From Vicingaceae bacterium (lineage in GTDB: Bacteria > Bacteroidota > Bacteroidia > Flavobacteriales_E > Vicingaceae), in the NCBI GenBank assembly GCA_028245195.1, contig JAOKCF010000003.1:182830-246829 (forward strand): a stretch of DNA of 64,000 bases, in the 5' to 3' direction. The notes under the pieces were generated by a model that did not search any database, was not told the origin of the DNA, and saw only the letters and a program-made list of their open reading frames with translations. The position numbers were made by a program, and so were the translations under genes. This document shows, in pieces, positions 1 to 64,000 of the stretch. How positions within the stretch are numbered: the first letter of the stretch is position 1; each line of letters opens with the position of its first letter.

Positions 1-92
1 TATTAGGATTTTGGATATCGTATTTACCCAAAATTTCAGTCTTGACTTTCCTAAAACTTTTTTACTATTTTATCGTATACTTTTTTTAATAT

Positions 93-100
93 TAAATTTG
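93..100 (+). promoter_or_regulatory. TANNTTTG -7 box upstream of the secreted beta-helix gene
   Basis: The sequence TAAATTTG matches the Bacteroidota -7 consensus TANNTTTG exactly and lies about 55 nt before the start codon at 155. I see no clear -33 TTG at normal spacing, so the assignment rests on the -7 box and its position. Confidence 0.45.
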
Positions 101-154
101 AAGAGGTTTGATTAACGTATTTACCTGACAATGTTTTACACAATCTAAATTCTT

Positions 155-1924
155 ATGAAACAAATTCGCTTTTATTTTACATTTATCAGTTTAATTATTT
201 CATTGCACTATTCTTATTCTCAAACTATACCAAGTTCAAGAACAGTAGATTGGTCAAGCGCAGGTTTAGCTGCAACCCAAATTGAACCATCTGTAATTAT
301 TGACTTTAGAAGCAGAGGCGGTTCTAATAATGGTGTTACAGCAAATGATTCTGTTTTTACTGCTATTCTAAACTCCATCAATCAAGGAGATTCTGCAACT
401 ATATTTTTTCCAAATGGTAATTATTTATTCAATCAAAGTTTAAACCTTCGAAGTAATGTTTTCATCTCAGGTGAGTCTACTGATTCTACAATCTTAACTT
501 TTAATTTAAATGGAAGTGGAGACTTAATAAATCTTATCGGAAGCTCAACAAACGATACTTCTTTTATTACCTCAACGCTGCCAAAAGGCAGTAATTCCCT
601 TTCTGTTAACAATAGTAATTTATTTAATGTTGGTGATTTTATCCGGCTTATTGATATTGATACATCAAAAGTTACCTCAACATGGGCGACTGGTTCTACA
701 GGACAAATAGTGAGAATTATTGCCATAAATGGCTCAACACTTCAAATAGATAAAAATTTAAGAAGAGCTTATACTATTAATAATCAACCATTCATTAGAA
801 GATTAAACATGATTGAAAATAACAAGATTGAAAGCTTAACTATTAATAGAATGGATAGTACAGCGGGAAGTTTTAGCAATATTAATTTTGTTTACGCATA
901 CAATTCTAAAGTTTCTTGTGTAAAAAGTTATGATTGTAATTTTTCGCATATAGAAGCTAATTACAGTAGGAACATAGAAATTGAAGGTTCCTATTTTCAG
1001 CACAGTTATGGTTACGGTAGTGGCGGAAGGGCATATGGAGTAATGCTACACTTTACAACAAGTGATTGTTTTGTTTATAACAATAAGTTCAACCATTTGA
1101 GGCATTCAATGATTTTACAAGCTGGCTCTAACGGAAATGTATTTGCTTATAATTATTCCATAAATCCATTTTGGTCAGGAACCTCTCTTCCATCCGATGC
1201 TGCTGGTGATTTGGTTTTACATGGAAATTACGTTTATGCCAATCTTTTTGAAGGTAACATCGTTCAAAATTTGGTAATTGATAATTCACATGGAATAAAT
1301 GGCCCTCACAATGTATTTTTTAGAAACAGAGTTGATAATTACGGTATAGTAATGAATACAACTGATGTTACTGATTCAGCTTGTTTTGTTGGAAATGAAG
1401 TAACCAATACCGGTTTTTTCAAAGGAAATTACCTTTTGGCAGGTAATGGCCATTTTGAACATGGAAACAATGTGATAGGTACAGTTAGACCGTCTGGTAC
1501 AAATTCACTTTCAGACAGCAGTTACTATTTCTTTAACGCGCCTTCCTATTATTTTTCAAATTCAATTTGGCCCCCAATTGGAATTCCTAACGCTATTAAT
1601 TCAAACACTACAGAAGCGGAAGTCAAATATAATTCTGGAGCATTAACCCAATGCAACTCCGCCATTTCTAGCCAAATAAAAAAGAATAACAACACTGAAG
1701 CTAATATAAAAATATTCCCTAATCCCGTTGAAAATAATTTTAAAATTCAAAGTGACGCTAGTTTAAAAGAAATTATCATTTACTCTATATCTGGTAAAGT
1801 AATATTTTATTCAATGAAACATTTAAACGATATTGATTTGAGTTCCTTCCCAAAAGGTATTTATCTAATGAAAGCAATTACAGAAAGAGACGAAATTTAT
1901 AACCAAAAAATAATAAAAAAATAG
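155..1924 (+). CDS. Secreted right-handed beta-helix (pectate lyase superfamily-like) protein with T9SS sorting domain
   Basis: The protein has 589 residues. Residues 1-23 form a signal peptide with a hydrophobic core ending in SYSQ. Residues of about 45-130 (DFRSRGGSNNGVTAND, then IFFPNGNYLF) resemble the start of the pectate-lyase superfamily N-terminal module. The middle is Asn/Ser/Gly-rich with regularly spaced short strands, as in a parallel beta-helix. About the last 75 residues are a type A T9SS sorting domain, marked by IFPNPVENNF, LSSFPKGIYL and the basic KKIIKK-like tail. The product should be exported by Sec, carried over the outer membrane by T9SS and processed at the C-terminus. 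PorQ and a PorE-like protein are encoded later in this window. No catalytic residues can be assigned, so a polysaccharide lyase or a plain adhesin are both possible. Confidence 0.8.
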   Translation: MKQIRFYFTFISLIISLHYSYSQTIPSSRTVDWSSAGLAATQIEPSVIIDFRSRGGSNNGVTANDSVFTAILNSINQGDSATIFFPNGNYLFNQSLNLRSNVFISGESTDSTILTFNLNGSGDLINLIGSSTNDTSFITSTLPKGSNSLSVNNSNLFNVGDFIRLIDIDTSKVTSTWATGSTGQIVRIIAINGSTLQIDKNLRRAYTINNQPFIRRLNMIENNKIESLTINRMDSTAGSFSNINFVYAYNSKVSCVKSYDCNFSHIEANYSRNIEIEGSYFQHSYGYGSGGRAYGVMLHFTTSDCFVYNNKFNHLRHSMILQAGSNGNVFAYNYSINPFWSGTSLPSDAAGDLVLHGNYVYANLFEGNIVQNLVIDNSHGINGPHNVFFRNRVDNYGIVMNTTDVTDSACFVGNEVTNTGFFKGNYLLAGNGHFEHGNNVIGTVRPSGTNSLSDSSYYFFNAPSYYFSNSIWPPIGIPNAINSNTTEAEVKYNSGALTQCNSAISSQIKKNNNTEANIKIFPNPVENNFKIQSDASLKEIIIYSISGKVIFYSMKHLNDIDLSSFPKGIYLMKAITERDEIYNQKIIKK

Positions 1925-1972
1925 TTTTAAATTTTAGCTTTTATCTAGTTAAGATGAGTTCAAACAATAGCT

Positions 1973-2081
1973 AAGGTGTTTTCTAATTCTCAAATAAAGT
2001 GATTTTTAATAGAAATTCGATACAAATACAGAGTGATTTCTAATTGACAAATAGAGTGATTTCTGATAGAAAATTGTATCG
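1973..2081. repeat. Two-copy tandem repeat (about 56-bp period), each unit itself a dimer
   Basis: Two imperfect copies start near 1973 and 2029. Each contains two variants of a GTGATTTCTAAT-like core: the first half reads TTTCTAATT..CAAATA and the second GTGATTT.T.ATAGAAA.TT..ATC. The region between the beta-helix gene and the tRNA is otherwise non-coding. Short repeats of this kind are found at the ends of some insertion sequences (for example IS21-type), so an IS end or scar is one possibility, but no transposase is present. Its role is unknown. Confidence 0.55.
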
Positions 2082-2319
2082 AGATTGGCAATTAGAACCG
2101 AATTAATATCCTATCTGAATTCAAATTTTACCATATTTCAAATCAAACATTATTTTATACCCTACAGAAGTAATAATGAAAGGAACCTTATTGCAACTTA
2201 TCATTTTGGGCGAAGATTAACTAAAAAATGATGAAACCAAATGGTTTTATTGGATTTTAGCTACAAATCAAAAAATATTAAACCTTTTAATTCTTATTAT
2301 GAGAATTACCGTTTTGGCA

Positions 2320-2341
2320 AAACTGCGTTTCAATGCAGTTT
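2320..2341. repeat. Perfect 7-bp inverted repeat beside a CGTTAT motif (cassette-site-like hairpin)
   Basis: AAACTGC and GCAGTTT flank an 8-nt loop. On the minus strand the element follows the stop codon of an ORF remnant and reads ATAACGAAACC before the hairpin. That layout recalls attC-like sites at the ends of gene cassettes, but the match to attC core motifs is only loose. It is not a T-tailed terminator. Confidence 0.3.
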
Positions 2342-2360
2342 AGGTTTCGTTATATTTAGT

Positions 2361-2444
2361 TTATTTCAATTTCTCTATTATAGATTTAATGCTAGTCTTT
2401 AATTCTTCGTATTCTTTTTCGGTCACAAATAATTCTAAAAAGCT
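2361..2444 (-). pseudogene. Short ORF remnant between the tRNA and the hairpin
   Basis: On the minus strand a reading frame of 27 residues (FLELFVTEKEYEELK followed by an amphipathic helix) ends in TAA at 2361-2363. It opens straight after a stop codon, so it looks like the 3' end of a lost gene. A GTG within it could start a 21-residue peptide. The composition looks like real coding sequence, but it is too short to assign to a family. The rest of 1925-2470 holds only the repeat, the hairpin and AT-rich sequence without a supportable gene. Confidence 0.3.
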
Positions 2445-2469
2445 CTATGATGGGGAAGATGTGGGGAAA

Positions 2470-2508
2470 CAAAAAAGGCAACCACCTATTATGTAGGTAA
2501 TTGCCTTC
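2470..2508 (-). terminator. Rho-independent terminator of the tRNA gene
   Basis: On the minus strand AAGGCAA-TTACCTA pairs with TAGGTGG-TTGCCTT around a short loop and is followed by TTTTTT. It begins about 9 nt after the tRNA 3' end, the usual arrangement for single tRNA genes in this phylum. Confidence 0.8.
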
Positions 2509-2516
2509 TTTTATTG

Positions 2517-2590
2517 TGACCTCGGCAAGATTCAAACTTGCAACCTCCACAGCCGTAATGTGGTGCACTATTCAGTTATGCTACGAGGCC
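2517..2590 (-). tRNA. tRNA-Arg (anticodon ACG)
   Basis: The minus strand folds into a 74-nt cloverleaf: acceptor GGCCTCG/CGAGGTC with discriminator A, D stem GCAT/GTGC, anticodon stem CCACA/TGTGG with loop TTACGGC (T33, anticodon ACG at + strand 2554-2556), and T stem GCAAG/CTTGC with loop TTTGAAT. CCA is not encoded. The D loop reads AACTGAATA, with A at position 19 where G19 is nearly universal, and the T loop has T at 56 instead of C. The two changes together restore a Watson-Crick A19-U56 pair, which suggests a constrained, functional molecule and not a relic. ACG is normally deaminated to ICG by TadA to read CGU/CGC/CGA. A terminator follows directly. Confidence 0.82.
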
Positions 2591-2831
2591 ATTTGATGGC
2601 TGCAAAAGTAGAAAAATAGATAGAACTGACCCTTAAAAGCGTAGTTTATTTTTTTATGAGAATTTTAACCCCTTTTAAATTTAGAACTCACTAATTGATT
2701 GGTTGGTATAATTCACGGTGTCGCGAATTGAAATGAATTTACTTTTCTCAATTTACAAACTGAAATAGTTAATTTTAGAAAGTTGACTTATGAAGCTTGA
2801 ATAGCATTCATAAAAGAAAAAATAAACTACC

Positions 2832-4739
2832 ATGAGCAATTATCACATCAAACATTTAGAAGAATATTGGCAAGTTTACCGCAAGTCGGTTCGGAAACCT
2901 GAGAACTTTTGGGAAGAAATCGCAGAGGAACATTTTTTATGGAGAATAAAGTGGGAAAAGGTCTTGGAATGGGATTTTTCAAAGCCAGAAGTAACGTGGT
3001 ACAAAGGGGCAAAATTGAATATCACTGAAAATTGTATTGATCGTCATTTGACCACAAGGGCGAATAAAACGGCAATCCTATTTGAACCAAATGACCCGAA
3101 AGAAAAAGCGCAACATATCTCCTACAAAGAGCTACATAAGAGAGTTTGCAAGTTTGCGAATGTGTTAAAGTCTAAAGGAATTGAAAAAGGAGATCGAGTG
3201 TGTATTTATTTACCCATGATACCTGAATTGGCAGTTTCCGTTTTAGCTTGTGCGAGAATTGGTGCTATACATTCCGTTGTTTTTGCCGGGTTTAGTGCTT
3301 CTGCACTAGCCATAAGAATAAATGATTGTGATTGTAAAATGGTCATTTGTTCCGATGGATCTTATAGAGGTGCTAAGACCATTGATTTGAAAGTAATAGT
3401 TGATCAGGCGTTAGAGACATGTCCTGGAGTTGAAACCAACTTGATGATCAACAGAACGGGTGGAGAGGTAACAATGAAAGAAGGCAGAGACACTTGGATT
3501 CAGCCTTTATTAGACACCGCTTCTGCAGATTGTGAAGCGACCATTGTTGATGCTGAAGATCCTTTATTCATTCTATATACATCTGGTTCAACCGGCAAAC
3601 CAAAAGGAATGGTGCACACTACGGCAGGCTACATGGTGTATACGGGATATACCTTTAAAAATGTATTTCAATATCGTGAAAATGATGTGTATTGGTGCAC
3701 TGCCGATATTGGATGGATTACAGGGCACAGTTACATTGTGTATGGTCCGCTGGCCAATGGGGCAACAACAGTTATGTTTGAAGGTGTTCCTTCTTACCCT
3801 GATTGTGGTCGTTTTTGGGAAATTGTGGAAAAACATAAAGTAACGCAGTTTTATACCGCTCCCACCGCAATTCGCGCATTGGCAAAAGAGAAATTGGACT
3901 ATGTAGACAAGCACGATTTAAGCAGTCTTAAAGTATTGGGGACTGTTGGAGAACCCATCAACGAGGAAGCTTGGCACTGGTACAATGATCATGTAGGTAA
4001 ACGGAAAAGCCCAATTGCAGATACCTGGTGGCAAACTGAGACTGGCGGAATTATGATTAGTCCAATTCCATATTCAACGCCAACTATACCCACCTTTGCA
4101 ACCTTGCCTTTGCCTGGAATTCAACCTGCATTAATGGATGGACAAGGAAATGAGCTGAAGGAAAATCAAGTGGAAGGCAGATTGACTATTAAGTTTCCAT
4201 GGCCCTCAATGGCTAGAACCATTTATGGGAATCACGATCGTTATAGAGAGACCTATTTTAGCACCTTTAAAAACATGTATTTTACAGGTGATGGCGCTCG
4301 CAGAGATGCAGTAGGTTATTATCGAATTACCGGAAGAGTAGATGACGTCATTATTGTAAGTGGGCATAATTTGGGTACCGCTCCTATTGAAGATGCTATA
4401 AATGAACACCCTGCGGTGGCGGAGAGTGCAATTGTTGGATTTCCGCACGACATTAAGGGAAATGCCCTTTACGGATACATCACCCTAAAGGAAACTGGCG
4501 AAGTAAGAGACCAAGACAATCTAAGAAATGAAATCAATCAATTAATTACGGATAAAATAGGGCCAATAGCAAAACTGAATAAAATTCAGTTTACCAATGG
4601 TTTGCCAAAAACAAGAAGTGGGAAAATTATGCGCAGAATTCTTCGAAAAATAGCGGAGAAGGATACTAGTAATTTGGGAGATACAAGTACTTTATTGAAC
4701 CCTGAAGTAGTTCAAGACATTATGGATAATGCAATCTAG
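2832..4739 (+). CDS. acs: Acetyl-CoA synthetase (acetate-CoA ligase, AMP-forming)
   Basis: The protein has 635 residues, close to the usual ~650 for Acs. It activates acetate via acetyl-AMP and transfers it to CoA in the cytosol. Visible motifs in order: the AMP-binding P-loop YTSGSTGKPKG, the DTWWQTETGG acyl-adenylate motif, the YFTGDGARRD segment, the hinge GRVDDVIIVSGHNLGTAPIE, and the C-terminal PKTRSGKIMRR that carries the catalytic lysine regulated by acetylation in many bacteria. HNLGTAPIEDA differs slightly from the more common HRLGTAEIESA. It stands alone, with the tRNA upstream on the other strand. No exact TANNTTTG box lies in the 240-bp leader. Propionyl-CoA synthetase is a less likely alternative given the close match to Acs motifs. 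Confidence 0.95.
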   Translation: MSNYHIKHLEEYWQVYRKSVRKPENFWEEIAEEHFLWRIKWEKVLEWDFSKPEVTWYKGAKLNITENCIDRHLTTRANKTAILFEPNDPKEKAQHISYKELHKRVCKFANVLKSKGIEKGDRVCIYLPMIPELAVSVLACARIGAIHSVVFAGFSASALAIRINDCDCKMVICSDGSYRGAKTIDLKVIVDQALETCPGVETNLMINRTGGEVTMKEGRDTWIQPLLDTASADCEATIVDAEDPLFILYTSGSTGKPKGMVHTTAGYMVYTGYTFKNVFQYRENDVYWCTADIGWITGHSYIVYGPLANGATTVMFEGVPSYPDCGRFWEIVEKHKVTQFYTAPTAIRALAKEKLDYVDKHDLSSLKVLGTVGEPINEEAWHWYNDHVGKRKSPIADTWWQTETGGIMISPIPYSTPTIPTFATLPLPGIQPALMDGQGNELKENQVEGRLTIKFPWPSMARTIYGNHDRYRETYFSTFKNMYFTGDGARRDAVGYYRITGRVDDVIIVSGHNLGTAPIEDAINEHPAVAESAIVGFPHDIKGNALYGYITLKETGEVRDQDNLRNEINQLITDKIGPIAKLNKIQFTNGLPKTRSGKIMRRILRKIAEKDTSNLGDTSTLLNPEVVQDIMDNAI

Positions 4740-4834
4740 TGGTTGAATTCATTTGCCAGAAATTGTAAATAGGATGAATGATTTAATTTAATTCTACCTT
4801 TTCTGTTTCTGCTAACCTGCTAATATCTAATTGC

Positions 4835-5059
4835 ATGTCAACTACAAAAAAGGGAGAAAGTAAAATTGCAGCATTTCTAAAACAGGGAGCAAGTGTGACA
4901 ACAACAAGAGCACATGTGCATTGGGTGGTAACAGAATTTGGAGCAGTTAACTTATTTGGGAAAGATTTAGTGATACGCGCAAATTTGTTAAAATCAATAG
5001 CGCACCCAAACCACAGAAAAGAATTAGAACGTTTAATTAAAGAGCGATTTAGGGTTTAG
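4835..5059 (+). CDS. Small conserved-looking hypothetical protein (74 aa)
   Basis: The 74-residue product is basic, has no signal peptide or membrane segment, and ends in an amphipathic helix (HRKELERLIKERFRV). The middle VTTTRAHVHWVVTEFG looks like two short beta strands. I do not recognise the family. It starts with ATG 95 bp after acs on the same strand and is followed by a convergent dioxygenase gene. Codon use looks like that of its neighbours and nothing in the opposite frame competes, so it is probably a real gene of unknown function. Confidence 0.6.
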   Translation: MSTTKKGESKIAAFLKQGASVTTTRAHVHWVVTEFGAVNLFGKDLVIRANLLKSIAHPNHRKELERLIKERFRV

Positions 5060-5090
5060 GAAATTAAATAGAGAGGGGTTCAACAAACTT

Positions 5091-6056
5091 CTATTTTATC
5101 AGTGAACTATCTACAATATCGTGACTTTCTAAGTTGTTAATCCCCCAATTTTCTAATTCATCTTCCGTCCACAACTCTGGAAAGAAAATTCGTTTTTGAT
5201 ACCTCGGATGCATGTATTTCTGCCATTCACTTCCGCCTGTCGCTGCTGCTTTTTCTTTTCCGCTGTTGAGGTATTTTCCTGCAGCATGGTAATGCGCCAT
5301 CACCCAAAGTACATTTACCGTGTGGTCGTAATGTCGCATTGCATTAATTAACTCAATATCTTGTTGGTCTTCCGTTGGAAGTGATTTGAACTTGGTCCAT
5401 AGATTCAAAGTGTTGTAAGTCTTCATAAAGGTGATAAACTCTTCCATGTATTTGTCTTCAAACAAACTCAGTAAAGCAGACTTTTTTCCTGTTTTGTAAT
5501 CTTTACCGGCAGCTTGCCAGTACAAATGATTAAACGCATGGCTAAATGGAGTATCTCTATCAATTGTTGCTCTAAAACGAATGTCAATTAGGTTGATTAA
5601 TTCTGTCGATGCAAATTCAATTTTTCTATACTGAGCGCTTTGAAAACCACTGGCCGGGGTTAATGTATCTCTAAACTTCATGTACTGTTCCACTTCCATT
5701 CCGTCACCCATAATTTCAAAAGAGGAGGAGAGCATGTCGAAATAACGACTAATGCGATCTAATCGAGTAGCAAAGAATTTAGTTGTCAACTCTTCGTTCA
5801 TGGCAATTTGCTCAATTTCCCAAAGAATCATTTTGAATAACAACTCATTGATTTGGTGGTATATGATAAATACCATTTCATCTGGCAGGGTGGTCCGTTG
5901 AACTTGAAGATTCAATAAAGCTTCCGGCTGAATATAATCCCAATAGGTAATTGGTTTGGAATGTAATAATCCACTTAAATGGGTATCCACATTTTGGCCA
6001 ATCTTATCGTATTTTGTTTTTAAATCGTCAATCAATTTCTCCTTCTTCTCGTCCAT
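5091..6056 (-). CDS. Tryptophan 2,3-dioxygenase family protein
   Basis: The 321-residue protein belongs to the haem-dependent tryptophan 2,3-dioxygenase superfamily, which opens the indole ring of L-tryptophan to N-formylkynurenine, the first step of the kynurenine pathway. Family features are the N-terminal TYWDYIQPEALLNLQ, then FIIYHQINELLFKMILWE, the substrate-binding LTPASGFQSAQYRK, a His-rich segment HYHAAGKY that should hold the haem ligand, and the ATGGSEW loop that binds the substrate carboxylate. The tetrameric enzyme is cytosolic. It lies 135 bp downstream of a PLP-dependent dehydratase on the same strand. No other kynurenine-pathway gene is in the window. Some Bacteroidota members are divergent, so the exact substrate is less certain than the family. 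Confidence 0.88.
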   Translation of the reverse strand: MDEKKEKLIDDLKTKYDKIGQNVDTHLSGLLHSKPITYWDYIQPEALLNLQVQRTTLPDEMVFIIYHQINELLFKMILWEIEQIAMNEELTTKFFATRLDRISRYFDMLSSSFEIMGDGMEVEQYMKFRDTLTPASGFQSAQYRKIEFASTELINLIDIRFRATIDRDTPFSHAFNHLYWQAAGKDYKTGKKSALLSLFEDKYMEEFITFMKTYNTLNLWTKFKSLPTEDQQDIELINAMRHYDHTVNVLWVMAHYHAAGKYLNSGKEKAAATGGSEWQKYMHPRYQKRIFFPELWTEDELENWGINNLESHDIVDSSLIK

Positions 6057-6191
6057 TTGGTTTTTTTTGGTGTTCTAATTTAGTTGTACTGGCTTTAATG
6101 GCGGTCTTTACCGCGTCAGAAAATTAACCAAAATATTAATGAACAGTAGTCCTATAAACTCCAATGGTTTGCCTTAGGGCGAAGGTGAGAT

Positions 6192-7145
6192 CTAAAATGG
6201 CAACTTCCCTAAATCAACATTTCCTCCTGTTAAAACAACGCCTACTTTTTTTCTACTGAAAAGTGCTTGGTTTTTGAGAATAACAGCTAATGGAACGGCA
6301 CATGAGGGTTCAATAACTATCTTCATGCGTTCCCAAATCAATCGCATTGCGGCTACAATTTCTTTGTCGTCGCAGGTGAGAACATTTTCTGCACCATTCA
6401 GCATAATGGGAAAATTCAATTTGCCCAATGAAGTCAATAAACCGTCAGCTAATGTATTTGGAGAGGTTTGTGGAATCAGTTTCTTTGCTTGAAAAGATTG
6501 AAATGCATCGTCAGCTCCTTGGGGTTCTGCAGCAAAAACTGTTGTGCGAGGGGAATAATAATCTCTAGCTAAAATACTGCCAGCTAGCAATCCACCACCA
6601 CCAACCGGACAAATGAATACGTCCAAGTCTTTGTAGTCTTCAAATACTTCCTTGGCGCAAGAACTTTGACCAAGTATTACTTCAACATTGTCATAGGGGT
6701 GAATGAAAGTAGCACCTTTTTCATCTATAATTTTTTGAGCTGTTGTTTCTCGTGCGATTAAGGTTGGAGGACAAAATGTAATTTGTCCGCCATATGCTTT
6801 TACAGCAGCCACCTTTACTTTGGGTGCCGTTTCGGGCATTACTATGTAAGCTTGTATGCCTAAACTTTGAGCTGCTTTTGCCAACGCTTGTGCATGATTT
6901 CCAGAGGAATGCGTTACCACACCATTTGCTTTTTGTTGGTCGTTTAATTGAAGTACGGCATTGGTAGCACCTCGCATTTTGAAAGCTCCAATTTTTTGGA
7001 AATTCTCGCATTTGAAGCGTATTTCACAACCTGCCAACTCGTTGATGGCAAAAGATTCAAGAACAGGTGTTTTGTGAATAAAAGGCTTTATTCGTTCGTG
7101 TGCATCAACTACTTTTTCTTTTGAAAATAAATCAGTTGAGCTCAT
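6192..7145 (-). CDS. PLP-dependent threonine/serine dehydratase family protein
   Basis: The 317-residue fold-type II PLP enzyme has the Schiff-base lysine at about residue 56 in FQKIGAFKMRGA, the substrate loop SSGNHAQALA and the phosphate-binding glycine loop PVGGGGLLAGS. It lacks the C-terminal ACT regulatory domain of biosynthetic IlvA, so its length fits catabolic threonine ammonia-lyase (TdcB type) or serine racemase/dehydratase. The likely reaction is deamination of L-threonine or L-serine to the 2-oxo acid. It starts only 6 bp after purE and probably shares the purK-purE transcript. Sequence alone does not separate dehydratase from racemase. Confidence 0.85.
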   Translation of the reverse strand: MSSTDLFSKEKVVDAHERIKPFIHKTPVLESFAINELAGCEIRFKCENFQKIGAFKMRGATNAVLQLNDQQKANGVVTHSSGNHAQALAKAAQSLGIQAYIVMPETAPKVKVAAVKAYGGQITFCPPTLIARETTAQKIIDEKGATFIHPYDNVEVILGQSSCAKEVFEDYKDLDVFICPVGGGGLLAGSILARDYYSPRTTVFAAEPQGADDAFQSFQAKKLIPQTSPNTLADGLLTSLGKLNFPIMLNGAENVLTCDDKEIVAAMRLIWERMKIVIEPSCAVPLAVILKNQALFSRKKVGVVLTGGNVDLGKLPF

Positions 7146-7151
7146 TTGTTT

Positions 7152-7646
7152 CTATTTGTTAGCATTCAATTCTTCATTCATTTGGTCTACTTTTTTTACC
7201 AAATCAACTTTAAATTGATTCATTTTTATAGCAATGCGTTCATCAGAAGTTGCTAGAATTTGTGCTGCTAAAATAGCTGCATTTTTAGCGCCATCTAACG
7301 CAACAGTTGCAACAGGAACACCTCCTGGCATTTGCAAAATGGATAGGATTGAATCCCAACCGTCAATGGAATTGGAAGACTTTATAGGAACACCGATTAC
7401 CGGAAGAGGAGTAGATGCTGCGACCATTCCAGGTAGATGAGCTGCACCACCCGCTGCAGCAACAATTACTTTCAATCCTCGATCTTTAGCAGTTTTGGCG
7501 TATGTCAACATTTTTTCCGGAGTTCGATGTGCTGAAACAATTTCTACTTCAAAGTCGATGTTTTGTTCTTTCAAAAAGTCCAATCCAACCTGCATTACTT
7601 TCAAGTCAGAAATACTTCCCATGATGATTCCAATTTTTGCTGTCAT
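7152..7646 (-). CDS. purE: 5-(carboxyamino)imidazole ribonucleotide mutase (class I PurE)
   Basis: The 164-residue protein has the class I PurE hallmarks: N-terminal [20 protein letters not shown] with the catalytic His, and [25 protein letters not shown]. It rearranges N5-CAIR to CAIR in de novo purine synthesis. It follows purK with 1 bp between the genes, so the two are translationally coupled, and the paired presence of PurK confirms the N5-CAIR route and not the direct AIR carboxylase (class II) route. Confidence 0.96.
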
Positions 7647-7647
7647 A

Positions 7648-8793
7648 TTATTTTGAAGTTACTTTAACAATCGTTTTTATCTTTCTCGCTTTTGTCTTCG
7701 CTCGCTCTAAATCTTCGTCTAAGATAGTAATGTGTCCCATTTTTCGAAAGGGTTTCACGTGTTCCTTGCCATAAAGATGAGGATAAACTCCTTTTTCTTC
7801 CAAAATTTGATGAAAACCTTCATAGTGTGCAGTTCCATTGGCGTCTTCTTCACCCAACAAATTGAGCATTACGGAAGGAACTTTAATGTCTGTATTGCCC
7901 AAAGGTAAATCTAAAATTGCTCTTAAATGTTGAGCAAATTGAGAGGTGTAATTTCCTTCAATACTATGATGGCCTGAGTTATGTGCTCTAGGAGCAATTT
8001 CATTAATCAGAATTTCACCTTCTTTATTCAAGAACAATTCTACCGCCAGCAAACCAACCATTTCTAATTTTTCAATTAGGTTAGTAGCTAATTCATATGC
8101 TTTTTTTGCAACGGATTCGCTCACGTTTGCAGGCGAAAATAAAAACTCTACCATGTTGGCCTTTGGGTTGAATTCTAACTCAACCAAAGGAAAATGTTTG
8201 ATTTCTCCGTTTTCATTTCGAGCAATAACTACAGAAAGTTCCTTTTCTAGGTCAACTACTTCTTCAATAACAGAAGGTATGTCAAAAGCTTTCTCTAACT
8301 CTTCTTTCGAATTTATTCGCTGCACGCCATAACCATCGTATCCTGAAGTTCTCAATTTTTGAAAAACTGGGAAGTCTAAAGCGGTATTGTTGATGTCTTC
8401 TTTGCCTTGTATTAGTTCAAATTTTGAAGTGGGCAAGCCATGGTCTGCATAAAACTGTTTTTGCAGACCTTTGTCTTGTATTATTTTTAAGATGTGTGGC
8501 TGTGGAAATACTTTTACTCCATCTTTCTCCAATTGCGCTAAAGCATCAGAATTTACATCTTCAAATTCAATACTTACAACGTCTTTGTCTTTACCAAAAG
8601 TATAAACATCGTCGTAATTTTTAAAGTCTCCCACCACAAAATTGTTGGCTAAGTTTTTACAAGGAGCATTTGGAGAAGGGTCTAAAATGTCGATATGTAG
8701 ATTTAAGTTATACCCTTCTTGCAAGGTCATACGACCTAGTTGACCGCCACCAAGAATACCAATTTTGAAATTTTGAGAATGAATATTTTTCAT
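7648..8793 (-). CDS. purK: 5-(carboxyamino)imidazole ribonucleotide synthase
   Basis: The 381-residue ATP-grasp enzyme makes N5-CAIR from AIR, bicarbonate and ATP, feeding PurE encoded next. It opens with the nucleotide-fold motif [13 protein letters not shown], has the ATP-grasp core around [16 protein letters not shown], and the metal-binding segment [18 protein letters not shown]. Length is normal. It heads the purK-purE-dehydratase run; the promoter box at 8817-8824 is about 23 nt before its ATG, back to back with the hpt-adk promoter. Confidence 0.96.
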
Positions 8794-8816
8794 TTTGCTC
8801 TGCTCTTTTTAAGGCA

Positions 8817-8824
8817 CAAAGATA
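8817..8824 (-). promoter_or_regulatory. TANNTTTG -7 box of purK
   Basis: Read on the minus strand this is TATCTTTG, an exact match to the Bacteroidota -7 consensus, about 23 nt before the purK ATG. It is separated by only about 57 bp from the divergent hpt-adk -7 box, so the two purine genes share one compact control region. Confidence 0.7.
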
Positions 8825-8881
8825 AATGGAATTAACGAGAGAATTAACATTGTTTATCCTCATTGAATCCTCAAATATGGA

Positions 8882-8889
8882 TACCTTTG
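8882..8889 (+). promoter_or_regulatory. TANNTTTG -7 box of hpt-adk
   Basis: TACCTTTG is an exact -7 match, with a TTG at 8863-8865 as a possible -33 element (16-bp spacer). The box lies inside the ORF-track reading frame, downstream of ATG 8826 and overlapping the codons just after ATG 8877. If it is used, translation must start further down, which points to TTG 8916. Confidence 0.65.
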
Positions 8890-8915
8890 CGCCTTTCAAA
8901 ATCAAAACAGTTAGT

Positions 8916-10046
8916 TTGAGCCGAATAAAAATTCACGACAAAATCTTTGAGCCATTCATTTCGGCAGAAGAAATTGATAAAGCAGTTACAATAGTAGCTG
9001 AGAACATTACTAAGAAATACAGAGGAAAAAAACCTGTATTTATAGGGGTTTTAAATGGTTGCTTCTTTTTTGCAGCTGACCTTATGAAGAAAGTCAACTT
9101 TAGTTGTGAGATTTCTTTTGTGAAAGTTGCTTCATACGTTGGCACTCAAACCTCAGGTGACGTGCGACAGTTGTTAGGTCTAGATCAGAAAGTTTCGGGC
9201 AGAGATGTAATTATTATTGAAGACATTGTAGATACCGGGAACACGATTGAAGCAGTGACTGAAATAATTTCCAATATGGGAGCTTCAAGCGTTGCAGTTG
9301 CTACCTTATTAATGAAGCCTGATGTTTACAATAAAAAAATTAAAATCGACCACGTAGCAATAGAAATTGATCCTTCCTTTGTGGTGGGTTACGGACTGGA
9401 TTATGATGGATTTGGTAGAAATTTGAATCAACTTTACGTACTTTCACAAGCAGAAAATCTAAAATCGAACGAAGATATGTTGAACATTGTTTTATTCGGA
9501 CCTCCTGGTGCAGGCAAAGGAACTCAAGCGATTAAGTTAAAAGAGAAATATGATTTAATTCACCTTTCCACAGGTGATATTTTAAGGAACGAGATTAACA
9601 ATGAAACAGAGTTAGGAACTTTAGCCAAGTCATTTATGAATAAAGGCGAGTTGGTTCCCGATGAGGTGGTTATTGATATGATTGGTAATTGCTTGAACGA
9701 ATATTCAGATGCTAAGGGGTTTATTTTCGATGGATTTCCAAGAACTACTGAACAAGCTCAGGCATTAGACAACCTTCTTGAAGAGCACAGTACAGAAATT
9801 GATACCATGCTTTCTTTAGAGGTAGATGATGAAGAGTTAGTTGACAGAATTATAAAAAGAGGTCAAGAAAGTGGGAGGGAAGATGATAAAAATGAGTCTG
9901 TTATCTTCAATCGTATAATCACTTATATCAAGAAGACAGCACCATTAAAGAGTTATTACGATGATCAGGGAAAATACCATGCGATTACTGGTATTGGTTC
10001 AGTTGATGATGTTTTTGAGCGATTAACGAAATCAATAAAGTCTTAA
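8916..10046 (+). CDS. Bifunctional hypoxanthine phosphoribosyltransferase / adenylate kinase fusion
   Basis: One frame encodes two enzymes. The N-terminal ~180 residues are HPRT (PRPP loop VIIIEDIVDTGNTI; also FIGVLNGCFFFAADL), which salvages hypoxanthine/guanine to IMP/GMP. From an internal ATG at 9477 the rest is adenylate kinase: Walker A GPPGAGKGTQ, STGDILRNEI, DGFPRTTEQAQAL, and a short LID around GQESGREDD. No stop codon lies between them; the linker is about a dozen residues. The ORF track starts at 8826, but a promoter -7 box at 8882-8889 lies inside that extension and the extra residues do not look like HPRT. TTG 8916 gives SRIKIHDKIFEPF, the usual HPRT beginning, so I chose it. Internal initiation at 9477 could also yield free adenylate kinase. 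The gene is divergent from purK. Confidence 0.9.
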   Translation: MSRIKIHDKIFEPFISAEEIDKAVTIVAENITKKYRGKKPVFIGVLNGCFFFAADLMKKVNFSCEISFVKVASYVGTQTSGDVRQLLGLDQKVSGRDVIIIEDIVDTGNTIEAVTEIISNMGASSVAVATLLMKPDVYNKKIKIDHVAIEIDPSFVVGYGLDYDGFGRNLNQLYVLSQAENLKSNEDMLNIVLFGPPGAGKGTQAIKLKEKYDLIHLSTGDILRNEINNETELGTLAKSFMNKGELVPDEVVIDMIGNCLNEYSDAKGFIFDGFPRTTEQAQALDNLLEEHSTEIDTMLSLEVDDEELVDRIIKRGQESGREDDKNESVIFNRIITYIKKTAPLKSYYDDQGKYHAITGIGSVDDVFERLTKSIKS

Positions 10047-11716
10047 AATTTAATTCCACAGATTAAAATATCATCCACCTGCTCTTCATTTTATGGTTTG
10101 TTTGATATTCTTTTCTTGCTCAGCCATTGATAAATGAGCAATGTTGCGCAGCATATCTGTAACGTTTCGTATCATAAATTTCTTACCATTTGGACCACCA
10201 AATTGATCTGGATAACCTTCAGAAAAAACATAAACAGAATCGCCGGGGAGAATTTCAATATAGGTGGTTGTGAATACCTTTTCACGCAAAGAAATACCTC
10301 CAATAGAAAATATAGAGCCTTTGAAAATTTCTAACTCGCCATTACGAGCAAGATAAAGTGGTCGCATTGCTCCTGCAAATTCGAGTTTGTTATGAGCATA
10401 TTCTAAGTGAATTAACCCTAGCTCCATTCCATCTTTACTATTCTTATTGTTCATGGAATTTTTGTGCAATGCAGTTCTCACTCCTCTATCCAACTCTCTT
10501 AAAATAGCACCCGGATCAGTAATTTCTTGTTGATTTACAATTTCATTCAATTGGGTGTAGCCTATAACCGACATAAAAGCTCCCGGAACGGTGTTTCCCG
10601 TGCAATCGACTACAGCAAACAAAGGTTTATCTTTTACTTTCTCGTACCATTAGAAATCTCCACTTACAACATCTTTTGGCTCTTAATAAACAAAGGAATC
10701 AAGAAATCCATCCTCTAGCCTTTGCACAGGAGGTAAAATAGAAGCTTGGATGCGTTTTGCATATTGAATGCTTCCGTTGATTTCTTTACTGTTAATTTCT
10801 AAATGCTTTTTTTCTTTCTTTAGCGCTTCAGTTCGTGCCTCTACTTTATGTTCTAATGTCTCATTGAGTTGGTGCAATTCTTTGTTCGCCAAATCTAAAT
10901 CGGCAAGACTCCTAAATAGTGCTTCTTCTGCTCTTTTTCTTTCGGAAATGTCTCTGATGATTCCTTGGTAGCAATTAACGCTGTTGTCTTCATTGTAAAT
11001 AATCATGGAATTTAAAAGACAATTTACTTGCGTTTTCCATCCTTTTTCTTCAATACAATTTCGTAATCAGAAACTTGTCCATGTTCTTCCAAAACTTGTC
11101 TGAAGGTATCTCTTTCGTTTTGATTAATTTAGAGTTCTTTAACTGTTAAGGTAGATAGTTCCTCTTCATTGCAGCCAAATAGTTCTAAGCCGGCTGGATT
11201 AAAGTCAACGAACTCTCCACTTGGAGTAGAGATATAGATGGCATATTTTGAACGTGAAAAAATTTGATGATACCTTTCTTCACTTTTCCTTAATTCTTTT
11301 TCAAATTGCTTCCTTTCAATTGCATAAGAAATAGACCGAAACAATGTTTCGCTGCACATTTTTTCTTTTGGGATATAATCTTGAGCTTCATTTTTCACGG
11401 CCTAGGCAGCAATTGCACTATCGTCTAATTTTGTCAGTACGATGCACGGAATGTCTGGTAGTTCTGAAAACAGGCTCGTATAGGATCGTAGACCGTATCC
11501 ATCAGGTAAAAATAGATTGAGTAGTATAATTTTGATCCGCTCTTTTTTCAAAAGCTCATAACTTTCTCCCAAGTTTTGGCAAAAATGAATATCAATGTTT
11601 AGTCCTGTGATTCCCCCATAAGTAATCAGCGACTTGAAGAGCTTCTTCTTCTATGTTTTCGACTAAAAGTAAATTGATTTTATCCGATGATGTAGTGTTT
11701 AGTAGTATTTATTAAA
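10043..11716 (-). pseudogene. Broken REC-PAS-coiled coil-PP2C (SpoIIE/RsbU-like) signalling gene
   Basis: Reading through the lesions on the minus strand gives one protein. First is a receiver domain (INLLLVENIEEEAL, then IILLNLFLPDGYGL), next a PAS domain (YHQIFSRSKYAIYI), its PAC end (IIRDISERKRAEEAL), a coiled coil, and a SpoIIE-type PP2C phosphatase (KPLFAVVDCTG, PGAFMSVIGY, ending EEQVDDILICGIKF). Lesions: a frameshift at about 11610, TAG at 11402-11404, TAA at 11129-11131, a one-base loss in an A run near 11030, TAA at 10683-10685 and 10650-10652, and a frameshift near 10085. The receiver phosphoacceptor Asp is Asn, and no start codon is left upstream. ORF-track pieces 10086-10622, 10683-11006 and 11129-11398 are its fragments. 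The ancestral stop overlaps the adk stop by 2 bp. It would have been a phosphorelay-controlled Ser/Thr phosphatase. Confidence 0.88.
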
Positions 11717-11875
11717 CTAATAAATACTACCAATGTTATATCCATACTCGTGTAATTTTTCGACGAATAACAGATTTATCCCTTTGTCGGAGGAATTATT
11801 TTAGGTTGACATTAAGAACAAATCACTTAGATTGAAACCTGAGTTATTACTTCCTTCAAATCATCGTAGATTCAA

Positions 11876-11883
11876 TACCTTTG
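11876..11883 (+). promoter_or_regulatory. TANNTTTG -7 box of obgE operon
   Basis: TACCTTTG matches the consensus exactly and ends 13 nt before the obgE start codon, giving a very short leader. It is the only visible promoter for the overlapping obgE-PAP2-crcB genes. Confidence 0.7.
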
Positions 11884-11896
11884 CAAAAAAATAAAC

Positions 11897-12895
11897 ATGG
11901 CCAATAGCAACTTTATAGATTACGTCAAAATTTGTTGCAGATCAGGAAGAGGAGGCTCAGGATCTCACCATTTGAGAAGGGATCGTTTGACTGCCAAAGG
12001 CGGGCCTGATGGTGGAGATGGAGGTAGAGGAGGTCATGTAATTGTTAGAGGAAATAAACAATTATGGACCCTTCTGCATTTAAAATACAAGAAGCATGTT
12101 ATTGCTAAGCCTGGAGAAAATGGTGGAGATAGCAACAGTTCTGGAAAAGAGGGAGAAGATCAGATTGTAGACGTTCCAATAGGCACCATTGCTAAAGATG
12201 TTGAAACTGGACAGGTGCTTTTTGAAATTATGGAAGACGGAGAGGAGCAAGTTATCTTAAAAGGAGGTAGAGGGGGGTTAGGAAATTCTCATTTTAAATC
12301 TTCCACCAATCAAACTCCACGTTATGCGCAAACAGGTGAAGATGGCAGAGAAGAGTGGAAGGTGTTAGAGCTGAAAGTATTGGCCGATGTTGGCTTAGTT
12401 GGTTTTCCAAATGCAGGTAAGTCTACCTTACTTTCAGTTGTTTCTGCTGCAAAGCCAGAAATTGCAAATTATGCTTTTACCACTTTAACTCCCAATTTGG
12501 GCATTGTGGCCTACCGCGATCATCGTTCATTTGTGATGGCTGATATTCCCGGAATAATTGAAGGGGCGCATGAGGGGAAAGGTTTAGGGCTTCGTTTTTT
12601 GAGGCACATCGAACGAAACGCAGTATTGCTTTTTTTGGTTCCTGCAGATAGTGACGACATTATAAAGGAATTCCAAATTTTATTGAACGAATTGCAACAA
12701 CATAACCCTGAATTGTTGGATAAAAATAGAATATTAGCGATTTCAAAATCAGACCTATTGGATGATGAATTAAAAGCTGAAATACGAAAAGAAATCGCAC
12801 CTCAGGAATGCATCTTTATTTCTTCTATTGTTCAAGAGAATATTATGGAACTAAAAGATTTGCTTTGGAAAAAAATAAACGAGTCAAATGGTTGA
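11897..12895 (+). CDS. obgE: GTPase Obg/CgtA
   Basis: The 332-residue protein has the glycine-rich Obg fold at the N-terminus ([28 protein letters not shown]) followed by a GTPase domain with G1 GFPNAGKST, switch [18 protein letters not shown] and G4 SKSD. Obg acts in late 50S ribosomal subunit assembly and in stress responses. Length matches the short form without a C-terminal extension. It overlaps the next gene by 8 bp, so coupled translation is likely. A consensus promoter lies directly upstream. Confidence 0.96.
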
Positions 12896-13451
12896 GAATC
12901 TGGAACAATGGGATCGTGAGTTGTTTGTCTTTTTGAATGGATTTCATTCAGAGAGTTTGGACTTTGTCATGTGGCATGTTTCAGGAAAATTACAGTGGAT
13001 TCCATTGTATTTATTCCTTTTGTTTCTCCTTACCAAAAAATACGGTAAACTAATTTGGGTAATTCTAGTTGCAACTGCTTTAACGGTTACTTTAGCTGAC
13101 CAATTTTCAGTAAAGCTTTTTAAAGAGGTTTTCGAACGCTGGCGACCTTGCCACAACTTGGACTTAAAAGAAATGGTTCATTTGGTGAACGACAAATGTG
13201 GGGGGCGTTTTGGTTTCGTCTCCAGTCATGCTGCCAATTCATTCGCAACAGCCGGGCTTTTAGGATTATTTTTCAACCGAAAGTCACTTTATTTATTGCT
13301 TATTTGGGCTAGTTTAGTTTCTTATAGTCGTGTTTATTTGGGGGTTCACTATCCGTCTGATATTTTGGGTGGAGCCATTATTGGACTAATTGTAGCTTTT
13401 CTTGTTCATCGTATTGCATCTTCAATTTTAAACTATTTAAAAGATGCTTAA
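12888..13451 (+). CDS. PAP2-family membrane phosphatase
   Basis: The 187-residue polytopic protein carries the three-part phosphatidic acid phosphatase 2 signature: K-x6-RP within [17 protein letters not shown] in the place of the PSGH motif, and [12 protein letters not shown] (SR-x5-H-x3-D) with the catalytic His and Asp. Several hydrophobic segments place the active site on the periplasmic side. Substrates could be undecaprenyl pyrophosphate (BacA-independent recycling), PgpB-type lipid phosphates or a lipid A phosphate; the sequence does not decide. It overlaps obgE by 8 bp and crcB by 8 bp. Confidence 0.9.
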
Positions 13452-13815
13452 AAGTTTGCTAATGGTATTTTTAGGCGGTGGTTTAGGAGCTGTAGTGCGC
13501 TTTTTTATTGCAAAATCTTCGATTCAACTTTTTGAAAGTAATTTCCCAATAGGCACGTTGGTCTCTAATATTGTCGCTTCTGTTTTATTAGGTGTACTTG
13601 TGCATCAGTTTAATATTAGATTAGATGCTACCCAAAAAGCACTTTATTTATTCTTAGTAATTGGGTTTTGTGGTGGGTTGAGTACTTTTTCTACTTTCAG
13701 TATGGAGACGTTCGAGCTCTTAAAGCACGGTAATGTTGGGATAGCAATTTTGAACATTGTAATAAGTGTAGGAGTAGGAGTAGGAGTTTTGGCAATGCTG
13801 TTCAAGCAGCAATAG
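13444..13815 (+). CDS. crcB: Fluoride channel Fluc/CrcB
   Basis: The 123-residue protein has four hydrophobic segments and the CrcB motifs GGGLGAVVRF near the N-terminus and GFCGGLSTFSTFSMETF in the third segment, which contains the Phe and polar-track residues of the fluoride pore. It works as an antiparallel dual-topology dimer exporting fluoride from the cytosol. It overlaps the PAP2 gene by 8 bp. No fluoride riboswitch is visible; with such tight overlaps it depends on the obgE promoter. Confidence 0.93.
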   Translation: MLKSLLMVFLGGGLGAVVRFFIAKSSIQLFESNFPIGTLVSNIVASVLLGVLVHQFNIRLDATQKALYLFLVIGFCGGLSTFSTFSMETFELLKHGNVGIAILNIVISVGVGVGVLAMLFKQQ

Positions 13816-13817
13816 CC

Positions 13818-14296
13818 ATTGATGAAATTGTAAGTGCTTACAATATTATTTTATCTAAGATAATAGTGCACATTTATTCTCAGAATTTTGACGTTGCAAT
13901 AGACTAGTGTAATGACTTTATTGGTCAGGATTTAAAAGGATTTTATTACGAAAAGTCAGTATCAAATTACTATTCGGCAATTACTCACTTTGGTTTACTT
14001 CAATTTAAGGAGGCGCAGACCATTCTATTGCAAAAGAATGAAATAGAAAAAGACAAGGAGGGATGGAATGTGTGGATTCGGATTATGCGCTTACTTTGCT
14101 CTATTGAGATGTTAAAGTTAAATATGATTACAATTTTAGTCTTACTTCAGTTGTTGTTGAAACCGAGTTGGAGAAACTAAAATCAACCGATGAACAATAC
14201 GCTTGGAATCCTGATTCACCTGAGCTAATTCTATTTCACGATTGGTTCGATGCTAAACTGCTGAAGAAAGGGTACAGTCCAAATTTTGAAATGTAA
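13818..14296 (+). pseudogene. Remnant of a helical-repeat (TPR-like) protein gene
   Basis: A coding-like frame runs from inside the crcB end: IDEIVSAYNIIL, then TAG at 13905-13907, then DLKGFYYEKSVSNYYS, AITHFGLLQFKEAQ and a TPR-like helical pattern. Near 14125 the frame shifts and continues as TSVVVETELEKLKSTDEQ, then SPELILFHDWFDAKLLKKG, to TAA at 14294-14296. The 5' end is missing. I do not recognise the family; repeated amphipathic helices suggest TPR-like repeats. It explains nearly the whole 570-bp gap between crcB and ktrA. Confidence 0.65.
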
Positions 14297-14386
14297 CGAG
14301 AAGCGATGAAGCAAGAGAAATAATATCAAACACTATAGCTTTGCTAATCTGCTATTTTGACTTTTTGAATACTTGTAATAATTAGG

Positions 14387-15070
14387 TTACTCTTTTAGCA
14401 GGCCTTTAATGTCTTTGTTGTCCCCGTAAATAACCATAATGTCGTCTTCTTCTAAAACAGTTTTAGGCGATGCTACACCTTGCACGGTATTCACCATTCT
14501 GTTTGAACCTAACAAATTCTTTTGTTCTTCACGTTTAATTGTAGTGAGCACTACAACATTGTATTGCTTTCTGAAGCCTACTTCAGCAATTGTTTTTCCT
14601 GCGTATCTTCTAGGGACGTTCACTTCTACAATACTGTATTGACTGCTTAGTTCAAAAGACTCAACTACTCCTTTTAGTGTTAATTTTTTTGCCCATCGTT
14701 CAGCTGTTTCTTCTTCCGGATGAACTACGTCATCAACTCCAATGGCTTCCAAAACAGTTTCATGTAGCGGCGTAATAGCTCTGGCAATGAGTCGTTTTAC
14801 TTTTAAGTTTTTTAATACTGCAGTTGTCATTACATTGGCACCTTGGTGCTCTCCAATTGCCACAATCACTACATCTGTATCTTTTAATGGTAACCCCGAA
14901 ACGGTGAACTGATCGGTAGAATCCATGCAAATAGTGTGGGAAACAGATTCTTTTAAACTGTCAACTTTGTCCATGTCATTGTCAACACCAATTACTTCGT
15001 TTCCTGCTTCTGTTAATTTTTGAGCTAATGAAGCTCCAAAGTTTCCCAATCCGAAAATGATATATTTCAT
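14387..15070 (-). CDS. ktrA: Potassium uptake regulatory subunit (KtrA/TrkA RCK protein)
   Basis: The 227-residue protein is one RCK unit: an N-terminal NAD(H)/ATP-binding Rossmann fold (IFGLGNFGASLAQKL, then VDNDMDKVD and the Asp-rich CMDSTDQF) followed by a C-terminal TrkA-C domain from about residue 140. Its length fits KtrA (about 220) and not the double-length TrkA. It forms a cytosolic ring that gates the membrane subunit. The partner gene lies 152 bp upstream on the same strand. A one-mismatch promoter box (TAACTTTA) is seen before its start, so it may also have its own transcript. Confidence 0.9.
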   Translation of the reverse strand: MKYIIFGLGNFGASLAQKLTEAGNEVIGVDNDMDKVDSLKESVSHTICMDSTDQFTVSGLPLKDTDVVIVAIGEHQGANVMTTAVLKNLKVKRLIARAITPLHETVLEAIGVDDVVHPEEETAERWAKKLTLKGVVESFELSSQYSIVEVNVPRRYAGKTIAEVGFRKQYNVVVLTTIKREEQKNLLGSNRMVNTVQGVASPKTVLEEDDIMVIYGDNKDIKGLLKE

Positions 15071-15222
15071 GACACTTAATTTTTTGTAAAGTTAAATCCA
15101 ATAGGGTTAAAATAAATATTGTCCAATTATTTTTGCTATCGAATTAAATATAAAAGATTAAGAATAAAAGGGCATGTATAGTAAAGGTTATTATCCTTTA
15201 TCTTTCGTCCTTGATCCTTAAC

Positions 15223-17001
15223 TTAATTAATCAGAATTTCTTCTTTTGAATAGCGGTAGTTTTTATACTTCTCTTTCCGAATTAGGGCAATTAATATAGT
15301 TAGCATACTGACTCTCCCCACAAACATTATTGCAATTATTATTAGCCTACTGGGGTCGCTTAGTTGTGGTGTTAGACCTATACTAAGGCCAACTGTGCTA
15401 TAGGCTGAAAAGCATTCAAATGCGATTCCTAACAAATCTTTGTCGCTGTCGAAATAAGCAATGGCGAATACTCCTGATCCTATAATCACCAATGAGAGAG
15501 AGATGATGGCAAATGAACGCCTAACTGTTATGTCTGCGACTTCTCTCCGAAAGATTTCAATTCTTGATTTTCCTCTAGCTAAGCTCCAAAAATTAAGCGT
15601 TGCAATAGCAAAGGTGCTCGTTTTTATTCCTCCACCGGTTGACGCAGGTGAGGCCCCCACCCACATAAGCAGAAATACAAGCATCAAGGTAGAGAAGTTT
15701 AACGCAGAAGTATCAACGGTGTTAAATCCTGCAGTTCTTGGAGTAGCAGCGCCAAACATGGCAGTAATAACCTTCCCAAATCCATTGTGCTCAGCCAAAG
15801 TATTATTATATTCGAAAATAAAGAAGACAACCGAGCCAAGAACGAAAAGGGTTAAACTGGTAATTAGCGTAATTCTAGAACTCAAGTTAATAACCCAAGG
15901 AGTGACAGTAGTTTCATTCTTTTCCTTTAAGAGGAAAGGCAACAACCTTTTGGTTACTAAATAACGGAGGTATTTGAACAAATTGAAAACAATTGGAAAC
16001 CCAAGACCACCAAAAATAAAAAGCACCATTGCTATGGAGTGAATTCCATATTTGAACTTAAAAAAGCCGGTATGTAAACTACTTGGTAAGGTACTAAAAC
16101 CCGCATTACAAAAAGCGGAAACGGAGTGAAACAAAGAGAAAAATACACGGTCGAAAAATGAAGGTATTTCTATTGCGTTTAAGTTGCCAAAAATGATTAG
16201 AGCCCCGGCAACCTCAATGCTAATTGTAATTAAAATTATATTTTTCAGTGTGTTAAAAACCTCGCCTAGCTTGTTCGCGCTAGTCATATCGCTTAACATT
16301 AATTGATTCTCATAAGTAGTTCCACCTCGAAAGAAATAGCTAAAATAACTGGCAAACGTCATGATTCCTAGCCCACCAATTTGAATTAAAGCCAGAATAA
16401 TGCATTGCCCAAATAAGGTGAAATAAGTCCCTGTATCTACCACAATCAATCCTGTTACGCAAACAGCCGAAGTAGAAGTGAACAGCGCATCAAGAAACCT
16501 AATTCCCTGGTGAGTAGCGTTCGGAAGCAATAAAAGTGTTGCTCCTAGGATAATAATTCCAAGAAAACTTAGAATAAATAATTGTGCTGGATTAAACAGT
16601 GCTCTGTTGAGATTTAGTTTTTTGGATGCTAATTCTCTTACAAAAACTAAAAATATTGCCGCATAAAACCATGGAGCGGAATTAAAGAATTGGAAAAACG
16701 AGAAGTTAGATAGTAGTTTAAATTTATCGATTAACAGGATGCTAAACAAAGAGACACTCAATACATCAAATACAAGAACTTGAAATGTAGGTCGTTCTGT
16801 TTTTTTTAAATATCGAATGATTGTTGCGACAATCCCAATAATTAAGGTAGTTGAGTACAGACTATTTAGCCAAAATTGGACGATGCCATTTTGATCAAAG
16901 CCAAAATCGTAAAAAACAGCAATTACTACTATAAAACTTATAGCAAATGCTGTTTGGCGCAAAACCCGATTAATGAACGATAAAAAGTCTGTTCTTTCCA
17001 A
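15223..17001 (-). CDS. Potassium transporter membrane subunit (KtrB/TrkH family)
   Basis: The 592-residue membrane protein has the four pore-loop repeats of the Trk/Ktr/HKT superfamily, each with its filter glycine: TSTSAVCVTGLIVVD, SAFCNAGFSTL, AATPRTAGFNTVD and AYSTVGLSIGLT. About 150 extra N-terminal residues contain more membrane spans than classical KtrB, a version common in Bacteroidota. With the RCK protein encoded downstream it forms a Na+- or H+-coupled K+ uptake system of the inner membrane. The start codon is TTG (MERTDFLSF); no better ATG lies nearby. Confidence 0.92.
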   Translation of the reverse strand: MERTDFLSFINRVLRQTAFAISFIVVIAVFYDFGFDQNGIVQFWLNSLYSTTLIIGIVATIIRYLKKTERPTFQVLVFDVLSVSLFSILLIDKFKLLSNFSFFQFFNSAPWFYAAIFLVFVRELASKKLNLNRALFNPAQLFILSFLGIIILGATLLLLPNATHQGIRFLDALFTSTSAVCVTGLIVVDTGTYFTLFGQCIILALIQIGGLGIMTFASYFSYFFRGGTTYENQLMLSDMTSANKLGEVFNTLKNIILITISIEVAGALIIFGNLNAIEIPSFFDRVFFSLFHSVSAFCNAGFSTLPSSLHTGFFKFKYGIHSIAMVLFIFGGLGFPIVFNLFKYLRYLVTKRLLPFLLKEKNETTVTPWVINLSSRITLITSLTLFVLGSVVFFIFEYNNTLAEHNGFGKVITAMFGAATPRTAGFNTVDTSALNFSTLMLVFLLMWVGASPASTGGGIKTSTFAIATLNFWSLARGKSRIEIFRREVADITVRRSFAIISLSLVIIGSGVFAIAYFDSDKDLLGIAFECFSAYSTVGLSIGLTPQLSDPSRLIIIAIMFVGRVSMLTILIALIRKEKYKNYRYSKEEILIN

Positions 17002-17057
17002 TGTTGAAAATCAATTTTGAAACCGCAATGTTAGGACTTTAATCGAAAATAGCAGGC

Positions 17058-19369
17058 TTATTTTTCGGTTTTGATACGGTGATTATTTTTATACAAAACG
17101 ATAGGGATGGTCTTATTGCTTTTCAATATCTTGAACACATTTAAGTCTATTTCTCTTAGTAAAAAGTCAGCTGCTAAGCTTGATTTCTAGCCTGGAGAAT
17201 TTCCTCTAATAAAAAACTCTATATCGCTAGATTTTGAGAGGGGAGAGAATTCCAATTGAACCAGACTCCAATCTTCAAAATGAATAAAAGTTGACGTGGC
17301 GACTTTCCTAACTGACTGAATTGTTTTTCCATTTTTTGCGATCTCTTTAACTACAAATTCTAAATGATTCAAATCATCTTGACCTCTATTTTTAAAGTTA
17401 TTACTCAACCAAATAGATGCCTCGTAAATAGTGCCAACCTCTAGAGAAGATGAGCTTATATTTAGTAATTTATTGTCTTCTTGCTGGTCAATTTCTATGT
17501 AGTTGTTTGAAAACTGAACTTTTTTATTGCTAAGGATTGGATCACCTTCTTTAAATTCATGGTAGTGAAAAAGTTTAGTTGAATCTGAAAGGTAAAACCC
17601 ATCTATATAAATGAGTGTAGAGTCTGATTCAAAAACCGCTATCTCTTTTTGGGCAGTATTTTCAAAAACCGTACGATATGGCAACAATCCAATAGAAATG
17701 TCATCTATTTGCTTTATCCATTGAGCCGATTGAAGTAAGCGGTTCTCCTCTTTTGCAAGCTGGTCTTTTTTATTCCAAATCACTAAAAACGGCAGTGTAG
17801 AAGTTAGGTCGGACTCCATGTTCTACTTATAGAAACTCGGGGCAAAAAATTGCATTTCATTTCTACTTTCTTGCAGAGAAATACGGGTCAAATAACTTGC
17901 AGTAAGCGGCAATCCTGTATAATAAGAAAGCAGCATTTAATTCACATAGGTTTCATTTGATGCCTCTTTTTCGTAATTATCGCTGCCTATGTTATAAAAT
18001 GGCATGGGAACTATAGCTTGAAATTTTGAAGCATCTAAAACTTCAAGGATGGAAGAAAAGTCTTTGTCAAGTTGTTCTTGATTGAAACTGTTAGCTGCCT
18101 GACTTATTTTGCTGCCCACTTCTACATGGTAGGGCAGTCCTTCAGCAATCATTAATGTCGGAAGTAGTAGTAAAATCAGTGCTTTTCCTACTTTGGATTG
18201 AATGCGTTCTGACCAAAAATTGATTAAGTAAAATGTGTAAACCGAGATGGCAAAATAGAACACCCAAGCAAATCGGCCAACGGCTCTAAATTGTTTTAAT
18301 AAGGGAAAATAATCTAACAAACCTTCCATTCCAAAGCGAAACGGAATTCCAAAGGAAAATACTAAAAGTAGCAAAGCAGCAAGTAGTATTTTATTAAGGG
18401 GCAGGGCATCTTGTTTGGTAAAATATCGCAACAAGAAAATGGCAATAAACGGTAGTAAAATAATTGTACCCAAGCCAATGTATGCCCAACCTTCCCAAGT
18501 TTGAGTAAAGTTTTGGAGTTGATTTAAAATGAAATCTTTTAGTGGACCATGATGTGGCAGAAGTATGGCGTCAAAGTCGGCATAATACTCGAAAAAGCCA
18601 TATGGATTATCTGTTCTGTTGGTGTGAACGTCACTAAAGACTTTAACTGTTAAGAACGGAAGCACTGAAAGAATTACACTTCCTAAAATATACCACGAAT
18701 TTGCTTTTTTGAAACGATGGAGTGAACCGTCAATTAAAAAGTAGGCAATTAAAATAGAGATGGAAATGACGCCCAAATAGGCATGTATAAAAAGCAATGC
18801 AGTATGAAAAATAGTGAGGTAAATCTGGTGTTTCCCTGATCGTTCTTTACCAATAAACTTGAGTAGCCCTAAAAAACAAAGAGGAATAACAAAAGAGTAT
18901 GAAAGCGCAAAATGACCTTCTAATCTAAAAATTTGTGGTGCCAAAATTAAAATTGCCCATGCGCCCAAAATCGCTAAAAATGCATTGATTTTTAATTCGC
19001 GCAGCAGTAGAAAAAGCACTAATGCTGAAATCAAGAAAGAGATTAGCATGGTTAAATTAAGTATGCCAATGGAATAGCTAGCGATGCTAGGGGAAATGAA
19101 ATTGAGTGGTTTTAAAATACTGATGAGAATAGGGTGTCCATCGGTGTATAAAAAGTTTTCTCCGTAGGGATAGTTGAAACCTTCAAAATTGCTTCGACTT
19201 TCGTTGTTTTTTATTTGATAGGCATATAGGTGAAGTAATTCTTTATTCCATCTCCATTGCCACTGAACAAGTAGCTGTTCGGACTAAACATAACCTTTCC
19301 ATAAAAGCACAGCATAAAAACAAGTGCACCAATAAGGGTAATGAAGCGAAAAGGGGAATGACTCTTCAT
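17058..19369 (-). pseudogene. Broken gene for a large polytopic membrane protein (GT-C/YfhO-like)
   Basis: Reading through gives about 770 codons from ATG 19369 (MKSHSPFRFITLIGAL) to TAA at 17058-17060. A two-base insertion in TATATGCC near 19220 shifts the frame. In-frame stops follow: TAA at 17937-17939, TAG near 17826, and TAG at 17187-17189. ORF-track pieces 17937-19049 and 17187-17819 belong to it. The first two thirds have 8 or more membrane helices with RLEGHFALSYSF, an LPHHG loop and RAVGRFAWVFYF, resembling large membrane glycosyltransferase-like proteins of Bacteroidota; the C-terminal part is a soluble beta-rich domain. The exact family is uncertain. Flanking genes are intact. Confidence 0.82.
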
Positions 19370-19405
19370 CTTTTTCTTCAAAAGTAAGGTAGTTCCTTCG
19401 ATTAC

Positions 19406-19993
19406 TTATTGCTGGATTGCTGCAACCTTAAATTTAATTTTAAAGAAGTCTTTAATAACTTTGTCACCAAGGTTATCGAAAAACGAACCAGAACCATACC
19501 GAATGTCATATTCTGTTCGGTTGATGTCTACTTCTCCAACGGCTACCATTTTTGCGCTATCTTTTAGAAGGGTAACGTCAAATTCAATGTGTTTTGAGAT
19601 GCCTTTAATTTCCAAATCTGCAAAAACTTTTAGCTTATCCGCTTCATGTTTTTCGCTTTTTATAACTGTCAATTTACCTGTGGGATGGTTTTTTACAGCG
19701 AAGAAGTCGGGAGAAATTATATGATTTCGCAATTTTTCATTTTGCCCCTTATCTTCAATGTCGTTGATTTTTATGCTTTGCATATTGATGATAAACTCAC
19801 CTTTTGATATCAAGTTATTTTCGAATACATAACTGCCATTTTTTAATTCAATTACTCCACTGTGCTGTCCGGTGACTTTGCGACCGATCCATTCTACCGA
19901 GCTAATTTCTGTGTTTACTTTATAATTTTCTTGAGCTATACTTGTGATAGTAGTAAAAGCTAATGCCAATAAAGGGAGCGACACTTTTATCAT
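19406..19993 (-). CDS. YceI-family periplasmic lipid-binding-like protein
   Basis: The 195-residue protein begins with a Sec signal peptide ending at about residue 20 (TSIAQ), followed by a YceI lipocalin-like beta barrel: YKVNTEISSVEWIGRKVTGQHSG, GEFIINMQSIKI, and the final VGEVDINRTEYDIRYGSG. YceI proteins bind isoprenoid or other amphiphilic ligands in the periplasm; the ligand here is unknown. It is a single gene with its own promoter box at 20020-20027. Confidence 0.92.
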   Translation of the reverse strand: MIKVSLPLLALAFTTITSIAQENYKVNTEISSVEWIGRKVTGQHSGVIELKNGSYVFENNLISKGEFIINMQSIKINDIEDKGQNEKLRNHIISPDFFAVKNHPTGKLTVIKSEKHEADKLKVFADLEIKGISKHIEFDVTLLKDSAKMVAVGEVDINRTEYDIRYGSGSFFDNLGDKVIKDFFKIKFKVAAIQQ

Positions 19994-20019
19994 TTTGATG
20001 GTGTTGATGGTTATAAGAC

Positions 20020-20027
20020 CAAATGTA
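20020..20027 (-). promoter_or_regulatory. TANNTTTG -7 box of the YceI gene
   Basis: On the minus strand the sequence is TACATTTG, an exact consensus match about 27 nt before the ATG at 19993. Confidence 0.65.
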
Positions 20028-20131
20028 GTGTGCTTGAATCAAATCCGGGAAACGTTTTCTACTTATTTTATAAAAATTAACAGGTAAAAAACGAAATCAA
20101 TTCTAAAGCGTTGTGTTTTTCTTTTGAAGTA

Positions 20132-21226
20132 ATGTCTGAAGAGCTGCCCGAATTCCGTAAAATAATTCACATAGATATGGATGCGTTTTATGCTTCGGTA
20201 GAGCAAATGGACCGCCCAGAACTAAAGGGTAAGCCATTGGCTGTTGGCGGCTCTAGACAAAGAGGAGTTGTAGCAGCGGCGAGTTACGAAGCCCGGGCTT
20301 TTGGTGTTCACTCTGCTTTGGCGTCAAGCATTGCAGCAAGACGATGTCCAAATTTGATTTTTGTAAAACCGCGCTTTGATCGATACAAAGAAATTTCTTC
20401 TCAAATTATGGAGATTTTTCAAATCTACACAGATTTAGTTGAGCCACTTTCTCTAGACGAAGCTTACTTGGATGTTACTTACAATAAAAAAGAATTAAAG
20501 TCGGCGATTAAAATTGCCATGCTTATTCGCGAAGAAATAAAAATTAAGGTAGGCTTAACTGCTTCAGCAGGAGTTTCTTTTAACAAGTTTTTAGCAAAAA
20601 TAGCTTCTGATTTGGACAAGCCAGACGGACTAAGTGTGATTTTACCAGAACAAGCGATTCGGTTTATGGAGGAATTGCCCATTGAAAAGTTTCATGGCAT
20701 TGGGAAAGTAACTGCCAAAAAAATTAATGTCCAAGGAATTTTTAAAGGTGCTGATTTGATGAAGTTAGAACGCAGCGAATTGCTATGTCGCTATGGAAAT
20801 GCGGGCAAGCATTACCACAACATTGTTACCGCTAATGACCGCAGAGAGGTGAAACCAGATCGTATTCGAAAGTCTATTGGTGCGGAAAATACCTTTTCTA
20901 AGGATTTGTTTGAAGAAAATGAAGTTCTGGAAGCGTTGCAACACATTCATGAAACCCTAATGCGACGAATTGAAAAAACGAATCGTGAGGGAAGGACGAT
21001 AACACTTAAAATAAAGTACCACTATTTTACGGTAAAAAGGAGATCTAAGAGTATCGACCATTTTACGAGTTCTGCCGCTGTTGTTTGGCAAACCGTATTG
21101 GAATTGTTGCACCAACCCGAGTATTTGGAAAAAGACGTCCGCTTATTGGGTATTACGCTATCGCAACTAGATAATGAATATAAAATGAATGGATTAGGGG
21201 GGTATCAGTTGACTCTTTATTTTTAG
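20132..21226 (+). CDS. dinB: DNA polymerase IV (Y-family)
   Basis: The protein has 364 residues from ATG 20132. The ORF track begins seven codons earlier at a TTG, but MSEELPEFRKIIHIDMDAFY is the usual DinB beginning. Catalytic acidic residues lie in DMDAFYASVEQ and SLDEAYLDVT; SAGVSFNKFLAKIASD and the helix-hairpin-helix region FHGIGKVTAKKI follow, then the little-finger domain. The C-terminus ends LTLYF and may act as a weak clamp-binding end. The enzyme performs translesion synthesis in the cytosol. No LexA-type operator is evident. Confidence 0.95.
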   Translation: MSEELPEFRKIIHIDMDAFYASVEQMDRPELKGKPLAVGGSRQRGVVAAASYEARAFGVHSALASSIAARRCPNLIFVKPRFDRYKEISSQIMEIFQIYTDLVEPLSLDEAYLDVTYNKKELKSAIKIAMLIREEIKIKVGLTASAGVSFNKFLAKIASDLDKPDGLSVILPEQAIRFMEELPIEKFHGIGKVTAKKINVQGIFKGADLMKLERSELLCRYGNAGKHYHNIVTANDRREVKPDRIRKSIGAENTFSKDLFEENEVLEALQHIHETLMRRIEKTNREGRTITLKIKYHYFTVKRRSKSIDHFTSSAAVVWQTVLELLHQPEYLEKDVRLLGITLSQLDNEYKMNGLGGYQLTLYF

Positions 21227-21269
21227 AAAATTCTTCGAATTAACTGTTGTGTGGCAAAAGGATAAAAGC

Positions 21270-21277
21270 TAATTTTG
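21270..21277 (+). promoter_or_regulatory. Promoter of sucD (-33 TTG, -7 TANNTTTG)
   Basis: TAATTTTG is an exact -7 match. A TTG at 21246-21248 sits 21 bp upstream, within the normal spacing for the Bacteroidota primary sigma factor. The start codon is about 35 nt downstream. Confidence 0.7.
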
Positions 21278-21311
21278 GAATCCTTATAAAAAGAACTAAA
21301 CGAAATATAAA

Positions 21312-22181
21312 ATGAGTGTTTTAGTAAACAAAGATTCAAAAGTAATTGTACAAGGATTTACCGGTAGTGAAGGTACTTTTCATGCAGGTCAAATGATCGA
21401 ATACGGAACGAATGTTGTTGGTGGTGTTACTCCTGGGAAAGGTGGTCAATCTCACTTAGAACGTCCTGTTTTCAACACTGTTTCTGAGGCAGTTGAAAAG
21501 GCTGGAGCGAACGTATCCATCATTTTTGTGCCGCCCGCATTCGCTGCAGATGCAATTATGGAAGCTGCTGAGGCAGGTATCAAAGTAATCATTTGTATTA
21601 CGGAAGGTATCTCGACCAAAGACATGATTATGGTAAAGCAATACTTGTCTAATAAGGCGTGTACTTTAGTTGGTCCTAACTGTCCAGGTTTAATTACCCC
21701 AGGTGAAGCGAAAGTTGGGATTATGCCAGGATTTGTTTTCAAGAAAGGGAATATCGGTATTGTCTCTAAATCTGGAACATTAACTTACGAAGCAGCTGAC
21801 CAAGTGGTAAAAGCTGGTTTAGGAATTACAACAGCTATCGGTATTGGTGGAGATCCAATTATTGGAACAACAACAAAGGAAGCAGTTGAATTGTTAATGA
21901 GCGATCCTGAAACCAAAGGAATCATCATGATTGGTGAGATTGGTGGAAATATGGAAGCAGATGCTGCCAATTGGATTAAAGCAAACGGAACGAAGCCGGT
22001 TGTAGGATTTATTGCTGGTCAAACTGCTCCTGCAGGAAGAACAATGGGCCACGCCGGTGCAATTGTTGGTGGAGCTGACGATACGGCTGAAGCAAAAATG
22101 AAAATTATGAGAGCTTGTGGAATTACTGTAGCTGATTCTCCTGCTGAAATTGGTAAATTAATGGCCGGTTTAATGAAATAA
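21312..22181 (+). CDS. sucD: Succinate-CoA ligase, alpha subunit
   Basis: The 289-residue protein has the CoA-binding N-terminal domain (VQGFTGSEGTFHAGQM), the GPNCPGLI segment and the phosphohistidine loop GHAGAIVGG near residue 245. With SucC (not in this window) it converts succinyl-CoA to succinate with nucleotide triphosphate formation in the TCA cycle. It is a single gene with its own promoter and terminator, so sucC and sucD are separated in this genome. Confidence 0.97.
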   Translation: MSVLVNKDSKVIVQGFTGSEGTFHAGQMIEYGTNVVGGVTPGKGGQSHLERPVFNTVSEAVEKAGANVSIIFVPPAFAADAIMEAAEAGIKVIICITEGISTKDMIMVKQYLSNKACTLVGPNCPGLITPGEAKVGIMPGFVFKKGNIGIVSKSGTLTYEAADQVVKAGLGITTAIGIGGDPIIGTTTKEAVELLMSDPETKGIIMIGEIGGNMEADAANWIKANGTKPVVGFIAGQTAPAGRTMGHAGAIVGGADDTAEAKMKIMRACGITVADSPAEIGKLMAGLMK

Positions 22182-22221
22182 GAAAATAATTGTCAAGGTT
22201 CAATTGACAATTTGAAAATAT

Positions 22222-22261
22222 AAAAGGCCCTTTTCAACTTGCGTTAAAACGGGCCTTTTTG
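22222..22261 (+). terminator. Rho-independent terminator of sucD
   Basis: AAAAGGCCC pairs with GGGCCTTTTT; inner TTTT/AAAA pairs lengthen the stem. A T run follows. Because the stem is flanked by A and T runs it could also terminate the oncoming YdcF-side transcript. Confidence 0.85.
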
Positions 22262-22321
22262 GTATAAAGTATTCTTAAAGTTTGAATTATAGCTAATTAA
22301 CTTTACAAGAAGTTACTGAGA

Positions 22322-23074
22322 TTAACAATATCCCTTTACTTTATAACTCAATATTCCTACCCATTCGTGCAGCAACCAATACCACTGCATAATTACTCTT
22401 GGACTTGGTGCTAGAAGTTTATAGAGCTCAAAGCGGTTGTCTTCATAGCTCATATAGTCTACTGAAAAAGGAGCAGGGGAACTGCCTAATTTTTTAAAAC
22501 AGGCTAAGCTGCGCACCATGTGGGTTGCTGAGGTAGAGAGTAATAGTCGATTATCTTTGTTGACCAACTCTACTGCAAATTTTGCATTTTCATAAGTGTT
22601 TCGGGAATTGGTGTCGAGCAATATATCTTTTTGCTTTATACCTAAACTCAACAAGTATTTTTCAATGTGCAAGGCTTCTGCGTTTTCTTTGTCAAGCCTT
22701 CCAGAACCTCCGGCGAAAAGAATTTTTTTCACTTGACCACTAAAATAGAGTGGCAATACATTCATTAAGCGTTCGCTGTTCCCGTGAAAGGCTGATTGAC
22801 TGTGGAATTCATCGTAGTTGGATATGCCTCCCAAAACAATTGCAACATCAAATTTTTCATTGGCGCGAAAAGTTGGAATTTGGTTTTCCCAAACTCGGCA
22901 TACTTCATTAAAAATAAACTGATTAGAGAAGAAAAGTAAAACAACTAACGCAGTAATTCGATACGTTTTTCTTCTCTTTGTCACTTTTGAGCCAAGAGAA
23001 AGAATTAAAAGTGCAACCACCCAAACCAATGGTTGAAGCAGGAAAAACAGTACTTTTGAGAGGATGAAGAACAT
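22322..23074 (-). CDS. YdcF/ElyC family (DUF218) membrane-anchored protein
   Basis: The 250-residue protein has two N-terminal membrane helices (about residues 5-55) and a DUF218 domain with VAIVLGGISNYDE, LFAGGSGRLD, DTNSRNTYENA and a C-terminal STSATHMVRSLACF. The layout is like ElyC/YdcF proteins linked to envelope and peptidoglycan precursor metabolism; the biochemical activity is not established. Its ATG overlaps the hemG stop (TAATG), so translation is coupled. It ends the minus-strand heme run. Confidence 0.85.
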   Translation of the reverse strand: MFFILSKVLFFLLQPLVWVVALLILSLGSKVTKRRKTYRITALVVLLFFSNQFIFNEVCRVWENQIPTFRANEKFDVAIVLGGISNYDEFHSQSAFHGNSERLMNVLPLYFSGQVKKILFAGGSGRLDKENAEALHIEKYLLSLGIKQKDILLDTNSRNTYENAKFAVELVNKDNRLLLSTSATHMVRSLACFKKLGSSPAPFSVDYMSYEDNRFELYKLLAPSPRVIMQWYWLLHEWVGILSYKVKGYC

Positions 23075-24432
23075 TAAATCAAGGATTTAGCTACTAAGTT
23101 ACCATTTTTCACGCAATCGCTTACGGAGATGCCTTTGTAAAAGTTAGAAGCAATTTTGAAGTTATGATGTGCATCAAGAAATAGGTCTATTTCGGCTTCA
23201 ATTTTTCGGTAACCTATTTCGTATTGTGGAATTCCCATTTTCCAACGGACAATGTTGGTGAGTTCAAAGTCGCCTTTTATTCCAAGCAATTCTCTTAAGC
23301 AATCAGTTACTTCTTCTAACACTTCTTCATCGCTTTTGTCTACAATTTCCGGGTAGCGAGCTCCTCCGCAAATTACCGTAATTAAGTCCTTCCCGTTAGG
23401 AGCTGTGTGCGGGAAAAAGTGGCTGTTGAACAAAAGGCCTAAAAAGGGAACTTTCTCTGCATTGCGGCTCAAAATGCCAAATGCCTTTTCGGAAAATGCC
23501 ATGTTTTTCGAGTCAAAGCCCAAGTGAACTGCCATGGCGGGTTCGTAATTAATTTTGTATAAATTACTGCTTAGGCCAAAAGCAAAATTGTGAATCAACT
23601 CCGCTAAAGCATATGCAGGCAAAGCAGAAATAACGTGAGATGCTATAACCGATTTTTGCGCTCCGTTTTGCTCGAAGTCAATGGTATATTTTTTATTGGC
23701 GTATTCAATTTTGGTGCAAATTGCTCCCCAATGAACATTTTCTTTTACTTTTTCGTGAAGAGCAGCTATGAGTTGCTGAAGTCCATTTTTAAATGTAAAA
23801 ATTTTCTGTTTTGGTAATCCATTTTTTTCATTCTCCAACTTCTTCGCCTTCATTATTTTGAATGCGCCTTTTACAATGGATCCGTATTTTTCTTCCGCCT
23901 CCATGAGCATATTCATGGTGTACTTAGCGCTCATTTTATAAGGGTCTCCGGCATAAATCCCGGTAACAAAAGGTATAATAAAATTGTCTAGAATTTGCTT
24001 GCCCAAACGGCGTTCCACAAAGGTGGCTAAACTTTCGTCTTCGGTTGCACTTGCAGAACTATTAAAGGGCTCTTTTAAAACTGAAAGCAAAGTAGAAAAG
24101 CTAAAAAGCTTACTCTTTAGCATCTTTTTGAAGTCATTCGGAAAGGCTTCAATTTTACCATTTTTTAGTACAAATCGATTGTTTGACGCTTTTTCTTCGG
24201 GGAAAATGAGTTCCTCCCACAGTCCTAATTCTTCGATCAGTTTTTTAATCTCGGCATTGTTGATTAAGACTGTATTGGGTCCATGCTCTACCGTGAAGCC
24301 TTGTTTTTGAGAAGATTGAACTTTGCCACCAAAGGCAGGGGTAGCTTCTAGTAGGAAGAATTCTATTCCGGCTTTTTTAAGCTCAAACGCTGCAGATAAA
24401 CCGCTGATTCCGCCTCCGAGTATCGCAATCAT
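23074..24432 (-). CDS. hemG: Protoporphyrinogen/coproporphyrinogen oxidase, FAD-dependent (HemY/HemG type)
   Basis: The 452-residue flavoprotein begins with the FAD dinucleotide fold IAILGGGISGLSAAFEL and has the PPOX pattern (VEHGPNTVLI, FIIPFVTGIYAGDPYKMS, and the C-terminal GISVSDCVKNGNLVAKSL that closes the FAD site). It oxidises protoporphyrinogen IX, or coproporphyrinogen III, in late heme synthesis; the substrate cannot be told apart by eye. The start overlaps the hemN stop (ATGA) and the end overlaps the YdcF start, forming a tightly coupled heme unit. Confidence 0.93.
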   Translation of the reverse strand: MIAILGGGISGLSAAFELKKAGIEFFLLEATPAFGGKVQSSQKQGFTVEHGPNTVLINNAEIKKLIEELGLWEELIFPEEKASNNRFVLKNGKIEAFPNDFKKMLKSKLFSFSTLLSVLKEPFNSSASATEDESLATFVERRLGKQILDNFIIPFVTGIYAGDPYKMSAKYTMNMLMEAEEKYGSIVKGAFKIMKAKKLENEKNGLPKQKIFTFKNGLQQLIAALHEKVKENVHWGAICTKIEYANKKYTIDFEQNGAQKSVIASHVISALPAYALAELIHNFAFGLSSNLYKINYEPAMAVHLGFDSKNMAFSEKAFGILSRNAEKVPFLGLLFNSHFFPHTAPNGKDLITVICGGARYPEIVDKSDEEVLEEVTDCLRELLGIKGDFELTNIVRWKMGIPQYEIGYRKIEAEIDLFLDAHHNFKIASNFYKGISVSDCVKNGNLVAKSLI

Positions 24433-25790
24433 ATGGTCATGGAAAAAAGTTTTGTGCTTGGTTTTACGCCTAAAAGTTTGGCATCAAAAGCCATACAAAT
24501 GTTCCGCACAAAAGGTTTGCCTTTTTCAGTTACCATTAGTGAATTGTCTTTGATGATTAACAAATCATCCTGAATCATTTCTTCCAAACGGCCTTCAGCT
24601 TTAAACACTAATTTGTGCTGCAGCGCTTTGTCTTTCCAATCGGTTTCGAAGTGGCACATAATGTTTAAAATGTGCTTTCTGATAATTAAGTCTTCCTCGG
24701 TTAATAAGTGACCTTTAAAAATAGGAATCTCGTTTTTTTCTAATTCTTCGTAATACTCTTCTACCGTTTTTACATTCTGTGCAAAAGCATACCAACTATC
24801 ACTAATACTAGAAACTCCCAAGCCAACCATCAGTTGAGTTTTAGAAGCTGTGTAGCCCATGAAGTTACGATGCAAGGTTTTTGCATCATAAGATTGGTAC
24901 ATTTCGTCTGTTTCCAAAGCGAAATGATCCATTCCAACTTCTTTGTAACCCGCGTCTAACAATAAGCGATAGCCAGTCTCGTACATTGCTCTTTTTACTT
25001 CAGGTGCCGGCAAGTCGTTTTCGTCAAATCCACGCTGTCCATTTCCTTTAATCCAAGGAACATGAGCATAACTGTAAAACGCAATGCGTTCGGGCATTAG
25101 TTTTTTTACTTGCTCAATCGTATCTTCAATGCTTCCAATAGTTTGAAAAGGTAGGCCATAAACTAAATCGAAGCTCGTAGAATTATACCCTAACTCTCGG
25201 CTAATTTCCGTTACCTCGGCCACGTTTTTATACGGTTGAAATCTGTTAATGGAACGTTGAACTTTTTCATCAAAGTCTTGGACTCCGTAGCTTGCTCGCT
25301 TAAATCCGTGTTTGGCCATCACTTCCAAATGTTCTCTTTTGGTATTGTTGGGATGCCCTTCAAAACTGTAAGAGTGTTTTTCTGGTACAATGCCTTTCCC
25401 TAATATTCCTGTAAGTAAGGTGTCTAAACTTTCTGGTCTAAAAAAAGTAGGAGTTCCTCCACCAAAGTGCAATTCGCTGATAATTGGCTTTTCATCGAAT
25501 AACTCAAAATACAAATCCCATTCTTTTAAAACAGCAGTAATATATGGTGATTCCACGCTGTGATTTTTAGTAATTCGTTTGTTGCAACCACAAAAAGTGC
25601 ATAAGCTTTCGCAAAAAGGCAAGTGAATGTAAAGACTGATGCCTTCTTGGGCATTACTTTCTTTAAAAGATTGCTTTACAGTTTCTATCCAAACGGACTT
25701 TTGAATGCCTTCCTTGTTCCAGAAAGGAACAGTTGGGTAGGAGGTGTAACGAGGGCCTGGTATGTTGTATTTAGCTATGAGATTTTCCAC
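24429..25790 (-). CDS. hemN: Oxygen-independent coproporphyrinogen III oxidase (radical SAM)
   Basis: The 453-residue protein has HemN signature sequences: N-terminal IPGPRYTSYPTVPFW, the radical SAM cysteines in CESLCTFCGCNKR, HFGGGTPTF, and ASYGVQDFDEKVQ. It decarboxylates coproporphyrinogen III to protoporphyrinogen IX under low oxygen. The start is GTG (MENLIAKYN), placed where HemN proteins begin. It follows the CotH gene by 37 bp. A TACTTTTG sequence at 25795-25802 matches the -7 box but is so close to the start codon that the transcript would be leaderless. Confidence 0.95.
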   Translation of the reverse strand: MENLIAKYNIPGPRYTSYPTVPFWNKEGIQKSVWIETVKQSFKESNAQEGISLYIHLPFCESLCTFCGCNKRITKNHSVESPYITAVLKEWDLYFELFDEKPIISELHFGGGTPTFFRPESLDTLLTGILGKGIVPEKHSYSFEGHPNNTKREHLEVMAKHGFKRASYGVQDFDEKVQRSINRFQPYKNVAEVTEISRELGYNSTSFDLVYGLPFQTIGSIEDTIEQVKKLMPERIAFYSYAHVPWIKGNGQRGFDENDLPAPEVKRAMYETGYRLLLDAGYKEVGMDHFALETDEMYQSYDAKTLHRNFMGYTASKTQLMVGLGVSSISDSWYAFAQNVKTVEEYYEELEKNEIPIFKGHLLTEEDLIIRKHILNIMCHFETDWKDKALQHKLVFKAEGRLEEMIQDDLLIIKDNSLMVTEKGKPFVRNICMAFDAKLLGVKPSTKLFSMTI

Positions 25791-25827
25791 ATAACAAAAG
25801 TAAGCGGAACTATAACACCATTAAAAA

Positions 25828-28827
25828 TTAGTAGAACATTTCTGCTACTTTTTTCTTTGTTCCTGTGATAATTTCCCCATTGAAATTTACAGAAGAGCCT
25901 TTTTCAATGAGCAGCTGTGTTTCGCAGTTGGTGATGCTAAGACGTTCTGTAATTAATTTAGCTGTCCCATATTCAGCTTTCTTTTGTAAGGATACTAAGC
26001 CGTATGTTGAATTAGAAATAGAGACATTCGTTAAATACACTTCAGATAAATCTTTAGAAGCTGCCCCAATATTACATTGATCAATGGTTGTATTACTCAC
26101 CCAAAGGGTTGAACCTTCTCCACCACTAATACCTTTGTCGCTGATATCTTTAATGGTACAACTGTCAATTTTAATCTGGCTGGTACTAAAATCAATCGCA
26201 TCATTTCCAACAAAATTAAACACAGTGTTTGAAAGTCTGCCAGTGCAATAATCCGAGTCGAAAGCATCGGCAAAAATGTCTTTGAATTGGCAGTTGTTCA
26301 CGTAAAAATCAGACTTTATAATGTTTAAGGCATCTTCACATAAATTATTTTCAAACGAGGAGTGCTCTATCGTTACATCCGCTTCATAAAAGTTTACTGC
26401 TCCTGAAAGGGACCACCCTTCGTATGAAAAGGTGTTTAAGTTTTTAAATTGGACGTAATGAACTTCACTTTTACCCTTTGCTTGCAGCACCACAATTCCA
26501 TTCGATGACCTGTCAGAAGAATTAATAACTATTGGACTTGCTACTGAACCCATAAAAAAGACAGGACTTTCACAAACAATTGCTGCTTCATTTATTAAAT
26601 TTAATTGAACTCCTGCTTCAATGACTACTGTTTTGCCATCACCAATAAGAATTTTATCGGCCAACTGATAGCTACCTTTTTTCAAAATTAACGTGTCATT
26701 CTTGGCTATAAAAAGTTGCAACGGATTGGATGTTGGACTGCTCTTTAATTTTTGATACGGCGAAAGAGCGATGTTCTTTTTCCAAGGAGTAAGTTCTGCT
26801 GTGTAGAATTTATTGGAATCTACATCTTTGAACTCTAGGTGCGTTGCTTCGCTGTAATAAGGGATATTGTATTCTCGAAATTGACCTTCTTCTCCGAATT
26901 TGGAAACAACACTTTTATCTTCAAATTCATATAGTGTTTTAGAATTGTTTGTCAAACGTGTTGGAATAATTCCCGCTACGTTGTTATTTTCTATGTTAAG
27001 TATGCTTTGATTTCCTTCCGCGTGATAATATGCATTTAGGTAATAGGGGAAGAGAGAAGGGAAATAGTCAAAGGAAAAATTTGGTATATGGTCAATAATT
27101 ACTAAGCTATCGTAAAACCCGCTATTGTTGCGCTCTTTGATAACTACTAAGTCATTTCTAAACAACCTTGCATTCTCTAAAAGAAAACTCCTCTCAATGC
27201 TGTAATGAGGAAACTCTATATTTATTAGCTTCTGGTATGCTTTTAACTGAGGTTCTATTTTGTTATAGAAGGAGTTGACGAATGTGTCGCTTGAATAATG
27301 CTCTACCGCTTTAATATATGCTTCTCTTAATTTTTTAGAAGTAAAAAAATAGGTGTAGAAATGCTTGTATTTAAATTTTTCGGTTTCTTGAAAAAAGTTA
27401 AGCGCCATGTTAGCCTCTCTTCCTCTAGATTGGAATTCGGGTGTAAAATTGTCGTAATTGATAATTTCTAACTTACAGCTAATCGGGTTGTAATAAAAGC
27501 GAAGGTTATGCCAAGTTGCTCCATGTTTTCCTTGATGCAGATCTGAAAGTGCTAGAAACTTAGCAAGTTTATCAATTTCGAAAAGGTCGTCAATCGGCGC
27601 AAGTCTATTTTTAAATTGATATAATAAACTGTGCCCTATTAGAAATTTTTGCCGAAAAGATTCATCTTCTGTTATTTGAGAAGATCCAAATGCCAAAATT
27701 CTACTGGTTTCATAATTTGGAAAGGCTTTCCAACCTGGAAGTGCATCCAAACCTTTGTGAAGGGCATTTCCTTTCCACATTGGATTTTCATCGAACTTTA
27801 AAATTGGCCCTTCTCGCCTTAAGTTAAATTCAAGTAGCTGTTTGGTAAAATGCTCTTCTATTGCATAAACGCCTCTGCTTGTTTGATTAAAATACAACGG
27901 AGCAAAATCGTAGCGAGTAGTTAACAGACCTGTCTCCAAAAACAATTGATGTGCTAAATATTCGTGTAAAAAATACCTACTTTCTGGAGATTGAACTGAA
28001 AACTCCTTCATTCTATGGAAGGTATTTCCTTTTCTTGTTTTAATTCTAAGAGACCATTTATTGCCAATTAAATGATCAAGCCAATCACCTTTAAACCTTG
28101 CTTTTATTGGAATTGGACCTTCATTAAATGATAAGATTCCTTTATTCCAACTACCATCGCTAAAATGGACTCCTTCAGCATAAGCATCTTCTTTTACTTT
28201 CTCAAATTTGGAAACTTTTTTGTCTGTAAAATAAAGGTTTATAGCGTCTTCTCTTAGGTGTTGAAAATATTCCTTCTTTTCAAATTTTTCAATTCTTAAA
28301 TCGTCAATATATGCTTCATCACCTTTTACCAGCCAACCAAACACTTTTATACTCTCAATGAAAGGAGGAACTTCAAATTCCAGTTCTAATTTTTCCCAAC
28401 CGTTTTTGGATAAGGTAGGAGATGGAGATGCATGTTTTTCTATTTTATGAAAAATACCTGCTTTATTTCCCTGAACGACCAGCACAGCATTCTTGGTGGG
28501 GTCTTTTCTCCACAAACTTACCTTGTAATATTCATTTACTTTAACGCCCTCTAAGTGAGCAGTCAAACCATAAGGCAAGCGTTTTGTTAGCATAATACCA
28601 CTTGTCCCGCTGTGGGATTCTTTCGTGGATACTGTTCCTCCAAGAATAACTTTTATACTTTCAACATCTCCTAAGGAATGGTAATGGTCTTTATCTGTTG
28701 AGTCTGCAGTTTTACATTCTACAATACAAGTTAGGTTAGCTCCATCAGTATTGCCGAAGTTGCCTTGATCACATGCCCCTAAAAAGAGGATTATAAGCGA
28801 TAAATATGTTAACTTCTTGATATTCAT
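25828..28827 (-). CDS. CotH kinase-like lipoprotein with C-terminal beta-helix
   Basis: The 999-residue protein has a lipoprotein signal (lipobox LGAC, Cys19), so it is anchored in the envelope. Residues of about 40-190 form a beta-sandwich, carbohydrate-binding-like domain (LTKRLPYGLTAHLEG, YIDDLRIEKF). Residues of about 190-560 match the CotH kinase fold: FKGDWLDHLIGNKWSLRIKT, TSRGVYAIEEHFTKQLLEF and the HNLRFYYNP...INYDNF metal-binding region. From about 720 onward is a right-handed beta-helix with repeated SN.T..C..G-like turns. CotH proteins are atypical kinases that phosphorylate proteins or glutamylate substrates; the target here is unknown. It is encoded 6 bp after the VTC-domain gene and probably acts with it. 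Confidence 0.85.
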   Translation of the reverse strand: MNIKKLTYLSLIILFLGACDQGNFGNTDGANLTCIVECKTADSTDKDHYHSLGDVESIKVILGGTVSTKESHSGTSGIMLTKRLPYGLTAHLEGVKVNEYYKVSLWRKDPTKNAVLVVQGNKAGIFHKIEKHASPSPTLSKNGWEKLELEFEVPPFIESIKVFGWLVKGDEAYIDDLRIEKFEKKEYFQHLREDAINLYFTDKKVSKFEKVKEDAYAEGVHFSDGSWNKGILSFNEGPIPIKARFKGDWLDHLIGNKWSLRIKTRKGNTFHRMKEFSVQSPESRYFLHEYLAHQLFLETGLLTTRYDFAPLYFNQTSRGVYAIEEHFTKQLLEFNLRREGPILKFDENPMWKGNALHKGLDALPGWKAFPNYETSRILAFGSSQITEDESFRQKFLIGHSLLYQFKNRLAPIDDLFEIDKLAKFLALSDLHQGKHGATWHNLRFYYNPISCKLEIINYDNFTPEFQSRGREANMALNFFQETEKFKYKHFYTYFFTSKKLREAYIKAVEHYSSDTFVNSFYNKIEPQLKAYQKLINIEFPHYSIERSFLLENARLFRNDLVVIKERNNSGFYDSLVIIDHIPNFSFDYFPSLFPYYLNAYYHAEGNQSILNIENNNVAGIIPTRLTNNSKTLYEFEDKSVVSKFGEEGQFREYNIPYYSEATHLEFKDVDSNKFYTAELTPWKKNIALSPYQKLKSSPTSNPLQLFIAKNDTLILKKGSYQLADKILIGDGKTVVIEAGVQLNLINEAAIVCESPVFFMGSVASPIVINSSDRSSNGIVVLQAKGKSEVHYVQFKNLNTFSYEGWSLSGAVNFYEADVTIEHSSFENNLCEDALNIIKSDFYVNNCQFKDIFADAFDSDYCTGRLSNTVFNFVGNDAIDFSTSQIKIDSCTIKDISDKGISGGEGSTLWVSNTTIDQCNIGAASKDLSEVYLTNVSISNSTYGLVSLQKKAEYGTAKLITERLSITNCETQLLIEKGSSVNFNGEIITGTKKKVAEMFY

Positions 28828-28833
28828 AAAAAC

Positions 28834-29547
28834 CTATACAGCTAAATGTGGATTGAAAATTTCGACACCTCGGATGTATTTTGAGAATTTTCCTAGTCGT
28901 ATGGGCAAGGCATTTGTAATTTTTTTTACTTCTTTGTCATTTTTCAGATCGTATTTTAGCTCCAGAATGATTGTTTTCTCTGGTAGAGATTTTTCTCTGA
29001 AAGAACTAATCATTGATTTAACATTAAAGAACTTCAAGTTGTAATCTACGGTGAAGCGGAAAACCTTATCGAAAGATTGGAAGTATTCTCGTTCATAAGA
29101 ATTTAATAAAGTTGGAATGTTTCTGGTTAATTCCGTCCGTACCATTTCTGGTAAATCAGACGCATTAAAAATTTGACTCCAATCTTGGCGGGAAAACCCT
29201 TCCTTTAAGTTGAAAGATTTTAATGGATAAGATTTCTTTTTACCAGCGGCACCATGTTTGATTTTTATCTCAAGGATTGGATCATTTATACTGCCAAATG
29301 TTTCTCCGTACCATCGAACTCTTATTTTAGTTCTGTCACTTTTACCAAAGTGATTTTCGTAATAACTGGTTAAGTTGGGAGTGTCAAAATAGATATTGTT
29401 GACTCTTCGTTTTTGATAAATGGGTGAGAAGATGCCTACACTTGTTTTAAGTAGCATTCTGGCATAGGACAAACTACTGTTTTCTAAAACAAACTTTCGC
29501 TCAAATCGAGCATTCTCCAATAAAGTATAATTGGCAGGAGTAGACAT
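28834..29547 (-). CDS. VTC-domain polyphosphate polymerase-like protein
   Basis: The 237-residue protein has the triphosphate tunnel fold of the VTC catalytic domain: ERKFVLEN at the N-terminus, YFDTPNLTSYYEN, the basic strand RTKIRVRWYG, LEIKIK, KKSYPLK, then ILELKYD and KFSKYIRGVE. These positions supply the Lys/Arg cluster and Glu that bind ATP and metal in yeast Vtc4, which makes polyphosphate. No membrane span is present, so it is probably cytosolic and relies on the DUF4956 protein encoded 2 bp upstream for membrane attachment. Polyphosphate synthesis is inferred from the family, not shown. Confidence 0.88.
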   Translation of the reverse strand: MSTPANYTLLENARFERKFVLENSSLSYARMLLKTSVGIFSPIYQKRRVNNIYFDTPNLTSYYENHFGKSDRTKIRVRWYGETFGSINDPILEIKIKHGAAGKKKSYPLKSFNLKEGFSRQDWSQIFNASDLPEMVRTELTRNIPTLLNSYEREYFQSFDKVFRFTVDYNLKFFNVKSMISSFREKSLPEKTIILELKYDLKNDKEVKKITNALPIRLGKFSKYIRGVEIFNPHLAV

Positions 29548-29549
29548 GT

Positions 29550-30230
29550 TTAGTAGGCCTTACTATCTAAGAAGGAAATGTTTGTATTGGGATAAGCTGT
29601 CAGTAATTCATTTCTGAAGAGTTCTAAGTTATTACTCTTTTGAACATTGGCTACATAAGAAATTTCTGAAGCTCCGTCTACCTGATCAAAACGCTTAAGT
29701 AGTGGTTGGCTAAAATGTTTATTCATTAACTCACGCACTACATTTAACTCAACCTTGTCTTGATTGGAGTTGATACTTACAAAGATGTTTTGGTTTTCGC
29801 TTTTTCCTTGAATAAAGAACCTTGCCCAAAGAATTACCATGAAAATAGCAAAAGCAGTCAATACAATCGGTAACTGATTTGCTCCTAACCCCAAACCTAT
29901 AGAGATAGAAAAGAAGATAAAAGCTAACTCTTCTGGCTCTTTAATCGCCGCTCTAAAACGAACGATAGATAAAGCCCCAACCAATCCTAAAGATAAGGCT
30001 AACGAAGATTTTACGATCGTGATAATTAGCATGGTGGTGAATGCTAAAATCATAAAATTAGCAGAGAAGTCTTTCCTGTTAGAAAGACTCTTAGCAACTT
30101 TTTGGTAGGTAATACCCAATAACCAGCAAAGAACAATAATCGTTACTGAGCTAATTAAAAAATCAACTAAAGAGATATTACTTTTCTCGGTTATGAGAAA
30201 CTTTTCAAAGAGATTCCACTTATTTTCCAT
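29550..30230 (-). CDS. DUF4956 membrane protein
   Basis: The 226-residue protein has four hydrophobic segments in its first 135 residues (FLISSVTIIVLCWLLGI; FMILAFTTMLIITIVK; SLALSLGLVGALSIVRFR; IVLTAFAIFMVILWARFF) followed by a soluble C-terminal domain. The core LSLGLVGALSIVRFRAAIKEPEEL is the typical DUF4956 signature. Function is not established; the family commonly sits beside VTC-domain genes. It is first in the DUF4956-VTC-CotH unit, with a consensus promoter just upstream at 30249-30256. Confidence 0.88.
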   Translation of the reverse strand: MENKWNLFEKFLITEKSNISLVDFLISSVTIIVLCWLLGITYQKVAKSLSNRKDFSANFMILAFTTMLIITIVKSSLALSLGLVGALSIVRFRAAIKEPEELAFIFFSISIGLGLGANQLPIVLTAFAIFMVILWARFFIQGKSENQNIFVSINSNQDKVELNVVRELMNKHFSQPLLKRFDQVDGASEISYVANVQKSNNLELFRNELLTAYPNTNISFLDSKAY

Positions 30231-30248
30231 GATAAAAAATTAGGTAGA

Positions 30249-30256
30249 CAAAAATA
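30249..30256 (-). promoter_or_regulatory. Promoter of the DUF4956-VTC-CotH unit
   Basis: On the minus strand TATTTTTG is an exact -7 match with a TTG 23 bp upstream. It ends about 19 nt before the DUF4956 start, so the unit can be transcribed separately from the pyrophosphatase gene before it. Confidence 0.65.
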
Positions 30257-30315
30257 CTCTTATTAAGTTAAAGTTAATACAATATTACAGGCAAACTTCG
30301 AAGGCAGTCGTTCGC

Positions 30316-30921
30316 TTAGTCTACATATGCTGCTTTGGCCGTGGAATAAATGTCTTGAGCTAATTTTTGGTCTTGATAACCCTCACTAATCATTGCATTA
30401 TTTCCTTTGTAGTTTGTAAACCAAGTCTCAATAATTTCAGAAATACCTGGATATTTTTTTTGTAATTCCAATATGGATTTAATGTGTTGCAGGCTGCTAT
30501 TTCTCAATATTGCAATTAATTTGTCGTCTTGTTCTCCTCGATCTTTCAATTTTAAAACGCCAATAACTTTACAATCAATAATACTTCCTCTTGCAGCAGG
30601 CGGGCCAATTGCAATAATGTCTAATGGGTCTCCATCTCCACCTTCGCTTTTTGGCAAAATTGTATTGGGTATCATACCATAGTTAGCTGGGTAGCCAAGG
30701 TAATCAATCAAACGCGGTTTACCGTCAACTGAATCCATTTGGAGTATTCCTGAGCTTTTATTGAGCTCATACTTTTCGATAGTCCCCGCCGGAATTTCGA
30801 CTAGCATTTTTACCCACAGTTCTTGAGTGCTTGTTTTTCGACCGGTCTCTACCTGCTCTTTTTCGGCGCAACCCAATAAATGAAGTGAGAGAAACACAGT
30901 TAAAATTAATTTCCAATTCAT
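30316..30921 (-). CDS. Family I inorganic pyrophosphatase with lipoprotein signal
   Basis: The 201-residue protein has a lipobox (LLGC, Cys18) followed by a complete soluble pyrophosphatase: EIPAGTIEKYELNK, GYPANYGMIPNT, the metal-binding GGDGDPLDIIAI and LKLKDRGEQDDKLIAI, which keeps the Asp and Lys of the active site. Cytosolic family I enzymes carry no such signal, so this one is predicted to be lipid-anchored outside the inner membrane, hydrolysing PPi there. It lies 85 bp upstream of the DUF4956-VTC-CotH unit on the same strand. A one-mismatch promoter box (CACTTTTG) precedes it. Another cytosolic Ppa or membrane pyrophosphatase would be expected elsewhere. Confidence 0.92.
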   Translation of the reverse strand: MNWKLILTVFLSLHLLGCAEKEQVETGRKTSTQELWVKMLVEIPAGTIEKYELNKSSGILQMDSVDGKPRLIDYLGYPANYGMIPNTILPKSEGGDGDPLDIIAIGPPAARGSIIDCKVIGVLKLKDRGEQDDKLIAILRNSSLQHIKSILELQKKYPGISEIIETWFTNYKGNNAMISEGYQDQKLAQDIYSTAKAAYVD

Positions 30922-31002
30922 ATGTACAAAAGTGTAGAAGATATTTTATAAATTGACAAAAAGAATTAACTAGTTACTCTTATCTTGCTACAAATTAATT
31001 TC

Positions 31003-32016
31003 ATGAAGGACATACATTCATTTATTCAAAAACTTCCCAAAGCTGAATTACACTTGCACATTGAAGGTACTTTTGAACCTGAATTGATGTTCGTAATCGC
31101 AAAAAGGAATAATTTTCAAATTCCTTTTTCGTCAGTAGAAGAAGTAAAAGCCGCGTATCAATTTAACAATCTTCAAGAATTTTTAGACATCTATTATGCT
31201 GGTGCCAATGTATTACTTACCGAGCAAGATTTTTTTGAATTAACCTGGGCTTATTTGACGAAAGTTGCTTCTCAAAATGTGAAACATGTAGAAATTTTCT
31301 TTGATCCACAAACCCATACAGAAAGAGGAGTAGAATTTCATACCGTATTAATTGGAATATACAAAGCGCTTGAAGAGGGAGAAAAGGAGTTAGGTATTAC
31401 GTTTCGATTGATCATGTCTTACTTAAGGCACATAAGTGAAGAATCGGCATTTGAAACCCTTAGGCAATCTTTGCCTTTCAAAGATTTAATTGACGGAGTT
31501 GGATTAGATTCTTCGGAAGTTGGAAATCCGCCGGAAAAGTTTCAGAACGTATTTAAAGCGTCTGCAAAAGAAGGCTACAAACTATGCGCACACGGAGGAG
31601 AAGAAGGTCCTGCCGAATACATTTGGAGTGCACTGGATATATTGAAAATTGATCGCTTAGATCATGGTAATCGATGCTTGGAAGACGAAAAGTTAGTAGA
31701 ACGGTTAGTGCAAGAGCAAATGCCGCTGACGCTTTGTCCTTTGTCAAATTTGGAACTGAAAGTAATTCAAGATTTGAAGACCTATCCGCTGAAAAAAATG
31801 ATGGAAGCTGGATTGCTCGTTACCTTAAATTCAGATGACCCTGCCTATTTTGGTGGCTATATGAATGAAAACTTCTTAGAAACTGCTAAAGCAATTGACT
31901 TATCTAAAGAAGAAATCGTGACGTTAACGAAGAACGGCTTTGAAGCTTCTTGGCTAACGGCAGAAGAAAAGGAAAAGTGGAAAAATGAAGTGGATAGAGT
32001 AGCGAAAGAAGCTTAA
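31003..32016 (+). CDS. Adenosine/adenine deaminase family protein (adenine deaminase type)
   Basis: From ATG 31003 the protein has 337 residues; the ORF track starts six codons earlier at a TTG. Zinc and catalytic motifs are intact: AELHLHIEGTFEPE, CAHGGEEG, RLDHGNRCLED and TLNSDDPAYFGGY. The stretch GPAEYIWSALDILKIDRLDHG and LCPLSNLELKV resemble the adenine aminohydrolase subfamily (adenine to hypoxanthine) more than classical adenosine deaminase. The hypoxanthine would feed the HPRT encoded at 8.9 kb. It converges with, and overlaps by 4 bp, the radical SAM gene. Confidence 0.85.
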   Translation: MKDIHSFIQKLPKAELHLHIEGTFEPELMFVIAKRNNFQIPFSSVEEVKAAYQFNNLQEFLDIYYAGANVLLTEQDFFELTWAYLTKVASQNVKHVEIFFDPQTHTERGVEFHTVLIGIYKALEEGEKELGITFRLIMSYLRHISEESAFETLRQSLPFKDLIDGVGLDSSEVGNPPEKFQNVFKASAKEGYKLCAHGGEEGPAEYIWSALDILKIDRLDHGNRCLEDEKLVERLVQEQMPLTLCPLSNLELKVIQDLKTYPLKKMMEAGLLVTLNSDDPAYFGGYMNENFLETAKAIDLSKEEIVTLTKNGFEASWLTAEEKEKWKNEVDRVAKEA

Positions 32017-33245
32017 AAAAATTCGTTTAACTCCTTAAATAAGTGTGAAGTATCTTCGTTTCGAAGTGAATCCAACAAAAGACTTTTTTCTTTGAAGGAA
32101 GTTATTATCTCGGTTTGGGCAACAGTTTCCAGTGGGGCTAATATTGCTTGGAACTGTTGTAAACATTCTACTCTACTTTCAGCATCCAAGAATTCTTGAT
32201 TTAGAATCCAAGAAAGGTGTGCTTCGTAAATAGGAATCAGCGCCTTTTGCTCGGTCAAGGGCAATACATTGATTTGGTATTCTTTCGGGTGAATTAAAAT
32301 GTTTGGGATAAAATCTTCCACTTTTATATAGCCATTATTGACCCAGTTCTTATGAAATTGAGGCAACTGAGAAACATTAAAAATACAGGCTGTTGGGGCA
32401 ATTTGAAAATTTAGGTGAGGCAATTCCTGTATGCATAACTCCCTGTTTTGAGTCACTTCAGCCCACTTTATGTTCTTTCGTAAAAATTCACCTTGTTCCG
32501 CTTCACCATCTAAGCTGGCGGTAACGTGTATGTTTTTAAATTGCTTCCAATAGTCAATAACCTTGTAATTTTTGAATTCTAAGATTGAAAAATTGGTGTT
32601 GTAGCTTAGCCGAATCGAAGTGTTGCCAAAAGCAATTAACGCATCTAAAACTTTGTAATGTTGTTTCATCATTAATGGCTCACCGCCTGCAAAATAGAAT
32701 TCTTTGGCTTTGGGTAAAAGAGGAAGAATTTGCTCGAAAAACGAAGCTTCGTCGTGAAGCGCAACACTTAATGCTCTGGAGTCTTTCTTTCGCATTCCCA
32801 TGGCAATGGAATCTTTGTGCCACTGAGAGCTAACCCAAGGTCCGCAAATTCGACACTTTAAATTACAAGCATTCGAAAAACGTACATCAAAATGAATGGG
32901 AACAGATTCGTAAGCCATACCTTTCTTTTGAACTTCAGAAACTTCCGTCGAAAATTTTTCATTGGTAATTTCTCTTAAACTTTTAGCTCCACTTTCCTCT
33001 TTGAGGTAGCACTGCTTGCAACAATGATCTCTCTCATTGCTTAGCATTTTTTGCCGGAAGGAATCAATTGCCTCGCCTTTCCAATTTTCGCTTACACTGT
33101 TTTCATTCACATTACCAAAACGGTGCACCTTATGCGGAGGGGCCTGACAGCATGGAATAACGTTGCCATTTTGAGATACGTGTAAGTGCACCCATGGCAT
33201 AATGCAGAAGGAGTTCTGATTTGAATTTACTTTTGAGTTACTCAA
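32013..33245 (-). CDS. Twitch-domain radical SAM protein
   Basis: The 410-residue protein begins with a cysteine-rich segment (FCIMPWVHLHVSQNGNVIPCC, later HCCKQCYLKEE) of the twitch/SPASM kind, unusually placed before the radical SAM core, whose CX3CX2C motif is in SNACNLKCRICGPW, followed by FAGGEPLM. It should bind at least two iron-sulfur clusters. The substrate is unknown: no precursor peptide gene is evident next to it. The start is TTG; the next Met (in IMPW) would remove the first conserved Cys, so TTG or a further upstream start is preferred. The neighbouring upstream gene (SIMPL) is broken. Confidence 0.87.
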   Translation of the reverse strand: MSNSKVNSNQNSFCIMPWVHLHVSQNGNVIPCCQAPPHKVHRFGNVNENSVSENWKGEAIDSFRQKMLSNERDHCCKQCYLKEESGAKSLREITNEKFSTEVSEVQKKGMAYESVPIHFDVRFSNACNLKCRICGPWVSSQWHKDSIAMGMRKKDSRALSVALHDEASFFEQILPLLPKAKEFYFAGGEPLMMKQHYKVLDALIAFGNTSIRLSYNTNFSILEFKNYKVIDYWKQFKNIHVTASLDGEAEQGEFLRKNIKWAEVTQNRELCIQELPHLNFQIAPTACIFNVSQLPQFHKNWVNNGYIKVEDFIPNILIHPKEYQINVLPLTEQKALIPIYEAHLSWILNQEFLDAESRVECLQQFQAILAPLETVAQTEIITSFKEKSLLLDSLRNEDTSHLFKELNEFF

Positions 33246-33255
33246 TAGTTGGAAA

Positions 33256-33984
33256 TTAATTCAAGTTGTATTCTAAGGTCATGGTAATACTTGCGGTCTT
33301 CTTTTTAGACCCTCTATTTTACGAGCCTCCCCAACTGTAATCGTCATTCGAGTTTTGGGCGGTAATTTGGAAAACACCCATTCTAGCATTTTTTAAATTA
33401 CCTAAAGTGGAGTTTGCATTCAACGCTATTTGTTCGGCTCGCAATTGAGCGTCTTCTGTTGCAGCTGCAATCATTTCAAGTTTTAAGTCAGACAGTCCTG
33501 AAAAGTAGTATTGAGGAACCTTGGAGTTAAATTCAACTCCTTTGTTAATTAAGTCCTTTACCTGCCTTGAAATGTTTTCAATTTTATCTACTTCCAGAGA
33601 TTCAATTTTTATACTTTGTTCCAACTGATAGTCATCAAAGATTCTGTTGGATTGGCCATTTTGATTATAGCTATAAACGTATTTCTTGTTGATGTTTACC
33701 ACCTAAAAAACAAGTTCTTCTGATTTAATTCCTTTATTTTTTAAATATTCTTTAATTATTGCCCTGTCCTTATCCAATTGCTGTTAAGCATTCTGGAGGT
33801 TTAAGTTTTTTCGTGTAAAAGAACCTTCCCAAACAATTAAGTCGGAAGTAAAATTGGTTTTGCCCAAGCCTTTTACCCAAACAACATCCTTTTTGCTATT
33901 TCGCTCTATTATAGCGTTGGAAATAAGATAAGATTCAATGATGATTGCAATGGAAATCAGAATATAACTTGTGGTATTTTCCAT
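33256..33984 (-). pseudogene. Broken SIMPL-domain (DUF541) protein gene
   Basis: One continuous minus-strand frame from ATG 33984 (ILISIAIIIESYLISNAII, a membrane anchor) to TAA at 33256-33258 is interrupted by three stops and no frameshift: TAA 33784-33786, TAG about 33703-33705 and TAA 33319-33321. The reconstructed product has the SIMPL pattern: VWVKGLGKTNFTSDLIVWEG, QQLDKDRAIIKEYLKNKG, KVPQYYFSGLSDLKLEMIAAATEDA, and RMGVFQITAQNS, with TASITMTLEYNLN after the last stop. The SIMPL family is periplasmic with unclear function. ORF-track entries 33319-33702 and 33784-33984 are its pieces. Confidence 0.85.
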
Positions 33985-34051
33985 GAGATAAATTCAACCA
34001 AATTTAAGCTCGAATTGAGTGCATCTCAGACTTTTCATGTAACATTGCAGT

Positions 34052-35671
34052 ATGAAGAGGAAGTATTGTTTACCATTAATCATTATTGGTTTTCTCGCCT
34101 CCTGCCAAACAAAGCAGCGCTACGATGGGAAAAGTATTTTTCGGTACAATGTTTCAGACGGAATAACTTCCTTAGATCCTGCCTTTTCTCGAAGTATTGA
34201 TAATGTTTCTGCGGTAAATCAACTATTTAATGGTTTAGTACAGACCGATGAGAATTTAAATTTGAAACCCTGTTTGGCATCAAGTTGGGAGGTGTTAGAT
34301 AGCGGCAGAACCTATCGGTTTTACTTAAAAAAGGGAGTTACTTTTCATAAAAGTATTGCCTTTGGTATAGTCTCTACCAGAGAATTAGTGGCAGAAGATT
34401 TTATTTACTCCTTTAATCGCTTAATCGATCCCGAAGTGATTTCACCCGGTAAGTGGGTGATGAATGAAGTAGAAAAAGTAGGGACTAAGTTGAACCTTAA
34501 AGCGATTGATGACTATACCCTGGACATCCACTTGAATAGGCCTTTTCCTCCCTTTCTAGGAATTTTGAGCATGCAGTACTGTAGTGCTGTTCCAAAAGAA
34601 GCGGTAGAGTTTTACGGTTCTAATTTTAGGGCGAACCCCATTGGAACCGGTCCTTTTACGTTTCAATATTGGAAAGAAAATACCAAATTAGTACTGTTAC
34701 GAAACGACGATTATTTTGAGGAAGATGCCATGGGGAATAACCTACCATATTTGGATGCAGTTTCCATAACGTTCATAAAAGACTTGGAGGTAACTTTTCT
34801 AAAATTTTTAAAAAAGGAGCTCGATTATCTAACCGGATTAAAAGGAAGTTATAAAGATGAGTTACTAACTTCTGACGGAAAACTTAGAAAAAAATACAAC
34901 GATAAAGTGATTTTTACCACGTCACCGTATTTAAACACAGAGTATTTGGGTTTTTTGGTAGACGAAACCAAACAACCCATACCGAAAGAAATTCGAAGGG
35001 CCATTAATTTTGGATTTGAACGGGAAAAAATGTTGAAGTACTTACGAAGTGGTATTGGAATTCCTGCAAACCAGGGGTTTATTCCAAAAGGTTTGCCCGG
35101 ATTTAGCGAAAACACAAAAGGTTATTCTTACCAACCAGACTCGGTGCGCCTTTTACTAGAAAAAGCAGGTTATCCCAATGGGAGAGGTTTGCCACCTATC
35201 AGTTTGAGCACCACGGCACAGTATCTAGACATTTGTGAATATTTACAATCACAAATGGCCTCTTTTGGAATAAACATAAAAGTTGAAGTAAACCAGGCAG
35301 CAACTAACAATGAGTTAATCGCCAATTCTAAAGTTGGATTTTTCAGGAAGTCTTGGGTAGCGGATTATCCGGACGCGGAGAATTATTTGTCACTTTTTAA
35401 AAGTCAAAACTTTTCACCTAACGGGCCAAATTATACCCATTTTAAAAGCGAACAATTTGATGCGTGGTACAACCAAGCACTCGAAGAAACCAATGACAGC
35501 ATTCGTTTAACGTATTATCAAAGAATGGATGGCTTAGTAATTTCTGAAGCCCCCGTGGTTCCGTTGTTTTACGATGAGGCGGTTCGGTTTTCTCAACCTA
35601 CTATTTCTGGACTTGGAGTGAACCCAATGAATCTTTTGGTGTTGAAGTTTGCAAAGAAATCAACTGAATAA
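34052..35671 (+). CDS. Peptide-type ABC transporter substrate-binding lipoprotein
   Basis: The 539-residue protein has a lipobox (LASC, Cys18) and the family 5 extracellular solute-binding fold (SBP_bac_5, OppA/DppA type): IFRYNVSDGITSLDPAFSR, LNGLVQTDENLNLKPCLA-like N-terminus, YRFYLKKGVTFHKS, and the C-terminal AWYNQALEETND. It binds oligopeptides or similar ligands for import. No permease or ATPase genes are nearby; the following gene is an RND family transporter 5 bp downstream, probably co-transcribed. Confidence 0.9.
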   Translation: MKRKYCLPLIIIGFLASCQTKQRYDGKSIFRYNVSDGITSLDPAFSRSIDNVSAVNQLFNGLVQTDENLNLKPCLASSWEVLDSGRTYRFYLKKGVTFHKSIAFGIVSTRELVAEDFIYSFNRLIDPEVISPGKWVMNEVEKVGTKLNLKAIDDYTLDIHLNRPFPPFLGILSMQYCSAVPKEAVEFYGSNFRANPIGTGPFTFQYWKENTKLVLLRNDDYFEEDAMGNNLPYLDAVSITFIKDLEVTFLKFLKKELDYLTGLKGSYKDELLTSDGKLRKKYNDKVIFTTSPYLNTEYLGFLVDETKQPIPKEIRRAINFGFEREKMLKYLRSGIGIPANQGFIPKGLPGFSENTKGYSYQPDSVRLLLEKAGYPNGRGLPPISLSTTAQYLDICEYLQSQMASFGINIKVEVNQAATNNELIANSKVGFFRKSWVADYPDAENYLSLFKSQNFSPNGPNYTHFKSEQFDAWYNQALEETNDSIRLTYYQRMDGLVISEAPVVPLFYDEAVRFSQPTISGLGVNPMNLLVLKFAKKSTE

Positions 35672-35676
35672 CCGTT

Positions 35677-37950
35677 TTGGAAGAAGACATTAAGGAGGAG
35701 ATCAAGTGGAGAAAATATAGCCGATACGTTTTGGCTGGATTAACATTGGTGTTACTCTTTTTAGGCTACAGCTCAAGTAAGTTAGAGTTTGATTACGATT
35801 TTGAGAAATTTTTCCCTCAAGAAGATAGTGATTTAGTTTTTTATGAGGATTACCGCGAAAAATTCGAAAATGACAACGATTTTATTTTATTGGGTTTTGC
35901 CAATGAAAAGGGAGTTTTTGATCAACAGTTTCTTCAAAAAGTTCGAAGTTTTACCACGAAATTAAGAACCCTCCCGCATTTGAGAGAAGTGGTTTCACCG
36001 CTGGAAATGAGCTATCTAGAATTAGCGCCGGGCGTCATGGGAGTGAAGAGAAGTCCTATTTTCCATTTGGACCAACCTGAAAAATATGAGGCCGATCGAG
36101 AACGATTGGCAAAAAGCAATGAGCCTGTTGCTGAAATGGTGAATTTAGAAAACAACTCATTTATTCTAGTTGTCAAAAACAAACAACAAATTAATAAAGA
36201 CGATTCTGACGAGCTAGCAAAAGCATTGCAAGAGTTAATCGATTTAGAGGGTTTTGAAGAGATTCACGTGATGGGTAAAATCATGGGACAGCAAGTTTAT
36301 GTTGCTGTTATGAAAGTTGAATTTTTAACGTTTGCTTCCATTTCCATTTTTGTACTAATTATATTTTTAATTATTGCCTACCGTGCTTTGTGGGGTATTT
36401 TAATTCCACTAGCAACCGTTTTACTTGCGATAATTGGCAGTTTAGGTTTCATGCAATTGAGTGGCACTCCACTTAACATGATGACTACTTTGTTGCCAGT
36501 AATTATGCTGGTGGTGGGCATGTCGGATGTGGTGCATTTGGTATCTAAATACTTGGAAGAAATCCGCTATGGAAGAACTAAAACGGTTGCCATAAAAAAC
36601 ATGCTAAAAAAAGTAGGTGTTGCCACTTTGCTTACCTCACTTACCACTGCTTTAGGTTTTGTTACCCTTATTGGAGTGGGCATGGAACCCATACAAAACT
36701 TTGGAATTTTTACTGCAGTAGGGGTATTGTTGGCCTTTGTGCTTTCTATTTTATTTATTCCTGCTATTTTCTTGAACATTAAAAAACCAAAAATTACAGA
36801 TTCAACTAAAGTTCAAAATGCATGGGAACGTGGTTTGGGTAAGTTTTTTATTCGTTTGTGCAGAAACCAAAAAACGGTGTTAGTGGCCTACTCAATTCTT
36901 ACCATCATTTGTATTTTAGGTGCGTCACAAATAAAGTTCGATTACTTCTTAATGCAAGATTTGGGAGAAGATCAACCGTTAATGCAAGATTTGAGGTATT
37001 TTCAAAAACAGTATGGCGGCATTCGTCCTTTTGAAATGGCGGTAATTCCTGCAGAAGGAAAGGAAGTAACTGATTACGATGTGATTCGAGATATTGAGAA
37101 ACTAGAAGTCTACTTGAACACAGAATATGGCGTAAACCAAATGATTACTCCCGCTGTGCCATTCAAGTTTGCCAACAAGGCTTTAAGAAATGGTCGAGAC
37201 GAATACTATAAAATTCCCGATAACGAGAAGCGATTCGATTACTTGAAACGCCAAATGGAGAAATTTGAAGGAAGAGAAGAATTTCAACAAATTGTTTCGG
37301 CCGATAAAAAAGTAGGTCGAGTTTTTGGTCGAATGATAGACCCCGGCAGTAGAGCTATGATCTATTTAAATGATAGCCTAGAAGTATTTTATGCCAACAA
37401 TATCGACGCTTCAGTACTTTCTTATAAATTGACAGGCACACCGGCTATTATTGATGAGGCAGGTCGTCACGTTTCAGAAAACATTGTTATTGGATTGCTT
37501 TTTGCCTTTTTATTGATTGGAATTAGTATGGCAATTCTTTTCAAATCCATTAAAATTGGATTTATTTCACTCGTTCCCAATATTTTCCCCATTCTGTTAA
37601 CTGCAGGTTATATTGGCTTTGCAGGAATTGATTTGAACATGTCGACTGCCATTGTTTTTACCATCGCTTTTGGCATTGCCGTGGACGATACCATTCATTT
37701 TTTGAGTCGTTTTCGTCAAGAAATGGTGCAGGGCAGAACCAACCTGTTTGCGTTGAGAAGAACGTTTATTTCAACTGGAAAGGCAATTATTATAACCTCA
37801 ATAATTTTGTTGGGAGGTTTTGGTAGTCTTATTTTTTCGAACTTCTTAAGTACCTTCTACATCGGGTTGTTTGTTTGCATGACCCTGGTTTTTGCGGTAA
37901 TAACAGACTTGACGTTACTGCCGATGATGCTATTGAAAAAGAAGAAGTAA
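35677..37950 (+). CDS. RND/MMPL-family transporter
   Basis: The 757-residue protein has the duplicated RND plan: one N-terminal span, a periplasmic domain (about residues 40-210), five spans, then a second periplasmic domain and six spans. Conserved segments are VVGMSDVVHLVSKYLEE in the first half and the matching FGIAVDDTIHFLSRFRQE in the second, with Asp residues for proton coupling. It resembles the hopanoid/lipid-exporter or SecDF-like MMPL group, not tripartite drug pumps (too short, no partner genes). The start is TTG, 5 bp after the lipoprotein gene. Confidence 0.9.
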   Translation: MEEDIKEEIKWRKYSRYVLAGLTLVLLFLGYSSSKLEFDYDFEKFFPQEDSDLVFYEDYREKFENDNDFILLGFANEKGVFDQQFLQKVRSFTTKLRTLPHLREVVSPLEMSYLELAPGVMGVKRSPIFHLDQPEKYEADRERLAKSNEPVAEMVNLENNSFILVVKNKQQINKDDSDELAKALQELIDLEGFEEIHVMGKIMGQQVYVAVMKVEFLTFASISIFVLIIFLIIAYRALWGILIPLATVLLAIIGSLGFMQLSGTPLNMMTTLLPVIMLVVGMSDVVHLVSKYLEEIRYGRTKTVAIKNMLKKVGVATLLTSLTTALGFVTLIGVGMEPIQNFGIFTAVGVLLAFVLSILFIPAIFLNIKKPKITDSTKVQNAWERGLGKFFIRLCRNQKTVLVAYSILTIICILGASQIKFDYFLMQDLGEDQPLMQDLRYFQKQYGGIRPFEMAVIPAEGKEVTDYDVIRDIEKLEVYLNTEYGVNQMITPAVPFKFANKALRNGRDEYYKIPDNEKRFDYLKRQMEKFEGREEFQQIVSADKKVGRVFGRMIDPGSRAMIYLNDSLEVFYANNIDASVLSYKLTGTPAIIDEAGRHVSENIVIGLLFAFLLIGISMAILFKSIKIGFISLVPNIFPILLTAGYIGFAGIDLNMSTAIVFTIAFGIAVDDTIHFLSRFRQEMVQGRTNLFALRRTFISTGKAIIITSIILLGGFGSLIFSNFLSTFYIGLFVCMTLVFAVITDLTLLPMMLLKKKK

Positions 37951-37955
37951 GGATG

Positions 37956-38117
37956 CTACTCTTGTTTATTTAAGAAATACATCGCTCCGAACCATACCGC
38001 AAAACCTCCGAGTGCGACATATTTAGCTATTTCTTTCCCCCAAATAAAATAACTGGCGAAAATGCTGCCGAAGGTAATTAGGGCAATTATTCCTTTTGTT
38101 TGGTTTTTCTTCTTCAT
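37956..38117 (-). CDS. Small membrane protein (53 aa), not in the ORF track
   Basis: A minus-strand ORF from ATG 38117 to TAG 37956-37958 encodes 53 residues: a basic start MKKKNQTKG, one hydrophobic span IIALITFGSIFASYFIWG, a short loop, and a second span VALGGFAVWFGAMYFLNK. Base and codon use look coding and the protein is a plausible two-span membrane peptide. It converges with the RND gene (5 bp from its stop) and is divergent from the GlmU-like gene. Function is unknown. Confidence 0.65.
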   Translation of the reverse strand: MKKKNQTKGIIALITFGSIFASYFIWGKEIAKYVALGGFAVWFGAMYFLNKQE

Positions 38118-38152
38118 TTTACTAAAATAGCCATGAGTCGCAGATTTTCAAT

Positions 38153-38160
38153 TAAATTTG
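38153..38160 (+). promoter_or_regulatory. TANNTTTG -7 box of the GlmU-like gene
   Basis: TAAATTTG is an exact match ending 18 nt before the start codon at 38179. Confidence 0.65.
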
Positions 38161-38178
38161 TTCAAATAAATCTTACGC

Positions 38179-39363
38179 ATGAATCTTATTTTTTTCGACC
38201 AAAACCGTCAAAACCTATTACCCCTTGCTTACACTAGACCCATTGCTGAGTTTAGATGTGGTATTCTAACGTTAGCTGAAAAGTGGTCGAAAAGAGTGGA
38301 GGAGGCAAAGGTTTCCTATTTGACAGAAGATTATTTGGCTGAAAAATATCCGGCTCAATACGAAGAATTAAACTACTACGTGAATGGAAGTATTCTCGCC
38401 AACGATAAATTGGTGGAGGCAACCAAGGCACTGAATGAAGGAGAACTATTAGTAGATGCGGTAACCAATAAAGTATTGGTTTTTTGCTCAGGCGACCAAC
38501 TCGGTTATGAAAATTTTAGTCCTTCTGAAGCACAAAAAGTGTTGTTTCTAGAGCCTTATTTATCGATAGAGAACATTTGGGACATTTTTTCGAAAAATAG
38601 AGAAGCAATAGAAGAAGATTTTCAGTTGATCACCGAAGGTAGAATTTCTCAAGCATTAGATGAGACGTGCACTCATATTGGCAATCGACTATTTATTGAA
38701 GAAGGAGCCAAAGTACAAGCCGCCATTTTAAACTCTAAATCTGGTCCAATTTACATTGGGAAAAATGCAGAGGTAATGGAAGGCTCTGTGGTAAGAGGAG
38801 GTTTAGCCATGTGCGAAGGGGCAATGTTGAAACTTGCTACTAAAATTTATGGCCCGACAACAGTTGGCCCACACTCAAAAGTGGGAGGAGAGGTAAACAA
38901 TTCAGTAATTTTTGGTTATTCGAATAAAGGTCACGATGGTTTCTTAGGAAACTCTGTGTTAGGTGAGTGGTGTAATTTAGGAGCTGATACTAACGTTTCA
39001 AATTTAAAGAATAACTACGCCGAAATAAAGCTTTGGAACTTTGAAAAAATGGGCTTTAAACCAACTGGTTTGCAGTTTTGCGGCTTAATGATGGGCGATC
39101 ATTCAAAAAGTGGCATTAATACCATGTTTAACACTGCAACTGTGGTAGGTGTTTCTGCAAACATATACGGAGGTGGCTTCCCACGAAACTTTATTCCATC
39201 TTATGCTTGGGGTGGTTCTGAAAAATGGATGGTTTTTAGGTTCGAGAAAGCGATGGAAGTAGCTGAAAAAGTGATGGAAAGACGCTCGGTTAAATTGGAT
39301 GAAGTAGAAAAAGGTATTTTGAAGCACGTTTTTGAAGAAACGGCAAAACAGCGAAACTTTTAG
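38179..39363 (+). CDS. GlmU-like sugar nucleotidyltransferase family protein
   Basis: The 394-residue protein begins with the Bacteroidota-type start LIFFDQNRQNLLPLAYTRPIAEFRCG and ends in a left-handed beta-helix built of hexapeptide repeats (IYIGKNAEVMEGSVVRGG, IYGPTTVGPHSKVGGEV, SVLGEWCNLGADTNVSNL). This joins a degenerate nucleotidyltransferase domain to an acyl/acetyltransferase-like helix as in GlmU, but the canonical uridylyltransferase loop GxGTRMxS is not seen. A role in nucleotide-sugar or cell-wall precursor synthesis is likely; the exact reaction is not determinable. It lies just before lon. Confidence 0.85.
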   Translation: MNLIFFDQNRQNLLPLAYTRPIAEFRCGILTLAEKWSKRVEEAKVSYLTEDYLAEKYPAQYEELNYYVNGSILANDKLVEATKALNEGELLVDAVTNKVLVFCSGDQLGYENFSPSEAQKVLFLEPYLSIENIWDIFSKNREAIEEDFQLITEGRISQALDETCTHIGNRLFIEEGAKVQAAILNSKSGPIYIGKNAEVMEGSVVRGGLAMCEGAMLKLATKIYGPTTVGPHSKVGGEVNNSVIFGYSNKGHDGFLGNSVLGEWCNLGADTNVSNLKNNYAEIKLWNFEKMGFKPTGLQFCGLMMGDHSKSGINTMFNTATVVGVSANIYGGGFPRNFIPSYAWGGSEKWMVFRFEKAMEVAEKVMERRSVKLDEVEKGILKHVFEETAKQRNF

Positions 39364-39470
39364 GCTGACAGATAAGCAGCAAAGAAATTTGGCATAAGCC
39401 TTGAATAGGTTAAAGTCATTCCTAAAAAACGGAGTGATTTTCTATTAACTGACAATTTGACCTAAGATAT

Positions 39471-41909
39471 ATGAGTTCATTTAAATTTGATAAACTAGGA
39501 TTAGAGAGTGCCATTGACGAAGGAGCAGAGTTTATTCCATTAATGACAAGCGAAGATGAAGAGGAAATGGAGAAGGAAGAAACTCCTGAATCTCTGCCAA
39601 TTCTTCCCTTAAGAAATACCGTGCTTTTTCCAGGAGTTGTTATTCCAATTACAGTTGGTCGAGATAAATCGATTAGTTTAATACAAGATGCCAACAAAGG
39701 CGATAAGAATATTGGAGTTATTTCACAGACTGATGACACGGTAGAAGACCCAAACAAAGAGCAGCTATTTGAGGTAGGAACAGTGGCGAGAATATTGAAA
39801 ATATTCAAAATGCCCGATGGTAATACTACTGCTATCATACAAGGTAAAAAGAGATTTAGGCTAAATGAAATTACCGAATTTGAGCCCTACATTAGAGCTA
39901 CTGTTGAGAAGTACGATGTGAGTAAAGTTCCAAAAGATGCAAAGTTTAACGCATTGGTACATTCTATTAAGGACATGGCTTTACGTATCATTGAACAGTC
40001 ACCAAATATACCTTCAGAGGCTTCTTTTGCTATAAAAAATATAGAGAGCAATTCGTTTTTAATCAACTTTATTGCTTCTAACATGAATGCGGAAGTTTAC
40101 CAAAAACAAGAAGTTTTAAAGGAAACTAGTTGCCGAAGAAGAGCTCAAATTTTATTGCGACTCTTGAGTAAAGATTTAAAGTTGTTAGAGTTGAAAAACG
40201 ACATTCAATCGAAGGTGAAAACCGACATTGATAAGCAACAAAAGGAGTACTTCTTGAATCAGCAAATGAAGCAGATTCAAGAGGAGTTAGGCGGAACGCC
40301 ACAAGATTTAGAAATTAAGGAATTCGAGAAGCGATCGAAAAAGAAAAAGTGGAGTAAAGTTGTAAAAGAAAGATTTGAAAAGGAATTGGCAAAATTACAA
40401 CGTATGCATTCGGCATCTGCGGAATATTCAGTTCAGTTGAACTACGTAGAAACCTTGTTGGATTTACCTTGGAACGATGTTTCTAAAGATAAATTTGATT
40501 TAAAGGAAGCTAAACGAATTTTAGATCGAGACCACTTTGGACTGAAGGATGTAAAAGAGCGAATCATAGAGCATTTGGCCGTACTGAAGTTAAAAGGCAA
40601 CATGAAGTCTCCAATTTTGTGCTTGTACGGACCTCCGGGAGTTGGTAAAACCTCTTTGGGAACATCAGTTGCTGAAGCAATCGGTAGAAAATACGTTCGC
40701 ATGAGTTTGGGCGGTTTAAGAGATGAAGCAGAAATTAGAGGACACCGAAAAACATACATAGGCGCAATGCCGGGAAGGATTTTACAAAACTTGAAAAAAG
40801 TAAAAACGTCTAACCCCGTTTTTGTTTTAGATGAAATTGACAAGGTGGGAAATTCTTATCAAGGAGATCCTTCTTCTGCCTTGTTGGAGGTATTGGATCC
40901 GGAGCAAAACGGAACGTTCAACGATAACTTTATTGAATTAGATTACGACCTGTCTAAAATTTTGTTCATTGCGACGGCGAATTCTTTAGCCACCATTCAA
41001 CCCGCGCTGCGCGACAGAATGGAGATGATTGAAATTAATGGGTACACGGTAGAAGAGAAAATTCAAATTGCAAAAAAGCATTTAATTCCTAAACTGATTC
41101 GGGAGAGTGGGTTGACGGCGAAACAAATTTCAATTCCTGAAAAGGCAATTGAAACGATTTGTGACGAATACACCAGAGAGTCTGGGGTGAGAACCTTAGA
41201 AAAACGATTGGGAAAAGTAGTGCGATTTGCTGCCAAGTCGATTGCATTGGAGGAAGAGTACGACACTTCAATTTCAATAGAAAAACTGTATGAAATTTTA
41301 GGGCCGAGATATTCTAAGGATAAGTACCAAGGAAATGATGTCGCTGGAGTAGTCACTGGTTTAGCTTGGACTTCTGTTGGAGGAGATATTTTATTTATTG
41401 AAACAAGTTTGAGTAAGGGAAAAGGAAGACTAACCTTAACTGGCAACTTGGGGGATGTAATGAAAGAATCGGCAACGATTGCTTTGGAATACATTAAATC
41501 ACACCATGAAGAATTTGTTATTAAATCAGAGGCTTTCGAAAATTGGAATGTTCACCTTCATGTGCCTGAAGGCGCAACTCCTAAAGATGGTCCCTCGGCA
41601 GGGATTACCATGCTAACGGCAATTATTTCTGCTTTTACACAACGAAAAGTGAAGAAGAACTTAGCCATGACAGGGGAGATTACCTTGAGAGGGAGAGTGT
41701 TGCCAGTAGGTGGAATTAAAGAGAAGATTCTAGCAGCTAAAAGAGCTGGAATTAAAAAAATCATTATGTCTGCATCGAACGAGAAGGACATTTTGGAAAT
41801 TGATAAGAGCTACCTAAAAGGACTGAAATTCATTTACGTGAAAGAGATGAATGAAGTGATTGACCAAGCATTGCTAAAAACCAAGGTAGACAACGCAAGA
41901 ACAATTTAA
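39471..41909 (+). CDS. lon: ATP-dependent protease Lon
   Basis: The 812-residue protein has the LonA domains in order: N-terminal substrate domain from about residue 40 ([19 protein letters not shown]), coiled middle region ([20 protein letters not shown]), AAA+ domain with Walker [12 protein letters not shown] and Walker [10 protein letters not shown], and the protease domain with catalytic Ser in DGPSAGITM and Lys in [14 protein letters not shown]. It forms a cytosolic hexamer degrading misfolded and regulatory proteins. No heat-shock operator is visible. A short acidic extension ([11 protein letters not shown]) precedes the N domain. Confidence 0.97.
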
Positions 41910-41932
41910 AAACGAACAACACAAAACAATGA

Positions 41933-42232
41933 AGCCACGATGAGAAGCGCGGCGAACAGTATTTTTTGAGAGTTGTAAGCAAGGGAAATTTTAGCCATTA
42001 CGAGCTAGAATGGTTTAATCAAGGTGAGGCCACGTTGTTGTCTATGCCATTGCTTAAAAAAGTGGTAGACTCGTTTTTTATTAGAGCAGATCAGGGAATA
42101 TTAGGTTTAAAAAGGAAAGTATTAGTAGATTATTTTCCACCTGCCCAGAGCTAAAAGAGAGTATTTAGTAAAAAACAAATAAATTAAGTTTGGGAAGTAG
42201 TTCATTTTTACAATGGCAACTGTTCTCAATAA
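41933..42232 (+). pseudogene. 3' remnant of a Bacteroidota-specific hypothetical gene
   Basis: One plus-strand frame downstream of lon reads HDEKRGEQYFLRVVSKGNF, SHYELEWFNQGEATLLSMP, SFFIRADQGILGLKRKVLVDYF, then TAA at 42152-42154, then KRVFSKKQIN, TAA at 42185-42187, and VWEVVHFYNGNCSQ before TAA 42230-42232. The last part matches a common C-terminal pattern of Bacteroidota hypothetical proteins (a DYF-x-CPEL segment followed by VVxFYN). The 5' part is gone. ORF-track 41966-42154 is a piece of it. This fills most of the 465-bp gap before the phosphoesterase gene. Confidence 0.6.
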
Positions 42233-42374
42233 ACATTCGCAATTGCAACAGCCATAGGTTGTTTTCCATCTGTTCGGCGCATAACTCAATTGTTCAGTTT
42301 AAACTATTCATTCGACACATTCATTTGGAGTAAACTTTAAGAGTACCTTTCATTTCTCGTAAACCTTTTATGGT

Positions 42375-43220
42375 ATGAAACTCAATGTGCATAATATTTT
42401 GATTCTATTCGTAGTTTTTGCTTTCATGGCTTGTAAAAGTCATACGAAAGAACTGGAAACCAACCCACAACTGAAAAAGTACCTACACCTTTCTCATACC
42501 AGAACAAATAGCAATCCTAAATTGGACAGTCTAGCGGAACAACTCAATTTTGAGAGCTACGATATGCTGTGGTTGGGTGGAGATTTAGCACAGCTTACTT
42601 CTGCAGATGATACCACTATGAAGCACGTAGATTCCATTTTTAACTTGAGTAACCAAAGTGCTTTATGGTTACTGGGTAACCACGATTACACAGATCTAGA
42701 AAGAATTAAGAGTTACACTAAAAGGCCTCCCTACTATACAGTTTATCAAAATGGAATGACCTTGGTTGTGTTAGATACTCAAGATAGCTTAAGCAACATA
42801 ATTGGCAAGCAGAGAGACTTCTTATTTGGAGTGTTAGATACGCTTGAGAAATCATCACATTTAATCATCCTACACCATAAATTAATTTGGTTGTATGATT
42901 GCACTGCATTGGAAGATAGAGTTTCCTCGGTTTCAAATGCAGGTTTTGGAGATTGTTTTTACTGTGTTAATCCAAATAACTTTAATTCGGAAGTGTATCC
43001 CAAATTAGTTGAGCTGAAACAAAGTGGGGTAGAGGTGATTTGTATTGGCGGAGACATTGGTTTTCAAACAAAAGAATTTGAATACGAGATAGCTGAAGGT
43101 ATTCACTTGTTAGCATCAGGTATTCATGCAGGGGAACGTGGGAATAAGGCGTTGGTGTTTTCTCACGACCTTAACAATCAAGAGTTAGCCTGGGAGTTTG
43201 TGAGATTGGAGGAATTGTAG
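42375..43220 (+). CDS. Calcineurin-like metallophosphoesterase lipoprotein
   Basis: The 281-residue protein has a lipobox (FMAC, Cys20) and a metallophosphoesterase core: MLWLGGDLAQLTS, LLGNHDYTDLER, LIILHHKLIW and LLASGIHAGERG. The first metal motif, normally DxH, reads HLSHTRTN, so the leading Asp is missing and metal binding may be altered; the pattern LSHTRT looks like a subfamily feature and not random damage. It is predicted to face the periplasm. A one-mismatch promoter box (TACCTTTC) precedes it. The substrate is unknown. Confidence 0.8.
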   Translation: MKLNVHNILILFVVFAFMACKSHTKELETNPQLKKYLHLSHTRTNSNPKLDSLAEQLNFESYDMLWLGGDLAQLTSADDTTMKHVDSIFNLSNQSALWLLGNHDYTDLERIKSYTKRPPYYTVYQNGMTLVVLDTQDSLSNIIGKQRDFLFGVLDTLEKSSHLIILHHKLIWLYDCTALEDRVSSVSNAGFGDCFYCVNPNNFNSEVYPKLVELKQSGVEVICIGGDIGFQTKEFEYEIAEGIHLLASGIHAGERGNKALVFSHDLNNQELAWEFVRLEEL

Positions 43221-43230
43221 CTGTATAAAA

Positions 43231-43771
43231 TTACACCGGTCGCAAAGTTCTCTTTCGAACCATTTGTTCAATAGATTCATTCTCTAACTCAGAAATTTCA
43301 ACCATTTTCATCCAAGCCATTTCGTTGGATTCTTCTTTGTCAAAGTTGATTGGTTCTTTTTCGTCTGCTTCAAAAAACATTCGGATATCGTAATGAACGT
43401 GCGCTGGAATCCCTTTTTTTGATTCTGGAATACCATGTACATCTAAATCAAAAATGGACTCTTGCAAGAGTTTAAATCGTGTTAATCCAGATTCTTCTTT
43501 CAACTCACGAATGGAAGCACCAACAATGTATGATCTTCAGCTTCTATATGTCCGCCAATTTGCAACCACTTGTCTAGTTTTTATGGTACGTCATGAGTGC
43601 TTTTGTTCGCTCTTTATTAACCACCCAACAGGATGCGGTAACCTTTCCTAGCGCGTTGTTCTTGGTCCAAAAATCGTCGTATTTATTCAAGAATTTCAGT
43701 ATACGCTGTTTGTGACTGTCGCTACTAGGATAAGCCTTAACAAGTTTGGTGAGATTATTTTTGTCTATCAT
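43231..43771 (-). pseudogene. Broken Nudix hydrolase gene
   Basis: The N-terminal piece (MIDKNNLTKLVKAYPSSDSH ... VTASCWVVNKERTKALMTYHK) runs into TAG after one A is lost from an A run at about 43578. One frame over it continues KLDKWLQIGGHIEAEDHT, then a second one-base loss near 43525 moves back to VGASIRELKEESGL and the rest of ORF 43231-43503. The reassembled GGHIEAED...RELKEESGL is a Nudix box. Both lesions are single-base losses, so a sequencing error is possible but two in one gene are less likely. An intact protein would be about 180 residues. Confidence 0.82.
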
Positions 43772-43805
43772 AGAGCTTGAAAGTACACCGACAAGTTAGA
43801 AAGAA

Positions 43806-44096
43806 CTACCGTTTAGAAATTTTGTTTCGAGTAATTTGTCGCTGCATGGCGCACTTAAATCTTCCTACTTCATCGCTGCGTAAAAAAGCATGTTTTGTTT
43901 TTCTACCTTGCACTCTGGCTCGCCACTTTTTCCAATTGCGAAGCTTCATTTGATTTTTCATCAGTTGAATTACTTCCTTTTCTGTGACTCCAAATTGGAA
44001 CTTTATTGCTTCAAAAGGCGTGCGATCTTCCCAAGCCATTTCCACAATTCGATCAATTGCTCGTTCGTCTAGTTGGTGTTTTTCTATCACTTCCAT
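43806..44096 (-). CDS. DUF2805 / TIGR03643 family protein
   Basis: The protein has 96 residues from ATG 44096 (MEVIEKHQLDERAIDRIVEM); the ORF track adds three codons from a TTG. The sequence WEDRTPFEAIKFQFGVTEKEVIQLMK is a helix-turn-helix-like segment typical of this family, followed by WKKWRARVQGRKTKH and a basic tail. It is probably a small nucleic-acid-binding protein; function is not established. It lies between the broken Nudix gene and the membrane endonuclease/phosphatase-family gene. Confidence 0.87.
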   Translation of the reverse strand: MEVIEKHQLDERAIDRIVEMAWEDRTPFEAIKFQFGVTEKEVIQLMKNQMKLRNWKKWRARVQGRKTKHAFLRSDEVGRFKCAMQRQITRNKISKR

Positions 44097-44128
44097 GTAA
44101 AGCAAACAAGCAATACTGACAAAGGTTT

Positions 44129-45235
44129 TTATTTCCAGTTCAATTTAACACTAACCGGATGGTGATCGGACAACTCTACTGCATGGGTAGAGTAGCTACT
44201 GCTTTCTAAGGAGCTATCGGCTAAAATGTAATCAATACGAAAAGAAGGGAATTCCCCAATATACGTTCTTCCCAAACCTGAACCACTGCTAATGTAAGTA
44301 TCTATTAAATTACCTTTTATCGTGTTGTATATGTAAGAGGTGGGACTGTCATTAAAATCTCCACAAACAACCACAGGGTAAGGCGAATATGAGATACTTT
44401 TTTGAATTAAATCTGCTTGTAAGGAGCGTTTTATAAATCCGTTTTTAACCTTCTCCAACAGACTTAAACTTTTATTAAAAATGTTTGAATAGTCCTGATC
44501 GTTAATGGTTTTCATGATTTTGTAATCTCTATTTTCGAGTTTAATAGAAGCCAAATGGTTGTTATAAACCCTCAATATTTCACCGTGAACATTTATATCC
44601 GTAAAAATTGAAGCATTATCGCCTTGATTTTCAAAAGGAACTACTCCCTTATTTTCAATCGGGAATTTAGAAAACGTGATTAAGCCCCAATGGTCTGTTT
44701 CTCGGAGCGTGGTTGTGTAATGCACATGGTAGTTCTTGGCGCTTAAAATTTTAACCAAGGTGTCCAAGGTTTTAAATTCATAGTTTTTCAACTGCTCATC
44801 GCGGTTATAAAATTCTTGCAGACAGAGTACATCCGGGTCCTCCTTTTCTAAAAAGTCGAATATTAGATTCCTAGCACTTTTCTCTTTCGTCCACATATAC
44901 AAATCAAATACCCTAACATTAAAAGACATTACTTTAAATGAATTTGGGCTTAGTTCTTTGTTGCTAAAGTTGAACTGAATGTACTTTGGAATAGTAGAAT
45001 AGCCCATTGCAAGTACCACCAGCGAAATGACAAACCATGCTCTTCTTCTAAAAATCCAGTACAGGGCAAAAATGACATTGAGCAACAATAAGTAAGGCAT
45101 GCCTAAGCCGAAAAAGGCTAATGGCCAAATGGTTGATGGGCCAATAAGAGGTGAAAGGTATCCTAGTATTGTGGCGAGCACAACCACCAAGTTTGCACCA
45201 AACAACAAGCGACTGACAAGTCTAGTTTTTTTCAA
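44129..45235 (-). CDS. Endonuclease/exonuclease/phosphatase family membrane protein
   Basis: The 368-residue protein has three N-terminal membrane helices (about residues 10-90) and an EEP domain with KVMSFNVRVFDLY, DVLCLQEFYN (metal Glu), VVCGDFNDSPTS (Asp/Asn) and the C-terminal LSDHHPVSVKL catalytic His. The domain should sit on one face of the inner membrane and may act on a phospholipid headgroup, nucleic acid or sugar phosphate; the substrate is unknown. The start is TTG. It is 40 bp downstream of ribBA on the same strand. Confidence 0.87.
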   Translation of the reverse strand: MKKTRLVSRLLFGANLVVVLATILGYLSPLIGPSTIWPLAFFGLGMPYLLLLNVIFALYWIFRRRAWFVISLVVLAMGYSTIPKYIQFNFSNKELSPNSFKVMSFNVRVFDLYMWTKEKSARNLIFDFLEKEDPDVLCLQEFYNRDEQLKNYEFKTLDTLVKILSAKNYHVHYTTTLRETDHWGLITFSKFPIENKGVVPFENQGDNASIFTDINVHGEILRVYNNHLASIKLENRDYKIMKTINDQDYSNIFNKSLSLLEKVKNGFIKRSLQADLIQKSISYSPYPVVVCGDFNDSPTSYIYNTIKGNLIDTYISSGSGLGRTYIGEFPSFRIDYILADSSLESSSYSTHAVELSDHHPVSVKLNWK

Positions 45236-45275
45236 AGTAGCCTAAAATTAAGAATTCTTCAATGGAAAAGAGAGC

Positions 45276-46484
45276 TTAGTTGTTCAATTTTAGAGAATGT
45301 CCCATTTTGTCCTTTTTGGTTTTAAGGTAGATTGCATTGTGTTCGTTTGATTCAATTTCGAGTGCTACATTCTCAACGATCTCAAGACCATAGCCTATTA
45401 AACCGGTTCTTTTTTTAGGATTGTTGGTCATTAATTTCATTTTACTGACTCCTAAATCTCGCAATATTTGTGCACCAATTCCATAATCTCGATCATCCAT
45501 ATTGAAGCCCAACTTTAGGTTGGCATCAACAGTATCATAACCCTCTTCTTGCAGTTTGTATGCTTTTAGTTTGTTTAGCAAACCAATTCCACGACCTTCT
45601 TGATTCATGTATACAATTAAACCTTTGCCTGCTTTTTCAATAGCTCGCATCGACTCTTGTAATTGAGGTCCACAATCGCACCTGCATGATCCAAAAATAT
45701 CACCAGTCATGCAAGATGAATGAACTCTTACTAAAATAGGCTCATCCTTTTTCCACTCTCCTTTAACCAAAGCTAAATGCTCTTCACCTGTGGTTGTTTG
45801 GGTGTAATGTACCATGTTGAAATTACCGTGCTCAGTAGGTAGCTTGATTTCAATTTCTCTTGTAACTAAGGTCTCATGCTTTATTCTATATGCAATTAAG
45901 TCTTTTATGGTTACTAACTTTAAGTCGTGTTTTTTAGCAATTTTAATCAAGTCAGGAAGGCGAGCCATGGAGCCGTCTTCATTCATGATTTCTACAATTA
46001 CACCTGCAGGTTGCATTCCCGCTAAACGTGCAAAATCAATTGCAGCTTCTGTATGTCCCGCTCTTCTTAGTACTCCACCTTTTTTTGCTCTTAATGGGAA
46101 AATATGCCCAGGCTTTCCCAATTCCTCAGGTCGAGTATCTGGATTCACTAAAGCTAATACTGTTTTTGAACGATCGCTTGCAGAAATTCCGGTTGAAGTT
46201 CCATAGCCTATAAGGTCAATAGAAACTGTAAAAGGTGTTTCATATGCTGCGGTATTTTGATCGACCATTAGATTTAACCCTAATTCATCGCAACGCTCTT
46301 CTACCAATGGCGCACAAATTAATCCACGCCCATGGGTTGCCATAAAATTGATTACTTGTGGATTAACCTTTTCTGCTGCAATTAAAAAGTCACCCTCGTT
46401 CTCTCGATCTTCATCGTCAACTACAATTATGATCTCTCCGTTTTTTATAGCATCAATTGCCTCTTCTATGGTATTTAAATCCAT
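45276..46484 (-). CDS. ribBA: Bifunctional 3,4-dihydroxy-2-butanone-4-phosphate synthase / GTP cyclohydrolase II
   Basis: The 402-residue fusion has RibB at the N-terminus ([29 protein letters not shown]) and RibA from about residue 205, with the zinc cysteines in [21 protein letters not shown] and the GTP-binding [14 protein letters not shown]. It supplies both precursors of riboflavin. Length matches typical RibBA, and both active sites look complete. No FMN riboswitch is visible upstream; a consensus promoter box lies about 16 nt before the ATG, leaving no room for one. Confidence 0.97.
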
Positions 46485-46500
46485 GTGTGATTATTTTGTA

Positions 46501-46508
46501 CAAAGGTA
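46501..46508 (-). promoter_or_regulatory. TANNTTTG -7 box of ribBA
   Basis: On the minus strand TACCTTTG is an exact -7 match just upstream of the ribBA ATG. The remaining sequence up to 46791 (about 280 bp) contains no supportable gene; a 30-codon coding-like stretch at about 46672-46770 (minus) has no start and several flanking stops. Confidence 0.7.
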
Positions 46509-46791
46509 AACCGATGAAATAACATATGGTTGTAAAAAATGTGATATTTACTACAAAGTATCTAAATCGAATAATTATCTGTACCATTAATTTGCGAAAT
46601 AAAAATTCAGGTAGTTGAGTAATTCATGGAAACATTCAGATGCCAAAAAGAACAAAGAAGGGATTTGTTTTATTCCGATTCGGTAGTTGTTGTGTCTGTC
46701 TTTAACTCAGTTTTTAATTCAGAAAACTCAGCACTTACATTTAAAATCTGAGCTTCAGTAGCTTAAAGTTATTTCATGACGTAGTTTAAAA

Positions 46792-48486
46792 TTAGAGTTT
46801 CGCTTCAACGATTTTTAATATCTCAGATTCTAATTCTATCGCTTTTCTTTGGATTTGTTCTCCTTTTGAAAGTACATCGTTAACAAATGCTTTGTCGGTT
46901 AATCCAGATACATTAATTTTTACATTTAGGAAAGCTCCCATAACTGCAGTTCGTGCGCACAATGCACCAACCCCTGCGTCAGAAATAGAACTCTTTAAGC
47001 CTGAATCAGCCATTGCTTTCATAACTTCCATTGACTGATAAGAAGTTTTTAAAACCTGAAACGGAATTTCAATTGCATATTTAGTAGCATCTTCCACAGC
47101 TTGTTTCCTAGCAGCTTTCTCTTCATCATTGCCTTTAGGTAACCTGAATGCTTCCATTATTTTATTAAATGCCTTGGTATCCTCGTCAACAAGGTACAAT
47201 AGTTTGTTCTTGTGCGCTTCCCCTTTTTCTGCCCAAATAGAGTATTCCTCCCACTTATCATCCCATCCTCTTTTGTGAGAAGAAAGATTTGCTACCATTG
47301 TGCCAAGTGAAACACCAAGTACACCCACATAGGCTGCAATTGATCCTCCCCCTGGAGCTGGAGACTCAGAAGCAGTCTCGTTCGCAAATTCAACTAAGTC
47401 TAAATCGACAAGTTTTGCAGGCTCTCCTGCAGAAAGAACGTATTCAATTATTTTTTCCTCAGGAATAAAAGGAGCAAGGTCATCAAGTCCCATAGACTTA
47501 ATTGCAATTTTTATCAATTCACTTTCAGAAACGCCTAATGACCTGTTCTGTTTTTGAAGAAAATATTTTCCAGCATCTAGCATTGCTTTTAACGGAATCA
47601 ATCCTACTAATTCGGAGCCTGTAACTCTAATGCCTCTTTCGTAAGATTTTTTGCAAGCTTCATCAAAGGCTATGTGAACAGGAGTAATACTGATGTTAGT
47701 AAGGTTAAGAGATAGTTGGGCTATTCCATATTCTTCAATATACCAACCAATTCCTTTTACAGATTTTAATGTGCCGGGAATTCTAATAGGCTCTCCGTTT
47801 TCATCTTGTGCAACTTTTCCAGTAATTGGGTTTCCTTCTCTTTTTACCCTGCCGCCTTCTCTAATGTCGAATGCTATTGAATTTGCCCGTCGGGCAGAAG
47901 TGGTATTCAAATTCACGTTATAAGCTACCAAGAAATCTCTTGCGCTTATTGCTGTTGCTCCAGTGTGTTTTACATAATCATTAAACTCTGCAGGCCCTGC
48001 ATCGGGTCTCCAATGTGGATCTGAAAGCTTTTGATTTAGTCCTTCATATTCTCCTGAACGGCAGTTGGCCAAATTTTTTCTTTCTTCGCTAGTAGCAGCA
48101 TTTTCATAGAAATAGATTGGAATATTTAACTCATCTCCAACTCTTTCTCCCAGCTTATGAGCATAAGCGGCGGTCTCTTCCATTGATATGCCAGAAATAG
48201 GCACTAATGGGCAAACATCAGTAGCTCCCATTCTTGGGTGTTCCCCGCTCTGTTTACTCATATCGATCAGTTCACTGGCCTTTTTAATCACTAAAAATGC
48301 AGCTTTTATAACTTGCTCGGGTTCACCAACAAATGTAATTACAGTTCTGTTGGTTGCTTTACCAGGATCAACATCTAATAATTTAACACCTTCAACCGTC
48401 TCAATAACGTCTGTTACTTGTTTTATTTTTACAGAGTCTCTTCCTTCGCTTATGTTCGGAACACATTCAATTAATTGCTTGCTCAT
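46792..48486 (-). CDS. ftcD: Bifunctional glutamate formimidoyltransferase / formimidoyltetrahydrofolate cyclodeaminase
   Basis: The 564-residue protein joins formimidoyltransferase (IECVPNISEGRDSVKI, the His motif EHPRMGATDVCPLVPI, then GIGWYIEEYGIAQLSLN) to a cyclodeaminase domain from about residue 350 (SPAPGGGSIAAYVGVLG). It moves the formimino group from N-formimino-glutamate to tetrahydrofolate and deaminates it, the last part of histidine breakdown. The full-length fusion is like the animal enzyme and common in Bacteroidota. It lies 14 bp after hutI in the same transcript; hutH and hutU are not in the window. Confidence 0.96.
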   Translation of the reverse strand: MSKQLIECVPNISEGRDSVKIKQVTDVIETVEGVKLLDVDPGKATNRTVITFVGEPEQVIKAAFLVIKKASELIDMSKQSGEHPRMGATDVCPLVPISGISMEETAAYAHKLGERVGDELNIPIYFYENAATSEERKNLANCRSGEYEGLNQKLSDPHWRPDAGPAEFNDYVKHTGATAISARDFLVAYNVNLNTTSARRANSIAFDIREGGRVKREGNPITGKVAQDENGEPIRIPGTLKSVKGIGWYIEEYGIAQLSLNLTNISITPVHIAFDEACKKSYERGIRVTGSELVGLIPLKAMLDAGKYFLQKQNRSLGVSESELIKIAIKSMGLDDLAPFIPEEKIIEYVLSAGEPAKLVDLDLVEFANETASESPAPGGGSIAAYVGVLGVSLGTMVANLSSHKRGWDDKWEEYSIWAEKGEAHKNKLLYLVDEDTKAFNKIMEAFRLPKGNDEEKAARKQAVEDATKYAIEIPFQVLKTSYQSMEVMKAMADSGLKSSISDAGVGALCARTAVMGAFLNVKINVSGLTDKAFVNDVLSKGEQIQRKAIELESEILKIVEAKL

Positions 48487-48500
48487 GGGGTTGTTAAATT

Positions 48501-49724
48501 TTAAAATATTTTTCCATTAATAATCACTTGATCAACTAGATTACTTCCAAATGCATAAGGGATATATGCTATTGAAGAGATTTTTTTTGTGAGGATAAAA
48601 TTAGCTTTTTTACCCTTAGAAATACTGCCGTATTCTTCATTTAACTCTAATGCAAATGCACCATTTATAGTTGCCGCGTTTATAGCCTCTGCAGGTGTCA
48701 TTTTTAACTTCACACAAGCCAGTGAAACTACAAAATTCATGTTGCCTGAAGGAGAGGAGCCTGGATTGTAATCTGACGCCAAAGCCACGGCAACACCTTC
48801 ATCAACTAATTTTCTACCTGGTTGGTAGGGGTCACTTAAAAAGAAAGGAGCAGATGGTAATAAGGTTGCTATAGTTTCTGAGTTTTTCAAACATTCAATT
48901 TCTTCATCGTTGACAACTTCCAAATGATCAACCGATAATGCATTGTGTTTTACGCATAGTTCAATGCCTCCCATGCAATTAAATTGATTCGTATGAACTT
49001 TAGCTTTTAAGCCATATTTGGCCCCTGCTTCAATAATTTGTTCCGTTTCAGTAACTGAGAATGCAACTTTTTCGCAAAAGGCGTCAATGTAATCTGCCAA
49101 ACATTCTTTGGCAATCTGGGGTAGCATTTCATTCACAATTAAGTCAATATACCCTTGATGATTGTCTTTGTATTCGAGAGGATAAGAGTGGGCTCCTAAA
49201 AAGTTAGCCTTTATCGGGATTGGACTCTTTTCTTTTAAGCGTTTAATTACTCGCAGCATCTTTAATTCATCATCTAATGAAAGGCCATAACCACTTTTAA
49301 TTTCGATGGCTCCTGTTCCCATTTTTATAACTTCGTTCAATCGCTCCCAAGCCGATTTAAAAAGTGCTTCTTCAGAAGTGTTTTGCAGTTTTTTGGCGGA
49401 GTTTAAAATTCCTCCTCCTGCTTCAGCAATTTCTTGGTAGCTTTTACCTTTTAAACGCATTTCAAATTCTTCTTCTCTGCTGGTTGCAAATACCAAGTGG
49501 GTGTGGGAATCGCACCAGGTTGGTAATATCATTTTTCCCAAGGCATCAATTGTTTCGCCTTCAAAATTGGGACAACTATCCATACTGCCGTAATTTTTAA
49601 TAATATCGTTCTCTATTAGCAACCAAGCGTTTTCTATACTTTTCAACTCAGAAAGTTCTTTTCCTCGAAGTGCTTTTGTTGGTGTGCTAGTTTGAAGAAG
49701 CGATTTAATGTTTTTTATCAGCAT
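48501..49724 (-). CDS. hutI: Imidazolonepropionase
   Basis: The 407-residue amidohydrolase opens the imidazolone ring to N-formimino-L-glutamate in histidine degradation. Metal and substrate motifs: PTWCDSHTHLVFA, the GSGYGLSLDDE-like region (EIKSGYGLSLDDELK), FLGAHSYP, KVHTNQFNCMGG, SVDHLEVV and ASDYNPGSSPSGNM. It is followed at 14 bp by ftcD, so the two hut genes form one unit from the promoter box at 49744-49751. Confidence 0.96.
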   Translation of the reverse strand: MLIKNIKSLLQTSTPTKALRGKELSELKSIENAWLLIENDIIKNYGSMDSCPNFEGETIDALGKMILPTWCDSHTHLVFATSREEEFEMRLKGKSYQEIAEAGGGILNSAKKLQNTSEEALFKSAWERLNEVIKMGTGAIEIKSGYGLSLDDELKMLRVIKRLKEKSPIPIKANFLGAHSYPLEYKDNHQGYIDLIVNEMLPQIAKECLADYIDAFCEKVAFSVTETEQIIEAGAKYGLKAKVHTNQFNCMGGIELCVKHNALSVDHLEVVNDEEIECLKNSETIATLLPSAPFFLSDPYQPGRKLVDEGVAVALASDYNPGSSPSGNMNFVVSLACVKLKMTPAEAINAATINGAFALELNEEYGSISKGKKANFILTKKISSIAYIPYAFGSNLVDQVIINGKIF

Positions 49725-49743
49725 GGGTGGTTTTGTATTTGTT

Positions 49744-49751
49744 CAAACTTA
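49744..49751 (-). promoter_or_regulatory. TANNTTTG -7 box of hutI-ftcD
   Basis: On the minus strand TAAGTTTG matches exactly, about 20 nt before the hutI ATG, and lies just after the yebC terminator. Confidence 0.68.
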
Positions 49752-49764
49752 CAAAATGGAACAT

Positions 49765-49790
49765 AAAAAAAGCCACATTGACGTGGCTTT
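49765..49790 (-). terminator. Rho-independent terminator of yebC
   Basis: AAAGCCAC/GTGGCTTT with a 6-nt loop, followed on the minus strand by a T run. It starts about 5 bp after the yebC stop codon and separates yebC from hutI-ftcD. Confidence 0.85.
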
Positions 49791-49794
49791 AATT

Positions 49795-50505
49795 TTAAGC
49801 GATGTTGGTGTAAACCGCTTGGACATCGTCGTTGTCTTCTAGCTTGTCTAACATCTTATCGATGTCTTTCATTTGCTCATCATCAAATTGAACAGGAGAA
49901 GTTGGAAAGCGCTGAAGGTCTGCTTTGGTTACTTCAATTCTTTTCTCTTCGAAAGCCGAAGTTAATGTTCCAAAATCCGTCCATGCAGCATAAGCATAGG
50001 CAGTTGTCTCGTCTACTTCAATTTCTTCTAATCCGGCATCAATTAATTCCAATTCTAATTCTTCAGGGTCTAGGCCTTCTGTTAACTCGAATTCTATAAC
50101 TGCTCTTCTAGTAAACATATACTCTAAAGAACCTGTTGGTACGGTAGCACCGCCTGCTTTGTTAAAATATGATTTTACATCTGCTACTGTTCTAGTTGTA
50201 TTGTCGGTAGCACATTCTATAAAAATTTGCACTCCGTGTGGTCCTTTTCCCTCATAATTGACCTCTTCAAAGGCCGCTAGATCTTTTGCTTCAGCTCTTT
50301 TAATCGCATTGTCAATGTTGTCTTTGGGCATATTTTCGCCCTTCGCATTTTGAATAGCAGTTCTAAGTGCTGCATTGGTTTCAGGATCCATTCCCCCTTC
50401 TTTTGCTGCTAACGTAATTTTCTTAGCCAACTTCGGAAACACCTTCGACATTTTGTCCCAACGTTTCTCTTTTGCTGCTCTTCGGTACTCAAAAGCTCTT
50501 CCCAT
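49795..50505 (-). CDS. yebC: YebC/TACO1-family translation/transcription factor
   Basis: The 236-residue protein has the YebC hallmarks: [20 protein letters not shown] at the N-terminus, [36 protein letters not shown], and the acidic C-terminal [16 protein letters not shown]. Recent work links the family to translation of difficult proline stretches, earlier work to transcription regulation; the role here is not decided. It has its own promoter box and terminator and is divergent from aroC. Confidence 0.95.
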
Positions 50506-50540
50506 ATTTTCTCATTGTAAAATTGAAATGTAAATTAACT

Positions 50541-50548
50541 CAAACTTA
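50541..50548 (-). promoter_or_regulatory. TANNTTTG -7 box of yebC
   Basis: On the minus strand TAAGTTTG is an exact match about 36 nt before the yebC ATG. A near match TACCTTCG on the plus strand at 50579-50586 could serve aroC. Confidence 0.65.
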
Positions 50549-50639
50549 TTCTTTTAGTAAAATCATTTTTAATATATATACCTTCGGAATTTTAGGTCAG
50601 TAAGTCGTTAAGACGTTCAAAAAAGTTATTTTTGTTCAC

Positions 50640-51719
50640 ATGGCAGGAAATACCTTTGGTAGCATATTTCAATTAACCACCTTTGGAGAATCTCATGGGA
50701 TTGCGATTGGCGGAATTATAGATGGTTGTCCTGCAGGCTTAAAATTAAATTTTGATTTTATTCAGAGAGAGTTAGATCGCAGAAAGCCGGGTCAATCTAA
50801 GTTAACCACTCAGCGAAAAGAGGCAGACCGGGTTGAATTCTTGTCGGGAATTTTTGAAGGAGAAACGACGGGAACTCCCATTGGATTTCAAATTCAAAAC
50901 GAAGATCAAAAGTCAAAAGATTACAGTCACATTCAAGATAAATTTCGCCCTTCTCATGCAGATTATACTTACGAGAAGAAATATGGAAACCGAGATTATA
51001 GAGGTGGAGGAAGGTCTTCTGCTAGAGAAACCGCTTGCCGAGTAGTGGCAGGAGCCATAGCTCAATTGATTTTGCAACACCATGGAGTTGAAGTATACTC
51101 CTATGTTCAACAAGTAGGAAATCTAACTTTATTAAAGGAGTTTGAGGAAATTGATTTCTTGCAAACATTTGAAAACGAAGTCCGTTGCCCAGATGCTGCG
51201 ATAGCTAAAAAAATGTCCGATTTAATTCTGGAAGTTAAAAAAGAGGGAGATACAGTTGGAGGAGCAATTCAAACGTTGGTGAAAAACTGTCCTATTGGTT
51301 TAGGTGAGCCAGTTTTTGATAAACTTCATGCAGATTTAGGAAAAGCAATGCTCAGCATCAATGCTGTGAAAGGTTTTGAATATGGCTCAGGTTTCTGCGC
51401 TCCAGAGATGCGAGGTTCGCAGCACAACGATGAGTTTGTTAAAACCGAGAGTGGTATTCGAACAAAAATAAACTTTTCAGGAGGTATACAAGGAGGCATT
51501 TCAAACGGAGAAGATATCTATTTTCGAACTGCATTCAAGCCAATAGCCACAACGATGCTCAAGCAAGCTAGTGTTACAAAACAAGGTGAAGCAACTGAAA
51601 TTGAGGGAAAAGGAAGACACGATGCCTGCGTAGTGCCTCGAGCGGTGCCAATTGTAACCGCTATGACCGCTTTGGTTTTGGTGGATCATTTGTTGCGGAG
51701 TAAAACGAGCAAAATTTAA
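50640..51719 (+). CDS. aroC: Chorismate synthase
   Basis: The 359-residue FMN-dependent enzyme converts EPSP to chorismate at the end of the shikimate pathway. Motifs: [17 protein letters not shown], the RPSHADYTY segment, [20 protein letters not shown], and [20 protein letters not shown] near the end. It is followed by a dicarboxylate symporter at 37 bp. A near-consensus promoter (TACCTTCG, one mismatch) lies about 55 nt upstream. Confidence 0.97.
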
Positions 51720-51756
51720 GAATTGCCCGCAGAGTTGAGGGTGAAAAAAGGAAAGA

Positions 51757-53058
51757 ATGAATAAACTAGCATTACATTGGCAAATAATTATTGGACTTGT
51801 TCTTGGTCTTATTTATGGACTTATTGCGGCAAACGCTGGTTGGCAGGATTTTACTGTAGATTGGATCGCTCCTTGGGGTAAGATTTTTATCAATATGTTG
51901 AAAATGATTGCAGTGCCATTGGTGCTAATATCATTAATCAATGGAATATCAGGGTTAAAAGATGTCTCTCAGCTTTCCTCCATGGGAGGGAAAACTATTG
52001 GGATTTACATCGCAACCACTGTGATGGCCATCACCATTGGATTAGTTACAGTGAACTTAATTAAACCGGGTAATTCCTTTTCCGATGAAGTAAAACAGGA
52101 ATTGGTAAGTCAAAATGCGGAAAAAACACAGGAAACAGGAGAAAAGGTAAATGCACAAAAGAATTCAGGTCCACTGCAGTTTCTTGTAGACATGGTTCCG
52201 GATAATATTTTTTTATCGGCAGGAGATAATCGAAATATGTTACAGGTAATATTCTTTGCATTAATGTTTGGAATTGCCTTGATTATATCTCCTCATCAAT
52301 CCAAGGTAGAGCCCATTAAAAAGTTTTTTGATGGTGCAAATGAAGTCATTCTAAAGATGGTGGACATTATCATGTATTTCGCTCCCATCGGTGTTTTTGC
52401 ATTGCTCGGTAACATTATGGTCGAGTTAGCAGGTGATGATCCTGCAGCAGCAGTCGAAATACTAAAGGGCCTAGGTGTTTATTCTTTTACGGTTATCCTT
52501 AGTTTGGCAATCATGGTTTTCATAATGTATCCGCTTATTCTTAAATTTTTTGCGGGTTATTCGTTTAAAAGATTTTTTCAAGGAATTGCACCTGCACAAT
52601 TATTGGCTTTTTCAACAAGCTCTTCTGCGGCTACGTTACCATTAACCATGGAGCGCTGTGAAGAAAAACTGGGTGTTTCTAATAAAGTGGCTTCTTTCGT
52701 ATTACCTTTAGGAGCAACTATAAATATGGATGGAACAAGCTGTTATCAAGCAGTTGCTGCAGTTTTTATTGCACAAGTTTATGGCATGGATTTGGGACTA
52801 TCGGAGCAGTTAACAATAGTATTAACTGCTACTTTAGCGTCAATAGGTTCTGCTGCAGTTCCAGGAGCAGGAATTATTATGCTTGCCATTGTACTAGGTG
52901 CAGTAGGTATACCGTTAGAGGGTATTAGTTTAATCTTCGCGGTAGATCGAATTTTAGACATGTGCCGCACAGTAGTAAACGTAACAGGTGATGCAACAGT
53001 AGCAACAATAGTTGCAAAAACTGAAAATGAATTAATTCCTCATTCAGTGGAAAGATAA
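51757..53058 (+). CDS. Dicarboxylate/amino acid:cation symporter (DAACS family)
   Basis: The 433-residue inner-membrane protein has the GltPh fold: HP1 with STSSSAATLPLTMERCEE, the NMDGTSCYQAVAAVF motif in TM7, the HP2 region SIGSAAVPGAGIIML, and TM8 with VDRILDMCRTVVNVTGD whose Asp and Asn bind substrate. It imports glutamate, aspartate or C4-dicarboxylates with Na+ or H+. About 45 charged residues between TM3 and TM4 (EVKQELVSQNAEKTQETGEK) form a longer loop than usual. It lies between aroC and the AsmA gene. Confidence 0.93.
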   Translation: MNKLALHWQIIIGLVLGLIYGLIAANAGWQDFTVDWIAPWGKIFINMLKMIAVPLVLISLINGISGLKDVSQLSSMGGKTIGIYIATTVMAITIGLVTVNLIKPGNSFSDEVKQELVSQNAEKTQETGEKVNAQKNSGPLQFLVDMVPDNIFLSAGDNRNMLQVIFFALMFGIALIISPHQSKVEPIKKFFDGANEVILKMVDIIMYFAPIGVFALLGNIMVELAGDDPAAAVEILKGLGVYSFTVILSLAIMVFIMYPLILKFFAGYSFKRFFQGIAPAQLLAFSTSSSAATLPLTMERCEEKLGVSNKVASFVLPLGATINMDGTSCYQAVAAVFIAQVYGMDLGLSEQLTIVLTATLASIGSAAVPGAGIIMLAIVLGAVGIPLEGISLIFAVDRILDMCRTVVNVTGDATVATIVAKTENELIPHSVER

Positions 53059-53071
53059 AAGATTAAAAATC

Positions 53072-55774
53072 ATGGTTAAGAAAATTTTTGTAGGACTATT
53101 AATATTGGTAATTCTTATAGTAGGAACCCTGATTGCGGTGCCTTACATCTTTAAAGATGACATTGTCAAATTAGTAAAAACAGAGGCCAATAAGACAGTA
53201 AACGCCAAGATAGATTTTGGAAATTTCGATTTGAGTTTAATCAAAAGCTTTCCTGACTTTTATTTTTCCATAGAGGGAATTAAAGTAGATGGCATAGCCA
53301 AATTTGAAGGTGTTCAATTGGCAAACATTAAGGAAATTGATTTAGTAGTGGACTTAATGTCTGTTATCAAAGGTGAATCTATCAATATAAAGCGCATTTC
53401 AATTTTGGAACCAACCATAAATACCATTGTAATGGCGGATGGTTCTGCAAATTATGACATCGCTAAAACGGACTCTACTGCTTTAGTAGAAACGGAGGTT
53501 TCCAGCTCCAACACTTCCTTTAAAATGGAATTACAGCAGTTCGATATCGTTGATGGAATGCTGAAATATAACGATGCTACTTTTCCAATGTTAATGAATA
53601 TTGATGGGCTAAATATCAGTCTTCAGGGAGACTTTACAGAGAACATAACTAATTTGAAGATTGAAGGTGGAGTGAATCAACTGAGCTTAGATTACGATGG
53701 AATTAAATACATGAATCAGGTCAAGGTATTCTTAGATATGATGTTGGAGATGAACTTAGAGGAAGCGAAATATACCTTTATAGAGAATGAGTTTGGGATA
53801 AATGAATTACTGCTGAGTTTTGATGGTTGGGTAGCAATGCCGTCTGATGCTATTGACATGGACCTAACCTTCCAAGCAAAAAAAATAGAGTTTAAAGAAA
53901 TCTTGTCGCTTATTCCAGCAGAGTTTACTAAAGATTTAGAAGGAGTGGAAACTTCAGGAAAAATGTCTTTGAGCGGTTATGCGAAAGGAATCTATTTAGA
54001 AGAAAACTACCCTACTTTTGGTGCCAAATTGCAAGTCGAAAATGCTAGATTCCAATATCCTGATTTACCAAAGTCGGTGGAAGATATTCAAATTTTAGCT
54101 TCTGCAGAAAACCTAGATGGTAATTTAGACCATACGGTGGTAGACGTGCCAAAATTTCATTTGGTCATAGCAGATAACCCTTTCGATATAAACGTATTGG
54201 TAAAAACGCCAATATCTGACCCATTCATCAAGGCAGGAATGAAGGGAAAAATTACCTTAGACAACATCAAAGATGTAATTCCTTTAGAAAAGAACGATGA
54301 ACTAACTGGACAATTTATTGCTGATTTGGCGATGGAAGGAAACTTATCGACCATAGAGAAAGAGCAGTACGAAGATTTTAAAGCGAAAGGAACGTTACAG
54401 GCAATGAACATCCATTACAATTCTGAATCAATTGATTACCCTGTGGATGTAATGGAAGCTGAAATGGTATTCTCACCTCAATTTGTTGCTTTGAATAAAA
54501 TGAATATCAAACTTGGTGAGTCGGATATTCAAGCTACTGGGAAATTGGAGAACTTTATTGGATTTGCGTTGAAAGACAACCAGGTGCTAAAAGGAAATTT
54601 GGTGATTACATCTACGTATATGAATCTTGATGAGCTTGCAGGAATGGAAGATGAGAGTGCTGCATTTGCAGAAGGAGAAGCAGTGGTAGATAGTAGTTTA
54701 ATGGAGGTAGTGTTGGTTCCTAAAAACATTGACTTTACCATGTCGACAATCATTGGGAAGGTATTGTGCGATGAGTTAGTAGTTGAGAATATTAATGGAG
54801 CAATAAATTTGAAAGACGAAAGAATTTCGATGCAAGAAGTTTCGATGAATTTACTGAAAGGGAGTATGTTCATGAATGGTTATTATGAAACTTCTGATAA
54901 TCTGGCTCCCTCATACGATTTTGCGATGAACATTACAGATTTTGACTTGCAAGAAACAATGCAAAATTTTAATGCAGTGGAACAATTAGCTCCTATTGTG
55001 AAATATGGTTCAGGCCTGTATTCAACAATTTTGGATATAAAAGGAAAGTTAGATCAAAATATGGAGCTAAACTTTGATTCCATGTCTGGCAAAGGGAAAA
55101 TAAAAACGAAGAGTATTTCCATTGATGGCTACAAGCCGTTAACAAAAGTGGCAGATCTCTTAAAATATGATAAGCTAACGCCATTAATTATTAACGACGC
55201 AGATATTACATTACAGATAGTTCAAGGGAAAGTATTTGTTGACCCTTTCACAAATATGATTGGTAAAACAGAAATGACGATTTCCGGAAGTAACTCTTTT
55301 GATAAAACAATTGATTATGTATTTGCATTTGCAATTCCAAGAGAAGAGTTTGGAGGGGCCGCTAACCAAGCTGTAGATGACTTATTGGCAAAAGCTGCTG
55401 CAAACGGAGTCGATTTAAGCGGAGCAGTAGATGTTGTAAATGTTGACGTAACATTAAAAGGACCTGCTACAGATCCTAAAATTGGCACAAACTTCAAGAA
55501 AAGTACTGGTGACGCAAAAGAAGCTCTGAAAGCCAAAGCGAAGGCAGAGTTAGATGCAGCAAAGCAAAAAGCTCAAGAAGAATTAGAAAAGAAGAAAAAG
55601 GAGTTAGAGGCCCAAGGCAAGAAAGAATTGGAAAAGCAAAAACAGAAAGCTCAAGAAGAATTAGAGAGGCAAAAACAAAAGGCAGAAGAAGAACTGCAGA
55701 AGCAAAAAGAGGCGGCCAAGAAAAAATTGGAAGAAGAAGCCAAGAAAAAATTAAAAGGACTTCTTAGAAAGTAA
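53072..55774 (+). CDS. AsmA-like envelope protein with C-terminal coiled coil
   Basis: The 900-residue protein has an N-terminal membrane anchor (GLLILVILIVGTLIAVPYIF) and an AsmA domain of repeated beta strands (IDFGNFDLSLIKSFPDFYF, VLKGNLVITSTYMNLDEL, LNFDSMSGKGKIKTKSISIDG). AsmA-like proteins form long lipid-transfer bridges between membranes. The last ~95 residues are an uninterrupted Lys/Glu/Gln/Ala coiled coil (units like KQKAQEELEKKKKEL), not usual for the family, perhaps spanning periplasm or binding peptidoglycan. The gene starts 13 bp after the symporter. Confidence 0.88.
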   Translation: MVKKIFVGLLILVILIVGTLIAVPYIFKDDIVKLVKTEANKTVNAKIDFGNFDLSLIKSFPDFYFSIEGIKVDGIAKFEGVQLANIKEIDLVVDLMSVIKGESINIKRISILEPTINTIVMADGSANYDIAKTDSTALVETEVSSSNTSFKMELQQFDIVDGMLKYNDATFPMLMNIDGLNISLQGDFTENITNLKIEGGVNQLSLDYDGIKYMNQVKVFLDMMLEMNLEEAKYTFIENEFGINELLLSFDGWVAMPSDAIDMDLTFQAKKIEFKEILSLIPAEFTKDLEGVETSGKMSLSGYAKGIYLEENYPTFGAKLQVENARFQYPDLPKSVEDIQILASAENLDGNLDHTVVDVPKFHLVIADNPFDINVLVKTPISDPFIKAGMKGKITLDNIKDVIPLEKNDELTGQFIADLAMEGNLSTIEKEQYEDFKAKGTLQAMNIHYNSESIDYPVDVMEAEMVFSPQFVALNKMNIKLGESDIQATGKLENFIGFALKDNQVLKGNLVITSTYMNLDELAGMEDESAAFAEGEAVVDSSLMEVVLVPKNIDFTMSTIIGKVLCDELVVENINGAINLKDERISMQEVSMNLLKGSMFMNGYYETSDNLAPSYDFAMNITDFDLQETMQNFNAVEQLAPIVKYGSGLYSTILDIKGKLDQNMELNFDSMSGKGKIKTKSISIDGYKPLTKVADLLKYDKLTPLIINDADITLQIVQGKVFVDPFTNMIGKTEMTISGSNSFDKTIDYVFAFAIPREEFGGAANQAVDDLLAKAAANGVDLSGAVDVVNVDVTLKGPATDPKIGTNFKKSTGDAKEALKAKAKAELDAAKQKAQEELEKKKKELEAQGKKELEKQKQKAQEELERQKQKAEEELQKQKEAAKKKLEEEAKKKLKGLLRK

Positions 55775-55837
55775 GCTTTTATCTTTCTTTGCGAATTGAT
55801 TGAAATTTGGATGAACGGAGTATTTAATTTGACATTG

Positions 55838-57826
55838 ATGAAAAGAAGAGCTGCTTTAATTGCATTGCTTTTTGCATTTTCAACGGCTTTCGCGCAAGAG
55901 GATTTTGGCTGCTCTAAACCGAATAAAAAAGCTAAGAAACTTTATGATAAGGCTCAACAACTTAACTTTAAAGGAGAAGATAGTTACCGTAGTTTAATAG
56001 AGGCGGTCAAAATACAAGAAGATTATGCACAAGCACTTTCGCTTTTGGCATATATCAACGATAGGAAGCTAGAGCAATACCCGGAAAACTTAAGAATTCG
56101 AAATCGAGTTAAATCTTATTACGAAAAAACAAGAAGTGCTTGTCCGGCTTATCGTAACTTTGAAGCTACCTTCTGGTTAGCTAAGTTTTGTTACGACCAA
56201 CGAAATTATGTTCAAGCATATACGTATGTAACCGAGTATTTGTCGAATTCAAAATCAACAACAGGTAAAGAGCTCGAAGAAGCGGAAAGTATTAAAAAAA
56301 GGATAGAACAGTATAAAGAACTGTTTAAGCAGACAGTCCCTTTTAATCCAAATAAGGTTCCTGGAGTCTCTACGAATGAAGACGAGTATTTACCGATTTT
56401 GTCACCAGACAATCAATTTCTGTTTTTCACTCGGAAAACAATCGTTGATTCGAAGAGTGTTTTCGGTGAACAGGAAAAGGAGTTATTTTTTCAAAGTAGA
56501 AAACGATATAATGGTACGTACTCTAAGGGAATTCCTATGGGAACTCCTTTTAATTCTGGCAACTCGCATCAAGGAGGTTCGAGTATTTCGGTAGATAATA
56601 AATTACTCTTCATTACCATTGTGAGCCCAAGTTATACAAAAGATGGGCGATCCTACTCAAACGGCGATATTTATTATTCTGATTTTTATGATGGTAATTG
56701 GAGCGCTTTAAAAAGCATCGGAGAGCATATAAATGGTCAATTTACTTGGGAGGGTCAGCCTTCTATTTCTGCCGATAATCAAATACTTTATTTTTCTAGT
56801 GCTCGAGAAACAAGTGATACACATTATGGAGGGATGGATTTGTATAAAGTAGAACGACTGCTAAATGGAAACTGGGGAAATCCTATTAACCTTGGTCCTA
56901 AAATTAATACTTCGGGAGATGAGAAATCTCCCTTCATGCACTCCGACAGCTACACCCTTTACTTTTCATCAGATGGTCACCCGGGAGTTGGAGGGCAAGA
57001 TATCTTTTTTTCACATATTGATAAGTTCAAAGAATTTACTATCCCTGTTAATATTGGAGTTCCTATTAACACAGAAGAAGATGAGGTAGGTTTTAAGGTA
57101 AGCACAGACGGGAAGTATGGATACTTTTCTTCCAACACTCTTGGGGAGGGACTAGACATTTATAATTTTGAATTACCTGAGTTTGCCAGGCCCGATGAGG
57201 TTGCATTCATAAAAGGGGCAATAAGTTCTAAAGATCCGAATGCTGCAATGGGAATGAAAATTGAACTAAAAAATACCATGACAAATGAGGTAACGAATGG
57301 TGTAGTGGATGAGAAGACAGGAGAATATGTAGCGGTAATTAGAGCTAAAGCAAAAGAAGATGTTATGATGATGGCCAAAAAAAACGGTTACGGATTTACC
57401 TCACAATACATTAGCTCAGATCAAGATGTAATTGGTCGCCCAAAACGAGTCGCTGAGGTTGAATTTAAACCAATAGAAACAGGGCAAACCTATCAAATCA
57501 ATAACATTAACTTCGCTAAAGATTCGTATGAATTAAACTCTCAGGTTGTTAATATTTTGAATGAATTTATTGTCTTTTTAGAGGATAATGCTTCTGTTAA
57601 AGTTGCGATTCATGGTCATACAGATAATATAGGATATTCAAAAGAAAATATGTTGCTTTCAACAAATCGAGCAAAAGCCGTTTTTAATTATTTAATTATT
57701 CAGGACATAGATCCAACTCGGCTAAAGTTCAAAGGTTTTGGATCAACTAACCCAGTTGCTAGTAATAGTACAATTGAAGGAAGAGCTAAAAATAGAAGAA
57801 CGGAGTTCGTTATACTTTCCAAGTAA
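55838..57826 (+). CDS. PorE-like protein: TPR, PD40 propeller, CRD and OmpA domains
   Basis: From ATG 55838 the protein has 662 residues; the ORF track's first 14 codons from a TTG do not look like coding sequence. A Sec signal ends AFAQ. Domains in order: TPR-like helices (about 25-160), a WD40-like PD40 propeller with repeated LSPDNQFLFFTRK-, SADNQILYFSSAR- and MHSDSYTLYFSSDG-type blades (about 175-440), a carboxypeptidase-regulatory-like domain (GMKIELKNTMTNEVTNG), and a C-terminal OmpA peptidoglycan-binding domain (AIHGHTDNIGYSKENMLLS, NRAKAV). This is the order in T9SS component PorE. Unlike P. gingivalis PorE it has no lipobox. Paralogues of this layout are frequent in the phylum, so equivalence to PorE is uncertain. 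PorQ is encoded 720 bp downstream. Confidence 0.85.
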   Translation: MKRRAALIALLFAFSTAFAQEDFGCSKPNKKAKKLYDKAQQLNFKGEDSYRSLIEAVKIQEDYAQALSLLAYINDRKLEQYPENLRIRNRVKSYYEKTRSACPAYRNFEATFWLAKFCYDQRNYVQAYTYVTEYLSNSKSTTGKELEEAESIKKRIEQYKELFKQTVPFNPNKVPGVSTNEDEYLPILSPDNQFLFFTRKTIVDSKSVFGEQEKELFFQSRKRYNGTYSKGIPMGTPFNSGNSHQGGSSISVDNKLLFITIVSPSYTKDGRSYSNGDIYYSDFYDGNWSALKSIGEHINGQFTWEGQPSISADNQILYFSSARETSDTHYGGMDLYKVERLLNGNWGNPINLGPKINTSGDEKSPFMHSDSYTLYFSSDGHPGVGGQDIFFSHIDKFKEFTIPVNIGVPINTEEDEVGFKVSTDGKYGYFSSNTLGEGLDIYNFELPEFARPDEVAFIKGAISSKDPNAAMGMKIELKNTMTNEVTNGVVDEKTGEYVAVIRAKAKEDVMMMAKKNGYGFTSQYISSDQDVIGRPKRVAEVEFKPIETGQTYQINNINFAKDSYELNSQVVNILNEFIVFLEDNASVKVAIHGHTDNIGYSKENMLLSTNRAKAVFNYLIIQDIDPTRLKFKGFGSTNPVASNSTIEGRAKNRRTEFVILSK

Positions 57827-57832
57827 TCTAAT

Positions 57833-57840
57833 TACATTTG
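57833..57840 (+). promoter_or_regulatory. TANNTTTG -7 box of the DUF4920 gene
   Basis: TACATTTG is an exact match, ending 19 nt before the ATG at 57860 and starting 7 nt after the preceding stop codon. Confidence 0.68.
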
Positions 57841-57859
57841 CACGAAATTAAATCAAAAT

Positions 57860-58414
57860 ATGAAAAAGAGTGTATTATTTTTCGCTGTAGGAGCTATGTT
57901 ATTTGCTACTGCTTGTGATACAAAAAAAGTAGAGGCAGAAGAAGTTGTTGAAGAAACAACTGAGAATACGGAAGAGGCAATGGAAGCTGCAGCTGAAGAG
58001 TCAAATCAATTTGCAAATAATCCTGAGGGACATTTTGGAAAAATTATTGAGGCAGAAGGAGCTAAATTTGTAGATGAGTTTACCACACTAATGGATGGGA
58101 AAGATTCATTAAATGTAAAAATTCAAGCAGTTGCTGCGGATGTTTGCCAGAATAAAGGTTGTTGGATGAAAGTTGAAACTGCTGACGGTAACACGATGAG
58201 AATCAAGTTTAAAGATTACGGTTTCTTTGTGCCTATGGATATTACAGGAAAAAATGTAATTTTTGAAGGTGTAGCATATAGAGACACTACTTCAGTTGAA
58301 GATTTAAAACACTACGCAATGGACGGTGGTCAATCTGAAGAAGAAATTAATGCGATTATGGAACCAAAAATTAGTACTTCTTTTCTTGCAGAGGGAGTAA
58401 TTGTATTAGACTAA
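57860..58414 (+). CDS. DUF4920 lipoprotein
   Basis: The 184-residue protein has a lipobox (LFATAC, Cys19), a Glu-rich linker of about 30 residues (EAEEVVEETTENTEEAME), and a DUF4920 domain: VCQNKGCWMKVETADG, MRIKFKDYGFFVPMDITGKN and VAYRDTTSVEDLKHYAMDGG. The two cysteines of CQNKGC may form a disulfide or bind metal. Function is unknown. It has its own promoter and terminator. Confidence 0.88.
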   Translation: MKKSVLFFAVGAMLFATACDTKKVEAEEVVEETTENTEEAMEAAAEESNQFANNPEGHFGKIIEAEGAKFVDEFTTLMDGKDSLNVKIQAVAADVCQNKGCWMKVETADGNTMRIKFKDYGFFVPMDITGKNVIFEGVAYRDTTSVEDLKHYAMDGGQSEEEINAIMEPKISTSFLAEGVIVLD

Positions 58415-58437
58415 AATTACAAATGACTTTAACGTCG

Positions 58438-58470
58438 AGCCCCTTTTCAGAAATGAAAGGGGGCTTTTTT
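58438..58470 (+). terminator. Rho-independent terminator after the DUF4920 gene
   Basis: AGCCCCTTTTC pairs with GAAAGGGGGCT around a short loop and is followed by TTTTTT. It begins about 24 bp after the stop codon. Confidence 0.88.
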
Positions 58471-58547
58471 ATGTAATTAATTTATTCGCTGTCTTTATGC
58501 AACAATAAATCGCTTAATTTAGCGTCTTAAGAGATATTTTTCACCTT

Positions 58548-59588
58548 ATGATTAAAAAAATAGGATTCTTTATTTGCGCTATTTCAAGCATTTTCACTCA
58601 AGCACAATCTGGAGGAAATAACACATATGAGTTCTTAAATATCACATCTTCTGCCAGATTAGCTGCACTTGGAGGTGCACAAATTGCAGTAAAAGATAAT
58701 GATCCTTTTTTAGCATTTGATAATCCAAGTTTGTTGAACAAAGAAATGGACAACAAATTAGCTCTAACTTATCTAAACTACATTTCTGATATTGGTTCAG
58801 GATTCGCATCTTACACGAAGTCATATAAAGATATTGGCACATTTTCAGGGGCGGTGAAATTTATTGACTATGGTAAATTCACAGAAACGGATAATGCAGG
58901 CAACGAAATTGGAGAATTTTCTTCAGGGGAATATGCCTTCGTCATAGGATATGCAAGAGAAATTGATACTAATTTTTCAATCGGAGCAAATGTTAAGACA
59001 ATTTATTCAAATTTCTACGACTACAATTCTCTGGGAGCTGCGGTTGATCTAAGCGCCAGTTATTTAAGTTTAAACAGAAGGTTTACAATTGCTATGGTAG
59101 TAAAAAATATTGGGAGACAAATTACTACATATAATGATGGGGAGGAAGAGGAGTTGCCATTTGAAATACAATGGGGATTATCTAAAAGTTTTGAAAATAT
59201 ACCAATTAGGTTAGGGCTGGTGTTCCACAACCTCCAGCAATGGGATTTAAGGTATGACAATCCTAACGATGATCAAGAGTCTTCAATTTTAAATACTCCT
59301 GGAGAAGAGGAGAAAGAGGACAATAAATTTCTGCAAAACTTCGGACGTCATATAATTGTAAATACCGAGTTTTTGGTCAGTAAAAATTTCAATATCCGTT
59401 TTGGTTATAATTATCAAAGAAGAGCTGATTTGAGAATTGATGATAAGTTAGGAACCGTTGGGTTCAGTTTGGGCTTAGGTTTTAGGGTTAATAAATTTCA
59501 TCTGAGTTATGGAAGGTCGGCTTTTCATCAAGCAGCAGCCACAAATACCTTTTCAATTTCTACACGACTTTCCGATTTTATCAAGTAA
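58548..59588 (+). CDS. porQ: Type IX secretion system protein PorQ
   Basis: The 346-residue protein has a signal peptide ending at about residue 20 (TQAQS) and an outer-membrane beta-barrel of the PorV/PorQ type. The N-terminal NTYEFLNITSSARLAALGG, NDPFLAFDNPSLLNKEMDN and YLNYISDIGSGFASYTK are typical PorQ sequences, and the end GRSAFHQAAATNTFSIS closes the barrel. PorQ helps anchor exported T9SS cargo at the outer membrane through PorZ in the attachment complex. It is 9 bp upstream of cmk and probably shares its transcript, a neighbourhood seen often in Bacteroidota. Confidence 0.92.
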   Translation: MIKKIGFFICAISSIFTQAQSGGNNTYEFLNITSSARLAALGGAQIAVKDNDPFLAFDNPSLLNKEMDNKLALTYLNYISDIGSGFASYTKSYKDIGTFSGAVKFIDYGKFTETDNAGNEIGEFSSGEYAFVIGYAREIDTNFSIGANVKTIYSNFYDYNSLGAAVDLSASYLSLNRRFTIAMVVKNIGRQITTYNDGEEEELPFEIQWGLSKSFENIPIRLGLVFHNLQQWDLRYDNPNDDQESSILNTPGEEEKEDNKFLQNFGRHIIVNTEFLVSKNFNIRFGYNYQRRADLRIDDKLGTVGFSLGLGFRVNKFHLSYGRSAFHQAAATNTFSISTRLSDFIK

Positions 59589-59597
59589 TTTTGGAAA

Positions 59598-60299
59598 ATG
59601 AATCAGCCCATTATTATCGCTATTGACGGTTATTCTTCTTGTGGAAAAAGTACGATTGCTAAGGCGTTAGCAAAACGGCTAAATTATGTCTTCGTTGATA
59701 CTGGCGCAATGTACCGAGCGGTATGTTTCTACATTCTTCGCAATGAAATAGACTGGCAACATAGTTCTGAACAAGAAATAGAAAACACGTTAGACAACAT
59801 CACAATCACTTTTGAATATAATTCTGATTCACAGCAATCAGACACCTATTTAAATGGAGAGAACGTAGAACAAGAAATCCGTGGTAAGGCAGTATCTGAA
59901 GTGGTAAGTGAAATTAGCCAGATCAAATCCATTCGTAAAAGAATGGTAAGCCTTCAACAAAAAGTAGGAGTTAAAAAAGGTTTAGTTATGGATGGGCGAG
60001 ATATTGGAACTCAAGTTTTTCCAAATGCCGAATTGAAAATTTTCATGACGGCAGATCCAAAAATTCGTGCTCAGCGAAGGTTTAGTGAGCTTAAATTAAA
60101 AGGTAAGCAATTAACGATTGAAGAAGTTGAAGAGAATCTATCAACAAGAGATTATAACGATACGAATCGTAAAGAAAACCCATTGAGAAAAGCATCTGAT
60201 GCAATAGAATTAGATAATACTTATCTGAATCAAGAGGAGCAATTGAACTGGGCGTTAAGAGTGCTTCACGAAAAAAACTTAGTTAATTCCCATTTCTGA
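59598..60299 (+). CDS. cmk: Cytidylate kinase
   Basis: The 233-residue protein has the P-loop IDGYSSCGKSTIAK, DTGAMYRAVCFY, the CMP-binding MDGRDIGTQVFPNAELK and the LID RAQRRFSELKLKG. It phosphorylates CMP and dCMP. It follows porQ by 9 bp and overlaps the convergent ispH gene by 21 bp at the 3' ends. Confidence 0.96.
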   Translation: MNQPIIIAIDGYSSCGKSTIAKALAKRLNYVFVDTGAMYRAVCFYILRNEIDWQHSSEQEIENTLDNITITFEYNSDSQQSDTYLNGENVEQEIRGKAVSEVVSEISQIKSIRKRMVSLQQKVGVKKGLVMDGRDIGTQVFPNAELKIFMTADPKIRAQRRFSELKLKGKQLTIEEVEENLSTRDYNDTNRKENPLRKASDAIELDNTYLNQEEQLNWALRVLHEKNLVNSHF

Positions 60300-61505
60300 T
60301 AAAACCAACTCTTTTGGTTTGTGTCCAGGGTAAAAAGAAAGAAGCTTATCCATTACTCCGTCTACTACAGCATCAGGGCAAGATGCTCCGGAAGTTAAAA
60401 TGATCCGAACAGGATTTTTTTCTGGTAAAAAGTTTTTCGTCATTAATATTTGCTTCTCATGGAAATTGAAATGTCTAATCTTAGTAGCATTCAATAGTTC
60501 TTCATCGCTTGAGATAAAATATGTAGATAATTTCTCTTCGCATAATTCCACAAGATGAGAAGTGTTGGAACTGTTAAAGCCTCCAACAACAATCGCTAAA
60601 TCAGCTTCTTTTTCTAATAGTCCAAAGGTTGCTTGCTGATTATCATTTGTAGCATAACATAATGTATCTCTTGTATCGGCAAAGTGTAAGTCTAAATTCT
60701 CTGTGCCGTACAATTGAAACATTATTTCTTCGAAGTAATCTGCAATATCTTGAGTATCAGAAGCTAGCATGATGGTTTGATTTACAACACCAACTCGTAA
60801 TAGATGCTTCTCCGGATCAAATCCTTTTGAGTAATTACCATTAAAGAGCTGATGAAACTCTTCAACTGTCATCTTTCTTTCTATATACTCTCCCAGTTTT
60901 TTAGCTTCTTCCATGTCTTTTACAACAATAGAAGGAGAAAACTCTGAACTGTGCGAAAATGTTGCTCTCGTCTCCTCATGTTTATGCTTACCGTGAATTA
61001 TTATAGTATAATCTTCTTTACCTAACTTTTCAGATTGTTTCCAAACTTTGGTTACAAAGGGACAAGTGGTATTGTATTTTTGAATTTCTATTCCAATACC
61101 TGTTAATATAGCTTCTATTTCTAATGTCGTTCCAAATGCAGGAATAATTACGATGTCTTCTTTGGTTAGTTCTTTCCATTCTACAAACTGATTGCCTTGA
61201 GTATCCATTATAAATTGAATGCCCATAGACCTTAAGTCTGCATTTACAGATGGGTTGTGAATCATTTGACTCAATAAGTAAATACGTTTTCCAGGATTTT
61301 CTTCAACTGCTTTATATGCGATTTCAATTGCATTTTCAACTCCAAAGCAAAATCCAAAATGTCTGGCAACTAAAAATTGAACTGGTCCAAAATCTAGCAA
61401 GGTAGGAGTAAAGTCTTTTTTTCTTGGGTCAGTTTCTTTCCTACTTTTTTTAATTGTAGAAATAAAAGAACTGCGGTATGTGATAGGTATATCGAATTGT
61501 TTCAT
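60279..61505 (-). CDS. ispH: 4-hydroxy-3-methylbut-2-enyl diphosphate reductase
   Basis: The 408-residue iron-sulfur enzyme makes IPP and DMAPP in the MEP pathway. Cluster cysteines lie in RHFGFCFGVENAIEIA, NTTCPFVTKVW and TSGASCPDAVVDGVMDKL; GGFNSSNTSHLVELC and the substrate-binding Thr/Ser/His are present. It is longer than the E. coli enzyme (316) because of about 50 extra N-terminal residues and internal insertions, the usual Bacteroidota long form. It is divergent from rpsA and overlaps cmk by 21 bp at the end. Confidence 0.95.
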   Translation of the reverse strand: MKQFDIPITYRSSFISTIKKSRKETDPRKKDFTPTLLDFGPVQFLVARHFGFCFGVENAIEIAYKAVEENPGKRIYLLSQMIHNPSVNADLRSMGIQFIMDTQGNQFVEWKELTKEDIVIIPAFGTTLEIEAILTGIGIEIQKYNTTCPFVTKVWKQSEKLGKEDYTIIIHGKHKHEETRATFSHSSEFSPSIVVKDMEEAKKLGEYIERKMTVEEFHQLFNGNYSKGFDPEKHLLRVGVVNQTIMLASDTQDIADYFEEIMFQLYGTENLDLHFADTRDTLCYATNDNQQATFGLLEKEADLAIVVGGFNSSNTSHLVELCEEKLSTYFISSDEELLNATKIRHFNFHEKQILMTKNFLPEKNPVRIILTSGASCPDAVVDGVMDKLLSFYPGHKPKELVLSEMGIN

Positions 61506-61521
61506 AGCAATGTTGGTTACT

Positions 61522-61529
61522 CAAAATTA
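61522..61529 (-). promoter_or_regulatory. TANNTTTG -7 box of ispH
   Basis: On the minus strand TAATTTTG is an exact match about 17 nt before the ispH ATG. Confidence 0.65.
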
Positions 61530-61612
61530 ACGAATGGTTATAAAAGGTAAACGATATTATAAAGAGATATGTTTTAAACATAAGTCATAGATTTTTGCAT
61601 TGTGATTTTTAG

Positions 61613-61620
61613 TATATTTG
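61613..61620 (+). promoter_or_regulatory. TANNTTTG -7 box of rpsA
   Basis: TATATTTG matches exactly; TTTG at 61594-61597 is a possible -33 element. It lies about 104 nt before the preferred rpsA start, leaving a leader of about 95 nt. Confidence 0.72.
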
Positions 61621-61723
61621 CGCCCTCTTTTTGAGAACCTCGAATATCGATATTTCGGGTACTTTAATAACAACTTTCGTTTTCATATCGATTAAAAAAA
61701 CGAAATACAAAAAAATTCGATTC
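61621..61723 (+). promoter_or_regulatory. rpsA 5' leader with palindrome
   Basis: The leader contains the 12-bp perfect palindrome AATATCGATATT (61643-61654) within CGAATATCGATATTTCG, followed by AT-rich sequence and no Shine-Dalgarno site. Autogenous control of S1 through its leader is known in E. coli; similar control here is only a suggestion. The ORF track reads through this leader from a TTG at 61631. Confidence 0.4.
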
Positions 61724-63856
61724 ATGGCCGAATCTAAAAAAGACGCTGCTGGTAAAGCAGAAGAGACAAAAAAAGCAGCTCCTGCTGCTAAAAAAGCTTC
61801 AACTTCTGAAGCAAAGAAAATTAAAGCTAAAGCGGAAAAAGTAACTGAGCCTAAACCAAAACCGGAGACTTTTCCTGTTGGAGCAAAGGTTGAAGAAAAA
61901 GTTCTTGTTGAGGAAAAAGTTGAAGTTAAAAAACCTTCCAAAACTAGAGCGAGAAAAACTGTGCCTAAGTTTGAAGTTAAAAATGCAGAGTTAGCAGTAG
62001 ATGATTCTACTTCTGAAGCTCCTGTTATTGAAGCTCCAAAAACGAAGGAAGAGCGTTTAAAAGAGATGGAAGACTTTAGAAAAGACTTCGATTGGGATGC
62101 TGTTGGTAAGTACGATGATAAGTATTCTGAAGAAGATCAGAAGCAAATGGAAGAAATGTATGACGAAACAATCAATTCTATATCTGAACAAGATGTAATT
62201 GATGGTGAAGTTGTAAGTATTACTCCTAGAGAAGTTGTTGTAAATATTGGGTATAAGTCAGACGGTATAATTACTAAGTCTGAATTAAGATATAAGGACG
62301 ATTTAAAAATTGGCGATCAAGTTGAGGTTTTCATAGAAAGCCAAGAAGATAGAAATGGTCAATTGGTTCTTTCTCATAGAAAAGCTAGAGCTTTAAGAGC
62401 ATGGGAGAGAGTAAATAATGCATTATCTACACAAGAAATCATCAAAGGTCACGTAAAGTGCAGAACGAAAGGTGGTTTAATTGTAGATGTATTTGGAATT
62501 GAGGCATTCTTACCAGGTTCTCAAATTGATGTTAAGCCAATTAGAGATTACGATATCTATGTTGACAAAACAATGGAATTCAAAGTTGTTAAAATCAACA
62601 AGGAATTTAAAAATGTTGTAGTTTCTCATAAAGCATTAATTGAAGCTGAGCTTGAAGTTCAGAAGCGTGAGATCATTTCTCAATTAGAGAAAGGTCAAGT
62701 GTTAGAAGGTACCGTTAAGAATGTAACTTCATACGGAGTATTTATTGATTTAGGTGGTGTTGACGGTTTAGTTCACATTACTGATCTTTCTTGGGGTAGA
62801 GTAAATCATCCAGAAGAGGTGGTTACTTTAGATGAGAAAGTTAATGTTGTAATTCTTGATTTTGATGATGATAAGAAGAGAATTGCTTTAGGTATGAAGC
62901 AATTGGAAGGTCATCCTTGGGATAAGTTAGACGACAAGCTACAAGTTGGAGATAAGGTAAAAGGAAAAGTAGTTGTTGTTGCTGATTACGGTGCGTTTGT
63001 AGAAATTCAGCCAGGAGTTGAAGGTTTAATTCACGTTTCTGAAATCTCTTGGTCTAACCAATTGCAACCTGCGCAGGCATTCTTTAAAGTGAATGATAAG
63101 GTAGAGGCGGAAATATTAACCTTAGATAGAGAAGAAAGAAAAATGTCTCTTGGTGTAAAACAACTGACTGCAGATCCATGGGAAGGTATTGAAGCTATAT
63201 TTCCAATTGAGTCTAAGCAAAAAGGAAAAGTAACAAACATCTCTGATTTTGGTGTATTCGTTGAATTAGCTGACGGAGTAGATGGACTAGTTCATATTTC
63301 TGACCTTTCTTGGCAAAAGAAAATCAATCATCCAAAAGAAGTTGTTTCTGTAGGAGAAGAAATGGAAGTAATCATTTTGGAAATCGACAAAGAGAACAGA
63401 AGATTGAGTTTAGGTTACAAGCAGCTTGAGGAGAATCCTTGGGAGACTTTTGAAACTGTATTTGAAATCGGATCTATTCATAAAGGAACAATATCTGAAG
63501 TCAATGCGAAAGGAGCTACCATTATCTTGCCTTACGGCGTAGAAGCATTTGCTACTAAGCGTAACTTGATTAAGGAAAACGAAGCTGTTGCCGGAAAGGA
63601 TGAAGAGTTAGATTTCAAAATCATGGAATTCAACAAAAATGCTAAGAAAATAGCAGTTTCTCACACTCAAATCCACAAGGATGAAGAGTATGAAGAGAAG
63701 ACTGTTAAGAGAGCAGCAGTAAGAGCTGATCATGCTGCAACTTCCAAAGCAATTAAGAGCATGAATTCTAAGCAAGAGAAGTCTACGCTTGGTGATTTAG
63801 ATGCACTATCTGCTTTAAAAGATAAATTAGAAGCAGGAGAGAACAAGAAAAAGTAA
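61724..63856 (+). CDS. rpsA: 30S ribosomal protein S1
   Basis: From ATG 61724 the protein has 710 residues. The ORF track adds 31 codons from a TTG, but the promoter box, the AT-rich leader and the normal MAESKKDAAGKAEE start argue against them. An N-terminal Lys/Ala/Glu-rich tail of about 150 residues precedes six S1 (OB-fold) repeats with conserved GVFIDLGGVDGLVHITDLSW, GAFVEIQPGVEGLIHVSEISW and GVFVELADGVDGLVHISDLSW; the last repeat (GATIILPYGVEAFATK) is divergent. It delivers mRNA to the 30S subunit, important in a phylum with few Shine-Dalgarno sites. The extended N-terminal tail is typical of Bacteroidota S1. Confidence 0.95.
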   Translation: MAESKKDAAGKAEETKKAAPAAKKASTSEAKKIKAKAEKVTEPKPKPETFPVGAKVEEKVLVEEKVEVKKPSKTRARKTVPKFEVKNAELAVDDSTSEAPVIEAPKTKEERLKEMEDFRKDFDWDAVGKYDDKYSEEDQKQMEEMYDETINSISEQDVIDGEVVSITPREVVVNIGYKSDGIITKSELRYKDDLKIGDQVEVFIESQEDRNGQLVLSHRKARALRAWERVNNALSTQEIIKGHVKCRTKGGLIVDVFGIEAFLPGSQIDVKPIRDYDIYVDKTMEFKVVKINKEFKNVVVSHKALIEAELEVQKREIISQLEKGQVLEGTVKNVTSYGVFIDLGGVDGLVHITDLSWGRVNHPEEVVTLDEKVNVVILDFDDDKKRIALGMKQLEGHPWDKLDDKLQVGDKVKGKVVVVADYGAFVEIQPGVEGLIHVSEISWSNQLQPAQAFFKVNDKVEAEILTLDREERKMSLGVKQLTADPWEGIEAIFPIESKQKGKVTNISDFGVFVELADGVDGLVHISDLSWQKKINHPKEVVSVGEEMEVIILEIDKENRRLSLGYKQLEENPWETFETVFEIGSIHKGTISEVNAKGATIILPYGVEAFATKRNLIKENEAVAGKDEELDFKIMEFNKNAKKIAVSHTQIHKDEEYEEKTVKRAAVRADHAATSKAIKSMNSKQEKSTLGDLDALSALKDKLEAGENKKK

Positions 63857-63880
63857 TCTTTTAACTTCATAATAAGTCTA

Positions 63881-63911
63881 AAAGGCCTCGCATAAGCGGG
63901 GCTTTTTTTTG
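63881..63911 (+). terminator. Rho-independent terminator of rpsA
   Basis: AGGCCTCGC pairs with GCGGGGCT (with G-T pairs) around a 4-nt loop, followed by TTTTTTTT, about 25 bp after the rpsA stop. Beyond it to 64000 I see no gene. Confidence 0.88.
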
Positions 63912-64000
63912 TTTGCTACAGAGGAATATATAGGTCTCAATGCGTTGCTTAGGTTTAGTTAAAAGGAGTTAGAGGGTAGTTGCAACTTAATTTATTATTA

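What the first reader, a model, noticed from the sequence alone, without database searches (positions are those of the whole stretch)
25828..30921. Lipoprotein pyrophosphatase + DUF4956 + VTC polymerase-like + CotH kinase-like block: candidate envelope polyphosphate/phosphoryl-transfer system
Seen: four adjacent minus-strand genes, three of them (DUF4956, VTC, CotH) 2 and 6 bp apart behind one consensus promoter, and a complete family I pyrophosphatase with a lipobox 85 bp upstream. Known: VTC domains make polyphosphate from ATP in yeast; CotH proteins are atypical kinase-fold enzymes. Inference: a membrane complex in which DUF4956 anchors the VTC-like enzyme, CotH modifies a surface substrate and carries a beta-helix, and PPi is removed outside the inner membrane. 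A lipid-anchored family I pyrophosphatase is itself unusual.
Basis: partly seen in the sequence, partly recalled or inferred. Interest (0 to 1): 0.72.

Follow-up and report, generated by a model that had tools for sequence, protein, structure and literature searches.

The report
Envelope phosphate-polymer module with lipoprotein pyrophosphatase
Four neighbouring genes in an uncultured Flavobacteriales-type genome encode an inner-membrane protein, a polyphosphate-polymerase-like enzyme and two outward-facing lipoproteins (a kinase-like protein and a pyrophosphatase); the same set recurs in many related bacteria, often beside surface-sugar genes, and looks like a machine that makes, exports and uses phosphate polymer at the cell surface, which nobody seems to have tested yet.

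Summary
The four genes are real, intact and under purifying selection (dN/dS 0.015-0.17). DUF4956, VTC and CotH are 2 and 6 bp apart. The pyrophosphatase lies 85 bp upstream; it and CotH carry lipoboxes. All ten Vtc4 tunnel positions examined are kept, invariant in 18 homologues, and the predicted fold matches yeast VTC subunits ahead of tunnel hydrolases. In 56 distinct loci with enough flank, DUF4956 accompanies VTC in 56, CotH-like genes in 53, a secreted metallophosphoesterase in 33 and the lipoprotein pyrophosphatase in 12, in at least four gene orders. 37 loci hold surface-polysaccharide genes; the window's own locus does not. The trio is a known accessory of Gram-positive Pel loci, but no sampled Bacteroidia genome (0 of 395) has PelG above cut-off, so it is not confined to Pel. 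Corrections: the promoter claim is no better than chance; lipid-anchored family I pyrophosphatases are common in this family, also without the trio; CotH's catalytic Asp is ambiguous. Most likely DUF4956 plus VTC make and export polyphosphate, CotH acts on an envelope substrate, and phosphohydrolases finish the products. Chemistry untested. New variant of a known kind.

The parts
30316..30921 (-). Family I inorganic pyrophosphatase, predicted lipoprotein (201 aa)
   Evidence: Pfam PF00719 119.1 bits; phmmer to solved PPases; lipobox HLLGC
30868..30921 (-). Signal peptide up to lipobox cysteine (Cys18) of the pyrophosphatase
   Evidence: sequence MNWKLILTVFLSLHLLGC; lipobox-like Cys also in the trio-linked relatives, with weaker motifs in L087 and L091
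30231..30315 (-). 85-bp gap between pyrophosphatase and DUF4956
   Evidence: no sigma-70-type promoter-like site on the minus strand here
29550..30230 (-). DUF4956 inner-membrane protein: five predicted membrane helices plus C-terminal ferredoxin/ACT-like domain
   Evidence: Pfam PF16316 55.3 bits; AF2 model, mean pLDDT 72.9, pTM 0.52; best weak PDB matches to the C-terminal domain are ACT/ferredoxin-like folds
28834..29547 (-). VTC-domain polyphosphate-polymerase-like tunnel enzyme, no signal peptide, no SPX or membrane domain (237 aa)
   Evidence: Pfam PF09359 104.6 bits; Vtc4 tunnel residues kept; AF2 pLDDT 84 and Foldseek best matches Vtc4/Vtc3/Vtc2
25828..28827 (-). CotH kinase-like lipoprotein with C-terminal beta-helix (999 aa)
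   Evidence: Pfam PF08757 38.2 bits; Beta_helix 25.2 bits, below cut-off; relative L039 has a CBM_4_9 match in its N-terminal part
28771..28827 (-). Signal peptide up to lipobox cysteine (Cys19) of CotH
   Evidence: sequence ...LIILFLGAC
27220..28098 (-). CotH kinase-like domain (residues 244-536)
   Evidence: Pfam; weak profile match to B. cereus CotH 5jd9, E 0.018
25852..26238 (-). Right-handed beta-helix region (residues 864-992)
   Evidence: Pfam PF13229 E 1.4e-5

Best explanation
The block is a cell-envelope phosphate-polymer module. Cytosolic VTC, docked on the five-helix membrane protein DUF4956, polymerises phosphate from ATP and passes the chain across the inner membrane, as Vtc4 with the Vtc1/3/4 membrane helices is thought to do for the yeast vacuole. 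On the far side, lipoprotein CotH, a kinase-like protein with beta-helix and (in a relative) carbohydrate-binding parts, acts on a surface substrate, most likely a polysaccharide or a matrix protein. Lipoprotein pyrophosphatase removes the pyrophosphate left by polymer use or breakdown; in relatives a secreted metallophosphoesterase joins it. Shown: gene identities, export signals in the sequence, conserved tunnel residues, recurring gene linkage. Inferred: polyphosphate synthesis, export through DUF4956, CotH activity and substrate, and the source of the pyrophosphate.
For: VTC: Vtc4 K200, R264, R266, K281, K294, R361, R373, E426, K455, K458 correspond to window K18, R76, R78, K95, K104, R153, R164, E196, K220, K223, invariant in 18 homologues (Vtc4 numbering read off the alignment). 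Two of three comparable hydrolase acidic-patch positions (PMC4641920) are basic here (R14, K198; the third is E16). The 13 best Foldseek hits are VTC subunits, ahead of hydrolases and cyclases. DUF4956 lies within 8 kb of VTC in 56 of 56 distinct loci, usually within 35 bp; CotH-like in 53 of 56; secreted metallophosphoesterase in 33; lipoprotein pyrophosphatase in 12 (duplicates removed by hand). Pyrophosphatase linkage persists across gene orders: PPase-DUF-VTC-CotH (window genus, G420), PPase-MPE-MPE-DUF-VTC-CotH (G227), DUF-VTC-CotH with MPE and PPase on the other strand (L108), PPase-MPE-CotH-VTC-DUF-CotH in Flavobacteriaceae (L147, L150, L162, L166, L169, L178), and a variant (L168). 37 of 56 loci have at least one polysaccharide-type gene. 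In S. intermedius, deleting the DUF4956 or CotH gene changed Pel level and aggregation (PMC12345266).
Against: No bacterial VTC-DUF4956 pair turned up as biochemically tested in the papers searched. The VTC gene deletion in S. intermedius gave no reported defect (PMC12345266). The window's own locus has no polysaccharide genes beside it, and its metallophosphoesterase, at another locus, is broken. Most trio loci (44 of 56) lack a linked pyrophosphatase, and such lipoproteins also occur without the trio. CotH's catalytic Asp is ambiguous. There is no extracytoplasmic ATP for a conventional kinase. The DUF4956 model is of moderate confidence and its membrane part matches nothing solved.
Confidence: 0.45

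Rival explanations
1. The trio is a regulatory or assembly accessory of surface-polysaccharide production: DUF4956 with its ACT-like domain and VTC sense or bind (poly)phosphate or nucleotide in the cytosol and gate an exported CotH scaffold; no polymer is exported.
For: Trio sits beside Pel genes in Gram-positives and beside glycosyltransferase, Wzy, flippase or sulfotransferase genes in many Bacteroidota. DUF4956 C-terminal domain looks ACT-like. Deleting DUF4956 or CotH changed Pel amount without abolishing it.
Against: The full set of tunnel residues is invariant, more than a binding role would need; recurring exported phosphohydrolases point to phosphate chemistry outside the membrane. 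The window's own locus has no polysaccharide genes nearby.
Confidence: 0.25
2. Extracellular phosphate scavenging: the lipoprotein pyrophosphatase (and metallophosphoesterase) harvest pyrophosphate and phosphate from outside and sit near the trio by neighbourhood conservation, not function.
For: Lipoprotein pyrophosphatases occur without the trio in 8 of 46 genomes of this family. They form a clade that mixes linked and unlinked members. Flanking genes are also conserved in the window's genus.
Against: In 8 of 8 family genomes with window-type DUF4956 the pyrophosphatase is close by, broken in one and cut by contig ends in two. In G227 the flanks differ but pyrophosphatase and trio stay together. 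Flavobacteriaceae show the linkage in another gene order with a distinct pyrophosphatase clade.
Confidence: 0.2
3. VTC here is a tunnel hydrolase (tripolyphosphatase or nucleotidase) acting in the cytosol, not a polymerase.
For: The tunnel fold is shared with hydrolases and cyclases; one acidic-patch position is Glu (E16).
Against: Two comparable acidic-patch positions are basic as in Vtc4 (R14, K198); profile and fold matches favour VTC subunits.
Confidence: 0.1

Closest known systems
Yeast VTC complex (Vtc1/Vtc3/Vtc4), polyphosphate polymerase-translocase
   Same: VTC tunnel fold, all ten tunnel residues compared, partner membrane helices, proposed synthesis on the cytosolic face with the product on the other side
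   Different: No SPX domain; membrane part is a separate protein (DUF4956) with no recognised kinship to Vtc1; bacterial envelope instead of vacuole; coupled to an exported CotH and pyrophosphatase; activity untested
CotH / polyphosphate-polymerase / DUF4956 accessory set of Gram-positive Pel loci (S. intermedius SIR_1592-1594; PMC7112168, PMC12345266)
   Same: Same three families next to each other; CotH exported; DUF4956 membrane protein with cytosolic ACT-like domain
   Different: No PelG above cut-off in any of 395 Bacteroidia genomes; here with lipoprotein pyrophosphatase; the 2025 authors reported not finding the synteny outside Pel loci
C. perfringens NELoc-2 VTC / membrane protein / CotH / chitin-synthase-like cluster (PMC2879425)
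   Same: VTC, membrane-protein and CotH genes together with a glycosyltransferase
   Different: Gram-positive, two VTC-membrane pairs, no pyrophosphatase in the part of the table that I read
B. subtilis / B. cereus CotH spore-coat kinase
   Same: CotH family fold by Pfam
   Different: Window CotH is a predicted exported lipoprotein with beta-helix; very weak similarity (E 0.018), catalytic Asp not clearly placed
Acidocalcisomal family I pyrophosphatase (trypanosomatids)
   Same: Family I pyrophosphatase in a compartment that receives VTC-made polyphosphate (role from general knowledge; sequence hit)
   Different: Bacterial lipoprotein; association here is by gene linkage only

Membership tests
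VTC-type polyphosphate polymerase (TTM fold) | VTC domain above curated cut-off | tested here: met
   104.6 bits, cut-off 23
VTC-type polyphosphate polymerase (TTM fold) | Basic tunnel residues and metal-binding Glu of Vtc4 | tested here: met
   ten of ten positions kept, invariant in 18 sequences
VTC-type polyphosphate polymerase (TTM fold) | Lack of the hydrolase acidic patch | tested here: inconclusive
   R14 and K198 basic as in Vtc4, E16 acidic; the fourth position not placed
VTC-type polyphosphate polymerase (TTM fold) | Makes polyphosphate from ATP | not testable with these tools
   needs an assay
Eukaryotic VTC complex subunit | SPX domain and C-terminal membrane domain in the same chain | tested here: not met
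   237-aa protein, VTC domain 14-231 only; may work like it, is not a member
CotH kinase family | CotH domain above curated cut-off | tested here: met
   38.2 bits, cut-off 23.8
CotH kinase family | Catalytic Asp (D228 in B. subtilis), Asn and metal Asp | tested here: inconclusive
   D458 and an Asn align; the D228 equivalent is D429 (with an insertion) or His435
Family I inorganic pyrophosphatase | Pyrophosphatase domain with DGDPxD, DxxxxDxK and YK motifs | tested here: met
   119.1 bits; DGDPLD, KDRGEQDDK, NYKG in sequence
   lipobox only
DUF4956 | Pfam domain above cut-off | tested here: met
   55.3 bits, cut-off 30.6
Pel accessory set | Contiguous with pel genes | tested here: not met
   PelG not found in this genome (84% complete), and in none of 395 Bacteroidia genomes above cut-off

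The most novel reading that the evidence does not exclude
A bacterial extracytoplasmic phosphorylation system powered by exported polyphosphate: VTC-DUF4956 threads polyphosphate through the inner membrane, and the secreted CotH uses it (not ATP) as phosphate donor to phosphorylate surface polysaccharide or protein, with lipoprotein pyrophosphatase and metallophosphoesterase clearing the end products. It would explain how exported bacterial kinases work where there is no ATP.
Probability: 0.17. Interest if true: 0.9.

Novelty: new variant of a known kind. Interest (0 to 1): 0.6.

Why it matters
Bacterial polyphosphate is thought to be made by cytosolic PPK enzymes, and exported bacterial kinases lack an obvious phosphate donor. 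A widely conserved VTC-DUF4956-CotH unit with outward-facing phosphohydrolases, often placed in surface-polysaccharide loci, offers a testable route for making phosphate polymer at the inner membrane and using it outside. It also widens a gene set reported so far for Gram-positive Pel biofilm loci to a phylum in which PelG was not found in the genomes sampled.

Tried and rejected
Promoter claim: no better than shuffles. Pel link in this phylum: PelG not found above cut-off. VTC as replacement for PPK1: PPK1 is broken in this genome but present with a long open frame in four of the five other genus genomes, so not general. DUF4956 as a solved channel or MgtC-like fold: no significant structural match; only the ACT/ferredoxin-like domain is recognisable, weakly. 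Metallophosphoesterase as part of the window block: absent here; a broken copy lies on another contig. Phage origin: no PHROG match for VTC or DUF4956. One search used a query that I had partly mistyped (not a real sequence); ignored and redone. Literature searches for lipoprotein family I pyrophosphatases and for an exported CotH acting on polysaccharide gave nothing direct beyond the Pel papers. The first labelling of metallophosphoesterases used a profile that included a T9SS tail and over-called them; redone with the trimmed domain.
Full report
OBSERVATION. DUF4956, VTC and CotH are separated by 2 and 6 bp; the pyrophosphatase ends 85 bp before DUF4956. Both the pyrophosphatase (HLLGC) and CotH (FLGAC) begin with a lipoprotein signal; VTC has none. 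Comparison with the nearest sister genome gives dN/dS of 0.015 (DUF4956), 0.042 (VTC), 0.072 (CotH) and 0.166 (pyrophosphatase), so the genes are maintained. The promoter claim fails: 18 sigma-70-like sites found, 18.1 expected, none on the minus strand in the 85-bp gap.

VTC. A profile of 18 homologues finds yeast Vtc4 in the PDB at E 9e-9. Reading the alignment with native Vtc4 numbering, K200, R264, R266, K281, K294, R361, R373, E426, K455 and K458 fall on window K18, R76, R78, K95, K104, R153, R164, E196, K220 and K223, all invariant. Which Vtc4 residues line the tunnel is from my own knowledge of the Vtc4 structure, apart from catalytic K458 and the site-1 metal Glu, which PMC4641920 discusses. 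That paper explains that tunnel hydrolases replace basic Vtc4 residues by a glutamate patch; two of the three positions I could place are basic here (R14, K198), one is Glu (E16). The AF2 model (pLDDT 84, pTM 0.82) has VTC subunits as its 13 best PDB matches, ahead of ygiF and other tunnel enzymes. This supports polymerase-like architecture, not activity.

DUF4956. The model (pLDDT 73, pTM 0.52) has five membrane helices and a C-terminal beta-alpha-beta-beta-alpha-beta domain. The only structural resemblance is of that domain to ACT/ferredoxin-like folds, and no match reaches E 0.001. By charge distribution the C-terminal domain should face the cytosol with VTC (inference). The segment SSLALSLGLVGALSIVRFRAAIKEPEEL is almost invariant.

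CotH. The window protein passes the Pfam cut-off but matches solved B. cereus CotH only at E 0.018. The catalytic Asp (D228 of B. subtilis, PMC7821199) appears to align with invariant His435 unless an insertion brings D429 into place; D458 matches the second Asp. The placing of D228 in the B. cereus sequence is my reading, not stated by a tool. A relative has a carbohydrate-binding domain match in its N-terminal part.

NEIGHBOURHOODS. Window-type VTC loci were collected from Bacteroidia genomes and from a scan of one genome for each of 85,462 species. Among 60 loci with at least 5 kb on each side (56 after removing four contigs fetched twice: L037, L039, L045, L046), DUF4956 is within 8 kb in 56, CotH-like genes in 53, a secreted metallophosphoesterase in 33, lipoprotein pyrophosphatase in 12 and at least one polysaccharide-type gene in 37. 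The loci were found by similarity to the window VTC and are not phylogenetically independent. The polysaccharide labels come from profiles seeded on genes in these same loci, so they are approximate. Flavobacteriaceae loci (Hanstruepera, Psychroserpens, Aquimarina, Xanthomarina) read PPase-MPE-CotH-VTC-DUF4956-CotH; several sit among sulfate-activation-like, sulfotransferase, flippase and nucleotide-sugar genes (the sulfate-activation, flippase and nucleotide-sugar names are my reading of the sequences). The first of the two CotH-like genes there is recognised only by profiles built here, not by Pfam. Another Bacteroidia group reads DUF4956-VTC-CotH-Wzy-CotH-phosphoesterase among glycosyltransferases. 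More distant short-type VTC genes also pair with DUF4956, and in two loci checked a CotH with a secretion tail lies close by.

PYROPHOSPHATASE LINKAGE. In the window's family, 8 of 46 genomes have window-type DUF4956 and in all 8 the pyrophosphatase is close by; it is interrupted in one (G415), and contig ends cut through the loci of G418 and G419. Six of the eight are one genus with conserved flanks, so they count as little more than one case, but G227 keeps pyrophosphatase and trio together with different flanks. Eight other genomes of the family have a lipoprotein pyrophosphatase with no trio near it. A tree shows a Flavobacteriaceae trio-linked clade and a second clade mixing linked and unlinked members. 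In the class-wide sample only the window genome and G227 combine a strong pyrophosphatase match with the trio. The association is therefore recurrent but not obligatory.

KNOWN WORK. Whitfield 2020 (PMC7112168) described CotH, polyphosphate polymerase, DUF4956 and DUF4832 genes beside Gram-positive pel operons. The 2025 S. intermedius study (PMC12345266) deleted them: DUF4956 and CotH mutants had altered Pel and weaker aggregation, the VTC mutant no reported defect, and the authors said the arrangement was not found outside Pel loci. Here it is widespread in Bacteroidota, where PelG is absent above cut-off from 395 genomes.

MECHANISM. The economical reading is polymer synthesis by VTC on the cytosolic face, export with DUF4956, and outside use or trimming by CotH, phosphoesterase and pyrophosphatase. 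Identities, signals, residues and linkage are shown; every chemical step is inferred. Whether CotH uses polyphosphate as donor is the most novel open reading.

Noticed in passing
own genome G000:C23 about 49.6-51.5 kb (L190:2097-3964), outside the window: PPK1 is split over several frames next to an intact exopolyphosphatase-like gene; in four of the five other genus genomes PPK1 has a long open frame, and in the fifth it was not found. Could be decay or assembly error.
   Followed up: partly
G000:C7:15973-18465 (L051:7974-10466): Second, shorter VTC gene paired with another DUF4956, a DUF2490 protein and a small lipoprotein, with a T9SS-signal protein downstream.
   Followed up: partly
G000:C2:7926-8814 (L191:1427-2315): Lipoprotein metallophosphoesterase (SFFAAGHTYG family) broken by frame changes in this genome, while homologues sit beside the trio in other genera.
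   Followed up: partly
L086:1-4097 (G417 contig C5): A short 192-aa CotH-related lipoprotein next to the full CotH and the start of a second DUF4956 copy at the contig end; tandem duplication or assembly artefact.
   Followed up: no
L106:6286-6684 (G415 contig C226): The trio-linked pyrophosphatase is interrupted by an in-frame TAA in this relative while the trio is intact.
   Followed up: no
L109, L132, L161, L167, L177, L179: Window-type VTC in contigs labelled Verrucomicrobia, Krumholzibacteriia, Parcubacteria, Desulfobacteraceae, Spongiibacteraceae and Gammaproteobacteria: transfer or mis-labelled bins.
   Followed up: no
L093-L100: Lipoprotein family I pyrophosphatases without the trio are common in this Flavobacteriales-type family, in several of them next to a DUF983-like gene and a predicted hydrolase (by eye).
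   Followed up: partly
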